This document shows positions 1 through 42,590 of a stretch of DNA of 42,590 nt, piece by piece. The notes beneath the pieces were generated by a model. It did not search any database, had not been told where the DNA came from, and saw only the letters and a list, made by a program, of their open reading frames with translations. Within the stretch, counting starts at the first letter, position 1; each line of letters starts with the position of its first letter. The DNA is from Candidatus Nanohalarchaeota archaeon (lineage in GTDB: Archaea > Nanohalarchaeota > Nanosalinia > Nanosalinales > JAFCCC01): assembly GCA_017610385.1 (NCBI GenBank), contig JAFCCC010000010.1, forward strand, positions 1 to 42,590, in the 5' to 3' direction. A program made the translations under genes and the position numbers.

Positions 1-97
1 CTTTTGTGCAAAAAGCTTATTCGCTTAGGCCTTTACTAAAAAGGCTTAGTGAGTTACACTCGTAACTCGCTGTTTGCTTGAGCTTTGTAAAAGCTCA
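1..97. repeat. Modular hairpin repeats beside tRNA-Ala
   Basis: Positions 1-22 are the end of the element seen complete at 7225-7289 and 12653-12717 (GTGCAAAAAGCTTATT end). Positions 23-75 hold one composite unit: hairpin AAGCC/GGCTT-type followed by GAGTTAC-ACTC-GTAACTC. A third hairpin, TTGAGCTTT/AAAGCTCAA, lies at 77-98. The array continues out of the window to the left. No coding sequence is visible. In the minus-strand rRNA transcript this would be the spacer between tRNA-Ala and the presumed 23S gene. Confidence 0.8.
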
Positions 98-99
98 AA

Positions 100-173
100 T
101 GGACTCGTCGGGATTCGAACCCGAGGCCTTTCGCTTGCAAAGCGAACGATCTACCAGACTGATCTACGAGCCC
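100..173 (-). tRNA. tRNA-Ala(TGC)
   Basis: Cloverleaf read on the minus strand: acceptor GGGCTCG pairs with CGAGTCC and contains the G3-U70 pair that marks tRNA-Ala. The anticodon loop is TTTGCAA with anticodon TGC; the T-loop is TTCGAAT. No intron and no encoded CCA. It lies directly 3' of the 16S gene on the same strand, the usual archaeal 16S-tRNA-Ala-23S arrangement, so it is probably cut out of the rRNA precursor. A perfect hairpin (174-189) abuts its 5' end. Confidence 0.97.
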
Positions 174-195
174 GAACTGCTGTCAGTTCGATCAA
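173..195 (-). repeat. Hairpin abutting the tRNA-Ala 5' end
   Basis: Stem CGAACTG/CAGTTCG with loop ACAG (minus reading) ends at the first base of tRNA-Ala. The 23-nt block is identical, in inverted orientation, to 11935-11957 inside the tRNA-Gln T-loop intron. Variant stems with similar loops occur at 6503-6520, 8007-8022 and 11719-11734. Confidence 0.75.
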
Positions 196-247
196 CAGAG
201 CGCGTTATAAATAACGCACTACTCTCGTAGTCTGGTTTACTTTGTAC

Positions 248-270
248 GGTTATGTTATAGATGCTTTATT
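248..270 (-). other. 3' half of the 16S processing stem
   Basis: Minus reading AATAAAG (264-270) and CATAACC (248-254) pair perfectly with CTTTATT (1780-1786) and GGTTATG (1795-1801) upstream of 16S. The helices are separated by an unpaired internal loop, as expected for the archaeal rRNA processing stem cut by the splicing endonuclease. Confidence 0.75.
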
Positions 271-280
271 AAAAGTATAA

Positions 281-1750
<1,470 letters not shown>

Positions 1751-2000
1751 ATGACAGGTGTACATTTCATTACACAATCAATAAAGTTTCACCACATAAC
1801 CATACATCTAACCTCTAAAAGCAGAGGCTATCATATCTCGATTCCTTATTGTAAGGAATCCTATTTTGAAAATTGTAGTACGCCTATGCGCTTATGAATC
1901 TACTCATAAGCATAAACTGCGTATACATCAGAACTTGTGGTCCTTCATCAGGTTAAATATATAACCCATACATTTCTAAATAGTTCTACAAACTCAAGCT
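1751..2000 (-). promoter_or_regulatory. 16S leader and promoter region
   Basis: The 320-nt gap between 16S and the MFS gene has no gene. It holds the rRNA leader: a TATA box TTATATATTTAA (1953-1964, minus), then, in transcription order, a long hairpin around GCTTATGA/TCATAAGC (1887-1916), a hairpin GATTCCTTA/TAAGGAATC (1840-1861), a short CCTCT/AGAGG hairpin (1815-1829) and the 5' half of the processing stem (1780-1801). TSS is inferred near 1928. Confidence 0.65.
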
Positions 2001-2071
2001 TAAATACTTTTTGTCCACTTAATTGATAAATTACAGAACCATTATTAACTCTTCTCTATAATTATTTAAAA

Positions 2072-3199
2072 ATGACCCAATGGCTTCATTATTTACATGG
2101 AATTCATATTAAAGGAGAACTAAAAGAATTGTACCTTAATTTAGCTATTAGAAACTTTGCACTTTCTTTAATCGCAGTTTTTATACCAATTTATCTTTTA
2201 AATTTAGGTTATTTACTTAATCAAGTTATATTATATCAATTAGTTTATTTCGCAGTTGCTGGTATATTTGCAATACCTACTGCTTTTTTGTCCTCAAAAT
2301 ATGGCTTTAAACATATCGTAGTTATTTCAATTCCATTAATGTTACTGCAAATGGTTTTATTATTTTCTTTAGAATACTCTAAGGTTCCACTTTATTTAAT
2401 TGCATTTTTAGGAGGACTATCAATGATCTTCTATTGGCTGCCTTTAAATGCTGATTTTGCTAAAAATTCAGATAAAAAACATAGAGGTAAACAAGCTGGA
2501 TTTTTAAATGCAGTTTCTAGTGCATCCCACTTATTGGGACCGTTAATTGGTGCTTTACTCTTAAAATTTTTCAGTTTTCACTTATTATTTTTTATCGTTT
2601 TACTTTTAATGATCATTTCAACAGTTCCTTTATTTTGGACTTTAGATATCCGAGAAAAATCTGATCTAAGATTCAAAGTTATCTTTTCTAAGAGGCATTT
2701 TAAGTATTTAATTAAATTTATTGGACAGGGAATGTATTATGTAGGAGAGGGGTTTATTTGGCCTCTATTTCTTTTCCTGTTTGTTTATGATACATTAAAT
2801 GTAGGTATTGCTACTACATTAAAGGGAGGCGGTGCTATTGTTTTCGCATTAATTCTCGGAAAATTAAGTGATTTGAAAGGGCGAAAATCTTTGATAAAAA
2901 TCGGAGCCGTTCTTTATTCTCTGCTTTGGATTTTCAGGCAATTTTTTCAGGGACCCATCCATGTTTTTATTTTCTCATTTTTAGGAGGACTCTTATTAAC
3001 TATGACAAATATTCCGTTTTTTGCTAAGGTCTCTGATGAAGCAAATAAAGAAGACATTTTAGAATTTATGACTTTTAGAGAAATCGCATTATCTATCGGG
3101 CGCCTGATTTTATTAACAATTTTGGTTTTGGTATCTTATAAATTCGCCATGGGTTTTTCGTTAGCTGCACTAGGTCATTTGCCTTTTATCTTGTGGTAG
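2072..3199 (+). CDS. MFS-type membrane transporter
   Basis: 375-aa, strongly hydrophobic protein with roughly eleven to twelve membrane helices in two halves separated by a basic cytoplasmic loop (about residues 195-215). A charged motif between helices, GKLSDLKGRKS at about 268-278, is the classical major facilitator loop signature. It is slightly short for the family and stops right after the last hydrophobic stretch, so the C-terminus may be trimmed. The substrate cannot be read from sequence. It stands alone, divergent from the rRNA operon and followed by antisense tRNA-Ala(CGC). Confidence 0.8.
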   Translation: MTQWLHYLHGIHIKGELKELYLNLAIRNFALSLIAVFIPIYLLNLGYLLNQVILYQLVYFAVAGIFAIPTAFLSSKYGFKHIVVISIPLMLLQMVLLFSLEYSKVPLYLIAFLGGLSMIFYWLPLNADFAKNSDKKHRGKQAGFLNAVSSASHLLGPLIGALLLKFFSFHLLFFIVLLLMIISTVPLFWTLDIREKSDLRFKVIFSKRHFKYLIKFIGQGMYYVGEGFIWPLFLFLFVYDTLNVGIATTLKGGGAIVFALILGKLSDLKGRKSLIKIGAVLYSLLWIFRQFFQGPIHVFIFSFLGGLLLTMTNIPFFAKVSDEANKEDILEFMTFREIALSIGRLILLTILVLVSYKFAMGFSLAALGHLPFILW

Positions 3200-3284
3200 T
3201 TGTTCTTTAATATAAGTATTGCTGTGAAGGTTGCTTCGGAGAAGCCGAATGCAGCCTAAAGTGCTGCCTGATTTCACAGGCAAA

Positions 3285-3416
3285 TGGACTGACCGGGAAT
3301 CGAACCCGGAGTCTCTGCCAATTTCTAATTGTGAAGTCTTCTATGAAAGACCACTAACCCATTCATTGAATTTGCAGTTATGCGAAGGCAGCGTCATTCC
3401 GTTAGACCACCAGCCC
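3285..3416 (-). tRNA. tRNA-Ala(CGC), intron 3321-3380
   Basis: Acceptor GGGCTGG pairs with TCAGTCC and includes G3-U70, the alanine identity pair. D-arm GGTCTAACGGAATGAC; anticodon stem CTGCC/GGCAG; spliced loop TTCGCAT gives anticodon CGC. A 60-nt intron sits at the canonical 37/38 site. The junction shows TTC pairing with GAA plus a G-A mismatch between the two cleavage bulges, a relaxed bulge-helix-bulge. No encoded CCA. Confidence 0.9.
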
Positions 3417-3517
3417 ATATTTTGTTTTTATTTTGAGAGTATAAATTATATTTTCTATCAGAGTCATTTAAATAGAGTACTTATTTAATAAACTATTAAT
3501 TCTAATGTATTTCTAAT

Positions 3518-4225
3518 ATGTCAAAAAAAATAATAGATGCTCGTTCTAAAACCGGTATAAAAGGACTAGATAAAATGTTATTTGGAGGCATACCTTCTGG
3601 AAATTTAGTTATGTTAACGGGTTGTCCCGGAACTGGAAAAACTATTTTGGCGTTATCTTTCTTATTACAAGGTGCAAAAGAAGGAATAAAGAGCTTATAT
3701 ATTTCCTTGAATGAGCCTGTACAAAATATACGCAAACATGCCTTAATGGTGGGTTTAGATTTAGAAGAATATGAAAAAAAAGGATTACTTCTAATCAAAG
3801 GCTCAACGCATTTAGAGGTTACAGATCCAATTGGAGATATTGCGCATCATGTAAGCAATTTTGGTGCTCAAAGATTAGTGATTGATCCAATTAATGTATT
3901 AGGTGCTTATATAGGAAGTGCTCAAAAATTAAGAAAGAAAATTTTAGATTTGAATGAAACACTTTCTATGCACAATTGTACAACACTTACTATTTCTGAA
4001 ATACGAGAAGGAAGTCAACACATTTCCGCTTATGGAATAGAAGAATTTGTTTGTGATGGAATTATTATTATATACTACTTAAAAAAAGCAGACACGTATG
4101 AAAGAGCAATATGTGTTAGAAAAATGAGAGGATCTCAACATTCTAAAGAAATACGTCCCATGACTATTTCTCAAGGGGGGATTAAAGTATTCCCAACAGA
4201 AGAAATTCTTGGATCTGGAATATAA
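3518..4225 (+). CDS. KaiC/RadA-like RecA-fold ATPase
   Basis: 235-aa single-domain member of the KaiC family of RecA-fold ATPases. Walker A GCPGTGKT lies at 35-42 after the family lead-in TGIKGLDKMLFGGIPSG, and the Walker B strand is RLVIDP (about 119-124). Archaeal single-domain KaiC-like proteins are regulatory ATPases whose partners vary; no partner is evident here. The start is the first in-frame ATG after an AT-rich promoter-like stretch. It sits alone between antisense tRNA genes. Confidence 0.85.
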   Translation: MSKKIIDARSKTGIKGLDKMLFGGIPSGNLVMLTGCPGTGKTILALSFLLQGAKEGIKSLYISLNEPVQNIRKHALMVGLDLEEYEKKGLLLIKGSTHLEVTDPIGDIAHHVSNFGAQRLVIDPINVLGAYIGSAQKLRKKILDLNETLSMHNCTTLTISEIREGSQHISAYGIEEFVCDGIIIIYYLKKADTYERAICVRKMRGSQHSKEIRPMTISQGGIKVFPTEEILGSGI

Positions 4226-4263
4226 AATCAAGCTAATTCTACAGCTTTTTAAGAAAAATAAAG

Positions 4264-4337
4264 GGTGAATGCCGGGATTCGGACCCGGGACAGGCGGGCC
4301 ACAGCCACCCAGTTTAACCAACTAGCCTACATCCACC
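4264..4337 (-). tRNA. tRNA-His(GTG)
   Basis: Acceptor GTGGATG pairs with CATTCAC, with an extra encoded G(-1) opposite C73, the histidine identity feature. Anticodon stem GGTGG/CCGCC encloses loop CTGTGGC, anticodon GTG. The T-stem is CCGGG-type with loop TCCGAAT, so T54-T55 is altered to T-C. No intron and no CCA. Confidence 0.93.
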
Positions 4338-4429
4338 ATAAACTACAGTTAACTTAACCCATCGAGACAACATTCCAGTGGAAGTCACCTACAGAGTTAA
4401 GTAATCTAAACTTTCTTTACTTTATTCTA
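4338..4429 (-). other. tRNA-His 5' flank, hairpin only
   Basis: No gene. On the minus strand CTTAACTC (4394-4401) can pair with GGGTTAAG (4355-4362), forming an 8-bp stem enclosing about 31 nt just upstream of tRNA-His. This could be a precursor leader structure. Confidence 0.4.
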
Positions 4430-4619
4430 TTTAACGAAGATTTTTAAAGTTAAGTGGGTAAAGGCACAATCTTTGTTCATAGTGTTCCTTAAAGCAGCTT
4501 AGCTAATTTGTACTAACTTTTAGATTTTCCCGTTAGTCAAACGAATATAACAAGGATTAAACAGAAAACGCCTCAGCCCGCCATTTTCCTAAATTCGCCT
4601 TTGACAACTTCGTTAAATT
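4430..4619. ncRNA. Candidate structured RNA, identity unknown
   Basis: An 11-nt perfect inverted repeat, ATTTAACGAAG (4429-4439) and CTTCGTTAAAT (4609-4619), encloses about 170 nt. Nested inside are AAAGGC/GCCTTT and, on the plus strand, TCCTT/AAGGA and ACTAAC/GTTAGT. The nested layout looks like a P1/P2-type RNA, but conserved RNase P and SRP core motifs could not be placed on either strand. No ORF of note. The transcribed strand is undetermined. Confidence 0.4.
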
Positions 4620-4670
4620 CTTGTGTTAATCATTTCATTTAGTATTATTGTAAAATCAAGAGAAAAGGAG

Positions 4671-4753
4671 TGCAGGGGATGAGATTTGAACTCACGAACT
4701 CCTATGAGACTGGGTCCTAAACCCAGCGCCGTTGACCACTTGGCTACCCCTGC
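4671..4753 (-). tRNA. tRNA-Leu(TAG)
   Basis: Class II tRNA: acceptor GCAGGGG pairs with CCCCTGC and A73. Anticodon stem CTGGG/CCCAG with loop TTTAGGA gives anticodon TAG. A long variable arm precedes T-loop TTCAAAT. No intron. The sequence CATCAGTT precedes its 5' end, like other tRNA leaders in this window. Confidence 0.95.
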
Positions 4754-4874
4754 AACTGATGTATTAATTAGTACGCCAAAACCTTGTAAACAATTCACTT
4801 AAAATGTTTTTAGTAGAAAGATTTAAAATACATATTGATACTTCTTAAGTTTTACGTCTGGTTCTTATACAATA

Positions 4875-6290
4875 TTACTTTTTTAGATTTAGGAAAGCAG
4901 AGAACGCTCTGAATGCCTGATAAATATCCGCTTTTGAGGAAATTTCGTACGGAGAGTGCATTCCTAAAACCGAAATTCCGGTGTCAATCACGTTCATACC
5001 TCTATGAGCCAAGTAAGCCGCAATAGTTCCTCCACCACCAAAATCAACTTTTCCTAATTCTCCAGCTTGCCAAGGAACTTTATTCTGATTATAAAGCGTT
5101 CTAATTTTACTTACATATTCTGCATGAGCGTCATTCGCATTATATTTTCCACCAGATCCCGTATACTTCGTTAAGCAAAGCCCATGACCTAATCTTGTAG
5201 AATTTTTAGGATCATGCACGTCAGGATAAGTTGGATTAAATGCTCCATCTACATCCGCAGACAAAACCTCAGATTTTCTAAATACTTCAGAAAGTGTAGA
5301 ATATTTTACTTCACAGCCTTCTAAATCAAGTAGTTTAGAAACAAAATTTTCTAAAAATAAAGATTGTGCGCCAGTACTACTTTCACTACCAATTTCTTCT
5401 TTATCAAAGAAGCAGGTTAAAACAGTATAAGTTGGATTAGCTGTTAAAAGTGCTTTAAAGGAAATAAACACATGAGAACGGTCGTCTTGGCCATAGCCAC
5501 CAATCATACTTCTATCTAAACCTACATCTCTTGGTTCTAACGCAGGAACTAATTCTAGTTCTGCACTTACTAAATCTTCTTCTTTAATTCCATATTGTTC
5601 ATTCAGAATTTTCAGAATGTTTAATTTTACTTTTTCTTCAATTTTTTCGTCTTCAAAAGGAATATTTCCAATTAAAACATTTAATTCCTCTCCTTCAACT
5701 ACTTTGTAACCTTTTCTATTTGCTTGATCTTTGCCTAAGTGTGGTAAAAGATCTGAAATTACAAACACAGGATCCTCTTTTTTACTTCCAATAGAAATAT
5801 CAATCTTCTTTTCATCGTTTGTAAATACAACTCCTTTTAGTTCTAGAGGCACATTAACCCACTGATATTTCTTAATTCCCCCATAATAGTGGGTTTTCAA
5901 TAATCCTATTCCCTGGTCTTCATATAAGGGATTTGGTTTGAGGTCAATTCTAGGAGAATCTAAGTGGGACCCAATAATCTTTAAACCATCGGACGGCTTT
6001 TTTTTACCTAGTATTCCAAGAACAACCAGTTTCTTATTAAATACAGAATAAACTTTCAAACCCTCTTTGTATTTTCTAACAACATCAATATCTTTGAAAC
6101 CTTCTTTTCTGGCATTTTTAACTAAAAATTCCGCAACATCTCTTTCTGTTTTACACTCAGAAAGAAAATCTTTGTAGTCTTTTGAAAATAAAATAATTTC
6201 TTGTTTCTTTCCAAATTCCCAAGCGCTTTTATCTATCTTAGATAGTTTTTTTTGTAAAAGTTGTCCTTTTGTTTTAGTTTCTTTTGCCAT
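4875..6290 (-). CDS. M18-family aminopeptidase
   Basis: 471 aa, the normal length for M18 (aspartyl aminopeptidase / aminopeptidase I), a dinuclear zinc exopeptidase forming large cytoplasmic assemblies. Metal and catalytic segments are in order: SHLDSPR (108-114; His109, Asp111), FFDKEEIGSES (294-304; Glu pair 298-299), ADVDGA (345-350; Asp346) and GMHSPYE (443-449; His445). It probably clears N-terminal acidic residues from peptides. A TATA box at 6311-6320, about 25 nt before the ATG, suggests a leaderless transcript. No operon partner. Confidence 0.93.
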   Translation of the reverse strand: MAKETKTKGQLLQKKLSKIDKSAWEFGKKQEIILFSKDYKDFLSECKTERDVAEFLVKNARKEGFKDIDVVRKYKEGLKVYSVFNKKLVVLGILGKKKPSDGLKIIGSHLDSPRIDLKPNPLYEDQGIGLLKTHYYGGIKKYQWVNVPLELKGVVFTNDEKKIDISIGSKKEDPVFVISDLLPHLGKDQANRKGYKVVEGEELNVLIGNIPFEDEKIEEKVKLNILKILNEQYGIKEEDLVSAELELVPALEPRDVGLDRSMIGGYGQDDRSHVFISFKALLTANPTYTVLTCFFDKEEIGSESSTGAQSLFLENFVSKLLDLEGCEVKYSTLSEVFRKSEVLSADVDGAFNPTYPDVHDPKNSTRLGHGLCLTKYTGSGGKYNANDAHAEYVSKIRTLYNQNKVPWQAGELGKVDFGGGGTIAAYLAHRGMNVIDTGISVLGMHSPYEISSKADIYQAFRAFSAFLNLKK

Positions 6291-6310
6291 ACAACAGTAT
6301 AGTTCTGTCT

Positions 6311-6320
6311 CTTAAATATA
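6311..6320 (-). promoter_or_regulatory. TATA box of the M18 aminopeptidase
   Basis: TATATTTAAG on the minus strand, centred about 25 nt before the start codon, the spacing expected for a leaderless archaeal mRNA. Confidence 0.55.
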
Positions 6321-6352
6321 GTTTTCGGAAAACTTTTTTCAAAATAAATAGA

Positions 6353-6503
6353 TGCCCCGTCCGGGATTCGAACCCGGGTCGCCGGCTGTCTTTTCAGAAT
6401 CATACCTTTCTAATCGAAAGGCCGGAATGAATTGCCCAACATCCCTCTTAAATCACTTCCTGAAAAGAGGAACTGATGTTTGGCCAGGCTACACTAACGG
6501 GGC
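6353..6503 (-). tRNA. tRNA-Glu(TTC) with two introns
   Basis: Acceptor GCCCCGT pairs with ACGGGGC. Removing 6431-6479 (49 nt) from the D-arm, between positions 21 and 22, and 6388-6414 (27 nt) from the canonical 37/38 site restores a standard 75-nt archaeal tRNA-Glu: D-region CCAA+TCATT, anticodon stem CCGGC/GCCGG, loop CTTTCGA, anticodon TTC. The D-arm intron is closed by AACATC/GATGTT; its exact ends may shift by a few bases. No encoded CCA. Confidence 0.88.
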
Positions 6504-6610
6504 AACTGAATTGTCAGTTGACACCAACAGCGAGTTAACCAATTGTTAACTCACCTCAATACTTTCTAATTTTCGCTTAAGCCTTTTATTAAAAAGGCTT
6601 ACTTGATAAC
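6503..6610. repeat. Hairpins upstream of tRNA-Glu
   Basis: CAACTG/CAGTTG (6503-6520) abuts the tRNA-Glu start. A GTTAAC/GTTAAC palindromic stretch follows at about 6533-6553. One AAGCCTTTTATTAAAAAGGCTT hairpin lies at 6578-6600. Together they fill the space up to the small gene ending at 6646. Confidence 0.7.
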
Positions 6611-6645
6611 CATTCTATCATAGATTATTTAAATGTAATTGTGAT

Positions 6646-6963
6646 TCAAGATTTAGAAATATGTTGCTTAATTTCTTCTAAGTCTTTTTCAGTTAATTCA
6701 TAAGCAGTTCCACTAAAGAATCCCTCTTCTATATAAGAATCTCCAAATTCTACTCTTGCTGGTTCAGTTAGTCTTATTTGGACTAGGACACTATATGCAT
6801 CAGCCATAGAGTCATAACTTCCAATCTCTATTGCAATCTCAGAGTAATCATCGCCCAAAATGCCCAATAAGCCATAAGGTCCTTCAATTTCATCTGGCCA
6901 AATATCATCTTTCAGTCTTTCTTGAATATATTTTGCAAGTGCTTCTGGATCCATATTACTCAC
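6646..6963 (-). CDS. Small acidic protein, unknown
   Basis: 105 aa, acidic, no signal peptide or membrane helix, no motif I recognise. The first residues (MSNMDPEALAKYIQERLKDD) predict an amphipathic helix, then mixed strands. The ATG at 6963 is supported by a TATA box (6986-6994) 23-31 nt upstream, giving a leaderless start; Met4 is an alternative. It lies between two intron-bearing tRNA genes on the same strand. Function unknown. Confidence 0.65.
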   Translation of the reverse strand: MSNMDPEALAKYIQERLKDDIWPDEIEGPYGLLGILGDDYSEIAIEIGSYDSMADAYSVLVQIRLTEPARVEFGDSYIEEGFFSGTAYELTEKDLEEIKQHISKS

Positions 6964-6985
6964 TATTTACTAGTAGTAGTATTTA

Positions 6986-6994
6986 TTTATAAAT
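6986..6994 (-). promoter_or_regulatory. TATA box of the 105-aa gene
   Basis: TTTATAAAT-type box between the 3' end of tRNA-Pro and the ATG at 6963, at leaderless spacing. Confidence 0.5.
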
Positions 6995-7021
6995 ACATAT
7001 ATTCTTTAGAATATATATGCA

Positions 7022-7372
7022 TGGGCCAGTCGGGATTTGAACCCGAGTCTACACCAGTTTGTGCGCGGAAGTGTATTTGTTTATTTCGCTTAAGCCTTTA
7101 CTAAAAGGCTTATTTTGCTTGAATTGGAAATATGTTGATTTCCGATTTAGGAAACTTAACAAGTTTCCGTGAGCTTTTATCTGAAAAGCTCATTTTATTT
7201 TCGCTTAAGCCTTTTACTGAAAAGGCTTAGTGGTAACGTACTTTTGCTTAAGATTTTTGCACGTTTACTTTTGTGCAAAAAGCTTATTTTGCTTAAGCTT
7301 TTATTTAAAAAGCTTATGTGCAAAAAGGCGCTCCCCAAGGTGCAATGCTAGTCCGGACTACACCACCGGCCC
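7022..7372 (-). tRNA. tRNA-Pro(GGG) with a 276-nt intron
   Basis: Exons: acceptor GGGCCGG/CTGGCCC; D-stem GTGT/GCAT; anticodon stem GCACC/GGTGT; loop TTGGGG+T, anticodon GGG; T-loop TTCAAAT. The intron 7057-7332 lies at the canonical 37/38 site. A relaxed bulge-helix-bulge is visible: bulges GGA and ACT, central TTG/CAA, intron helix GCGC/GCGC. Nearly all of the intron is a string of perfect hairpins also found between genes elsewhere in this window. The exons themselves look intact. Confidence 0.9.
7079..7320. repeat. Hairpin repeat cluster inside the tRNA-Pro intron
   Basis: In order on the plus strand: AAGCCTTTACTAAAAGGCTT (7090-7109), GGAAAT/ATTTCC (7125-7145), GGAAACTT/AAGTTTCC (7151-7168), GAGCTTTT/AAAAGCTC (7171-7192), AAGCCTTTTACTGAAAAGGCTT (7206-7228), TTTTTGCAC/GTGCAAAAA (7253-7281), AAGCTTTT/AAAAAGCTT (7295-7316). 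Positions 7225-7289 are a perfect copy of 12653-12717. Confidence 0.8.
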
Positions 7373-7433
7373 ATTAGTTAATTTATTCATCAAATCAATT
7401 ATTGATTTTAAATATGAATCATGTTTGTGAAAG

Positions 7434-7440
7434 TTATATA
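7434..7440 (+). promoter_or_regulatory. TATA box of the 90-aa membrane protein
   Basis: TTATATA 23-29 nt before the ATG at 7463, leaderless spacing. Confidence 0.5.
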
Positions 7441-7462
7441 GTATTTTAAGTAATTTTAATTT

Positions 7463-7735
7463 ATGCGAAAACACTTAAAAAAAATAAGAAAATCCATAAT
7501 TACAAAAGAAGAATTAATCGCCGACATAATATTTTTAGCGATCTCTGCGTTTGTTTCATTCCTTTTCATCTTTCTATTTGATATTCATCACAGTTTTTAT
7601 GAGTGGCCAATGACTTTGAAGTTTATTTTCAAAACACAGGCACCATATATGTTATTCACACCTATTGGCACGATTGTTGGGTTTATTCTAATAAAATTGC
7701 TCTTGCTTGGATTGAAAGAAGAGGAAAAGCTCTAA
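7463..7735 (+). CDS. Small two-helix membrane protein
   Basis: 90 aa: a basic N-terminus (MRKHLKKIRKS), then two hydrophobic helices at about residues 20-42 and 60-83, and a charged tail (KEEEKL). The basic start predicts the N-terminus inside. I do not recognise a family. A well-placed TATA box supports a real leaderless gene. It is convergent with rpoN. Confidence 0.6.
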   Translation: MRKHLKKIRKSIITKEELIADIIFLAISAFVSFLFIFLFDIHHSFYEWPMTLKFIFKTQAPYMLFTPIGTIVGFILIKLLLLGLKEEEKL

Positions 7736-7798
7736 TGTGCTTATTTCAATCTGAAAAACCTTATTTGATTGTAAACAGCATATTGCAATATAAAAGAT

Positions 7799-7996
7799 TT
7801 AAGCTTTCTTATGTTTAGAAATGTCTTCTAGCAAATCAACTTGGCTTAGAAATGCAGTTCTACAACAATAGCTTTTTATTCCAAGAATATCTAATGCTTC
7901 TTTAGCCGTTTTACCTTGTGATAGATAGTCTTTATATGGCTGCCATTTGTCTCCTATTACTCTCCCACACGTTATACATCTTACTGGAATTATCAT
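7799..7996 (-). CDS. rpoN: RNA polymerase subunit N (Rpo10)
   Basis: 65-aa zinc-binding subunit of archaeal RNA polymerase, counterpart of eukaryotic RPB10. The signature is present: MIIPVRCITCGRVIG at the N-terminus (Cys7, Cys10) and YCCR at about 43-46 for the second zinc-ligand pair. It belongs at the distal end of the uS13-uS9 operon. Here it is separated from uS9 by about 184 nt of tandem hairpin repeats, and has its own ribosome site (GAGGT, 5-9 nt before ATG). Confidence 0.96.
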   Translation of the reverse strand: MIIPVRCITCGRVIGDKWQPYKDYLSQGKTAKEALDILGIKSYCCRTAFLSQVDLLEDISKHKKA

Positions 7997-8006
7997 TTTG
8001 ACCTCT

Positions 8007-8022
8007 GAGCTGCAGTCAGCTC
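8007..8022. repeat. GAGCTG/CAGCTC hairpin before rpoN
   Basis: Perfect 6-bp stem with a 4-nt loop (ACTG on minus), directly upstream of the rpoN ribosome site. It is a stem variant of the hairpins abutting tRNA-Ala and tRNA-Glu. Confidence 0.6.
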
Positions 8023-8031
8023 AATTTCATT

Positions 8032-8185
8032 TTGGCTTAAGCCTTTTATTAAAAAGGCTTAGTGAGTTACACTCGTAACTCGCTGTTAAATTTTGGCTTA
8101 AGCCTTTTATTAAAAAGGCTTAGTGAGTTACACTCGTAACTCGCTGTTAAATTTTGGCTTAAGCCTTTTATTAAAAAGGCTTACC
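8032..8185. repeat. 61-bp tandem repeats between uS9 and rpoN
   Basis: Two full and one partial copy of a 61-bp unit with starts at 8032, 8093 and 8154. Each contains AAGCCTTTTATTAAAAAGGCTT and GAGTTAC-ACTC-GTAACTC hairpins. Copies are essentially identical. The last half-unit runs into the uS9 reading frame and supplies its TAA stop (8181-8183). Confidence 0.9.
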
Positions 8186-8573
8186 TATATGATTTCTGTC
8201 TCTTATGCCTTGGCCCTTTAGAACTTTGACTTGGTTTATGTACCTCTGTTCTTCTTGAATCCTCTACCAATAAGTTCCGATCATAAGCCAAAAATTTATT
8301 TTTCAAATTTTCATCTTTTGTATATTCTAAAAGTGCTCGTGCAATAGCTAATCTAACTGCTTCTGCCTGACCCATTTGTCCGCCACCAGTCACATTAGCA
8401 CGAATATCCACGTTAGTGATGCCAGATAACCTTAGTGGTTCTAAAATCATTAATTGCAAGTAATGTGGCCAGTTTTCTAAAGATTCCTTATTAATGCTAA
8501 TTTTTCCAGTTCCTTCCTTTACTGTCACCCGTGCTTTCGCAGTTTTTCGTTTTCCAACACTAAATACTACCAT
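8181..8573 (-). CDS. rps9: Ribosomal protein uS9
   Basis: 130 aa, archaeal length. Family landmarks: N-terminal VGKRKTAKARVTVK, central NVTGGGQMGQAEAVR and the basic C-terminal tail ending KGPRHKRQKSYR, which reaches the P-site tRNA. It directly follows uL13 (stop-start overlap at 8573). Its stop codon is contributed by a hairpin repeat. Confidence 0.97.
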   Translation of the reverse strand: MVVFSVGKRKTAKARVTVKEGTGKISINKESLENWPHYLQLMILEPLRLSGITNVDIRANVTGGGQMGQAEAVRLAIARALLEYTKDENLKNKFLAYDRNLLVEDSRRTEVHKPSQSSKGPRHKRQKSYR

Positions 8574-8986
8574 TATAACGTCACCTTTGATCCCAAATGT
8601 TTTGAAATTTCACCTAATTTAACATAACGTCCTTTCCTTAATTTATGTTCAATATTAAAACTATCTATTTTTTCATTCAAATATTGTTCAGGAATAGATC
8701 TAAAAACTTTTAATTGACTTAAGCATTTTCTTCCTCGTCTGTTTTTTGGCAACATTCCACGCACACATCTCTTCATAATTCGTTCAGGCGCTCTCGGAAA
8801 AAAAGGTCCGGTATGTCTCTGACCTCTATCAAATTTCTTTTTGTATTCTGTTTGCAACTGAACTTTTTCACCAGAAACAATTGATTCTTGTGCATTAAGA
8901 ACTATGATTTCAGTGCCTTTCTGCAGTTCTTTAGCTAATTCACTTGAAAATCGTCCTAGTATTTGATTTTTCGCATCTAATATCAT
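8573..8986 (-). CDS. rpl13: Ribosomal protein uL13
   Basis: 137 aa. Starts MILDAKNQILGRFSSELAK, typical of uL13, followed by the conserved GPFFPRAPERIMKRCVRGMLPKN segment region (about 61-83). It binds 23S rRNA near the tunnel side of the large subunit. Overlaps eL18 and uS9 by a few bases, indicating translational coupling. Confidence 0.96.
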   Translation of the reverse strand: MILDAKNQILGRFSSELAKELQKGTEIIVLNAQESIVSGEKVQLQTEYKKKFDRGQRHTGPFFPRAPERIMKRCVRGMLPKNRRGRKCLSQLKVFRSIPEQYLNEKIDSFNIEHKLRKGRYVKLGEISKHLGSKVTL

Positions 8987-9342
8987 TTTAAAATCCTCAA
9001 ACCACTTCCTTTTGGATTCTTCTTTATAATCTCCTCAAAATTCATAAAAGCACCATTTTTACTAATTTTCATTTTTGCAGATTGAGATGCTCCAAAAGCT
9101 ACAACAATAACCTTTTTATCTAATTCTCCAAAGCCCAAAACCTTTCCCGGAATAATAACTGTTTCTCCTTCTTTAGCAAATTTATTAATTTTAGAAAGAT
9201 TAACTGAGGCCTTATTTGGTCCAGATTTAGCCAAGGTTTCCGCTACTTTAATCCAAACACTAGCATTTTCTTTTCTTCCTTGCTTCTCTAATTTTAATAG
9301 TGTTTCTTTTAAAACACTGTTTGTTGACCTTGTTTTAATCAT
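8983..9342 (-). CDS. rpl18e: Ribosomal protein eL18
   Basis: 119 aa, archaeal eL18 length. Recognised from the KTRSTNSVLKETLLKLEKQ start, the NKASVNLSKINKFAKEGETV stretch and the IIPGKVLGFGEL core. In archaea this gene stands between rpoD and uL13, as here, although a tRNA-Leu gene now separates it from rpoD. Confidence 0.94.
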   Translation of the reverse strand: MIKTRSTNSVLKETLLKLEKQGRKENASVWIKVAETLAKSGPNKASVNLSKINKFAKEGETVIIPGKVLGFGELDKKVIVVAFGASQSAKMKISKNGAFMNFEEIIKKNPKGSGLRILK

Positions 9343-9376
9343 TGTTAATTTCTCTTCAGGTACTTTTTTAAATCTT

Positions 9377-9498
9377 TGCGGGGGATGAGATTCGAACTCA
9401 CGAAAGCACTAAGCTACAGGATATCTCATCATAGCATTACACTCAATACTTAAGTATTAACTTAAGTCCTGCCCCGTTGGCCGCTTGGGTACCCCCGC
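9377..9498 (-). tRNA. tRNA-Leu(TAA), intron 9423-9460
   Basis: Class II tRNA: acceptor GCGGGGG/CCCCCGC; anticodon stem CAGGA/TCCTG; spliced loop CTTAAGA, anticodon TAA; long variable arm; T-loop TTCGAAT. A 38-nt intron lies at the canonical 37/38 site. The gene is embedded between rpoD and eL18 in a ribosomal-protein operon on the same strand, so it may be processed from the mRNA or have its own promoter. Confidence 0.92.
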
Positions 9499-9569
9499 AA
9501 GTTGCTATTATATGAAAATCAAAGATTTTCTTAAATTACGAAATCCTGTCACAAGCATTATTTTATAAC

Positions 9570-10319
9570 CTAATTCATTTTTAAGCTTTTTATGTTGTCT
9601 TGAAACTCTGAAACATCCCCTTGTAGTATTTTTAGTGCTTCTAATACGATTTCTTTTGGTTTTAATCCAGATACACTTTCAACTGTAAATATAAATCGAT
9701 CTGGTCTATCCTTTACTGTAATTTCTCCATCAGATAATTCTTGGCATCTTAGACACAAAGAGCAATTCTCTATTCTTTTTACCTCTAATTTTCCATTTTT
9801 CACTTCAAAAACATTGTTTGGACAACCCGCCAAAATTTCATCCACATTTTTGACATGACCTATTTTGATTTCTGGATAATATTGATAGGCTACAACCGCA
9901 GATTGCCATTTTATATGTTCTGTTCCTTTACCTAATCTTGCCTTTGCTTCTAAATCTACCTCTTGATCTTTGAATAATGAAATTACAAGTAAATCTGGAT
10001 TTACTGGGTTAATGCCTTTTGGAGTTTTAATATCTTTCGCTTTAACTTCCATAGGTCCTTTTGCTTTCAAACTCATTTCGATTTCATCATCTTCTTTTAA
10101 GTTTTTTAGATCAAATGTCCAAGGAATTAAACCTAATCGATGCGCCAAAGATTCATCAAACAGTCCTGAGCCATTTTTAATAAATGTTACGTCATCAATT
10201 GCCAATGTAGAGATCCTTGACAACATAGTTCTTCTTAATGAGTTTACAAAAGCAGGATTTGTCCCGTCAATTTCAAATCTCAAAAAATTCTTTTCTGTTT
10301 CCAAAATTTTAATATTCAT
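9570..10319 (-). CDS. rpoD: RNA polymerase subunit D (Rpo3)
   Basis: 249 aa; assembly-platform subunit equivalent to bacterial alpha N-terminal domain and RPB3, partner of subunit L. N-terminal dimerisation motif ANPAFVNSLRRTML region (about 19-33) is intact. A ferredoxin-like insert carries four cysteines: the AGCP cysteine and CSLCLRC, the arrangement that binds an Fe-S cluster in several archaeal RpoD proteins. Directly follows uS11. Confidence 0.96.
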   Translation of the reverse strand: MNIKILETEKNFLRFEIDGTNPAFVNSLRRTMLSRISTLAIDDVTFIKNGSGLFDESLAHRLGLIPWTFDLKNLKEDDEIEMSLKAKGPMEVKAKDIKTPKGINPVNPDLLVISLFKDQEVDLEAKARLGKGTEHIKWQSAVVAYQYYPEIKIGHVKNVDEILAGCPNNVFEVKNGKLEVKRIENCSLCLRCQELSDGEITVKDRPDRFIFTVESVSGLKPKEIVLEALKILQGDVSEFQDNIKSLKMN

Positions 10320-10321
10320 AA

Positions 10322-10711
10322 TTACACCCTTCTACCACGCCTACCGCCCTTTTTTCTCATATGATCATGAGGGACCGGCGTAATATCTTCTATTTTGCCC
10401 AACTTTAAACCAGATCTTGCAAGAGCTCTTATAGCTGGTTGCGCACCTTGACCTGGTTGTTTTTGTTTAATTCCTCCAGGAGCTCTTACTTTTACATGAA
10501 CGCCTTTTAATCCTTTTTCAAGCGCTTCTGCAGAAGCTTTCTTAGCAGCCAACATTGCCGGAAAAGGACTTCCTTGTAATCTATCTTTATCAGTCATAAT
10601 GCCACCAGAACACCTTGAGATGGTTTCCGCGCCAGTAATATCTGTAATATGAACAATAGTATTATTAAAACTAGAATAAATGTGTGCAATTCCCCATTTT
10701 TCTTCAATCAT
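10322..10711 (-). CDS. rps11: Ribosomal protein uS11
   Basis: 129 aa. Signature [19 protein letters not shown] near the N-terminus and the C-terminal [19 protein letters not shown] platform protein of the small subunit contacting the mRNA exit region. Spaced 10 nt from uS4 and 2 nt from rpoD. Confidence 0.97.
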
Positions 10712-10721
10712 TTTGTTTCAC

Positions 10722-11171
10722 CTAAATTTTCTTAAGCGCATCTTCTTCAGACCGTTTTACAATATAACTTGGTACATCTACTTTGTTATTTTCTACATAA
10801 ATGTGACCATGAATTATTAATTGTCGTGCTTCTTTGATTGACTGTGCAAGACCCTTCTTAAATGTTAATGTTTGTAATCGTCTATTTAATAGACTATAAA
10901 TTTCTAAGTCTAAAACATCATCTAATGCAGATTTCTCTTCAATTAAACCTAACATATTTAATTTTTTCAAAAATTCATTCCCTTGACGTTCTTCTATAGT
11001 TGCAGTTAATCGTCTCGCCTCTCTTCTAAATCTTCTTAATTTTGTCTGCACTTTCCAAAGTTCTCTTTTGCTTTTTAGGCCATAGTCGCTCATTAATTTT
11101 CTCTCTTCAATAAGCCTTTCTTTTTGCCATGCCTTTACTGGTGAGTCGTATGTTCTTTTTAAATGTCTCAT
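10722..11171 (-). CDS. rps4: Ribosomal protein uS4
   Basis: 149 aa. It has an S4 RNA-binding domain at about 90-145 (RRLQTLTFKKGLAQSIKEAR then IIHGHIYV). It starts assembly of the small subunit by binding the 16S 5' domain. Slightly shorter than many archaeal uS4 proteins, whose C-terminal tail is longer. 6 nt downstream of uS13. Confidence 0.96.
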   Translation of the reverse strand: MRHLKRTYDSPVKAWQKERLIEERKLMSDYGLKSKRELWKVQTKLRRFRREARRLTATIEERQGNEFLKKLNMLGLIEEKSALDDVLDLEIYSLLNRRLQTLTFKKGLAQSIKEARQLIIHGHIYVENNKVDVPSYIVKRSEEDALKKI

Positions 11172-11177
11172 TTTTCA

Positions 11178-11672
11178 TCACATTTTCGGTTTAGAAGTTT
11201 TAGGTTTTGTCTTAGAAACTCCAATTTTTCCACCTTTTCTAAAGCTAGTTTTGGTTCTTTGTCCTCTTACGGGTAAACCCCAACCGTGTCTCAAACCCTT
11301 ATAGCTCTTTATTTTTCTCATCTTTCTAATATCAAATTTTTGAGTAAATTCTCTTTCTGCTTCTGTTAAATGTTTATTGTCTCCTGAATGCGGATCTTTC
11401 CTTCTATTATATATCCATGCCGGAATGCCATTCTTCTCTGGATTTTTAACAACCGCTTCAATTGCTTTAATGTCGTCTTCTTTTAAAGTTCCTATTTTTG
11501 TTTCTGATGAGAATTTTGTTTTAGAAATGACTGCATTTGCAAAGGAATGTCCGATTCCTGTTACTCTTTTTAGTCCTTCTATCAACGATTTTGTTCCATA
11601 TACATCTCTACTCATAATTCTTACAATCTCTTCAAAATCTTCATTTTTTTGAACTTGTTTTTGCTCAACCAT
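11178..11672 (-). CDS. rps13: Ribosomal protein uS13
   Basis: 164 aa; head protein contacting P-site tRNA and the large subunit. Helix-two-turn-helix core VTGIGHSFANAVISK and the C-terminal GLRHGWGLPVRGQRT motif are present. First gene of the uS13-uS4-uS11-rpoD cluster. A weak ribosome site, GAGGT, lies just before the ATG. Confidence 0.97.
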   Translation of the reverse strand: MVEQKQVQKNEDFEEIVRIMSRDVYGTKSLIEGLKRVTGIGHSFANAVISKTKFSSETKIGTLKEDDIKAIEAVVKNPEKNGIPAWIYNRRKDPHSGDNKHLTEAEREFTQKFDIRKMRKIKSYKGLRHGWGLPVRGQRTKTSFRKGGKIGVSKTKPKTSKPKM

Positions 11673-11853
11673 TTCTACCTCAATCTTAAATTTAATGTAA
11701 CGTTTTTAAACTTAACTGCAACTGCCGTCAGTTGAATCAACACATAAAACCCCCATGAGTTTTTCTGACCTACAAATTATTTTTGTAAGTTATAAATTCA
11801 TTCGCAAGCACAACAGGTTAAAAACGACTCATTTTGCTTAAATCTAATCCTTT
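11673..11853 (-). promoter_or_regulatory. uS13 operon leader with hairpin
   Basis: No gene. It contains hairpin CAACTG-ACGG-CAGTTG (11719-11734, minus), a stem variant of the tRNA-leader hairpin family, and ACTTACAAAAATAATTTGTAGGT, part of which pairs (CTTACAAA/TTTGTAGG), at about 11765-11790. TTTATAACTTAC at about 11781-11792 is a possible TATA box. Confidence 0.4.
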
Positions 11854-12039
11854 TAGCCCGTCCAGGATTTTCGTTGAATGTGTCAGTCATTAAAAGTATG
11901 GTAAGGAGACTTCACTAAATGAATGTCGCCTTTATTGATCGAACTGACAGCAGTTCGAATTCGAACCTGGGTCCCGAGATCCAGAGTCTCGGATGATTTG
12001 CCGAATTTTTCAATTCTTTGGCCACTACACTAACGGGCT
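11854..12039 (-). tRNA. tRNA-Gln(CTG), D-arm and T-loop introns
   Basis: Acceptor AGCCCGT/ACGGGCT; anticodon stem CGAGA/TCTCG with uninterrupted loop CTCTGGA, anticodon CTG. Two introns lie outside the anticodon: 11997-12017 (21 nt, D-arm 21/22, the same site as in tRNA-Glu) and 11868-11959 (92 nt, T-loop 59/60). The T-loop junction is a perfect bulge-helix-bulge: T-stem CCAGG/CCTGG, bulges AAT and AAT, central TTCG/CGAA. Splicing leaves a normal 73-nt tRNA. Confidence 0.92.
11935..11957 (+). repeat. Leader-type hairpin inside the tRNA-Gln intron
   Basis: 23-nt TTGATCGAACTGACAGCAG... block ending CAGTTCG, identical to 173-195 but inverted relative to the tRNA it sits in. It forms a 7-bp perfect stem. 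Confidence 0.8.
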
Positions 12040-12146
12040 GTCTTATAAAAACCTCTTTCTAAGGTATTTATTGATATCGTCTTTACACTAATTTATTTAT
12101 TACAAATAAAAACAAGAAAAAGAGTAAAGCATAATAGGTAATAAAC

Positions 12147-12596
12147 ATGTTTGGATTTAGTAAAGGCAAAATAGACTTTATACTGAGTAACTATAATTAT
12201 TCTCCTGGACAGGAAATAATAGGAACTTTGTTAATTACGACCAAAAAACCACTTGAAGGAAAAGAATTAACCATACGATTAATTGGACAAGAGCGACTTA
12301 TTCGTCATATGGGAACTACAACAAACGTTCAATATATTACTGTTTTTGACTTTAAACAGCCATTAGACGGCTCGAAACAATATTATAATAGCGGAGCTCC
12401 TTTAGAATATAGATTTAATATAAAAATTCCATCTAATGTATTAGAAGAACAAGCACCAAAAGGAACTTTAGGAAACATTGTTAAAGCCGCCCAAGCGTTT
12501 CAAGGACGATCAAGAAGAATAAAGTGGTTTTTAGAGGGGAACTTGTCTGTTAAGGGTATTGACATAAAGAAAAAGGTTCAAGTAAATATTAGTTAA
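12147..12596 (+). CDS. Arrestin-like beta-sandwich protein
   Basis: 149 aa. The pattern FGFSKGKIDFILSNYNYSPG, then GTLLITTKKPLEGKELTIRLIGQE, matches the N-terminal sandwich of arrestin-like / Spo0M-type proteins: a strand, a YSPGEXIXG turn, and a beta strand with a conserved ...KEL.IRLIG core. Residues 90-130 carry the FNIKIP strand (about 90-95) that precedes the second half of the fold. About one arrestin domain in length. Partners are unknown; in eukaryotes such folds bind membrane-protein tails. Confidence 0.65.
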   Translation: MFGFSKGKIDFILSNYNYSPGQEIIGTLLITTKKPLEGKELTIRLIGQERLIRHMGTTTNVQYITVFDFKQPLDGSKQYYNSGAPLEYRFNIKIPSNVLEEQAPKGTLGNIVKAAQAFQGRSRRIKWFLEGNLSVKGIDIKKKVQVNIS

Positions 12597-12616
12597 TGCA
12601 CACAAAAACGCATTTT

Positions 12617-12787
12617 GGCCTACACCGTTTGCGTTTACTTTTGCAAAAAAAAGCTTAGTGGTAACGTACTTTTGCTTAAGATTTTTGCACGTTTACTTTT
12701 GTGCAAAAAGCTTATTTGCAAAAAAAGGCTATGCGGAAGCGTATTTTTCCCTAGGGTTTTTTTGCGTTTACTTTTGCAAAAAAAGGC
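12617..12787. repeat. Hairpin cluster 3' of tRNA-Ser
   Basis: Three hairpins share the loop GTTTACTTTT but have different stems: TTTGC/GCAAA (12629-12648), TTTTTGCAC/GTGCAAAAA (12681-12709) and TTTTTTTGC/GCAAAAAAA (12758-12785). Positions 12653-12717 repeat 7225-7289 exactly. No credible gene. Confidence 0.8.
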
Positions 12788-12789
12788 TA

Positions 12790-12925
12790 CGCTGAGAGCA
12801 GGATTTGAACCTGCGCTCCCTTACGAGAACCGGTTAAGTTGGCGCAAATTATTATATGGGATTGTATTTTTCCCACAGGTAAGCGCTTTCAAGACCGGCG
12901 CATTAGACCACTCTGCCATCTCAGC
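12790..12925 (-). tRNA. tRNA-Ser(TGA), intron about 12836-12887
   Basis: Class II tRNA: acceptor GCTGAGA/TCTCAGC with discriminator G73, a serine feature. Anticodon stem CCGGT/ACCGG, loop CTTGAAA, anticodon TGA. A 52-nt intron lies at 37/38 with GCGC/GCGC intron helix and TTG/CAA central helix; the 3' boundary is uncertain by 1-2 nt. T-loop TTCAAAT. Confidence 0.9.
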
Positions 12926-12952
12926 ATAAAAATGAATTTCATCAGAAACCTT

Positions 12953-14236
12953 TTAAAACTGATCCAAGGATTTTTGTTTTCTTTCGAAATCAAAATTGTA
13001 TTTTTTCCTTAATTCAGAATGATCTCCATTATTTTGTTTCTCCTTGAAAAGTGGTTCACCATAAACTCCATCATAACCTGGTTTAACTTTAATTTTACCC
13101 TCTCTATTTTTCATAATTAATTCCGCGAACTTTTCTCCTAGAAGTTCAGAAATTTCTTCTTTTGGCGCATTTAAAAGAACATTAAATTCTGTTCCAAACT
13201 TAGCAATTAATTGATTGAAAATACCCCAAACTCTTTGAGAATATAATTGTTTAACGCCATAGTGTAGACTAATTATTTCAGATAAAGGAATCAAATCGAT
13301 AAATTCTTTAGCATTCTGAGATTTTTCTCCTAACGGTCGATCCGCTAATTGATTAACTCGATAAAGAACACCAATAGTTAAGGGTTTTCCACATTTGGGG
13401 CAAATACCATTGTATTTTTTAGTTTCTTCTGGTGAGAAAGAAATATTACAGTTTCTGTGTCCGTCAAAGTGATATTTCCCATAACTGGGATCTGTTTCAA
13501 TTGTTTTTACCAAACCTTTTCCTGTTCTTATGGCGTTTAAAATTGCATCATATTTTAATTCTGTATCAAAAACAGTTGCTTCTCTTCCAATTCTCCACGG
13601 CCAGAAACTGTGCGCATCAGAAAATGAAACTAAATTAAATTTATCTAATGCCTTTAGTCTCCAATTTAGTGGGGGATCTGAACTTAATCCGGTTTCAACG
13701 GCGTGAATGTATTTTGTTTTCTCTTTAAAGCACTCTTCTATTGAATCAAAACCGCTTTTAGATCCTAAGACTCCAAACCAAGGAGTCCAGATATGTGCGG
13801 GAATTATTTCAATTTTCGAACTAATCTCTTTCATCATATCTACTAATTCAATAGCTGAAAATCCGAAAATCGGTCGTCCGTCATAATCTAATCGCCCTCT
13901 TTTCCTTAACGTAGCTATAATTTGATCTACAACAGATAGTTTTGGAGCCAAAAGAACAAAATGAATTCTTCTTCCTTTTCCATCTTGAGTATACATCAAA
14001 GAAAGCTCAGTAGAGAGAATAAATGAAAAACCGGTTTTAGTTTTTAAAATTCCATCCTCTGTCTCTGTTAACTTTTCTTTAATCTCTTTATTCCACAAAG
14101 GGTGTTGAAAATCTCCTGTGCCGAGCAATGTTATCCCTTTAATTCTAGCGTATTTTTCCAAATTTTCAATGGAAGTTTGTTTGCTACACGCTCTGGAATA
14201 TTTGCTATGTATGTGAAAATCAGAAATTATTTCCAT
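12953..14236 (-). CDS. endoQ: Endonuclease Q (PHP-domain DNA repair)
   Basis: 427 aa, the length of archaeal EndoQ, which nicks 5' of deaminated bases (uracil, hypoxanthine) and abasic sites. PHP-domain metal motifs are in order: DFHIHSKYS (6-14), GTGDFQHP (39-46), STELS (75-79), PAHIW (146-150), VETGLSSDPP (180-189) and SFSDAHS (204-210; Asp207, His209). A zinc-finger segment has cysteines at 263, 279 and 282. The C-terminal part includes helix-rich LLGEKFAELI. It starts 4 nt after Cbf5 ends, probably one transcript. Confidence 0.85.
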   Translation of the reverse strand: MEIISDFHIHSKYSRACSKQTSIENLEKYARIKGITLLGTGDFQHPLWNKEIKEKLTETEDGILKTKTGFSFILSTELSLMYTQDGKGRRIHFVLLAPKLSVVDQIIATLRKRGRLDYDGRPIFGFSAIELVDMMKEISSKIEIIPAHIWTPWFGVLGSKSGFDSIEECFKEKTKYIHAVETGLSSDPPLNWRLKALDKFNLVSFSDAHSFWPWRIGREATVFDTELKYDAILNAIRTGKGLVKTIETDPSYGKYHFDGHRNCNISFSPEETKKYNGICPKCGKPLTIGVLYRVNQLADRPLGEKSQNAKEFIDLIPLSEIISLHYGVKQLYSQRVWGIFNQLIAKFGTEFNVLLNAPKEEISELLGEKFAELIMKNREGKIKVKPGYDGVYGEPLFKEKQNNGDHSELRKKYNFDFERKQKSLDQF

Positions 14237-14240
14237 ACAC

Positions 14241-15224
14241 TCATTTCCACATCTTAGGATATAAATCCTTCTCCATAAAAACTCTTTCGAGTTTTACGGC
14301 AGTACCTGCTTCTTTTAAAATTTCTTCAGAATTCATTAGGCTTTTTCCCAACGCAATTAATTCTCCTTTTAAACTCAGAATTGCAATCAAGTCATTTTTT
14401 TCAATTTTATCTGTTAATTTTGAAATCCCAGAACTGCCTACTGATGCGCCATAACAAATCGAATTCACCGCAGAATCTTTTACATACACTTTTCCTAAAG
14501 ATTTAACTCCTTCTTCTACGGGTCTGAGCAGATCATTAAGCTTATTCTTTTTATCTTCTTTCCAGAATACATATTCATCAACCAGATCTTGCAAAAAAAC
14601 CAAGTCTGATTCATTAAAAAGCCCTGCCTTAGTTCTTCTTAAATCAATCATTACTCCTTTTGAATTTAGTGCTCGTGCAAACTGTTTACAGAACACCCGG
14701 ACATAGAACCCTTTTTCGCATCCAATTCTAAAGAGGATTTCATTTTCTTGAACTTCTAAGATTTCTAAGTAATATATTTTTCTAGTTCTCTCAATCCGTT
14801 TAACTGCGGCCATTTCTGGTGGCGTCTGTTTTATTTTTCCAATCATTTTTTCAGCTACTTTTTTAGCAGCGTTTAAAGAAGGATTACTACTTACTTTAAG
14901 CACGCCTACATATTCCTTATTTGCTAATTTTAGAGCCTGAATTATTTTGGTACCCTTTCCTAACGCAATTGGTAAAACCCCCGTAACATGTGGGTCTAAT
15001 GTTCCAGAATGTCCGGTTTTTTTCAAATTAAAAATTTGTTTAACCCAATATGAAACCTGATGTGATGTTGGACCATAAGGTTTATCAATTAAAACAATGG
15101 AATTATTAAGTTTTTCTTCAATTGTTCTTTTTTCCGGTGTTTTGCCATATTTGGAATCTGTTTTACTTTCTTCTTTCACTATGATTTTAAATTTGATTTC
15201 TTCTTCTGGAAGCATAATTTCCAT
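14241..15224 (-). CDS. cbf5: Cbf5/TruB pseudouridine synthase
   Basis: 327 aa from the ATG at 15224. Catalytic subunit of H/ACA ribonucleoproteins and tRNA U55 pseudouridine synthase. Catalytic Asp77 lies in GHSGTLDPHVTGVL. N-terminal IIVKEESKTDSKYGKTP is the archaeal/eukaryotic Cbf5 lead-in. A PUA domain spans about 240-325 (GKVYVKDSAVNSICYGASV). A longer frame to a TTG at 15254 is unlikely because it would run into the inferred transcription start. Head gene of cbf5-endoQ. Confidence 0.95.
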   Translation of the reverse strand: MEIMLPEEEIKFKIIVKEESKTDSKYGKTPEKRTIEEKLNNSIVLIDKPYGPTSHQVSYWVKQIFNLKKTGHSGTLDPHVTGVLPIALGKGTKIIQALKLANKEYVGVLKVSSNPSLNAAKKVAEKMIGKIKQTPPEMAAVKRIERTRKIYYLEILEVQENEILFRIGCEKGFYVRVFCKQFARALNSKGVMIDLRRTKAGLFNESDLVFLQDLVDEYVFWKEDKKNKLNDLLRPVEEGVKSLGKVYVKDSAVNSICYGASVGSSGISKLTDKIEKNDLIAILSLKGELIALGKSLMNSEEILKEAGTAVKLERVFMEKDLYPKMWK

Positions 15225-15266
15225 TTCTCGCTTAGGCTTAAATAAAAATCTCAAAACAGAGCATAT

Positions 15267-15276
15267 CTATATAAAT
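15267..15276. promoter_or_regulatory. Shared TATA region for cbf5 and the 124-aa gene
   Basis: CTATATAAAT reads as a TATA box in both directions: about 22-31 nt before the plus-strand ATG at 15298 (leaderless), and about 25 nt before an inferred minus-strand TSS near 15246, 22 nt upstream of the cbf5 ATG. Confidence 0.55.
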
Positions 15277-15297
15277 TTTGTTGCTGTTTGTCTTAAA

Positions 15298-15672
15298 ATG
15301 AATTCAGAAATTAATCCAGATTGGTTCATAGAAGTTCAGGCTGGAAACGGTAGACCTCTCAGAGTAGTAGATGTAAGTTATATTGTATCAGAGGAATTTG
15401 TAGATAATACTTCTAATTTCATATATGCAGTAGTTCCAGGCAATCCTGAGCGCGGAGACGCATTTGTTATGAGGCATTACGATCCTCGCAAGGTCATTTC
15501 CGCTAATACTGCGAAATATATTGAAAATATAGCTAGATTTGGGCACGCATATGCTGGAGCCACCCCAAAATTTAAGGAGATATTAGAAAATTTAAGAATT
15601 CGTTTAAATCATAAAGATTATGATAGTCTGGATAGCTGGTTAAAAGATCCTACAGCTGATCCCACATTCTGA
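15298..15672 (+). CDS. Unknown 124-aa soluble protein
   Basis: 124 aa, no membrane segment, mixed alpha/beta with an acidic C-terminus (...DSLDSWLKDPTADPTF). The ATG at 15298 is chosen because the TATA box at 15267-15276 fits leaderless initiation; the frame extends upstream but would overlap cbf5. I see no motif I can name. Convergent with DUF106, ending 2 nt from its stop. Confidence 0.6.
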   Translation: MNSEINPDWFIEVQAGNGRPLRVVDVSYIVSEEFVDNTSNFIYAVVPGNPERGDAFVMRHYDPRKVISANTAKYIENIARFGHAYAGATPKFKEILENLRIRLNHKDYDSLDSWLKDPTADPTF

Positions 15673-15673
15673 T

Positions 15674-16381
15674 TTATGCTACTTTCAAAAGCTTTCTGAA
15701 TAGGTATGTGAATGGAATTCCAATTATAAAATAATACCCAAACCATTCAATACTTCTCTCTACGAATGGCAAACTAAAAGGGAGATTAATAAAAACTAGT
15801 GAGGGTCTTACTTTAACACTATTACCATCTTTTGAGAACGCGATACTTTTAATTTGCCACTGAGTATCTTCAATTTGGATATAGCCTCGATTTCCTACCA
15901 CACCATACCCCGAAACATTTATTATTCCTGTTGTTTGATTTAGACTTAATGGCACATTAAGATCCATATAATTTAATTCACCTACAAAAGTTCCATTAAT
16001 TTGTTCAAAAGGAATTTCTGGATTAAATGTGGTGCGAACCCAGGGAAAAATTAAAAATACCAGAATCATAGAAATAACCATAGGTTTCAGACTCATTCGC
16101 AATAATTTATTATTATATTCCATGCTTTTTTTCATGTACTCATTCATTTTTTTGACGTTATTTTCTTTCTTTGCAACATCAACCTTTTTTCGTAATTCTT
16201 TGATATTCCCTTTTAATTCTTTGGATTTTTTTTGATCCATTAAAAATTTATAAACCAACGCCAAAAGAAGCGACCAGAGTACATTGATAATCAAAATCGT
16301 TAGAAGAGCACCAGTAGTTCTATTTCCAATCTGCATTATTGGCAAGAATATATTTCCTAAAATCACATACAAAAAACTCAT
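15674..16381 (-). CDS. DUF106 / YidC-like insertase
   Basis: 235 aa. It has an N-terminal helix (about 5-45), a long charged coiled coil (about 48-95: MDQKKSKELKGNIKELRKK...), a middle helix (about 97-116), an extracellular loop of about 80 residues and a C-terminal helix pair. This is the architecture of the archaeal Oxa1/YidC/EMC3-type DUF106 proteins, which help insert membrane proteins. Its position right after secY, the usual archaeal place, supports the call. Confidence 0.85.
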   Translation of the reverse strand: MSFLYVILGNIFLPIMQIGNRTTGALLTILIINVLWSLLLALVYKFLMDQKKSKELKGNIKELRKKVDVAKKENNVKKMNEYMKKSMEYNNKLLRMSLKPMVISMILVFLIFPWVRTTFNPEIPFEQINGTFVGELNYMDLNVPLSLNQTTGIINVSGYGVVGNRGYIQIEDTQWQIKSIAFSKDGNSVKVRPSLVFINLPFSLPFVERSIEWFGYYFIIGIPFTYLFRKLLKVA

Positions 16382-16461
16382 TTCTATTTCTCTAAATTTG
16401 CCACGTAGCTTTAAAAAGATTCATTTGAGAACCTAATGGTAATAATTCCGTTCTAACTATT

Positions 16462-17853
16462 TTAAAGATTTGTAAAGAACTTTCGTAATGTAGGATTCAT
16501 ATCTTCCATATGTTTTTTGGCTAATTCCTCATAAAGCTGAAATATGATCATAACTGCTAAAAGTATACCTGTTCCACTTCCTATGGCATTAGTCCAATTA
16601 GCAAAGGCAGCTAAAAATCCAATGGATGCACCACCCAATATAGTTAAAGCTAAAACATATCTCTTTAGTATTTTTACCATCACTCTTTTATCTTTTCTAA
16701 AACCGGGAATCCTCATTCCGCTATTGTGTATTTGATCTGCTAAAGTCTCTGGATCCTGTCCACTTGTTTTCATCCAAAATATTGAAAATACAGTAGCACC
16801 CAGTACATAAATTACTGTGTATGTAAAAACTCTAAGAATTTCTGAACCAATAACTGTTCCTGTAAATATATGTAATAAAAAGTCTCGTGGAGCTGTTAAA
16901 TAATACATCAAAGTATTTGACGTAGGTGCACCCGATGCCAGATCCCCAACTATATGGAAATTACCTATGACTAAATCTTTTCCTTTAGATGCTAACATTC
17001 TAAAGACTAATTGAATATTGGCAATTAGTGCAGAAATCAAAATAACCGGTAATACGCTGGTATATAGGAATTTTAAAGGCCATTTTCTTCCAAAACCACG
17101 CACATTCCCAAAAGTTAATGGAATTTCAACTCTCATTGCTTGTGCATATACTGCGATTAAAAATACAATAACTGTCATAAGTAATGGAATTAAAATGAAA
17201 AATTGTGGATTCCCAACAGCAAATCCACGAATAAATTCTGGAATAATTCCTACTAAACCCTCTCCTTCTGCTAGTCTAATCGGACTTAATATTCTTACCA
17301 ATAGGCTTTTACTTACTCCTGCGACAATGAACAGGCTTATACCCGATCCAAAGCCCCATTTACTTACAATTTCATCCATAAATATAATGGCCAAGCCACC
17401 CAATGCAACTTGAATAACAACTAAAAAGAAAAATCCAGGAGTGTTCTGAACAGGAACTATCGCGCCCATAGACACAAATGCGATTGATTCAAAGATAACA
17501 AACAAAAACGATAAAAGCTTTTGAAGTCCTTGAAATTTTTTCCGATTTTCAGGATTATTCATATCCCACGGAATAATTTTAGATCCAACTAATAATTGTA
17601 AAATAATAGATGCAGTAACAATCGGACCAATACCTAATGTAATCAAAGAACCAATTGCGGCGCCCAAAATAACCTGATATGTTTGAAAGAATTGAAGTGT
17701 GGTGGTGCTCATTCCAAAAACTGGAATTTGCCCCAACACAAAATAAAGTAAAAGTACAAGACCAGTCCAAATTAATTTTTGTTTAAAGCTAAGTCTATTT
17801 ACTGGCTTTTTTACTCCTGGGAGTATATGTGACAGGCTCGCTAAAAATGACAC
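16462..17853 (-). CDS. secY: Preprotein translocase subunit SecY
   Basis: 463 aa with about ten membrane helices. The N-terminus LPGVKKPVNRLSFKQKLIWTG leads into helix 1; the plug region follows (FQTYQVILGAAIGSLITLGIGP region, about 55-80). Cytoplasmic loop RVEIPLTFGNVRGFGRKWPLK (about 240-260) binds the ribosome. Last gene but one of the spc cluster, 1 nt after uL15. Confidence 0.97.
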   Translation of the reverse strand: MSFLASLSHILPGVKKPVNRLSFKQKLIWTGLVLLLYFVLGQIPVFGMSTTTLQFFQTYQVILGAAIGSLITLGIGPIVTASIILQLLVGSKIIPWDMNNPENRKKFQGLQKLLSFLFVIFESIAFVSMGAIVPVQNTPGFFFLVVIQVALGGLAIIFMDEIVSKWGFGSGISLFIVAGVSKSLLVRILSPIRLAEGEGLVGIIPEFIRGFAVGNPQFFILIPLLMTVIVFLIAVYAQAMRVEIPLTFGNVRGFGRKWPLKFLYTSVLPVILISALIANIQLVFRMLASKGKDLVIGNFHIVGDLASGAPTSNTLMYYLTAPRDFLLHIFTGTVIGSEILRVFTYTVIYVLGATVFSIFWMKTSGQDPETLADQIHNSGMRIPGFRKDKRVMVKILKRYVLALTILGGASIGFLAAFANWTNAIGSGTGILLAVMIIFQLYEELAKKHMEDMNPTLRKFFTNL

Positions 17854-17854
17854 T

Positions 17855-18274
17855 TTAATCAGAGCTCACGAATTTAGAACCCGCCTCCGTAATTTTGATT
17901 TTCGCGTTTTTAGAAAATTTCTTAGCGCGAATTTCAATTTTATGAGTTAATCTTCCATTTCCCAGAACTTTTTCGTAATTTGCTTTACTAGCATAGAAAA
18001 TATAATTATCTTTTACTTTTTCTGCAAAACCTTTTTTAACAAATATATCAATTTCTCTGTCAAGTTTTGATAAAGTAATTGCTCCAGGACCTTTGTTTTT
18101 GATTCTAATTTTAATTTTTTCTTCTTTTAATAATAAGAATTTTTTATGCTGTGCTTTTTTACCCATACCCGCTCGACCTCTACCTCCTCTATTTCCAGCA
18201 CCACGTGGTCTAGCAGAATCCCCATGTCCATGAGTTCTATTGTCATTTTTCTTCTTCCTGTGTCTTAATACCAT
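17855..18274 (-). CDS. rpl15: Ribosomal protein uL15
   Basis: 139 aa. Basic glycine-rich N-terminus (RKKKNDNRTHGHGDSARPRG, then GGRGRAGMGKKAQHK) that threads into 23S rRNA, followed by a compact C-terminal domain. Between uL30 and secY in the standard order. Confidence 0.96.
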   Translation of the reverse strand: MVLRHRKKKNDNRTHGHGDSARPRGAGNRGGRGRAGMGKKAQHKKFLLLKEEKIKIRIKNKGPGAITLSKLDREIDIFVKKGFAEKVKDNYIFYASKANYEKVLGNGRLTHKIEIRAKKFSKNAKIKITEAGSKFVSSD

Positions 18275-18282
18275 TATATCAC

Positions 18283-18741
18283 CTAAAGCATTTTCTTTAA
18301 TAATTTATTAATTTCTTTTCCATGAAATCCCAGTTCTCCTCCCTGATTAAATCCCTTTTTAATGCCTTTATATCCTTTTGATGGTGCCTTTAACCTAAAA
18401 GGAACTTTCAATCCCTTTTTCTTAAGAGCAGCAATAGAAGTTTTTCCATCAAACAAATCTCTAACAAGTGATTCAATATTTTTGTAGTCTAAATCCGTCA
18501 AAGCATCTTTGAGTTTTTTTGGTCCAACATATGCTTTTTTTTCTAATATTGCTGTAAAATCATCTTTACTAATTATTCCATATGCAATATAATCTTTCAC
18601 CGCGTTTAACATTCCCAAATAATTTGAATTCTCCGGATAAACCATACAACCATTATTTTTTGTTAAATTTAAATTTGTAAATGTTGTTCTGGCTGATTTT
18701 TCTGTTCCAACAGATCCTCTAATTTTAATTGCTAAATACAT
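18283..18741 (-). CDS. rpl30: Ribosomal protein uL30
   Basis: 152 aa, the long archaeal type. N-terminal LAIKIRGSVGTEKSARTTF, then NNGCMVYPENSNYLGMLNAV. The C-terminal archaeal extension ends in SKGYKGIKKGFNQGGELGFHG. It overlaps the uS5 stop by one base (18741). Confidence 0.96.
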   Translation of the reverse strand: MYLAIKIRGSVGTEKSARTTFTNLNLTKNNGCMVYPENSNYLGMLNAVKDYIAYGIISKDDFTAILEKKAYVGPKKLKDALTDLDYKNIESLVRDLFDGKTSIAALKKKGLKVPFRLKAPSKGYKGIKKGFNQGGELGFHGKEINKLLKKML

Positions 18742-19487
18742 TATAATGCACCCTCTTTCATACCAGTCATAGCGATTTGTTTTTCCATTACTTTTACTTT
18801 ATTTAATTTTTTTAGACCGTCGAATGTCGCTTTAATTAGATTTTCTCGGCTATTTGTTGATCCACGAGTTTTCATCCAAAGATCTTTTATTCCTGCTAAT
18901 TTAATCATTTTTTTAGCTTCATCATTGACACACAATCCAATTCCTTTGGGTGCTGGTAATAATATTGCAATAGAAGCACCACAACGTCCTTCTACTTGAA
19001 ATGGAATCGAATGTGATGTTTTACATCCGCATTCCCATGACCCACAACCTCGTCTAATTGAGATTATGTTTACTTTTGCTTTGTTAAGCGCCTTACCAAT
19101 AGCTTCTCTCGTGTCTGTAGCACCCCCTTCTCCTATCCCAATATATCCGTTATTATTTCCAACTACGACCATAGCTCTTGTAGTAAATCGTCTACCAGAC
19201 CTATGCATTCTCGCAGTTTTTTTAGAAATAATTCTCTTTTTACCACCACCTTTTCCAGGTGTGCCACCAATTAATATAATTTGTTCTTCTAAATCTGGCA
19301 AAAGATAATCTACTATTTGTGGTTCTTTAATTACATATGCGTTTTCTAAAATATAGGAAAGATCCTTAATTTCACCACTTTTTACTTTTAAACCCAAAAC
19401 AGTCTTAGGTTTCCAACTCGAAAATCTCTCTTCAAAGGTTTGTTTAACTACTTCCCGTCTTTGACCTCTCCTTCTTCTTCTAATCAT
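18741..19487 (-). CDS. rps5: Ribosomal protein uS5
   Basis: 248 aa. Double-stranded RNA-binding-like N-domain with TRAMVVVGNNNGYIGIGEG, and C-domain IKDLWMKTRGSTNSRENL. A central CGSWECGC segment (about 144-151) with a further Cys in EGRCGAS is seen in archaeal uS5. Very basic start MIRRRRRGQRRE. Overlaps uL18 by 8 nt. Confidence 0.96.
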   Translation of the reverse strand: MIRRRRRGQRREVVKQTFEERFSSWKPKTVLGLKVKSGEIKDLSYILENAYVIKEPQIVDYLLPDLEEQIILIGGTPGKGGGKKRIISKKTARMHRSGRRFTTRAMVVVGNNNGYIGIGEGGATDTREAIGKALNKAKVNIISIRRGCGSWECGCKTSHSIPFQVEGRCGASIAILLPAPKGIGLCVNDEAKKMIKLAGIKDLWMKTRGSTNSRENLIKATFDGLKKLNKVKVMEKQIAMTGMKEGAL

Positions 19488-20034
19488 TTATCTTTGCCTC
19501 TATTTGTTTTTTAGTTTTTTCAAATATTTTTGAAATTTTTTCGCTATCTGATTTTACTTTAGAAAAATTAGTTTTAGAGCTTTTTGCAAAATTTTCAATA
19601 TGTAGCCCTTTGATTCTTTCTTCTGATGGGAAGATTCCTTTTCCGTATGGCAATTCTAACCCCGCATCTATTAATCCTTTAATCGTAGCAAAAATTCGTG
19701 TTCCTTTCTGATTGGTTTGCATTCCCACGTCAACAATTGCATGTTTTATTTTAACTTTTTTTGCTTTTAATCCACAAAGATAACCAGTTAAATATGCTGC
19801 AGGAATGTTTCCTTTACTTGCGTTCCAACCAAACTTTTTTAAATCTCTTGAACTCGCTGCAGCCAAAATTTCGTCTCCTTTTATATTATATTTAATAAGC
19901 TGAACGTTAATTCCATTTACACTTCTTCTAATTACTACTCGTGTTCTTTCAGATACGAGAAGATGTTCTCGAAGTTTATAATTTGTTTTCCTTTCTCGTT
20001 GTCTTCTAAATTTTAAAACATATTTTGAATTCAT
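19480..20034 (-). CDS. rpl18: Ribosomal protein uL18
   Basis: 184 aa; the 5S rRNA-binding protein. FRRQRERKTNYKLREHLLVS near the N-terminus and GLKAKKVKIKHAIVDVGMQT in the core are typical. The C-terminal lysine-rich helix overlaps the uS5 start; it also overlaps the eL19 stop by 4 nt. Confidence 0.96.
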   Translation of the reverse strand: MNSKYVLKFRRQRERKTNYKLREHLLVSERTRVVIRRSVNGINVQLIKYNIKGDEILAAASSRDLKKFGWNASKGNIPAAYLTGYLCGLKAKKVKIKHAIVDVGMQTNQKGTRIFATIKGLIDAGLELPYGKGIFPSEERIKGLHIENFAKSSKTNFSKVKSDSEKISKIFEKTKKQIEAKIND

Positions 20035-20477
20035 TCTTGTTTCACCTTTTTCTCAATATAAACATCCATATGCTTTTTATTTCTAAAAAATCCACCAGAC
20101 GACATAGAATACAAGTGTCTATAGTCATCTATGTTAATTTTTTCTTCTGTTTTTAGTCTCTTCAAATGCCTTCTCAGTGCTCTAATTTTAGTAATCCACA
20201 AAGTTTTAGAGTTTTTACGGGCGTTTTTAGTGCCTTTTCTATTTCCTTGACCAGTTCTATATCCCTTTTTCTTTTGAATTTTAATTTTTTTTGCTCGTGC
20301 GTTAGATGTTCCAATAATTCGTCTCTTTTTAATTACTCCTGATTCTATTAAATTTCGAATATCTTGTTTCGTTAATGCATTATTTACTCTCTCTAAATAG
20401 TCTGGATTAATCCACACTCTATTTTTTCCTACCTTCAAAATTTTTGATGCAACTACTTTTTGAGTTCTTAAATTCAT
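20031..20477 (-). CDS. rpl19e: Ribosomal protein eL19
   Basis: 148 aa, the archaeal length. N-terminal NLRTQKVVASKILKVGKNRV then WINPDYLERVNNALTKQDIR; the middle is a basic KKGYRTGQGNRKGTKNAR loop; a helical C-terminus follows. A ribosome site, GAGG, lies just before its ATG, within a few bases of the stop of the small zinc-ribbon gene upstream. Confidence 0.96.
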   Translation of the reverse strand: MNLRTQKVVASKILKVGKNRVWINPDYLERVNNALTKQDIRNLIESGVIKKRRIIGTSNARAKKIKIQKKKGYRTGQGNRKGTKNARKNSKTLWITKIRALRRHLKRLKTEEKINIDDYRHLYSMSSGGFFRNKKHMDVYIEKKVKQE

Positions 20478-20488
20478 TTTTAATCCTC

Positions 20489-20653
20489 TTAATTATTATT
20501 TAAAATCACTTCTTTTCCTTCATCTAAGACTAAATATTCATTGAATTTTGCATTACATACTGGGCATTTTTTATAATCCCCCTTCTTTTCTCCAAAAGCT
20601 CCGCAAAAGGGACATTTCCTATTTAAATGTTGTAAATATGCCGTATCAATCAT
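20489..20653 (-). CDS. 54-aa zinc-ribbon protein inside the spc operon
   Basis: Short gene between eL32 and eL19, a place where archaea normally have nothing. 54 residues, with CPFCG at about 14-18 and CPVCN at about 30-34: a two-knuckle zinc ribbon, followed by a short acidic tail (LDEGKEV). The codon pattern fits its neighbours, and its stop lies 11 nt before eL19. The start overlaps the end of the +1 frame that follows eL32. Possibly an RNA- or ribosome-binding ribbon; function unknown. Confidence 0.75.
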   Translation of the reverse strand: MIDTAYLQHLNRKCPFCGAFGEKKGDYKKCPVCNAKFNEYLVLDEGKEVILNNN

Positions 20654-20672
20654 TTTTATCACTTTTTTTAAT

Positions 20673-20820
20673 CTCTTTTTCTTCCTTTACTCCTTTTAAA
20701 CCTTCTTTCTTGACTTTATTTTCTGATTCTTTTTTACTGGATTTTAATTCACTTGATTTTTCTATCTTTTCAACTTTCTTTTCCGCTTTCAATTTCGCTC
20801 TTTTTACTTTCCTTTTTAAT
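20673..20820 (-). repeat. Tail repeat, eL32 copy
   Basis: 20673-20787 (115 nt) is identical to 23533-23647, and 20787-20820 (34 nt) is identical to 23668-23701. The two copies differ by a 21-nt in-frame insertion in the uL24 copy. The repeat covers the last codons of each ribosomal gene, its TGA stop, and the following open +1 frame. Confidence 0.95.
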
Positions 20821-21183
20821 GCCTTTTTCTTCGATAATTTTCTTTTTTTCAACTCTTTTTGGATTTAATATTCTAATATTCATTTTTTCAGCTTCTGTCT
20901 CTATATCCTTCCTCTTTTTTAATCCAGTTTTGGAAGAAACTCTAACTACCACTGAATCATCTAGTTTTCTTAATTCAGTAATATTACAAATTAAAACCTC
21001 GGGTTTTCCAGACGGATGCAAATTTCGAGTAGATTTTGGAGATCTATATCCAGATCGTGGATAGTTGCCAGCACCCCGTATTTTTCTTTTAAGTTTACTT
21101 TGTAATCCCTTTGGTTTTCTCCATTTCATACCTAATCTTTTAAATCTGTGTGCATCTTGTCTCAAAAATTTAATTTTACTCAT
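20770..21183 (-). CDS. rpl32e: Ribosomal protein eL32 with K/E tail
   Basis: 137 aa from the ATG at 21183, which overlaps the uL6 stop by 8 nt; the frame extends upstream but lacks family similarity. The core FLRQDAHRFKRLGMKWRKP through RNLHPSGKPEVLICN to MNIRILNP is complete. After RILNPKR comes an unusual lysine/glutamate tail of about 27 residues ending SEIESGKES. After the TGA (20770-20772), the +1 frame stays open for 41 codons to 20646, overlapping the next gene's start. Confidence 0.93.
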   Translation of the reverse strand: MSKIKFLRQDAHRFKRLGMKWRKPKGLQSKLKRKIRGAGNYPRSGYRSPKSTRNLHPSGKPEVLICNITELRKLDDSVVVRVSSKTGLKKRKDIETEAEKMNIRILNPKRVEKKKIIEEKGIKKESKKSEIESGKES

Positions 21184-21706
21184 CAGACCACCCCACAGGA
21201 TAAATTCCATCTTGAAACTTTCTTGGATCTCTTCTGCCTTTATAACACGCCTTTTCTAATTTTCCTGCTGTCTGAGATACAAATTCTTTGCTCATTCCCC
21301 GAATTACGATTTCGTTACCATTTACCTTCATTGTAACCCCATCGCTCATGTTAATTTTTCGTGCTTTTCTCTCCCCTAAAAAATTCTGAATTTGAATTTC
21401 ATTACCTTGCACCTTAACAGACATTGGAAAATGTGCAAAAACACATTCCATTTTAAATACAAATTCTTTTTGAACTCCTTGAATCATATTTTTAATTAAA
21501 GCAGTAATTGTTCCTAAAACTGCGAGATCTGTTCTCTTTGCGCTACTGCACTCCAGCTTAATTTTTTTCTCGTTTGAGTTGTACTTTATTGAAATACCAC
21601 TATACTCAAATCGTTTTTTTAATTCTCCAAGGGTACTTCGTATAATAATAAAAGGTAATTCAATTTGGACATCTACGCCCTCTGGAACAATAAGTTCTTT
21701 TCGCAT
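21176..21706 (-). CDS. rpl6: Ribosomal protein uL6
   Basis: 176 aa, two repeated alpha/beta domains. It begins RKELIVPEGVDVQIELPFII. The second domain has the signature LGERKARKINMSDGVTMKV and the C-terminal YKGRRDPRKFQDGIYPVG. Sits near the sarcin-ricin loop and the GTPase centre. 8 nt after uS8. Confidence 0.96.
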   Translation of the reverse strand: MRKELIVPEGVDVQIELPFIIIRSTLGELKKRFEYSGISIKYNSNEKKIKLECSSAKRTDLAVLGTITALIKNMIQGVQKEFVFKMECVFAHFPMSVKVQGNEIQIQNFLGERKARKINMSDGVTMKVNGNEIVIRGMSKEFVSQTAGKLEKACYKGRRDPRKFQDGIYPVGWSDE

Positions 21707-21714
21707 TTTAATCT

Positions 21715-22104
21715 CTAATACACATATGCCAATAATGCGCCTCCTATGCCCTTTTCATGAGCTTCATAATGTGAAATTACTCCTTGAGACGTGGACAAAA
21801 TTAAAATACCAACACCTTTGGCCGGTAAATATCTTTTTTCCCACTTTAAGAATTCTTTATTTTTAATGTAAAATCTTGGTTTAATAATATTACAAGTATT
21901 AATTTCTTTATTGATCTGAACTATAAATTGATCAGCCCCAGAATTTTTAATAAATTCAAATTCGCCTATATAATTCTCTTTTTGCATTACTTTTAAAACA
22001 TCTTTAATTAGATTAGAGGCAGGACTAACTATAACCTCTTTTTTACCTACTCTTCTTGCATTTTTAATCGCACTTAATGCGTCTGCTAATGTATCTTGTT
22101 GCAT
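21715..22104 (-). CDS. rps8: Ribosomal protein uS8
   Basis: 129 aa from the ATG at 22104 (QQDTLADALSAIKNARRVGK), matching archaeal uS8 length; the longer in-frame start overlaps uS14 and is not supported. The C-terminal ISHYEAHEKGIGGALLAYVY is the conserved RNA-binding end. A GGTGA ribosome site lies upstream of the ATG. Confidence 0.95.
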   Translation of the reverse strand: MQQDTLADALSAIKNARRVGKKEVIVSPASNLIKDVLKVMQKENYIGEFEFIKNSGADQFIVQINKEINTCNIIKPRFYIKNKEFLKWEKRYLPAKGVGILILSTSQGVISHYEAHEKGIGGALLAYVY

Positions 22105-22112
22105 TATCTCAC

Positions 22113-22346
22113 CTATGAATATTTCTCGAAACCGAGATCCTCTGCAATTTCTCTGAAGCACTGCCTACAGTAATACAGATTATATTTTCTGATTATTCCT
22201 CGTCCGACTCTTCCGCATCTTCTGCACTTTCTTTTGCCTCTTCCGTAGCCTCTATTTTTTGGCATACTATGTTTCTTAAATCTCTTTTTCTTGTTCTTTT
22301 TATTCTCAATTTGTTTTAAAATTTCCTTATAGCTCAAATCTGTCAC
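22113..22346 (-). CDS. rps14: Ribosomal protein uS14, zinc-binding
   Basis: Core at residues 28-77: CRRCGRVGR and YYCRQCF give the four zinc cysteines, with [20 protein letters not shown] typical of archaeal uS14. I chose the GTG start at 22346, overlapping uL5 by 20 nt. It adds a basic 27-residue arm ([20 protein letters not shown]) and avoids a 61-nt gap in an otherwise tightly packed operon. An ATG at 22265 would give the minimal 50-aa protein. Confidence 0.9.
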
Positions 22347-22863
22347 CTTTTTCTACTTTTTCAACAGTAACATTGAAATTATTTCTTATATATTCAATTG
22401 CCTCCTCAGGAGTAATTTTATGCGTTTTACCAATTTTTCTGGGATTTCTTTTTAATTTAATTGAAAACCCAGGCCTTTTTAATGTCACACAAACATCAAA
22501 CCCTAAAATCCCGATCTTTGGATCATATTTCATTCCAGGAACATTCAAATATTCTTCAATACCAAATGAAAAATTTCCCTGTGTATCAAAGCTTTTAATA
22601 TCAATAATCTGCTTGGCCTCAAACATTTTCCGTAAAAATTCAATTGCCTTTTTACCCCTCATCGTTGCTTTAACACCAATATTTAGTCCTGGTCGAATAC
22701 CAAAAGTTCTTGCGGTTCTATTTGCCTTCGTTTTAACAGGTTTAACCCCAGTAATTCTTTCAATTAAGGTATACGCTTTTTCTAATTCTTCACCCGTACT
22801 TTTTAAACCCATATTAACCGTTATTTTACTTACACCAATGGTTCTCATTATATTTTCACTCAT
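22327..22863 (-). CDS. rpl5: Ribosomal protein uL5
   Basis: 178 aa; binds 5S rRNA and the P-site tRNA elbow. ISKITVNMG-type start ([20 protein letters not shown]), conserved [20 protein letters not shown], and the C-terminal [16 protein letters not shown]. Overlaps eS4 by 4 nt. Confidence 0.96.
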
Positions 22864-23522
22864 AATGTCAACTCCTCTTTTTCTTTACCAATTACATAAA
22901 CATAGTCTTTTATGGTGTAAAATTCTTCGTCTCCTTTTAATTGAACCTGATTTCCATCGATATTTATAATTTTACTGATTTTTCCTCTATGATTTCCTTT
23001 GAATACAATTGCCAAATTACCTTTTTCAAATAATAATTCTTTTTTGATTTCTTGTTCTGGTATGCTAATTACCAAGGAAGTAAAAGGACGGTATTTCTTG
23101 TCAGATAAAATATTTCTTCCATCATGCAAATTTATTTGGTATTTTCCATTTTTCATAGTTCTTACGCCAGTTACCCTGGCGATTTTTAGTTTAGATTCTT
23201 TATTACTAATTTCTTTTAAGGTAAGACCTTTTTTATCTACAGATACGCGATAATTAAGTTTTATAGATGGCATACTTATGACATCCATCAAACCTACACA
23301 ATATGTATCTTTTCTAACCTTGCCATCAACAAAAACTTCTTTACCATTCAAAATTTTCTTAACTTCTTTTCTTGTATCTGCTAATTTTAAAACATCTCGA
23401 ATAATTATAGAAAGTGCTAATCCATTTTCCTGTTTATGCGGACCTTTTGGCACTACTGTAAACTTCTTGGCCTTTCTTAGTATGGGATAGTGTCTTGGTG
23501 CAGATATTCTTTTAATTTGCAT
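22860..23522 (-). CDS. rps4e: Ribosomal protein eS4
   Basis: 220 aa. Starts MQIKRISAPRHYPILRKAKK; an S4-like RNA-binding domain (about 38-100) is followed by a central eS4 domain and a C-terminal KOW-like segment (IVFKGNHRGKISKIINIDGN). Its start codon overlaps the stop of the +1 frame trailing uL24. Confidence 0.96.
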   Translation of the reverse strand: MQIKRISAPRHYPILRKAKKFTVVPKGPHKQENGLALSIIIRDVLKLADTRKEVKKILNGKEVFVDGKVRKDTYCVGLMDVISMPSIKLNYRVSVDKKGLTLKEISNKESKLKIARVTGVRTMKNGKYQINLHDGRNILSDKKYRPFTSLVISIPEQEIKKELLFEKGNLAIVFKGNHRGKISKIINIDGNQVQLKGDEEFYTIKDYVYVIGKEKEELTL

Positions 23523-23532
23523 TTTTATTCGC

Positions 23533-23701
23533 CTCTTTTTCTTCCTTTACTCCTTTTAAACCTTCTTTCTTGACTTTATTTTCTGATTCTTTTTTACTGG
23601 ATTTTAATTCACTTGATTTTTCTATCTTTTCAACTTTCTTTTCCGCTAGCTTCTTTATTTCCTGTTTTTTCAATTTCGCTCTTTTTACTTTCCTTTTTAA
23701 T
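23533..23701 (-). repeat. Tail repeat, uL24 copy
   Basis: Second copy of the eL32 tail repeat: 115 nt identical (23533-23647), then a 21-nt in-frame insertion, then 34 nt identical (23668-23701). The near-perfect identity in a region of low constraint implies recent duplication or gene conversion. Confidence 0.95.
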
Positions 23702-24154
23702 CTCCTTTGTTTCTGTTTTAGTTTCTTTTTTTGGTTCTTTATTCTTTCTCTCCTTTTTCAAAGATTCTTTAATTTTTTGAGATAGTTTAGACTTCTTAAA
23801 TCTTTTATCATCTTCCATATGTAATGCGGTTACCACGACATTAGAGGGATCAACAGCGACTTTAACTTCAGAACTGTCTCTTTTTTTGGAGACAATTCCA
23901 TTAATATATATCTTATATTTCATTCGATCAACTTCAATAATTTCTCCTGAAATTCCTTTATGGTCTCCTCGTAATACTTTCACATAATCTTTTGTTCTTA
24001 GAGGAACGGCTCTTGAACCTAATTTTTTCCTTAAATCTTTTGAAAGCGTTGCGCTTAATAACTCGTTTCTAATGTGTTTTGGAGCATTTAGCCTGTATTT
24101 TCTTTGTTTTCTTCTATTTTTAGAGCTTATCCAGCTTTTACTCCACGCTTTCAT
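23630..24154 (-). CDS. rpl24: Ribosomal protein uL24 with long K/E tail
   Basis: 174 aa, longer than usual (about 120). The core has a KOW motif, YVKVLRGDHKGISGEIIEVD (about 58-77), and the archaeal N-terminus KSWISSKNRRKQRKYRLNAP. From about residue 120 a low-complexity Lys/Glu/Thr tail ends KEASGKES. After the TGA (23630-23632), the +1 frame stays open for 39 codons to 23512, overlapping the eS4 start. Confidence 0.94.
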   Translation of the reverse strand: MKAWSKSWISSKNRRKQRKYRLNAPKHIRNELLSATLSKDLRKKLGSRAVPLRTKDYVKVLRGDHKGISGEIIEVDRMKYKIYINGIVSKKRDSSEVKVAVDPSNVVVTALHMEDDKRFKKSKLSQKIKESLKKERKNKEPKKETKTETKEIKKESKKSEIEKTGNKEASGKES

Positions 24155-24552
24155 TAATATACCACCCTTGAAATTTTGCCTATGGATATAAATCGTTCTA
24201 CTGCTTCTTTTGCAATAGGTCCCTTAATCTTAGATCCCTTTGGTGTATTTTCCTCAGTTATCATAATTGCAGCATTATCTTCAAATTTAACTCTCATACC
24301 ATCTGCCCTCTGGAATTCTTTTTTTTGCCTTACAATAACCGCCATATGAACATCTCCCTTTAATTTTTCAAGACCTTTTGTCACTCTCACAATAATTTTA
24401 TCCCCAATTCCCGCGCTTAAAAGCCTTCTTCTAACTCCTTTTTTAACTTTAATACCTATGATCTGAAATTCTTTAGCGCCAGAGTTATCAATACATAAAA
24501 TCTTAGATCCAATGGTCAGCCCCTTGGTCATTTTAATTCCAATTGATTTCAT
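24154..24552 (-). CDS. rpl14: Ribosomal protein uL14
   Basis: 132 aa from the ATG at 24552 (MKSIGIKMTKGLTIG), preceded by a GTGAT ribosome site inside the uS17 stop region; an upstream GTG would add three residues. The beta-barrel core has IDNSGAKEFQIIGIKVKKG, and GDKIIVRVTKG follows. Overlaps uL24 by one base. Confidence 0.95.
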   Translation of the reverse strand: MKSIGIKMTKGLTIGSKILCIDNSGAKEFQIIGIKVKKGVRRRLLSAGIGDKIIVRVTKGLEKLKGDVHMAVIVRQKKEFQRADGMRVKFEDNAAIMITEENTPKGSKIKGPIAKEAVERFISIGKISRVVY

Positions 24553-24557
24553 GATAA

Positions 24558-24860
24558 TCACAATTTCCTCAATATAACAAATTTAACTGTTTTGGCAATA
24601 GGTCTGCATTCTGCAATTTCTACTTTATCTCCCTCTTTTACGGTAATGCATTCTGGAATGTGTGCTGCAACCCGCGATGTTCTTCTTTCGTATCTTTCAT
24701 ACTTTGGTATTTTTTGTAAGTGTGGCCAAGATACAATCGCTGTCTTATCCATTTTTGCAGAGGTTACTTTACCTACAAACTTCCTCCCACGAGTACTTAG
24801 TGTTCCGTGGAACGGACAGTTTTTATCATTACATTTAATTTTGGTTTCTTTCTCTGTCAT
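24558..24860 (-). CDS. rps17: Ribosomal protein uS17
   Basis: 100 aa. An OB-fold with VTSAKMDKTAIVSWPHLQKI and a C-terminal KVEIAECRPIAKTVKFVILR. The N-terminal CNDKNCPFHGTL segment with two cysteines and a histidine is the archaeal/eukaryotic extension. It follows Rpp29 by 1 nt. Confidence 0.96.
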   Translation of the reverse strand: MTEKETKIKCNDKNCPFHGTLSTRGRKFVGKVTSAKMDKTAIVSWPHLQKIPKYERYERRTSRVAAHIPECITVKEGDKVEIAECRPIAKTVKFVILRKL

Positions 24861-24861
24861 T

Positions 24862-25158
24862 TTAATCTGTTACATATTGCCATTTTTTAGGCAATCTTTT
24901 TTTTAATCTTTCCTCAGGTCTACCAAAAATTAATTGGCCAGAGACCTGGACTTTATCTTTATTTTGTAATGTAAATCGAAATTCACATTGTTTTTTTGGA
25001 ACTCTAATTTCTCTTTTATTCTGCTCTATTATTAACATGTTTCGTGTTTCGTCAATTACCGTCCCTACAAGCCCTTTTATGTTCGGGTCTGTACTTTCCA
25101 CAATCTCAACTGGAAGTCCAATTAATTCATGGCGCGGCAAGTTTTCCGCAGTTCTCAT
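24862..25158 (-). CDS. rnp1: RNase P protein component Rpp29 (POP4)
   Basis: 98 aa; one of the archaeal RNase P proteins that help trim tRNA 5' leaders. Sm-like barrel: LPRHELIGLPVEIVESTDPN, then GLVGTVIDETRNMLII and a REIRVPKKQCEFRF strand. Its place between aIF1 and uS17 is standard in archaea. Confidence 0.93.
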   Translation of the reverse strand: MRTAENLPRHELIGLPVEIVESTDPNIKGLVGTVIDETRNMLIIEQNKREIRVPKKQCEFRFTLQNKDKVQVSGQLIFGRPEERLKKRLPKKWQYVTD

Positions 25159-25165
25159 GGTTCCT

Positions 25166-25468
25166 TTATTTTATTTTTATTTGGTTTTCCGCAAGTCCGA
25201 GTTTAACCAGCGCCGCTTTAACAGTTCTTTTATGGTTTCCCTGCAATTCTATTACTCCATTTTTTGCAGTTCCGCCACATGCAACCTTGGATTTCAACTG
25301 AGACGCTAATTCTTTTAATTCCGCATCTTTCATGTCGAAACCACTAATCACAGTCACTTCTTTTCCATATCTTCTTTTAACAACGCTGACCTCTATTTTT
25401 TGTGCTTCCCGTTCAATTACGTTACATACACAAATATCTTCCGGTAAACCACATTTAGGACAAATCAT
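25166..25468 (-). CDS. sui1: Translation initiation factor aIF1 (SUI1)
   Basis: 100 aa. Zinc-knuckle-like N-terminus MICPKCGLPEDICVC (Cys3, Cys6, Cys13, Cys15), then the SUI1 fold with RRYGKEVTVISGF and SKVACGGTAKNGVIELQGNH. Promotes start-codon selection on the small subunit. Overlaps uL29 by one base. Confidence 0.96.
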   Translation of the reverse strand: MICPKCGLPEDICVCNVIEREAQKIEVSVVKRRYGKEVTVISGFDMKDAELKELASQLKSKVACGGTAKNGVIELQGNHKRTVKAALVKLGLAENQIKIK

Positions 25469-25680
25469 TAATCCTTCTTAACCTCCTTTTTCTGATTTAG
25501 GAATGTATTGATTCTTGCTATGGTTCTCTTAATCTCTTTTAATTTTCCTGGATTTTCAGGCATACCACCAACCTTAAGCTTTCCTCTTTCCTTTGATAAT
25601 TCTAATTTTAATTCTTTTTTCTTTGTTTCAAGGTCTTTAGCACCCATTATTTTTATTTTAGTCATTTTGAGTATTGCCAT
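25468..25680 (-). CDS. rpl29: Ribosomal protein uL29
   Basis: 70 aa, a helical hairpin: LETKKKELKLELSKERGKLK and LKEIKRTIARINTFLNQKK. Located at the tunnel exit, part of the SRP/insertase docking site. The ATG at 25680 is used; Met6 is an alternative. 7 nt after uS3. Confidence 0.94.
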   Translation of the reverse strand: MAILKMTKIKIMGAKDLETKKKELKLELSKERGKLKVGGMPENPGKLKEIKRTIARINTFLNQKKEVKKD

Positions 25681-25687
25681 TTTCTCA

Positions 25688-26614
25688 CTATCCGGAAACT
25701 CCAGTATTCAAAGTATCTAACAAAGTCTTTCTAGCTTTGCCCCTATTCTCCTGTTTTATTAGTTCTTTACACATACTTACAAATTCTTTTCTGGTCAATT
25801 CAGTTTTCTTTTCCTTTAAAAACGATTTAATTTCTTTAATCTTTTTAGTTAATATCTCTTCAGGAATTTTGACTGTATTCTCTTTCTTATTTTTTTCTTC
25901 TGTTTTTTTGGACTCTTTACTTTTCCCCTCTATTTCTTTCTCTTCAGTATCTTTTTTTATTCCTTTTTCTTCTTCGGTTTTTTTCAATTCCAATGTCTTT
26001 TTCGCTTGTATTTGTTCTAATTGATTTTTTTCGAATCTCTTTCTATAATAATATTCTGGAAGTTCTGTCATAATTCTTACTGTTACTCCAATAGTTCCTG
26101 GTTTAGTAACTGCAGTCGCCTTCGCAATTTCTACATATTCTTTTGCAGAGCCACCGCATCGTTTAACGCATCCAGATTTTATTTTTACTGTCCTTTTTCT
26201 TTCTCCTGATAATTTCCCGCTAATTTCAACCTGTGCACCAATCGCACCAGCACTCATTATTCTTTTTAAATAAGTACTTGCTACTCTTTTTGCATTGCCC
26301 CCTTTTTCTAACCAGCCGGCAATGTTCTTTGTGACTACTTTTGCATCTAAATCTACTTTTATAACCTCTTCTGCTTCAACTACTGGATTTTCAATATTAA
26401 AATTGTTCTTCAAAGCCTCTATTAATTTATTAATCTTTTCTCCACCACGACCAATAACTATACCCGGTTTTTGAGCTCTAATAATGATTCTTGTGCTCGT
26501 TGGAGTTTTATAAATAAAGATTTTACTGTAATTAGCTCGATCTAATTGTTTTTCCAAAAACTCTTCTAATCGTGCGTGTTCAATCCCTTTTTTTACGAAA
26601 TCTTTTTCAATCAT
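25688..26614 (-). CDS. rps3: Ribosomal protein uS3 with C-terminal domain
   Basis: 308 aa against about 210-230 typically. KH domain at about 40-100 with the GRGG loop (GIVIGRGGEKINKLIEALK) and the C-domain GAIGAQVEISGKLSGERKRT. After about residue 205 comes a charged linker (ELKKTEEEKGIKKDTEEKE...) and then a predicted helical domain (about 245-308: EEILTKKIKEIKSFLKEKK... to TLNTGVSG). The extra domain sits near the mRNA entry site; its role is unknown. Confidence 0.95.
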   Translation of the reverse strand: MIEKDFVKKGIEHARLEEFLEKQLDRANYSKIFIYKTPTSTRIIIRAQKPGIVIGRGGEKINKLIEALKNNFNIENPVVEAEEVIKVDLDAKVVTKNIAGWLEKGGNAKRVASTYLKRIMSAGAIGAQVEISGKLSGERKRTVKIKSGCVKRCGGSAKEYVEIAKATAVTKPGTIGVTVRIMTELPEYYYRKRFEKNQLEQIQAKKTLELKKTEEEKGIKKDTEEKEIEGKSKESKKTEEKNKKENTVKIPEEILTKKIKEIKSFLKEKKTELTRKEFVSMCKELIKQENRGKARKTLLDTLNTGVSG

Positions 26615-27018
26615 TTTTCCTTTACCTTAATTTTAATATGCGTCATTTTAGGCAATCGTCCAGCATTTCTTTTTGGTGTTCTAAATTGCCTTCCCGTATT
26701 TACGATAGTTTCTGCAATATACAGTTTTTCACTTAGACCTGCATATTTTGCATTTTCTATTGCGCTTTTTATTAATTTTAAAAATTCTCCAGCAGCTTTA
26801 ACAGGATATCGTCCCAATTGTCCCCCAGTTCTATGTCCCGCATTGCTTTTGAATCGTTTAATTGGAACATATTGTTCTTTTTTGACAACTCCTTGTAACT
26901 GAACAATTGCTTTTTCCGTGGATTTTCCCTTGATAAATCTCGCAATTTCTACAGAATACTTTCTAGAGATTCTTAAATTCCTTCCGATTGCAATCGCGGA
27001 GTTATCTTCTTTTATCAT
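26611..27018 (-). CDS. rpl22: Ribosomal protein uL22
   Basis: 135 aa, archaeal form. It begins AIAIGRNLRISRKYSVEIAR, has the KSAIENAKYAGLSEKLYI helix and the C-terminal loop hairpin FRTPKRNAGRLPKMTHIKIK lining the exit tunnel. A GGTGA ribosome site precedes it, just after a small hairpin (27023-27040). Confidence 0.96.
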   Translation of the reverse strand: MIKEDNSAIAIGRNLRISRKYSVEIARFIKGKSTEKAIVQLQGVVKKEQYVPIKRFKSNAGHRTGGQLGRYPVKAAGEFLKLIKSAIENAKYAGLSEKLYIAETIVNTGRQFRTPKRNAGRLPKMTHIKIKVKEK

Positions 27019-27200
27019 TTTTCACCTGACCTTCTGAAAGATCAATCCTCACGTAAAACTCTTACGAGTTTTCCTATGTTGTGAACAAAGTTCACAAGTA
27101 CAGCCAGTTGCAAGCAACTCACCGCCAAGCATTTGAGCCCATAGACTAAAACACCGTATTTGGTCAAACTTCGTTAAGTTTGCTCTTCTCATAATTTTGC
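27019..27200 (-). other. Hairpin-rich insertion between uS19 and uL22
   Basis: 182-nt gap in an operon where neighbours are 1-10 nt apart. On the minus strand it holds five perfect or near-perfect hairpins: AAACTT/AAGTTT (27168-27183), AGTTG/CAACT (27101-27114), TTGTGAAC/GTTCACAA (27075-27093), AAAACTC/GAGTTTT (27056-27073) and TGATCTT/AAGGTCA (27026-27043). CTATG/CATAG may enclose two of them. A 47-codon frame (27049-27192) exists but looks accidental. Confidence 0.6.
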
Positions 27201-27578
27201 TTATTTTAATGGTACAAATTTCGAGGATCTTGTAGCACCTAGACCCGGAGCAGAGTGTAAAGTTCTTCTTCTACTCATAGCAAATTCACCTAAATAGTGA
27301 CCAACCATCAGCGCTTTAATTTCCACATTCATAAATTCTTTTCCATTGAATATTCCAACTACTTTACCAATCATTTCTGGGATAATAATCATGTCTCTAA
27401 CATGTGTTTTGGCAGATCCTTTTTTTCTTAGTTTAAGCAACAATCTTTTTTGTTGATCAGTTAAACCTCTTTTTAAAGACCGTCTTATTCTTGAAGGCAT
27501 TAATTCTGCAAATTCATCCAAGTTCATATTTTTTAATTGCTCTTCTGTTTTACCGTAAATTTTTAGTTCTTCTGCCAT
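27201..27578 (-). CDS. rps19: Ribosomal protein uS19
   Basis: 125 aa, archaeal length. Core [20 protein letters not shown] and C-terminal [20 protein letters not shown]. Located in the small-subunit head beside uS13. 5 nt after uL2. Confidence 0.96.
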
Positions 27579-27583
27579 TTATT

Positions 27584-28279
27584 TTACCTCTTTTTCCTCC
27601 CAGTTCTTCGAGAAGCAATAGTACCAACTTTCTGACCTGGTGGTGAACTTCTTTTAACGTTCTTAGGTCTTCCAGGACTAGTACTTCCTCCAAATGGATG
27701 ATCTCTAGCATTCATTGCACCTGCAGAGGTCTTTGAATGCTTTTTACCATGTGCTTTTAATATTAATTTTCTTCTTCCAGCTTTATAATACGGCTTTTCT
27801 AATCTGCCGCCTCCACCCACTTTTCCAATTGTCGCTTTACATTTAGAGTTTAAGTCAACGAATTTTTTGGAAGGTAGTTTTACTTTAACCTTATCTCCTT
27901 GTGAGACTAATAATGCATAAGTACCTGATGCTCTGACAAATCTTCCACCATCTCCTGGCACACGTTCAATATTATAAATTGGCGTTCCTTCTGGTATATC
28001 TACTAATTTTAAAACATTCCCTATTTTTAATTCCTTTGAATTATGAATAGAGATTTTATCTCCGACCATTAGTTGTTCTGGTGCAATTATATTCAATGCA
28101 CTACCATCTTCTAGTTTTAAGTGTGCTAGCGGCGCAGTTCTGCCTGGATCTCTTATTAAATCCATTACCTCACCACTAATACTTCTTTTAGGATAGTATA
28201 CTGGACCTTTTGCTCTATGTACTGGAGCTCTCCATGTTGGTCTTCCAGTTCCTTTTCTTTGTGCCCTAATTCTTACCAT
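27584..28279 (-). CDS. rpl2: Ribosomal protein uL2
   Basis: 231 aa. The conserved GAMNARDHPFGGSTSPGRPK near the C-terminus contains the histidine close to the peptidyl-transferase centre. SH3-like (VGDKISIHNSKELKIGNVLK) and KOW-like domains are present. Order uL23-uL2-uS19 is standard. Confidence 0.97.
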   Translation of the reverse strand: MVRIRAQRKGTGRPTWRAPVHRAKGPVYYPKRSISGEVMDLIRDPGRTAPLAHLKLEDGSALNIIAPEQLMVGDKISIHNSKELKIGNVLKLVDIPEGTPIYNIERVPGDGGRFVRASGTYALLVSQGDKVKVKLPSKKFVDLNSKCKATIGKVGGGGRLEKPYYKAGRRKLILKAHGKKHSKTSAGAMNARDHPFGGSTSPGRPKNVKRSSPPGQKVGTIASRRTGRKKR

Positions 28280-28286
28280 TTTTCAC

Positions 28287-28556
28287 CTATAACATACCTA
28301 ATTTAGTTGCAATATCTAATGCTTCGTAATCGGCAGTCAATTTGACATATGCCTTTTTTGTTCCTTTTCTTGTGATTTGCGTATTAATGTTTTGTATTTT
28401 AACATTAAACATTTCTTCGACAGTTTTTTTAATCTGTTGTTTCGTGGCTTTTAAATTTACTATGAAAACTAAGGTATTTTGTTCATCCACCAACCCCACA
28501 CTTTTTTCAGTCAGGTGCGGATATTCTACAATGTTTTCATTTACTTTTTTAGCCAT
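28287..28556 (-). CDS. rpl23: Ribosomal protein uL23
   Basis: 89 aa from the ATG at 28556, 5 nt after the uL4 stop and preceded by GTGAT; a GTG at 28565 would add three residues. Ferredoxin-like fold: VEYPHLTEKSVGLVDEQNTL and INTQITRKGTKKAYVKLTAD. Sits at the tunnel exit as docking site for SRP and SecY. Confidence 0.95.
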   Translation of the reverse strand: MAKKVNENIVEYPHLTEKSVGLVDEQNTLVFIVNLKATKQQIKKTVEEMFNVKIQNINTQITRKGTKKAYVKLTADYEALDIATKLGML

Positions 28557-28561
28557 TTTAA

Positions 28562-29368
28562 TCACATAAATAATTTATTTTCTTTTAATGATTTGATTGC
28601 ATTTTCAGTCCAGATTACTAATCTTCCTGGTTGTGTCCCTGGAGCCAATAATTCTGCATTTAAATCTTTGACGTTAACTACTTGAACTCCTGCAATATTC
28701 TTGCAAGAGTTTATAATTCCTTGATCTTTTCCGATAGAAACTAATGGCCCAATCTTTCTTTTATACGGCCGATTTCTCATTTTTCCTTTACCGCATCTAA
28801 TTTTTTTCCTGCTGGCCCTCTCTAATTCTATTTTTAATCCCAGATTATTCAAAACATCCATTACTTCTTTAGTTTTCTTTAAGGACTCAAATTTATTGTC
28901 TAAAACCAATGGCACATTTGTTTTTTCAATATTATGTCTTTTATTCACCAAATCTAAATTTACGGATGCGGAAATTGCGCTTCTAATAGCTTTTCTTCTT
29001 TCTTTTGTATTAATTTCTTCTCTCCAGTTCTTTTCCGCTTTCGGTGGATGACTTCTTCTGCCTCCTACAGTATTTGGTGCAACTGCACCAACCCAACCAA
29101 ATCTCGTCCCTCGTCTACTTAATATTTTTCGTGGAGTTCGAGAAATACCAAAACCATAAGAGCCTCTATATGATTTTCTTCTTTTTGATAATTTAGCACT
29201 CTGTTTCATTCCTGCTTCTGGGTCACTACCGTACGCTTGTCTTTTGTGAGACTGAATTGCTAATACAGCTCTTTTAATTAAATCTTCTCGTACAGACTCA
29301 TTAAATTGTTCTGGAAGTTCTATTTCACCAGTTTCTTTCCCAGTTAAATCTAATATTTTAGCTTTCAT
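28562..29368 (-). CDS. rpl4: Ribosomal protein uL4
   Basis: 268 aa, archaeal/eukaryotic type. The internal loop that lines the exit tunnel is recognisable (FGISRTPRKILSRRGTRFGW, GAVAPNTVGGRRSHPPK). C-terminal part with IWTENAIKSLKEN. 8 nt after uL3. Confidence 0.97.
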   Translation of the reverse strand: MKAKILDLTGKETGEIELPEQFNESVREDLIKRAVLAIQSHKRQAYGSDPEAGMKQSAKLSKRRKSYRGSYGFGISRTPRKILSRRGTRFGWVGAVAPNTVGGRRSHPPKAEKNWREEINTKERRKAIRSAISASVNLDLVNKRHNIEKTNVPLVLDNKFESLKKTKEVMDVLNNLGLKIELERASRKKIRCGKGKMRNRPYKRKIGPLVSIGKDQGIINSCKNIAGVQVVNVKDLNAELLAPGTQPGRLVIWTENAIKSLKENKLFM

Positions 29369-29376
29369 TTTTTACC

Positions 29377-30330
29377 TCATTTTAGGATATATGTAATTTC
29401 TGGAGCTTTCGCGGGTGTTATCTTTCTAATCGCAGGCCTAAATAAAATTAACCTTTTAGTAGCTCCCGGTACCGACCCTTTAATTAATACATAGTCTGAT
29501 TTAATTAACCCATAATTTTTAAAACCGCTCTTCGGTGTAATTTTTTCTGTATCATTTTCAATTAATAATAAATTTTTGTTATATTCTGTTCTTCTTGTAT
29601 ATCCCATTTGACCCATCATTGGAATTCTCCAGTCAGTATAATGCGGATGCCATGGGCCGATATTTCCTGCTTTTCTTTTGGTTTTTTCACTTTTTGGATG
29701 CAATACCTTTACTCCGTGTCTTTTTACTGGACCTTGTGTTCCCTTACCCTTTGTAACTGAAATTACGTCTAAAAAATCTCCTTTTGAGAATACATCAGAA
29801 ATCCTTAATTCTTTGCCAAAGTAATGCTTAGCTAATTCTATTTTTTCATCAAGGGAGCCGTATAACGGTATTTCAAAAACCTCTGGTTTCTTTTTTGACA
29901 AACCAGATTTTTTAGGTTGTGTATGAACTAATAATCTCAAATCAATTATTTTTTCAATATCTTTTAAAAGGGTCTCTAATTTGCCATTGCTTTTTTTTGG
30001 CGTAGAAAACTTTCTTTTCAAGTCTTTAGATAAATTCTCAACATATATTTCCCTTATCGCGTTTTGAGCAACACCGTCTGTTCCATAAGTTCTTACCCCA
30101 TAAACCATTAACGGAGGACATTCTAAAATGGTTACAGCTTCTACTTGTTCTCCTTTACCTTTCTTTTTGAGAATTCTACTCATTCCGACTTTATAACCCG
30201 CGAAACCAAGAATTTGTTTATCTTTAAAAATCGCATCGACTACGTTCAACGTGGGATAAATCCGTTTTGCCCGTTTCATAGGCTTAAATTGCAATGATCC
30301 TCTTCTAGGATGATGAAATTTTGATGACAT
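29377..30330 (-). CDS. rpl3: Ribosomal protein uL3
   Basis: 317 aa; first gene of the S10/spc superoperon here. SSKFHHPRRGSLQFKPMKRA start; KGKGTQGPVKRHGVKVLHPK and GNIGPWHPHYTDWRIPMMGQ carry the conserved tryptophan-finger region next to the peptidyl-transferase centre. Preceded by a long structured leader and a TATA box near 30491-30498. Confidence 0.97.
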   Translation of the reverse strand: MSSKFHHPRRGSLQFKPMKRAKRIYPTLNVVDAIFKDKQILGFAGYKVGMSRILKKKGKGEQVEAVTILECPPLMVYGVRTYGTDGVAQNAIREIYVENLSKDLKRKFSTPKKSNGKLETLLKDIEKIIDLRLLVHTQPKKSGLSKKKPEVFEIPLYGSLDEKIELAKHYFGKELRISDVFSKGDFLDVISVTKGKGTQGPVKRHGVKVLHPKSEKTKRKAGNIGPWHPHYTDWRIPMMGQMGYTRRTEYNKNLLLIENDTEKITPKSGFKNYGLIKSDYVLIKGSVPGATKRLILFRPAIRKITPAKAPEITYILK

Positions 30331-30467
30331 TTTTATCTTGTAGCTATAGCTTTTTGTAGTCTAAAATACTACTTTTAGTTTTTCCGGAGGCCCTCGAACA
30401 AAAGTCTGATTATTCTAAGCAACTTAAGTTTAAGTTATGTGTGGCACGGAGTCTTAGAACCTAAGAC
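30331..30467 (-). promoter_or_regulatory. Structured uL3 operon leader
   Basis: About 135 nt from the inferred TSS (about 30467) to the uL3 ATG. It begins with AAGTTAT...ATAACTT (30476-30482 pairing with 30434-30440) enclosing a perfect AGTCTTAG/CTAAGACT hairpin (30449-30467). Further down are ACTTTT/AAAAGT (30402-30407 with 30374-30379) and GTAGT/ACTAC (30357-30373). This is the size and position expected for ribosomal-protein feedback control, but no ligand can be named. Confidence 0.45.
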
Positions 30468-30490
30468 TAATCTATAACTTACAAGAAACA

Positions 30491-30498
30491 TTTATAAA
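30491..30498 (-). promoter_or_regulatory. TATA box of the ribosomal superoperon
   Basis: TTTATAAA, followed by an inferred start 24-30 nt downstream and the structured uL3 leader. It lies just after the stop of the broken small gene at 30511-30784. Confidence 0.5.
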
Positions 30499-30510
30499 GG
30501 AATCGTCAAT

Positions 30511-30784
30511 CTACGCAGAAATGGGTTTTTCAGTAGATAAAAATATCAGATACAATTTTTCTTCTTTGATTTCTACCCTTTGGATCACGAGATAAATTCC
30601 AACTAATGGACCATTTTTTGCAACCTTAATGGACGCTGACTTTATTTTTGAAAGATATTTCTTTGGAACTTCTAACCACAAATGTTAATTCAAAGAGTAA
30701 GATATAAGTTTCATCATGAGGTCTACGGGGTGTTTGAGGCTCCACAGCCTTTAAATTTCTAGGTTGTTTTAAGTTATTTATCAC
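30511..30784 (-). pseudogene. Frameshifted small gene, unknown family
   Basis: Two adjoining frames look coding. From a GTG at 30784 it reads about 35 residues ending ETYILLFELTF. One nucleotide out of frame, the second part continues LEVPKKYLSKIKSASIKVAK... to ...LSTEKPISA and a TAG at 30511. Joining them by removing one base near 30675-30680 gives a coherent protein of about 90 aa. It could be a decayed gene, a sequencing error, or a frameshift. I recognise no family. Confidence 0.5.
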
Positions 30785-30941
30785 CACACTAAATTTTACA
30801 GTGTGTATTTGTTCTATTTTTGTTTTTAGTGGATTAGTGATGCGGATGTTTTATAGTTTAATTTGTTTTAACAGTTTTTTTATTTGATAAATATCCATAA
30901 TTTAATTTATCTTTATTCAAATAAACATTTTTCGTTCAAAC
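30785..30941. other. AT-rich spacer, no gene seen
   Basis: Very AT-rich, no ORF or tRNA. It should hold the promoters of the flanking divergent genes. TAAATTTTACAGTG-type sequence near 30790 forms a weak inverted repeat (CACACT/AGTGTG at 30784-30806). Confidence 0.4.
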
Positions 30942-30951
30942 CTTTATTTAA
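30942..30951 (+). promoter_or_regulatory. TATA box of the VIT-like gene
   Basis: CTTTATTTAA 22-31 nt before the ATG at 30973, leaderless spacing. Confidence 0.5.
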
Positions 30952-30972
30952 CCTGTAATTTAATTATGCAAT

Positions 30973-31458
30973 ATGAAGCGAGTGAAACTTGCAATTAAAA
31001 CCGGCTTTGGTTTTGGGATAACTTCCGCAGTTATAACCACTTTAGGTTTAATGATTGGTCTGAATGCTGGAACAAATTCTAAATTAGTGGTTATTGGAGG
31101 TATTTTAACAATAGCTATTGCAGACGCATTTTCAGATGCTTTAGGAATTCATATTTCAGAAGAATCTGACAAGAAGAATACAGAAAAACAAGTTTGGGCC
31201 GCAACTTTATCAGCGTTCATTTCAAAATTACTTTTTGCCTTAACTTTCTTAATTCCTTTATTACTCACAAACCTTACAACCGCGATTTTTATCAATATTG
31301 GATGGGGCCTTTTACTTTTAGGAGTTTTTTCTTATTTAATGGCTAAGACAAGAGCTGAAAATCCGTTTAAAGTAGTAGGAGAACATTTATCAATTGCATT
31401 CTTAGTCATTATAATAACTCATTATTTTGGTCTGTGGATTGCTACTTTGTTTGCCTAA
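30973..31458 (+). CDS. VIT/CCC1-like membrane carrier
   Basis: 161 aa, about five hydrophobic helices. The segment GFGFGITSAVITTLGLMIGL and the following GGILTIAIADAFSDALGIHI match the first two helices of the VIT1/CCC1 iron/manganese transporter family, with the acidic/His residues (Asp, Asp, His, Glu) expected at the metal path, then ISEESD. It is shorter than plant VIT1 and lacks the long metal-binding loop. Metal specificity cannot be told. Ends overlapping an antisense zinc-finger gene by 3-4 nt. Confidence 0.75.
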   Translation: MKRVKLAIKTGFGFGITSAVITTLGLMIGLNAGTNSKLVVIGGILTIAIADAFSDALGIHISEESDKKNTEKQVWAATLSAFISKLLFALTFLIPLLLTNLTTAIFINIGWGLLLLGVFSYLMAKTRAENPFKVVGEHLSIAFLVIIITHYFGLWIATLFA

Positions 31459-31631
31459 GCGCCAAAATCCAAAATCAAATTGGATTTTTCCTGAGCTTTC
31501 ATTTTTTTGATACACTCTTTATGAGCATGACCTTCTTCGGTTTCTACTGTGCTTTCGCGGTCAATGAAAGAATCGTAAATTAAATTACCACAAATAAAGC
31601 ATCTTCCTAGAGAAATTAAATTATTTGTCAT
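31455..31631 (-). CDS. 58-aa zinc-finger protein
   Basis: Short gene, minus strand. It contains RCFICGN (Cys11 and Cys14) and GHAHKEC (His35, His37, Cys41): a treble-clef-like C-C...H-C metal site. Starts MTNNLISLG; the tail NLILDFGA is hydrophobic. The codon pattern resembles neighbouring genes, and the last bases overlap the VIT-like stop tail-to-tail. Function unknown; small archaeal zinc fingers of this type often bind nucleic acids or proteins. Confidence 0.7.
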   Translation of the reverse strand: MTNNLISLGRCFICGNLIYDSFIDRESTVETEEGHAHKECIKKMKAQEKSNLILDFGA

Positions 31632-31848
31632 TCTTAATCACAATATACTATTTGTGATTCTTTTTTATAAGCAAACTCGTACACGAATATTTAGTTGAAA
31701 ATATGGAGATTCCTTTACCGAAATATATAAAAAAGACTAAACTGTTAAGTTATAAATCCCAGAACTCGGATATATACGGTAGTTTATAAAGCTCCGACTA
31801 TACGGACTGTTCTATGCATATAAACACATGTTCATACTTTTAACTCTC

Positions 31849-32943
31849 TCATTTCATTTTTCTTTTTACTCTTTTTTGAGCTAATTCCATTGCAGCAACT
31901 CTCGGGCAAATTTTATTTTTTTTAGCCAAGTTCAAAACCGCTTTTGTATTTTTGGTGATTTTTTCTTCAACCATTTTAAACATTTGTTCTGGTTTTCCAC
32001 CAATATACTCTACATAAGATGAAATTACTCCTCCCGCATTTGCTACAAAATCTGGAATAACTAAAACACCTTTTTTGTGCAATTTTTGCTCAGTCTCTAG
32101 ATCCATTGGTATATTAGAACCCTCTACAATTAATTTCGCTTTTATTTTTTTTACATCTTTCTTTGAAATCAGATCTGGAATCGCCGCAGTAACTAAAACG
32201 TCACACTTAACTGAAATGATTTTTTTATTGGAAAGAACAATTGCTTTCGGATATTTTATTACAGTTCTTTGTTCTTTCTTCACTTTTGCAAGTGTTTCAA
32301 AATTCAAGCCATCTTTTTTATAGACCACGCCTTTTGAGTCTGAAACAGCAACAAGTTTACATCCTTTTTCACTTAAAAATTTGGCCACAAACCAACCAAC
32401 ATTTCCGAAACCTTCAATTGCGACGCGCATTTTTTTAGGATCTAATCCTAAATGTTTCATCGCAATTAACGCGGAATGATATACTCCAAATCCTGTGCTT
32501 CCTACTTCATGAGGAATACCGCCCATTTTTTTGGGTTTGCCAGTACATGCTTTTTTTGATCCATTGGCTTTAGAAAACCACTCCATTTCCTGTTCAGCGA
32601 TATTCATGTCCGGTGCCGAAACATATAATTTAGGAACAACAATCTTCAAAGCTCTTGAAAAGGATTCCACTATCTCTTTTTTCTTCTTCAAATTAAAAGT
32701 ATGTGAATCAGCAATAATTCCGGATTTAGCTCCTCCAAAGGGCAAATCCGCCAGAGCACACTTCCACGTCATGGCCCGCGCCAATCTAGAAACTTCCTCA
32801 ATAGAAACTGTAGGAGTCATTCTTATACCTCCTTTTCCAGGACCTCGTTTTGTGTTATCAATTACAACAAAACCGCGCATGCCAACTTTGGGGTCATACA
32901 CTTCAATTATTTTTTCTGGACCAAATTCATCAAAATTCACCAT
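31849..32943 (-). CDS. Glu/Leu/Val-type amino-acid dehydrogenase
   Basis: 364 aa. NAD(P)-dependent oxidative deamination. Substrate-binding GPGKGGIRMTP (34-44), Lys61 and catalytic Lys73 in PFGGAKSGI, APDMNI with catalytic Asp, and a Rossmann domain with EGFGNVGW (about 197-204). The N-terminus is shorter than in hexameric glutamate dehydrogenases, closer to leucine dehydrogenase in size, so specificity is uncertain. Preceded by GAAGGGG ribosome site and a TATATAG-type promoter near 32977. Confidence 0.9.
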   Translation of the reverse strand: MVNFDEFGPEKIIEVYDPKVGMRGFVVIDNTKRGPGKGGIRMTPTVSIEEVSRLARAMTWKCALADLPFGGAKSGIIADSHTFNLKKKKEIVESFSRALKIVVPKLYVSAPDMNIAEQEMEWFSKANGSKKACTGKPKKMGGIPHEVGSTGFGVYHSALIAMKHLGLDPKKMRVAIEGFGNVGWFVAKFLSEKGCKLVAVSDSKGVVYKKDGLNFETLAKVKKEQRTVIKYPKAIVLSNKKIISVKCDVLVTAAIPDLISKKDVKKIKAKLIVEGSNIPMDLETEQKLHKKGVLVIPDFVANAGGVISSYVEYIGGKPEQMFKMVEEKITKNTKAVLNLAKKNKICPRVAAMELAQKRVKRKMK

Positions 32944-33027
32944 AAAATCCCCTTCAGACTATAATTATTTTTATCACTATATATTATCACTATTTTGATT
33001 TATTACTTTCTTGTATTTGCTTGAGTG

Positions 33028-34485
33028 CTACCCTTTAATAGAAATCAGTGGCTTAACACGAGCCACTTTTAAGGCGATACCGGAATTATGCATAACATCA
33101 ACAACATCAGTCGCATCTTTGTAGGCGCCAGGTGCCTCTTCTGAAATCCCCGAGAAACTATGACCCCGAATTATAATTCCTTTCTTTTCCAAATCTTTTA
33201 AAAGATCTTCTGCTCTCCATGTTTTTTTAGCTTGCATTCTAGACATGTTTCTTCCTGCACCATGAATCGCAGATCCAAAAGTGTCATCCATTCCTTTTTG
33301 AGTACCATGCAAAATGTATGAACAAGTACCCATAGTTCCTCCAACTAAAACTGGTTGACCGATTTTTCTATACTCTCTAGGTACTTCTTTTCTTCCAGGA
33401 CCAAACGCCCGAGTAGCACCTTTTCTTAAAACTAACAGTTCCTTATTCTTTCCATTTATAGAATGTTTTTCTAATTTTGCAGTATTATGCCCAACTTCAT
33501 AAAATGTTTCAATTTCAGTTTCATCAATTCCAAAAACTCTAGAAGTTGTTTCTCTTGCTAAATGAGCTAAAACTTGTCTATTTGCAAAAGCACAATTAGT
33601 ACCGCAATTAACCGCACTAAAATATTTTTGTCCTTCTTCGCTTTGAATGGGTGCACAAACCAATTCCCTTTCTCTAATTGGAATTTTATATTTCAAACTT
33701 GCTTCATGAAGTTCTTTCAAGTAATCTGTTCCTATCTGATGTCCTAAGGCTCGTGAGCCACAATGTAATGAAATTAAAATCTGACCTTTTTCTAACCCAT
33801 AAATCCTAGCAGCGTCTTCATCAAATATTTCGTCAACGTATTGAATTTCTAGGTAATGATTTCCAGAACCCAGCGTTCCAATTTGCTTGAATTGTCGTCT
33901 TTTAGCTAAATCACTTACAACTCCAGGATCTGAATTTTTCACTTTTCCATTATTTTCTATAAAATTCAAATCCCCTTTGATTCCATATCCCCTTTCAATA
34001 GAATATTCTGCACCTTTTACTAAAACCTCATCAATCTGATCTTTAGTTAACCTTATTTTTCCAGTAGAGCCCAATCCCGCAGGAATAGTTCTAAATAATT
34101 CTTCTGCAAAACTCTTTTTTTTCTTTTCCACGTCTTCCTTTTTTAATGTAGTTCTAAGAGTTCTGACGCCGCAATTTATGTCAAACCCAACGCCTGCAAC
34201 GCTTATAACTCCTTTTTCAATATCAAATGCACCTACACCCCCAATCGGAAAACCATACCCAGGATGAACGTCACTCATCGCCATAGCTGCTTTTTGAATT
34301 CCAGGCAAACACGCCACATTAGCAATTTGTTTTAATGCATTCCATTCTTTACCTGCTTTAAGATCGTCTACTAAATGAGCTATGATTCCTTTATTTCCAT
34401 AAATTCTTCCTGGAACCAACATATCCTCCATTTTTGGGATTTCATATACATATTCTGAAATTTTTTTTACAGTAATTTCCCCCAC
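33028..34485 (-). CDS. rtcB: tRNA-splicing ligase RtcB
   Basis: 485 aa from the GTG at 34485, preceded by AGGTGAT at ribosome-site distance; an upstream ATG at 34512 would overlap archease. GTP-dependent ligase that joins tRNA exon halves (2',3'-cyclic phosphate to 5'-OH). Motifs: SDVHPGYGFPIGGVGAFD, GVGFDINCGVR (Mn site Cys), GTLGSGNHYLEIQ, LHCGSRALGHQIG and HGAGRNMSR with the likely guanylylated His. Immediately follows archease. It is the natural partner of the intron-rich tRNAs here. Confidence 0.97.
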   Translation of the reverse strand: MGEITVKKISEYVYEIPKMEDMLVPGRIYGNKGIIAHLVDDLKAGKEWNALKQIANVACLPGIQKAAMAMSDVHPGYGFPIGGVGAFDIEKGVISVAGVGFDINCGVRTLRTTLKKEDVEKKKKSFAEELFRTIPAGLGSTGKIRLTKDQIDEVLVKGAEYSIERGYGIKGDLNFIENNGKVKNSDPGVVSDLAKRRQFKQIGTLGSGNHYLEIQYVDEIFDEDAARIYGLEKGQILISLHCGSRALGHQIGTDYLKELHEASLKYKIPIRERELVCAPIQSEEGQKYFSAVNCGTNCAFANRQVLAHLARETTSRVFGIDETEIETFYEVGHNTAKLEKHSINGKNKELLVLRKGATRAFGPGRKEVPREYRKIGQPVLVGGTMGTCSYILHGTQKGMDDTFGSAIHGAGRNMSRMQAKKTWRAEDLLKDLEKKGIIIRGHSFSGISEEAPGAYKDATDVVDVMHNSGIALKVARVKPLISIKG

Positions 34486-34493
34486 AATATCAC

Positions 34494-34913
34494 CTATATA
34501 TCCAATACACATCGCACATAATATTTAGTATCTCTTTTTTTAACTCTTAACCCAGAATAAGTTGCAGCTTTTACTTCAGTTTTAATTCCATGTTTGTTCT
34601 GATCTAATTTTTCTCCATATGCTTTGCCTAATAATTCCAAATGACCCCGACTATTCATTATAGTAATTTCAAACTTTGAAAATAACATGTTTTCAATGCC
34701 CGCTTTTCCCAACAATTCATTTAAAAATTCCACGAAAAGCGTTTCAATATCTCTAGCAGAACAGAATAATTTTACAGGAACTTTCGACTTAACAGTGTTT
34801 ATTTCACACATTACATTAAACATTGCTTTAGCGCCCTCTGTGAATGCTTCCTCTAAAGATATACCAATTCCTTCTATTCCAATATCTGCTTCATGTTCTA
34901 AATATCTGTACAT
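34494..34913 (-). CDS. Archease, RtcB activator
   Basis: 139 aa, standard length. HEADIGIEGIGISLEEAFTE at the N-terminus carries the acidic metal-binding residue, and the C-terminus ends TKYYVRCVLDI with the second acidic ligand. Speeds guanylylation and turnover of RtcB. Upstream of rtcB, with the stop 8 nt before the GTG start, so one transcript. Confidence 0.95.
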   Translation of the reverse strand: MYRYLEHEADIGIEGIGISLEEAFTEGAKAMFNVMCEINTVKSKVPVKLFCSARDIETLFVEFLNELLGKAGIENMLFSKFEITIMNSRGHLELLGKAYGEKLDQNKHGIKTEVKAATYSGLRVKKRDTKYYVRCVLDI

Positions 34914-34942
34914 TATTATTACATTATTTTCCGAGGTTCAGA

Positions 34943-34950
34943 TTTATATT
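34943..34950 (+). promoter_or_regulatory. TATA box of the NUDIX gene
   Basis: TTTATATT 25-32 nt before the ATG at 34975. Confidence 0.5.
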
Positions 34951-34974
34951 TCTTTATTTCCATTGATTTTTAAA

Positions 34975-35622
34975 ATGAACAAAAATGATGAAATTATATT
35001 GGTTGTGAGTCGTGAGAACTTATTTCAAGAAGGACTTTTTGAAGGATATAGACTTGCAACAGATCTCGATTATGAATCTCGCATTCTAAGGTTTTTAGAA
35101 TATAAAAGAAGAGGAAATATGGAAGGAAATGCAGAATATAAACAACCAATTCCATATATGCTGTTGATAAATAGGGTATTGAGAAAAGTTTTTGCGTATA
35201 AACGAGCTGAAAATGAAAGATATGTTGAGAAAAGATTAAAGGGGATGTGGTCTTTGGGTGTGGGTGGTCATATACAAAAAGGTGATGAATCTGATGGATC
35301 TCCGATTTGGGGTGGGCTTTTTAGAGAATTACAAGAAGAAATTAGTACCCCCCTCAAAGGAACTCCTTATGTATTAGGTTATATAAATTCTGAAGGAAAT
35401 GCGGTAGGCAAAGATCATTTTGGAATATTGTATATTGTTGAAACCGATTCTATAGAGGTTTATCCAAAGGGGTCCGAAATAGCAGAAGGTCGTTTAATGA
35501 GTTTGGAAGAACTAACACAGATTTTAACTTCTTCAGATTGTATTCTAGAGGAGTGGTCAGAGATTGCATTAGAACCCCTAAAAATTACTTTAAGAAATTC
35601 AGAGATTGTTCAACAGGAATAA
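34975..35622 (+). CDS. NUDIX hydrolase-like protein
   Basis: 215 aa from the ATG at 34975, chosen over an upstream frame that overlaps archease because a TATA box fits leaderless start here. The Nudix box is recognisable at 98-124: GGHIQKGDE... with the catalytic helix GLFRELQEEIS (114-124; Arg117, Glu118, Glu121, Glu122). The box has a longer gap before the helix than the classical GX5E spacing. The N-terminal half (1-90) is a family-specific extension. Nucleotide substrate unknown. Confidence 0.8.
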   Translation: MNKNDEIILVVSRENLFQEGLFEGYRLATDLDYESRILRFLEYKRRGNMEGNAEYKQPIPYMLLINRVLRKVFAYKRAENERYVEKRLKGMWSLGVGGHIQKGDESDGSPIWGGLFRELQEEISTPLKGTPYVLGYINSEGNAVGKDHFGILYIVETDSIEVYPKGSEIAEGRLMSLEELTQILTSSDCILEEWSEIALEPLKITLRNSEIVQQE

Positions 35623-35703
35623 ACTCTCATAGATTATATGCCCTAAAGTTCTTTAAATGAAAGATATTTAAATCAATTTTACCTTAATTTTTGTTGGGTA
35701 AAC

Positions 35704-35904
35704 ATGACTGTTTCCGGTTATTTAAAATGTAGGCATTGTGGTTCTGTTTTCGAGAGAGATTGTACAGATCCAGAAGTTACATTTTTATTAAGATTAGATA
35801 AATGTAGTAATTGTGGTAAAAGGTCGATTTACGGTTATTTTTCTGGTAGACAGGATCCTAAATTTTGGGAAAAACATCCCTCAAAATTATGGCAACTTCT
35901 TTAA
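35704..35904 (+). CDS. 66-aa zinc-ribbon protein
   Basis: Two knuckles, CRHCG (9-13) and CSNCG (34-38), separated by 20 residues, then an aromatic tail (FSGRQDPKFWEKHPSKLWQ). Typical of small archaeal zinc ribbons. TATA-like ATATTTAAAT at 35664-35673. Same strand as the NUDIX gene, 81 nt downstream. Function unknown. Confidence 0.7.
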   Translation: MTVSGYLKCRHCGSVFERDCTDPEVTFLLRLDKCSNCGKRSIYGYFSGRQDPKFWEKHPSKLWQLL

Positions 35905-36024
35905 TTTTTAGTTTAGAAAGCATAAAATTCTTGCATTGTAGAATGTGAAAAATTCTTCAATTTAAAGAATAAAAATTATTTGCTTTATACAATACATACC
36001 TATTTTATAGAATACAAATATGTT

Positions 36025-36795
36025 TTATAAAATAAAATACAAAATCACGCTTATAATTCCCATAATCCAGCAATAATACGAGAATAAATGAAATTTTCCT
36101 TCTTTAATTACGGTAATTAGATATTTTAATGCGAAATACCCGACTGCTCCTGCACAGAATGCACCAATAATCATAGGGAACCAGTTAGAGCTATGCATCT
36201 GCGGTAATTCTAAAAGTGCAGCACCTAAAATTGCAGGAATTGAAAGTAAGAATGAGAATTTTATTGCCTCTTCTTTGTTAATTTTTAGTAGTAAAGAAGA
36301 ACTTATTGTTGAGCCGCTTCTAGAAACTCCTGGAATAACTGCTATTGCCTGCGCTACTCCAATCAATATTGAATGCCACCATTTCAGTTCCTTTTTACCG
36401 ACCCATTTCTCTGAAATAAAGAGGAACGTTCCCGTAAACAATAGAGCAAGACCAACGGCCAATAAATTATAAAATAACTGTGTTATGAACGTTCTCAAAA
36501 AGAATCCAACTAATGCAATTGGAACAGATCCAAGTAGGATAAATATAGCAAGTTTTCCATATTTACTTTTAAAATTCAGAGTGAAAATCGCTTTTAAAAT
36601 TTCCAAAATATCTTTCCAGAATACAATAAAGATTACAGACAAAGTCGCCAAATGTAAAATAACATCAAAAGTGACAGTTCCTTGTAATTTAAATAAATTT
36701 TGAATTATAGCTAAGTGACCAGAACTAGAAACAGGTAACCATTCTGTAATTCCCTGAACAATTCCTAAAATAATCGCATGCCAAACCTGCAACAT
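36025..36795 (-). CDS. UppP/BacA-type polyprenyl-PP phosphatase
   Basis: 256-aa integral membrane protein, about seven to eight helices. Both catalytic signatures are present: GIVQGITEWLPVSSSGHLAI (about 11-30, with the Glu and Ser/His) and PGVSRSGSTIS (about 155-165, with Arg). In bacteria it recycles undecaprenyl pyrophosphate; in archaea it probably acts on the polyprenyl carrier of glycosylation. Confidence 0.94.
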   Translation of the reverse strand: MLQVWHAIILGIVQGITEWLPVSSSGHLAIIQNLFKLQGTVTFDVILHLATLSVIFIVFWKDILEILKAIFTLNFKSKYGKLAIFILLGSVPIALVGFFLRTFITQLFYNLLAVGLALLFTGTFLFISEKWVGKKELKWWHSILIGVAQAIAVIPGVSRSGSTISSSLLLKINKEEAIKFSFLLSIPAILGAALLELPQMHSSNWFPMIIGAFCAGAVGYFALKYLITVIKEGKFHLFSYYCWIMGIISVILYFIL

Positions 36796-37012
36796 AAATT
36801 TAATTTCGTTTTAGACTTAAAGAAGATTTGCAAGTTTTTTAATATCTCTATTTGCAACGCGTGTATAACTTTGGGTCGTTTTAACTTTTTATTGGCCACA
36901 CAAGCACATAGCTTCGACTTAAATATAAAAAATTCACTTTAACATCCAAAAATACGGTTAACTGTATAATTGCTGCATAGAATGGTTGTTAGACGAAATT
37001 GATTTCTGGCGT
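36796..37012. other. Spacer with attC-like and inverted-repeat ends
   Basis: No gene. On the minus strand GTCTAAC (36983-36989), resembling an attC R'' box, lies 10 nt beyond the 14-nt repeat arm 36999-37012. GGGTCGTTTTAAC at about 36875-36887 resembles GGGTCGTTTAAC at 37645-37656 on the other side of the toxin-antitoxin module. Confidence 0.35.
36999..37012. repeat. Left arm of 14-nt inverted repeat
   Basis: TTGATTTCTGGCGT, perfectly inverted at 37563-37576. The pair brackets the toxin-antitoxin module; this arm abuts the toxin stop codon. Confidence 0.8.
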
Positions 37013-37267
37013 TTATATCTTTTTATATATATTTTTTCTGTGTCCAATTAAAGTTATTTCAATTCTTTTAGAATTATTATCACTATCTGCAATCGCCCTA
37101 TAATCACCAATTCTTACTTTATAATCATTTCTATCAGTTAATCTCTCAAAAAAATGATGTGGATTTTCCTTGGTCGATATACTTTTAGCTCATATGCGTT
37201 TAGCTAAGCTCTTTTCAGCTTTTTCTAGAAAATCTAACGCTTCAGGATCAAAAATTACTTTGAACAT
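37013..37267 (-). pseudogene. RelE/ParE-type toxin with an internal stop
   Basis: 85 codons. Residues after the interruption, ENPHHFFERLTDRNDYKVRIGDYRAIAD and IEITLIGHRKNIYKK, match RelE/ParE toxins. Codon 26 is TGA (37190-37192) where relatives have an aromatic or other residue after AKRI, so the protein is cut before its catalytic half. Everything else is in frame. UGA is used as a stop elsewhere here, so recoding is unlikely. It starts immediately after the antitoxin stop. Confidence 0.8.
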
Positions 37268-37507
37268 TTAAAAGCCTAGCCTCTTTCTTGCTTCTTCCTC
37301 AGTTACAAAATTACCATCTTTTATTCTTTTTCTAGCTTTTTCAATAGATTCAATTGCTTCTTTACTTAATTCAGGTTGAGTCTTAGCTTTTTTTGCAATA
37401 TATATCATTTTTTTAATTAATTCATCATAACTTTCATTTTTATATTCTCTAAACTGGTCTAACTGGTGTTTAGTATTTCCATGAACTTTAATTGTTGTAG
37501 CTTCCAT
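37268..37507 (-). CDS. Antitoxin of the RelE-type module
   Basis: 79 aa from the ATG at 37507. The N-terminus TTIKVHGNTKHQLDQFREYK looks like a ribbon-helix-helix DNA-binding arm; the C-terminus, with KRIKDGNFVTEEEARKRLGF, is the flexible toxin-binding tail seen in VapB/RelB-type antitoxins. Start chosen after the operator-like palindrome; a longer frame would read through the promoter. Intact although its toxin is not. Confidence 0.85.
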   Translation of the reverse strand: MEATTIKVHGNTKHQLDQFREYKNESYDELIKKMIYIAKKAKTQPELSKEAIESIEKARKRIKDGNFVTEEEARKRLGF

Positions 37508-37518
37508 AAATCTCACCG

Positions 37519-37548
37519 TATACTTTAGTATATTTAAGTATATATAAA
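37519..37548 (-). promoter_or_regulatory. Antitoxin promoter and operator-like palindrome
   Basis: TATACTT (37519-37525) and AAGTATA (37536-37542) are inverted, overlapping a TATA-like ATTTATATATA (37540-37549), just before the antitoxin ATG. This is the layout of toxin-antitoxin autoregulation. Confidence 0.5.
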
Positions 37549-37562
37549 TCTTTCTATTTTTT

Positions 37563-37576
37563 ACGCCAGAAATCAA
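37563..37576. repeat. Right arm of 14-nt inverted repeat
   Basis: ACGCCAGAAATCAA, the perfect inverse of 36999-37012. Confidence 0.8.
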
Positions 37577-37865
37577 CTCTCTCGCTCCGTTCGAGCCACA
37601 TTGTATTCTCGCTCCATTTTTATGCTATGCTAAAAATTCCGCTCGGGTCGTTTAACAGCAATTTAACGGCCCGCTCGTTGCACTTCACACACCCAAATTC
37701 TTAACCTACTACAACACCCTATCCTGCACGAGCTGTGGTATGCCTCATCTCGATGTCGCACCCTACAAGAACTTCGTTAAATTGCAACGTTATATCTAAT
37801 TGTGAGTGCTATTGGTTTGACTGCCAAAGGTGTTTTGTGAAATATAGATCTATTTAGTTTTAATA
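37577..37865. other. GC-richer attC-like island
   Basis: 289 nt, no gene, visibly richer in G+C than its surroundings. Contains GCAATTTAACG (37655-37665) and its perfect inverse CGTTAAATTGC (37773-37783). The ATTTAAC and GTTAAAT parts fit the R''/R' consensus of integron attC sites at about 122 nt spacing. Inside, GCTCG-T-TGCA pairs with TGCA-CGAGC. Repeated CGCTC words and an ATTTTTA/TAAAAAT hairpin lie at 37595-37650. Confidence 0.45.
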
Positions 37866-39233
37866 TTAATTTTCTGTCTTGGCATTAAGCAATTTCGTTA
37901 GTGCAGCTTGAGCTGCAGTAATTAATGGATAAATTGTTGGCGCTGCAGTCAAAAGAGGATGCGTTGCAATTTGTAAAATGTCAAAATTGTAAATTGTCGT
38001 CTCTTTTTGGATTGCTAATGCAAGTATATTTATCATTTCACCAGCACTCTGTGGACCCTTAATTAGACCACCCAATAATAATCCGGATTTTTTAGAAAAA
38101 ATAAGTTTAACTTTAATCTTATGGGTATTCGGTAATGTGCCTGGATGGTGGTTCATTGCCTCACTTTCTCCTATTACTATGTCAAATCCTTCTGATTTAG
38201 CTTTTTGTTCATTCAAACCTGCAATACCCGTCATTACTCCAGAAACTTCTGTTGAAAAAACAGCCAAAGTTCCACTATTTTTGATTAAATTCTCTTTTCG
38301 ATACAGATTAGCAGCCGCAATTCTTGCTTCATGGCACGCAGTTGATGCAAGCATTACTGGAACATATTTTTTAGTTAATAAACTTTTGGTTTCCGCACAA
38401 TCTCCTATTGCAAAAACATCTTTAAAACTCGTTTCCATGTATTTATTAACTTTAATTGCGCCATATTCTCCAATTTTAATTCCTGCATCTATTGCTAAAT
38501 ACACATTTGGTCTTGCACCTATGGAAAAGATAACCAAATCCGCTGGAATTTTCTTATTTTTTAATTTTACAAATTCTACGGAATCTTTTCCTAAAATTTC
38601 TTGTACTTCTGCACCAGGGTAAATTTTTACACCTTTTTCTTTTAATTTTTCTTCAATGTCAATCGCAAATTCTTTGTCAAAAGTTTTTATTAAACAATGC
38701 CGCGATCTTTCCACAATTGAAATATTCAATTTTTTAATACTACTTAATTCTTCTGCAAATTCAATACCTATAAATCCACCACCAATAATTACAATATTTT
38801 TTGACTTCAATACCGCCTCTCGAAACGTTTTTAAATACTCAAAATCTTTTTTGATATGCCAAACGCCTTTTTTATTTATGCCTTTAATAGAAAGCAAAAT
38901 GGATTTAGAACCAGTAGCTAAAATTAATTTATCATAACTTATGTGTTTTTCATTTGCCAAAGTCACGTTTTTTTCAGCAGGATTAATTGAAGTTACCCGT
39001 ACAACTGAAATTTCAACTTTGTTTAGCCTAAGAGTCTTATCTGACAACAAATCTTTTTCAACAGAATCTAACCGATTAAAGATATAGGGAATGCCACATG
39101 GAATTACCTCTTTCTCTTTCTCTCGAAGTAACATAATTTTCTTTTTGGGGTTATTTTTTCTAGCAGTGACTGCTGCTACAATTCCTGCAGGACCCCCACC
39201 AACAATTAAAATATCTGTCTTATGTATCTGCAT
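37866..39233 (-). CDS. FAD-dependent disulfide-type oxidoreductase
   Basis: 455 aa; CoA-disulfide reductase / NADH oxidase-like family. FAD-binding GGGPAGIVAA (12-21), redox Cys46 in IPCGIPY, NAD-binding IIGGGFIGIEFAEE (about 149-162) and the FAD-ribityl AIGDCAE motif (about 292-298); a C-terminal dimerisation domain. The single active cysteine separates it from glutathione-reductase types. The natural substrate (CoA disulfide, oxygen, sulfur species) cannot be told. Stand-alone. Confidence 0.88.
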   Translation of the reverse strand: MQIHKTDILIVGGGPAGIVAAVTARKNNPKKKIMLLREKEKEVIPCGIPYIFNRLDSVEKDLLSDKTLRLNKVEISVVRVTSINPAEKNVTLANEKHISYDKLILATGSKSILLSIKGINKKGVWHIKKDFEYLKTFREAVLKSKNIVIIGGGFIGIEFAEELSSIKKLNISIVERSRHCLIKTFDKEFAIDIEEKLKEKGVKIYPGAEVQEILGKDSVEFVKLKNKKIPADLVIFSIGARPNVYLAIDAGIKIGEYGAIKVNKYMETSFKDVFAIGDCAETKSLLTKKYVPVMLASTACHEARIAAANLYRKENLIKNSGTLAVFSTEVSGVMTGIAGLNEQKAKSEGFDIVIGESEAMNHHPGTLPNTHKIKVKLIFSKKSGLLLGGLIKGPQSAGEMINILALAIQKETTIYNFDILQIATHPLLTAAPTIYPLITAAQAALTKLLNAKTEN

Positions 39234-39368
39234 GACTTTATATTTTCTCAGAGCGCTTAAGTAATTTTCTTTTTTATGAAAAATACTGATAATTTAAAAA
39301 TCGCTCTTTTTTGTTTTAAGCTTAATAATTCTCTTAGATTTTTATCTAGTCAAAATATTCAACTGGTT

Positions 39369-39456
39369 TGGGTCTGGGGAGAATCGAACTCCCGATCTTT
39401 GCCGTTCTCAACAACTGTTTGTGAGGGCAACATCATAACCCCTAGACCACAGACCC
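39369..39456 (-). tRNA. tRNA-Val(CAC), intron 39405-39419
   Basis: Acceptor GGGTCTG/CAGACCC; D-region GGTCTAGGGGTTATGAT; anticodon stem TTGCC/GGCAA; spliced loop CTCACAC, anticodon CAC; T-loop TTCGATT. A 15-nt intron lies at 37/38, giving a 73-nt mature tRNA. Antisense to the upstream spacer of the NSUN gene. Confidence 0.92.
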
Positions 39457-39533
39457 AACTGATAGGCACTCAACACCTCCTTAAGGTATTTGTTGACGCA
39501 GTTATAAATCATATTCTCGAAGTATTTATTAAA

Positions 39534-40451
39534 ATGACTGAAAAAATTAAACTTCCAATAGGGTTTAAAGAAAAATACGAAAAATTAACAAATTGGGCAG
39601 AATTTGGCAAGTTCTTTTATCCAGTTGAAAAATCAATTCGAGTTAATACCTTAAAAATCTCTGTTTCAGAATTAAGAAAAAGATTAGAAAAAAAATTCAA
39701 AGTAATTCAGATTCCGTGGTGTCCCGAAGGCTTTTGGATTTCTTCGAGATACAAGAATGAAATTCATTTAGGTTCTTTAGAAGAGTCTGAGCAGGGTTTA
39801 TTTTATATTCAAGAAGCAGCAAGCATGATTCCTCCTTTAGTTTTAAATCCGAAGCCAAAAGAAAAAATTCTGGATATGTGTGCTTCTCCTGGAAGTAAGA
39901 CAACCCAAATCGCACAGTATATGCAAAATAAAGGAACATTAATTGCAAATGACATAAGAAAAGACAGAATTGCAATCTTAGAAAGAAATCTAAAAAGAAC
40001 AGGATCTATTGCCGTAGTAACAATGCAACCTGGTCAGCAATTTAAAGATGTTAAATTTGATAAAATTTTAGTTGATGCACCTTGTTCTGGAACTGGAACA
40101 ATAAGAAACACTTTGAATTTCAAAGATTGGAACCCAGAAACCTTTGAACGACTCTCATTTGAACAAAAAAGTTTACTTCATAGTGCATATAATATATTGA
40201 AAAAAGGCGGCCTTTTAGTTTATTCTACTTGCTCCATGGAACCTGAAGAAAACGAGCTTGTTGTTGATTGGTTATTAAAAAGACATAAAAAAACAAATTT
40301 AGAAGAAATCACGATCAATCTAAAACGTAGCAAACCGATTCTAACATACAACAAACAAAAATTAGACACGAGAATTAAAAAAACACTTAGAATTTGGCCC
40401 CAAGATAACAATACCAGCGGTTTCTTTGTTGCCAAAATCAGAAAATTATAA
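39534..40451 (+). CDS. RNA m5C methyltransferase (NSUN/RsmB type)
   Basis: 305 aa from the ATG at 39534; the frame extends upstream across tRNA-Val but that part is not coding. SAM site DMCASPGSKT (114-123), motif IV DAPCSGTG (181-188; Cys184) and catalytic-loop STCSMEPEEN (231-240; Cys233). The two cysteines are the hallmark of m5C methyltransferases. The C-terminus RIWPQDNNTSGFFVAKIRK is typical. Target is tRNA or rRNA; no PUA domain is visible. Confidence 0.92.
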   Translation: MTEKIKLPIGFKEKYEKLTNWAEFGKFFYPVEKSIRVNTLKISVSELRKRLEKKFKVIQIPWCPEGFWISSRYKNEIHLGSLEESEQGLFYIQEAASMIPPLVLNPKPKEKILDMCASPGSKTTQIAQYMQNKGTLIANDIRKDRIAILERNLKRTGSIAVVTMQPGQQFKDVKFDKILVDAPCSGTGTIRNTLNFKDWNPETFERLSFEQKSLLHSAYNILKKGGLLVYSTCSMEPEENELVVDWLLKRHKKTNLEEITINLKRSKPILTYNKQKLDTRIKKTLRIWPQDNNTSGFFVAKIRKL

Positions 40452-41099
40452 TCTTTCTAATTTAGACTCTAATTCAGATAGTGATTGAATTGAATTTTCA
40501 TTATCCCAATATTTCATCTTACGATCTACTAAAATACTCTTAAATCCAAATTCTTCCGCAGCTTGTACATCATTTTCCAAATTGTCACCCACCAGGACAA
40601 TTTCATCTTTCTGCAATCCTGTTTTTTTAAGCACCAACTCAAAGAAATCAAAATTCGGCTTTAACAGGCCAACATCACATGACTTAATAACAACATCAAA
40701 AAGAGCACTTACATTATATTTTTTATTAAGAATCTCAAAACTTTTGCCAGTAGTATTTGTTAATAACACCAACTTAAATTTTGATCTTAATTTCTCTAAT
40801 GTTTCCAAGACTTCAGGAAATGCCATTTTATTTGACTCATTAAGTCTTTTCAAAGTGAATCCCAAGCGATCCTTTAAGTCTTCATTCGGATTAATGCCTA
40901 CATCATTAAGTAAGTTTCTTGTAGGTTCTTCAAAATCTGAAAAATTTTCAGTCATAAAATGCTTTTCAAATAATCTAGAAAAACGAGGATTGTGCATTGA
41001 GAATCCTATTTCATTAGCAAAGCTCTCAAAAGGATGGCTCTGTGCAGAGTGATAAAACAATGTATTCCAACAATCAAATACTATGGCTTTCAATGGCAC
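40446..41099 (-). CDS. HAD-superfamily hydrolase
   Basis: 217 aa. Motif I FDCWNTL (8-14; nucleophile Asp9, second Asp replaced by Trp as in the haloacid-dehalogenase/YjjG branch), motif II LLTNTT, motif III Lys in KPNFDFF and motif IV GDNLENDV. A helical cap lies at about 18-85. Substrate unknown. Overlaps the NSUN stop by 6 nt tail-to-tail; divergent from the 409-aa gene. Confidence 0.88.
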   Translation of the reverse strand: MPLKAIVFDCWNTLFYHSAQSHPFESFANEIGFSMHNPRFSRLFEKHFMTENFSDFEEPTRNLLNDVGINPNEDLKDRLGFTLKRLNESNKMAFPEVLETLEKLRSKFKLVLLTNTTGKSFEILNKKYNVSALFDVVIKSCDVGLLKPNFDFFELVLKKTGLQKDEIVLVGDNLENDVQAAEEFGFKSILVDRKMKYWDNENSIQSLSELESKLERL

Positions 41100-41192
41100 A
41101 CTTAACCTATATGTTATAAAATATATAAAGAAAGAGTATATACTTTTTATTAGATAACAACGGTTAAAAAAACGACTTTCTAGTAGTAATAT

Positions 41193-42422
41193 ATGTTAGA
41201 ACTAGATTCTTGTGTTTATACGAATCATACGCCTATTCCTGGGCAAGAACTTGTAAAAGATATATTATTTCCAACAAGATTTCCTTTAATTGGCTGGATT
41301 CCCCGCGCTTTGCTTTCATATCAAGGTTACTCGCTTCTAGGAATAAATACAAAAGAACTTACTCAATATTTAGATAAACACAAAGATCAGGCAGTAATCT
41401 GGGTAGAAAACAGACATTATCCAAATCCGGTTAGAGTTCCGTCCGATTATGAAGATCGTGTTTTACTTGGTTTAGAAGATCCAGAAGATGGGATGATTTA
41501 TGTTGGAACAAAGACGCTTCCAGAAGGTTCTGACATTTATGATAGAATCGTAAACTGTTGCTCTGAAAGGGGTTTATGGATGGCACCACCTTCTTTGTTA
41601 CTGGATATAACGAATTTATCTTCAAAAGAGATTCGGCGAGGTAGAATTCTTTATTCTTTACTAAAAGAAGGTTATGACGCAATTCCAGGAGATTCTCATA
41701 ATAATCTTCCGGTTATGGGAGGATCAGGCGCAATTCAGTATTATTCAAATATTCATTGCAGTTATTGTGAAACTAATTTACATGATATACGAGACTTTTT
41801 AGATGCGCCCGAACGTGTGAAAACAGTATTTCGTTTAGAGGATCCTTGTTTAACAAGCGCGGCAGAATTATTCTGGCAAACCTTATGGAATAAATTAGAA
41901 GAAACATTTCCAAAACGCGCACAAAAACATCTGACATATATCGAAAACAAACAATTCCGTTTTTCAGAAACCTCATTGAGAAAAAAACAAAATCCAAATT
42001 TATTATACAGCGCCCTTTCGGTTTTTAGAAGAAACCCATATACTTTACTTCTTCCAACACTTTATGCGTGGTATAAACTTTACCCAGTGATTCTTTCAGA
42101 GGAGGCTTTGCATAGTTATGAAAATCTAATGAATTTTCGAATGGATCGTTTATTGCATTTTTTTGTAGGAAGTGCTTCTGAAGCATTTTATCATACATTA
42201 GGTTCTACAAGAGATTGGTCTAGTAGAGATACTTTTTTGGCTTCTGCGATAGGTACAACTAGCGCAGCTATTTCTAAAGAACTTTGGGACGTAGTTTTAC
42301 GAAGTAATCTTTTTGACCCAGTAGATGTCTTATCAACCATGGCCGGATTTTTAACTAATCTGGGTTATAGAGAAATAAAAAGCGGATTTAGAAACTTCGG
42401 TGAACATAAGAAATCACGTTGA
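41193..42422 (+). CDS. Unknown 409-aa protein
   Basis: Soluble, mixed composition, no signal peptide or clear membrane helix. The N-terminal half resembles a compact alpha/beta region (HTPIPGQELVKDILFPTRFP... RHYPNPVRVPSDYEDRVLLG). A HCSYCETN segment (about 189-196) could bind metal. The C-terminal half is helix-rich. I recognise no family. The AT-rich gap 41100-41192 holds TATA-like sites for this gene and the divergent HAD gene. Confidence 0.7.
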   Translation: MLELDSCVYTNHTPIPGQELVKDILFPTRFPLIGWIPRALLSYQGYSLLGINTKELTQYLDKHKDQAVIWVENRHYPNPVRVPSDYEDRVLLGLEDPEDGMIYVGTKTLPEGSDIYDRIVNCCSERGLWMAPPSLLLDITNLSSKEIRRGRILYSLLKEGYDAIPGDSHNNLPVMGGSGAIQYYSNIHCSYCETNLHDIRDFLDAPERVKTVFRLEDPCLTSAAELFWQTLWNKLEETFPKRAQKHLTYIENKQFRFSETSLRKKQNPNLLYSALSVFRRNPYTLLLPTLYAWYKLYPVILSEEALHSYENLMNFRMDRLLHFFVGSASEAFYHTLGSTRDWSSRDTFLASAIGTTSAAISKELWDVVLRSNLFDPVDVLSTMAGFLTNLGYREIKSGFRNFGEHKKSR

Positions 42423-42424
42423 TC

Positions 42425-42450
42425 GATATAAAAAGGCTTCTTCTTTTGTT
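42425..42450 (+). terminator. T-rich 3' end of the 409-aa gene
   Basis: CTTCTTCTTTTGTTTTTT follows the stop codon, consistent with archaeal oligo-T termination. Confidence 0.4.
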
Positions 42451-42590
42451 TTTTCGCTTAAGCCTTTTACTGAAAAGGCTTAGTGAGTTACCCTCGTAAC
42501 TCGCTGTTTACTTTTCGCTTAAGCCTTTATTAAAAGGCTTAGTGAGTTACCCTCGTAACTCGCTGTTTACTTTTCGCTTAAGCCTTTATT
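42451..42590. repeat. Tandem hairpin repeats at the right edge
   Basis: Two units and the start of a third, about 60 bp each: CGCTTAAGCC...GGCTTAGTGAG followed by GAGTTAC-CCTC-GTAACTC and the linker GTTTACTTTT. Same family as 8032-8185 and 23-75, with small changes (ACCC for ACAC; stems of 8-10 bp). Continues past the window. Confidence 0.85.

Follow-up and report, generated by a model that had tools for sequence, protein, structure and literature searches.

The tRNA-Pro(GGG) gene and its intron

The window, that is, the whole stretch of 42,590 nucleotides that was analyzed, is contig C9 of G000, a 788-kb (0.79-Mb) DPANN genome that is 93.5% complete. Its minus strand carries a tRNA-Pro(GGG) gene (7372–7022) with a 276-nt intron at the canonical position 37/38, cut after TTGGGG; the best named match of a neighboring protein was to Ca. 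Aenigmatarchaeota BS750m-G24 (67%). ARAGORN, allowing introns of up to 400 nt, reported the gene at c[7021,7373] as tRNA-Pro(GGG) with the anticodon GGG and a 276-nt intron. It was missed by the default ARAGORN run and by the Rfam tRNA model because of the intron length. The gene is composed of the following parts:

7333–7372, minus strand: 5' exon, positions 1–37 (ARAGORN; coordinates; the spliced product folds as tRNA-Pro)
7317–7332, minus strand: intron core head AGCGCCTTTTTGCACA (16 nt), a BHB strand with the D-element head CCTTTTTGCACA
7287–7316, minus strand: module A1 (30 nt), hairpin TAAGCTTTT/AAAAGCTTA and tail AGCAAAA
7230–7286, minus strand: module D (57 nt), stem TTTTTGCAC/GTGCAAAAA, loop AAAAGTAAAC, and tail TACGTTACCAC
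7198–7229, minus strand: module A2 (32 nt), TAAGCCTTTT-CAGT-AAAAGGCTTAAGCGAAAA
7193–7197, minus strand: link TAAAA (5 nt, from the tiling)
7113–7192, minus strand: module C (80 nt), three hairpins (fold and genome matches)
7084–7112, minus strand: module A3 (29 nt; A pattern and tiling)
7057–7083, minus strand: intron core tail TAAACAAATACACTTCCGCGCACAAAC (27 nt), a D-like tail with the 3' BHB strand
7022–7056, minus strand: 3' exon (ARAGORN; coordinates; spliced product)

The exons, which a sequence-only reading had described as intact, were confirmed to the base; when joined (40 + 35 nt), they form a complete tRNA that ARAGORN recognized as tRNA-Pro(GGG) without an intron. The acceptor stem (GGGCCGG/CTGGCCC), anticodon stem (GCACC/GGTGT), T stem (TCGGG/CCCGA), and D stem were all paired in the spliced form. 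A competing reading of the locus, in which a one-position shift of the stem would make it tRNA-Pro(TGG), was ruled out, as the D-stem numbering spoke against it and its inner BHB stem was poorer; the true tRNA-Pro(TGG) is intronless and located at C3:64012. No second tRNA-Pro(GGG) that might replace the intron-bearing gene was found in the 93.5% complete genome, where the only other proline tRNAs were the intronless tRNA-Pro(TGG) and a module-bearing tRNA-Pro(CGG). The gene looks functional from its sequence.

A BHB motif was drawn by hand by placing GCACC-TTGG-GGA-GCGC against GCGC-ACAA-ACT-GGTGT, which gave outer stems and 3-nt bulges. A G-A mismatch takes up one of the four pairs in the central helix, and the motif at the splice junction, which the sequence-only reading had called recognizable, is therefore relaxed. 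The genome encodes a single splicing endonuclease (PF01974, 184 aa, E 2.4e-28; G000:C13:61589-61870). By these features, the intron would be classified as a BHB tRNA intron that carries dispersed palindromic repeats and has one mismatch in the central helix, and we infer that tRNA-Pro(GGG) is spliced in vivo.

A gap-free tiling of the intron (16+30+57+32+5+80+29+27 nt) resolved it into a 48-nt core and five repeat modules (228 nt), so that about five-sixths of it are modules, all in the same orientation. The modules form seven hairpins (one each in A1, A2, and A3, one strong hairpin in D, and three in C), and the same hairpins occur at intergenic sites, exactly as the earlier reading had counted and described. 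The D head CCTTTTTGCACA in the core exactly matches that of the D element residing in the D-loop intron of tRNA-Lys, and the core tail agrees with the D tail AAATACGCTTCCGC at 13 of 14 positions; neither the exact head nor the 13/14 tail was found in shuffled sequence. The predicted fold of the pre-tRNA-Pro was −118.7 kcal/mol, compared to −74.9 kcal/mol for 100 dinucleotide shuffles (z = −8.7); the core devoid of modules folded no better than shuffles (z 0.2) and formed the outer stems only.

Dispersed modules and the D element in other tRNA genes

A typical module starts with T(A/G)AGC and ends with the complementary arm followed by AGC(G/A)AAA. Several copies differ in both arms of the hairpin at once (TAAGCC/GGCTTA, TAAACC/GGTTTA, and TGAGCT/AGCTCA), and so do the outer arms of D (TAAG/CTTA, TAAC/GTTA, and CAAC/GTTG); these are small counts, and the paired changes indicate that the hairpin rather than its letters is kept. 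When the DNA of the Pro intron was compared with its own genome, matches were obtained at dozens of places, and a combined query with module variants added more. The modules are thus multiple, dispersed, near-identical, inverted-repeat copies, as is characteristic of MITE-like elements. No target-site duplication was seen by eye, and no Y1 (REP-associated) transposase (PF01797, Y1_Tnp) was detected at E<=0.1 in the 93.5% complete genome, so that the partner gene of a REP/RAYT system was not found.

The strict A-module pattern occurred at 20 places in G000 and in none of the remaining 27 genomes of its order, and its backwards-read control did not match G000. The modules were likewise absent from these 27 genomes, and the whole tRNA-Pro(GGG) gene, searched across the order, matched only the tRNA exons there; the class and order searches covered the same 28 genomes. 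A single viral contig matched the A pattern without a tRNA or other modules nearby and was judged to be a chance match, while the D pattern was not found in viral sequences and no plasmid records were retrieved. As far as the genome collection goes, these searches mark the repeat family as private to the lineage. Further palindrome families (CCGAGCGCTCGG, CTTGTGAACAAAATTCACAAG, and AAAACTCGTAAGAGTTTT) recurred in four further stretches and at 27079–27098 of the window, and the genome therefore has more hairpin families than A, B, C, and D. Outside the Pro intron, modules were located in the window as follows:

1–101, minus strand: modules that directly follow tRNA-Ala(TGC) on its 3' side, where the contig ends (genome matches)
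6568–6601, minus strand: A module; an intron-containing tRNA gene (6504–6351) follows 64 nt downstream
8018–8183, minus strand: A-B-A-B-A array with a 61-bp period, opening with TAA, the stop codon of the gene for ribosomal protein S9
12658–12714, minus strand: second D element, 57 nt identical to D of the Pro intron, with an equal top R1 score
12733–12789, minus strand: D element that begins where tRNA-Ser(TGA) ends on its 3' side (R1, E 1.0e-12; copy included in the model)
42451–42588, minus strand: A-B-A-B array at the opposite end of the contig (genome matches)

The S9 gene spans 8181–8573, and the stop codon of another ORF (C13:132089-132937) likewise opens a module cluster. The intron-containing gene at 6351–6504 was called tRNA-Phe(GAA) with a 73-nt intron by ARAGORN, and its sequence resembles the tRNA-Glu of relatives, with more than one intron.

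Merging the module matches gave 26 clusters in the genome, of which seven were inside tRNA genes. Seventeen of the 26 were in or within 110 nt of a tRNA, against about 0.5 expected at random placement; this test somewhat favors the result, since the modules themselves had led to several of the long-intron tRNA genes and part of the query was derived from tRNA loci. When only the tRNAs found independently by the Rfam model were considered, approximately nine of the 26 clusters were close by hand count, which is still far above the expectation. None of the clusters whose gene context was checked was within a protein-coding frame. At least seven tRNA genes, tRNA-Pro(GGG) among them, carry repeats internally; among the module-holding introns are also those of tRNA-Trp (177 nt) and tRNA-Pro(CGG) (151 nt), which contain C/B and A modules, and of tRNA-Gly(GCC) (79 nt). 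The intron modules are in sense orientation in the two tRNA-Pro genes, tRNA-Lys, and tRNA-Tyr, and antisense in tRNA-Trp, tRNA-Gly(GCC), and tRNA-Gly(TCC).

For the D element, a covariance model (R1) was built from seven copies, and a search of the genome with it identified 12 elements at E<1e-3, including five in tRNA introns. These five introns are in the anticodon loop of tRNA-Pro(GGG) and tRNA-Gly(GCC), the T-loop of tRNA-Gly(TCC) and tRNA-Tyr(GTA), and the D-loop of tRNA-Lys(CTT), so that one intron sequence occurs in different tRNA genes and at different positions, as in the Thermoproteales type. D of the Pro intron, a copy that is part of the model, scored E 1.7e-14, and the three copies outside the model, those in tRNA-Gly(GCC), tRNA-Lys, and tRNA-Tyr, provided a check, being recovered at E values of 2.5e-9, 3.3e-6, and 1e-4. 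D is in sense orientation in the Pro, Lys, and Tyr genes and antisense in both Gly genes. When the segments containing D were cut out, normal tRNA-Lys(CTT), tRNA-Gly(TCC), and tRNA-Tyr(GTA) were recovered, the latter two still containing an ordinary anticodon-loop intron. In tRNA-Lys(CTT) (G000:C17:28092-28241), the D-loop intron is mostly a D element, and the unspliced gene was miscalled tRNA-Gly by ARAGORN. Both tRNA-Tyr(GTA) (G000:C11:129955-130140) and tRNA-Gly(TCC) (G000:C3:8918-9175) have an anticodon-loop intron in addition to the T-loop D intron; their T-loop introns have opposite D orientations and the common ends TTAGCC...GGTTACGA. Non-canonical tRNA intron sites usually go with broad-specificity types of splicing endonuclease, and this genome has a single endonuclease gene despite its introns at such sites.

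Origin and growth of the intron

The D-like head and tail of the Pro core suggest a D-type origin, and the D head in this core ends in the loop of the D element, where a T(A/G)AGC module starts. Incomplete D heads 3' of tRNA-Ser(GGA) and tRNA-Ser(TGA) likewise end in the loop at the start of another module. The simplest history is likely to be that of a D-type intron whose loop was later filled by other modules. We therefore consider it probable that a D-type BHB intron was enlarged by the genome's own non-autonomous palindromic modules, which accumulated where insertions were tolerated. The intron at 37/38 would have begun as, or become, a D-type double-hairpin element, and copies of A, C, and a further D module would then have been placed in the loop of D after CCTTTTTGCACA. 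The tolerant sites would be tRNA introns, which the splicing endonuclease would cut out together with the modules, the DNA just 3' of tRNA genes, and the ends of genes. The direction of these events and the nested insertion are what we infer from the arrangement, which suggests that repeats can both create and enlarge tRNA introns.

The gene was found to be intronless in four relatives of the order (G004, G005, G006, and G007); an order-wide tRNA-Pro pattern gave mostly chance matches, with those in G004, G005, and G007 being real. Genus and family are represented by a single genome (G000), and there is no empty-site pair at the species level because G000 has no close relative.

The sequence-only reading proposed that a short intron had been repeatedly invaded. 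The dispersed family inside a 48-nt core with D ends, the four intronless relatives, and the presence of these modules in several other tRNA introns agree with invasion; however, stepwise growth is improbable, as A2-link-C-A3 recurs as one contiguous block. This block (query 109–257) is contiguous at C12:2-150 with 95% identity, A-link-C recurs at C11:141191-141320 (95%), and C-A3 at C3:1-113 and C6:1-113 (96%); D of the Pro intron with its tail is 99% identical to C9:12648-12717. Two or three events, in which ready-made arrays were copied or recombined, could thus have filled the intron. This contiguous recurrence at 95–96% identity also provides the basis for a tentative alternative to single mobile insertions, namely, that exchange with pre-assembled intergenic arrays, by recombination or gene conversion, enlarged the intron. 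However, the introns of tRNA-Lys, tRNA-Tyr, tRNA-Gly(GCC), and tRNA-Gly(TCC), which contain D only, need no array, and the join points vary between copies, which is equally explained by the movement of single modules.

The idea that the intron acts as a safe harbor explains the pattern only in part, since modules are also located directly 3' of tRNAs and at the stop codons of protein genes. The sequence-only reading further predicted that hairpin-rich intron RNAs, linear or circular, would be released. The modules outside introns bear on a somewhat unlikely explanation, namely, that the modules are functional signals (T-rich terminators or 3'-end processing hairpins) and that their intron copies are secondary, with little or no function. 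Seven tRNA genes (Ala-TGC, Ala-GGC, Leu-GAG, Ser-TGA, Ser-GGA, and those at C3:26192 and C6:4298) have a module beginning within a few nucleotides of their 3' end, in every case in the orientation of the tRNA; it places a T4–T7 run directly downstream, as would suit an archaeal terminator. Modules also begin at the stop codons of two protein-coding frames, the S9 gene and the ORF at C13:132089. A signal role is at odds with the occurrence of both orientations in introns, where T-runs could hinder transcription, and with the lack of a module at most tRNA genes. A terminator role of the 3' modules is a credible rival or complement to the enlargement of a D-type intron by dispersed modules, and the modules in the intron are best seen as passengers that would be removed with it.

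Several contigs end in modules (positions 1–101 and 42451–42590 of the window and the ends of C3, C6, C11, and C12), and thus, the internal number of modules could be affected by the assembly; the repeats limit the assembly of this MAG. A repeat-caused chimeric join within the tRNA-Pro gene, to which such contig ends and the same 113 bases at the start of C3 and C6 might point, is very improbable, as the acceptor and anticodon stems formed between the two exons match, the core ends pair as GCGC/GCGC, and independent module-bearing tRNA introns are located well inside contigs. Archaeal tRNA-Trp introns can carry C/D guides, but we regard it as extremely unlikely that the hairpins here represent guides or any other known type of intronic RNA, since the Pro intron contains neither a C box (RUGAUGA) nor CUGA, the marks of a C/D-box RNA, and the Rfam matches in the window at gathering thresholds were only to tRNA and 16S.

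A stronger role of the D double hairpin, as itself a mobile intron-forming element, seems doubtful to us. If true, D would have brought splice-competent ends with it into the D, anticodon, or T loops of tRNA genes and then become a landing pad for further palindromes; in this lineage, tRNA introns would have been gained and transposed by means of palindromic repeats, possibly via spliced intron RNA.

Comparison with known systems

In the open-licence literature, no report was found of dispersed palindromic repeats that make up archaeal tRNA introns. The modules resemble the Rickettsia palindromic elements and small mobile bacterial repeats (PMC2229807), which are short, dispersed, non-autonomous, and located between and within genes. 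Unlike the Rickettsia elements, to which they are likened by description, the modules reside in archaeal BHB introns and show a strong tRNA bias. The hairpin or mobile short repeats in small genomes, such as the RHE of sponges (PMC2800124) and a mobile DNA family of yeast (PMC4478555), are comparable but organellar (mitochondrial), and no report of mitochondrial hairpin elements as a source of protein-spliced tRNA introns was found in the open-licence literature.

In Caldiarchaeum, the gain of tRNA introns was ascribed to integrase-type mobile DNA (PMC3293823), and our case is similar to this model in attributing intron gain to mobile DNA. The insertion in Caldiarchaeum is associated with a recombinase gene and is thought to recombine at att sites, whereas the modules here are palindromes of 25–80 nt without coding capacity.

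Transposed tRNA introns have been described in Thermoproteales, with the mechanism of their spread given as unknown (PMC4090602, PMC4033280). Compared with these introns, likened by description, the present repeats constitute a palindromic family that also occurs outside tRNA genes, in both orientations, nested, and in a DPANN genome. The Pro gene demonstrates that a tRNA intron tolerates approximately six-fold growth (48 to 276 nt) with its exons intact. The case bears on how archaeal tRNA introns spread, which a review describes as unknown (PMC4090602), in that a recognizable repeat is common to several tRNA introns and also occurs outside tRNA genes. This allows a direct reading of the donor pool, of the order of nesting, and of the sites of insertion, all of which can be traced across strains.

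Follow-up and report, generated by a model that had tools for sequence, protein, structure and literature searches.

A frame-broken tail segment shared by the eL32 and uL24 genes of a nanohaloarchaeal ribosomal-protein operon, likely copied from uL24 into eL32

Introduction

In the ribosomal-protein operon of a draft genome assigned to the Nanohalarchaeota, the genes for eL32 and uL24 both stop at a UGA codon lying in a piece of DNA that they hold in common, and beyond this UGA the +1 frame stays open up to the start of the next gene. This raises the question of whether the two proteins are extended by a programmed frameshift, as in release factor 2 or antizyme, to which a preliminary description had likened the arrangement, or whether a tail lost its frame and was then copied, which the same description had kept as a simpler fallback. 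A further question is how two unrelated genes came to share the segment at all. The window analysed here (42,590 nt) is an entire contig (C9) of this archaeal genome, which totals 788 kb with an estimated completeness of 93.5% and is split over 18 contigs, some reaching only 2–3 kb. It carries an archaeal 16S gene together with the ribosomal-protein operon, which lies on the minus strand, as do all the features of the window described below unless stated otherwise. The same contig holds two Rfam tRNA matches on the minus strand, at 3285–3416 (132 nt) and 12790–12925 (136 nt), both missed by ARAGORN, which are probably intron-containing tRNA genes.

Results and discussion

The identities of the two genes are secure. 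In frame 0 up to the UGA, eL32 spans 20770–21210 (Pfam PF01655, E 8.4e-32) when read from its first ATG at 21210, its true start being likely the ATG at 21183 (MSKIKFL), and uL24 spans 23630–24154 (PF16906, E 3.2e-23). Most junctions of the operon are overlaps or gaps of at most 11 nt, and the two gaps of more than 100 nt already pointed out in this packed operon measure 116 nt after eL32 and 107 nt after uL24; a third, of 182 nt, separates uS19 from uL22. Both genes end in frame 0 with GAA AGT TGA. The open +1 frame reported after each UGA is also confirmed: it continues for 41 codons and a TGA in eL32 (EKIEKSSELKSSKKESENKVKKEGLKGVKEEKEIKKSDKND, 20646–20771, stop at 20648–20646), overlapping the ATG of the next gene at 20653, and for 39 codons and a TAA in uL24 (EKIEKSSELKSSKKESENKVKKEGLKGVKEEKEANKNAN, 23512–23631, stop at 23514–23512), overlapping the eS4 start at 23522. 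The small gene that lies between eL32 and eL19 (20489–20653) encodes a zinc-ribbon-like protein (MIDTAYLQHLNRKCPFCGAFGEKKGDYKKCPVCNAKF...) with no Pfam match.

The tails have 148 nt in common, identical at 148 of 148 positions and arranged in blocks of 33 and 115 nt, which shortens by one the 149 nt first described and leaves intact the single in-frame difference of 21 nt. In eL32 the segment occupies 20673–20820 (blocks 20820–20788 and 20787–20673), and in uL24 it occupies 23533–23701 (169 nt, that is 148 shared plus 21), the additional 21 nt, AAAACAGGAAATAAAGAAGCT, lying between the blocks at 23648–23668 with a placement ambiguous by 1 nt. The borders are sharp, the flanks differ and the genes are unrelated. 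No third copy of the tail was found in the genome, and the tail peptide matched nothing in it beyond eL32 and uL24; a weak match at C3:61534 consisted of low-complexity sequence only and was discarded as a further copy.

The openness of the +1 frame is by itself weak evidence in such purine-rich DNA, being reproduced in 3.7% (eL32) and 7.1% (uL24) of dinucleotide shuffles. Codon usage is far more discriminating: among 5000 shuffles, a value at least as coding-like as the observed one was reached in none (eL32) and 0.02% (uL24) with a general codon model, and in 0.02% and 0.24%, respectively, with a Lys/Glu-rich one. Across 322 gene-end and frame tests, for which about 203 kb of readable sequence (the window and sampled stretches of the same genome) served as background, the two highest log-odds, 32.1 and 30.4, belong to these tails, and the third is 9.5. 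Frame 0 past the UGA is not coding-like; it is Lys/Arg-rich with many stops, as is usual for Lys/Glu text read out of frame, and these stops also rule out UGA as a sense codon. Since the codon phase is coding-like in the +1 frame and not in frame 0, the tail stretch was formerly protein-coding in the +1 frame. It could instead be imagined as a separate small gene, given the TTG codons present in the +1 frame (20852 or 20792 in eL32, 23673 in uL24) from which such an overlapping gene would start; against this, there is no in-frame ATG or GTG, a stand-alone K/E-rich product of 40–60 amino acids would be odd and no further homologue of the tail exists in the genome, so that we regard the probability of this reading as close to negligible.

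The place where the frame breaks was then sought by scoring a single +1 switch at every codon. The switch falls inside the shared segment with a posterior of 0.85–0.86 in eL32 and of 0.98–0.99 in uL24. A7 runs do occur upstream, as had been noted, at corrected positions 20843–20849 and 23726–23732, and the codon-phase posterior of less than 0.02 rules them out as sites of the break. When the shared positions of the two genes were scored jointly with the general codon model, the break was placed within the 18 nt that end with the UGA (AGCGGAAAAGAAAGTTGA, 20770–20787; the same letters are found at 23647–23630 in uL24), and with the Lys/Glu-rich model its position was broader, spreading up to 20811. 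Because the switch lies inside the shared segment, one break that preceded the copying accounts for both genes. The fallback of the preliminary description, in which the loss of frame came before the copying, turns out to be the best supported reading.

A single erroneous letter in the assembly deserves consideration at this point. The true tails would then each be read in a single frame, the insert in eL32 would measure 147 nt, and both copies would share a one-base error, either through merging of the repeat or through a systematic error at an A-run. The draft state of the genome, with its 18 contigs, and the richness of the segment in A4–A6 runs fit with this; moreover, with one base removed each gene reads through without interruption to its native stop, and the copying of 147 nt in frame would make a biologically neat event. 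On the other side, no comparable gene end exists elsewhere in the ~203 kb, so indel errors appear uncommon here, and the assembly of the copies must have been separate at least in part, given their 21-nt difference and their unique flanks. We consider an error of this kind unlikely, although it is the main rival to a true frame break, and the possibility that the assembly hides a one-base error weighs against any history built on this break.

For comparison we used 27 genomes of the same order, the nearest ones compared and none of the same family; no genome of that family occurs among the 28 available for the order, and a wider contig search for one matched just two loci, one from Micrarchaeota and one from Pacearchaeota. 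In these relatives uL24 has a long charged tail, in one frame, in every readable case, and eL32 is mostly short, ending within about 10 residues past a conserved LN, although the relatives are too distant to show an empty site base by base. Three uL24 genes (L042, L055, L064) and one eL32 gene (L009) were not readable at the fixed offset, the open-frame lengths of the three uL24 genes (241–272) agreeing with long tails. The DNA of the segment had no match in the 27 genomes beyond one 36-nt low-complexity match, and the arrangement of UGA and +1 frame is kept in none of them.

The direction of the exchange can be addressed from both ends. Without the segment, eL32 still ends in frame, IEEKG being joined to IKKSDKND and a stop that overlaps the next start like that of other genes here, and it then resembles the short eL32 ends of most relatives. 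Furthermore, the segment borders in eL32 carry a direct repeat, GAAGAAAAAGnnATTAAAAA, matching at 18 of 20 positions in precisely the register needed for an insertion (left copy GAAGAAAAAGGCATTAAAAA, 20813–20832; right copy GAAGAAAAAGAGATTAAAAA, 20665–20684), with P 0.0005 against random position pairs in Lys/Glu-rich tails. In uL24 no direct repeat is found at the borders in the exact register (P 0.44). The junction evidence for eL32 as the recipient is moderate, because the two genes are not separable once the register is free to shift by as much as 4 nt. The recent exchange between two ribosomal tails that the preliminary description had proposed is upheld, and its direction can be suggested: given that in the relatives uL24 is long-tailed and eL32 mostly ends short, and that only eL32 has the junction repeat, uL24 is likely the donor and eL32 the recipient. 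The reverse, in which eL32 would have donated its frame-broken segment to uL24, could appeal to the fact that uL24 minus the segment also ends in frame (KTETKE joined to ANKNAN and a stop) and to a later gain of the additional 21 nt; confronted with the tail lengths of the relatives and the lack of a junction repeat in uL24, it appears very improbable.

We next consider whether the UGA could be bypassed in translation. A +1 shift, programmed or compensatory, or else slippage during transcription, taking place at the UGA or immediately ahead of it, would produce long-tailed eL32 and uL24 proteins, the signal having been copied along with the tail. Several features speak in its favour: past the UGA, both genes have a +1 frame that is open and coding-like, the shared stretch includes GGA AAA GAA, which could let a Lys-tRNA on AAA pair anew with AAG, and neither tail has gained a stop or any change since the copying. 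In bacterial release factor 2 the codon that precedes the UGA re-pairs from CUU to UUU in the +1 frame. Here the UGA is preceded by AGU, which, judged from general decoding rules, would re-pair poorly on GUU. By eye, the upstream sequence GAAAGCGGAAAAGAAAGT has no AGGAG-like run that could act as a Shine–Dalgarno-like stimulator, and the downstream sequences have folding z-scores of +1.05 and +1.11, less structured than their own shuffles and with no stem-loop. As regards slippage, the A6 run of uL24 (23665–23670) is missing in eL32 and the A7 runs are disfavoured, as seen above. The arrangement is absent from the genomes of the order and no other candidate was found in the ~203 kb sampled. 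This absence of conservation and of a fold is what is expected for a plain loss of frame.

The comparison with known systems leads in the same direction. The gene of bacterial release factor 2 (prfB), in which the shift takes place at the codon 5' of the UGA (PMC5009743), has, like eL32 and uL24, a UGA beyond which the +1 frame stays open, and differs from them in its slippery codon, its stimulator and its conservation, as well as in the +1 part, which here is a dispensable-looking tail rather than the body of a protein. For archaea, a 2021 review lists a single programmed frameshift as demonstrated, the -1 shift of the Saccharolobus solfataricus alpha-L-fucosidase (PMC8211752); this archaeal gene also has its frames overlapping in an A-rich region, but it relies on a -1 shift with a slippery heptamer and a putative stem-loop, whereas the present case is +1 with no stem-loop. 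The GeneTack study (Antonov et al. 2013, PMC3711429) required conservation of the frameshift site among at least five clustered homologues and explained singletons by sequencing error or recent indels; across the 27 genomes such conservation was not found. Like those singletons, the eL32 and uL24 genes have a non-conserved frame transition near the 3' end; unlike them, the same break is found in two genes, apparently through copying. The likeness to release factor 2 and antizyme is thus unsupported, and a programmed or compensatory shift, or slippage, is in our opinion quite improbable. Little credence can likewise be given to the idea of an archaeal +1 recoding signal through which two ribosomal proteins are made both in a tailed and in an untailed form, this signal having passed from one gene to the other together with the charged tail. 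If the frame were nonetheless corrected in translation, it would represent +1 recoding in cellular archaea, to be set against the one demonstrated -1 case (PMC8211752).

Taken together, these observations are best explained by a loss of frame in the uL24 tail followed by copying of the tail into eL32, a history that we hold to be probable. A one-base indel in the long charged C-terminal tail of uL24 would have placed its last ~40 codons out of frame, with translation stopping at the UGA. A 148-nt piece of the broken tail would subsequently have been inserted at the end of eL32, which lies in the same operon at a distance of 2.9 kb. The mechanism would be template switching or ectopic gene conversion, acting between tails that are both Lys/Glu-rich and of low complexity and guided by microhomology, with ATTAAAAA at the entry and GAAGAAAAAG at the exit. 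Either eL32 would have lost the 21 nt or uL24 would have gained them. The copied UGA would now be the end of both genes, leaving the +1 tail as a recent remnant, probably untranslated, whose coding codon phase is still visible and whose end would overlap the next start because the original stop of each gene lay there. This history demands that the broken tail was copied before its decay, a somewhat lucky sequence of events.

An identical segment present twice, microhomology at the recipient junctions, a duplicated junction sequence and a small internal indel are also what ectopic gene conversion and microhomology-mediated template switching look like; the usual cases differ in that here the partners are the tails of two unrelated ribosomal proteins within one archaeal operon and the copied piece is frame-broken. 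Our search of the literature on uL24 tails returned nothing relevant (eL24 only). The locus would offer a recent and sharply bordered case of charged low-complexity tails of ribosomal proteins spreading between genes by copying in small-genome archaea, and of such a tail losing its frame with no visible cost.

Other features of the operon were recorded along the way. The uS3 gene (25688–26614) contains a long Lys/Glu-rich stretch, EEKGIKKDTEEKEIEGKSKESKKTEEKNKKEN, similar in composition to the eL32 and uL24 tails and followed by a further C-terminal part. The 182-nt gap between uS19 and uL22 (27019–27200) holds a structured element (fold z -2.45) of a dispersed family with no Rfam match, of which seven copies were found in the genome, aligning over ~98 nt with four predicted hairpins. 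The six further copies (L084–L089, on contigs C11, C13 and C17) are 55–92 nt long and 84–93% identical, and in the seven-copy alignment 6 of the 32 pairs are changed on both sides with pairing kept. The family may possibly be an undescribed structured RNA or a small dispersed repeat family; two of its copies (L087 and L089) lie within ~60 nt of tRNA genes predicted by ARAGORN.
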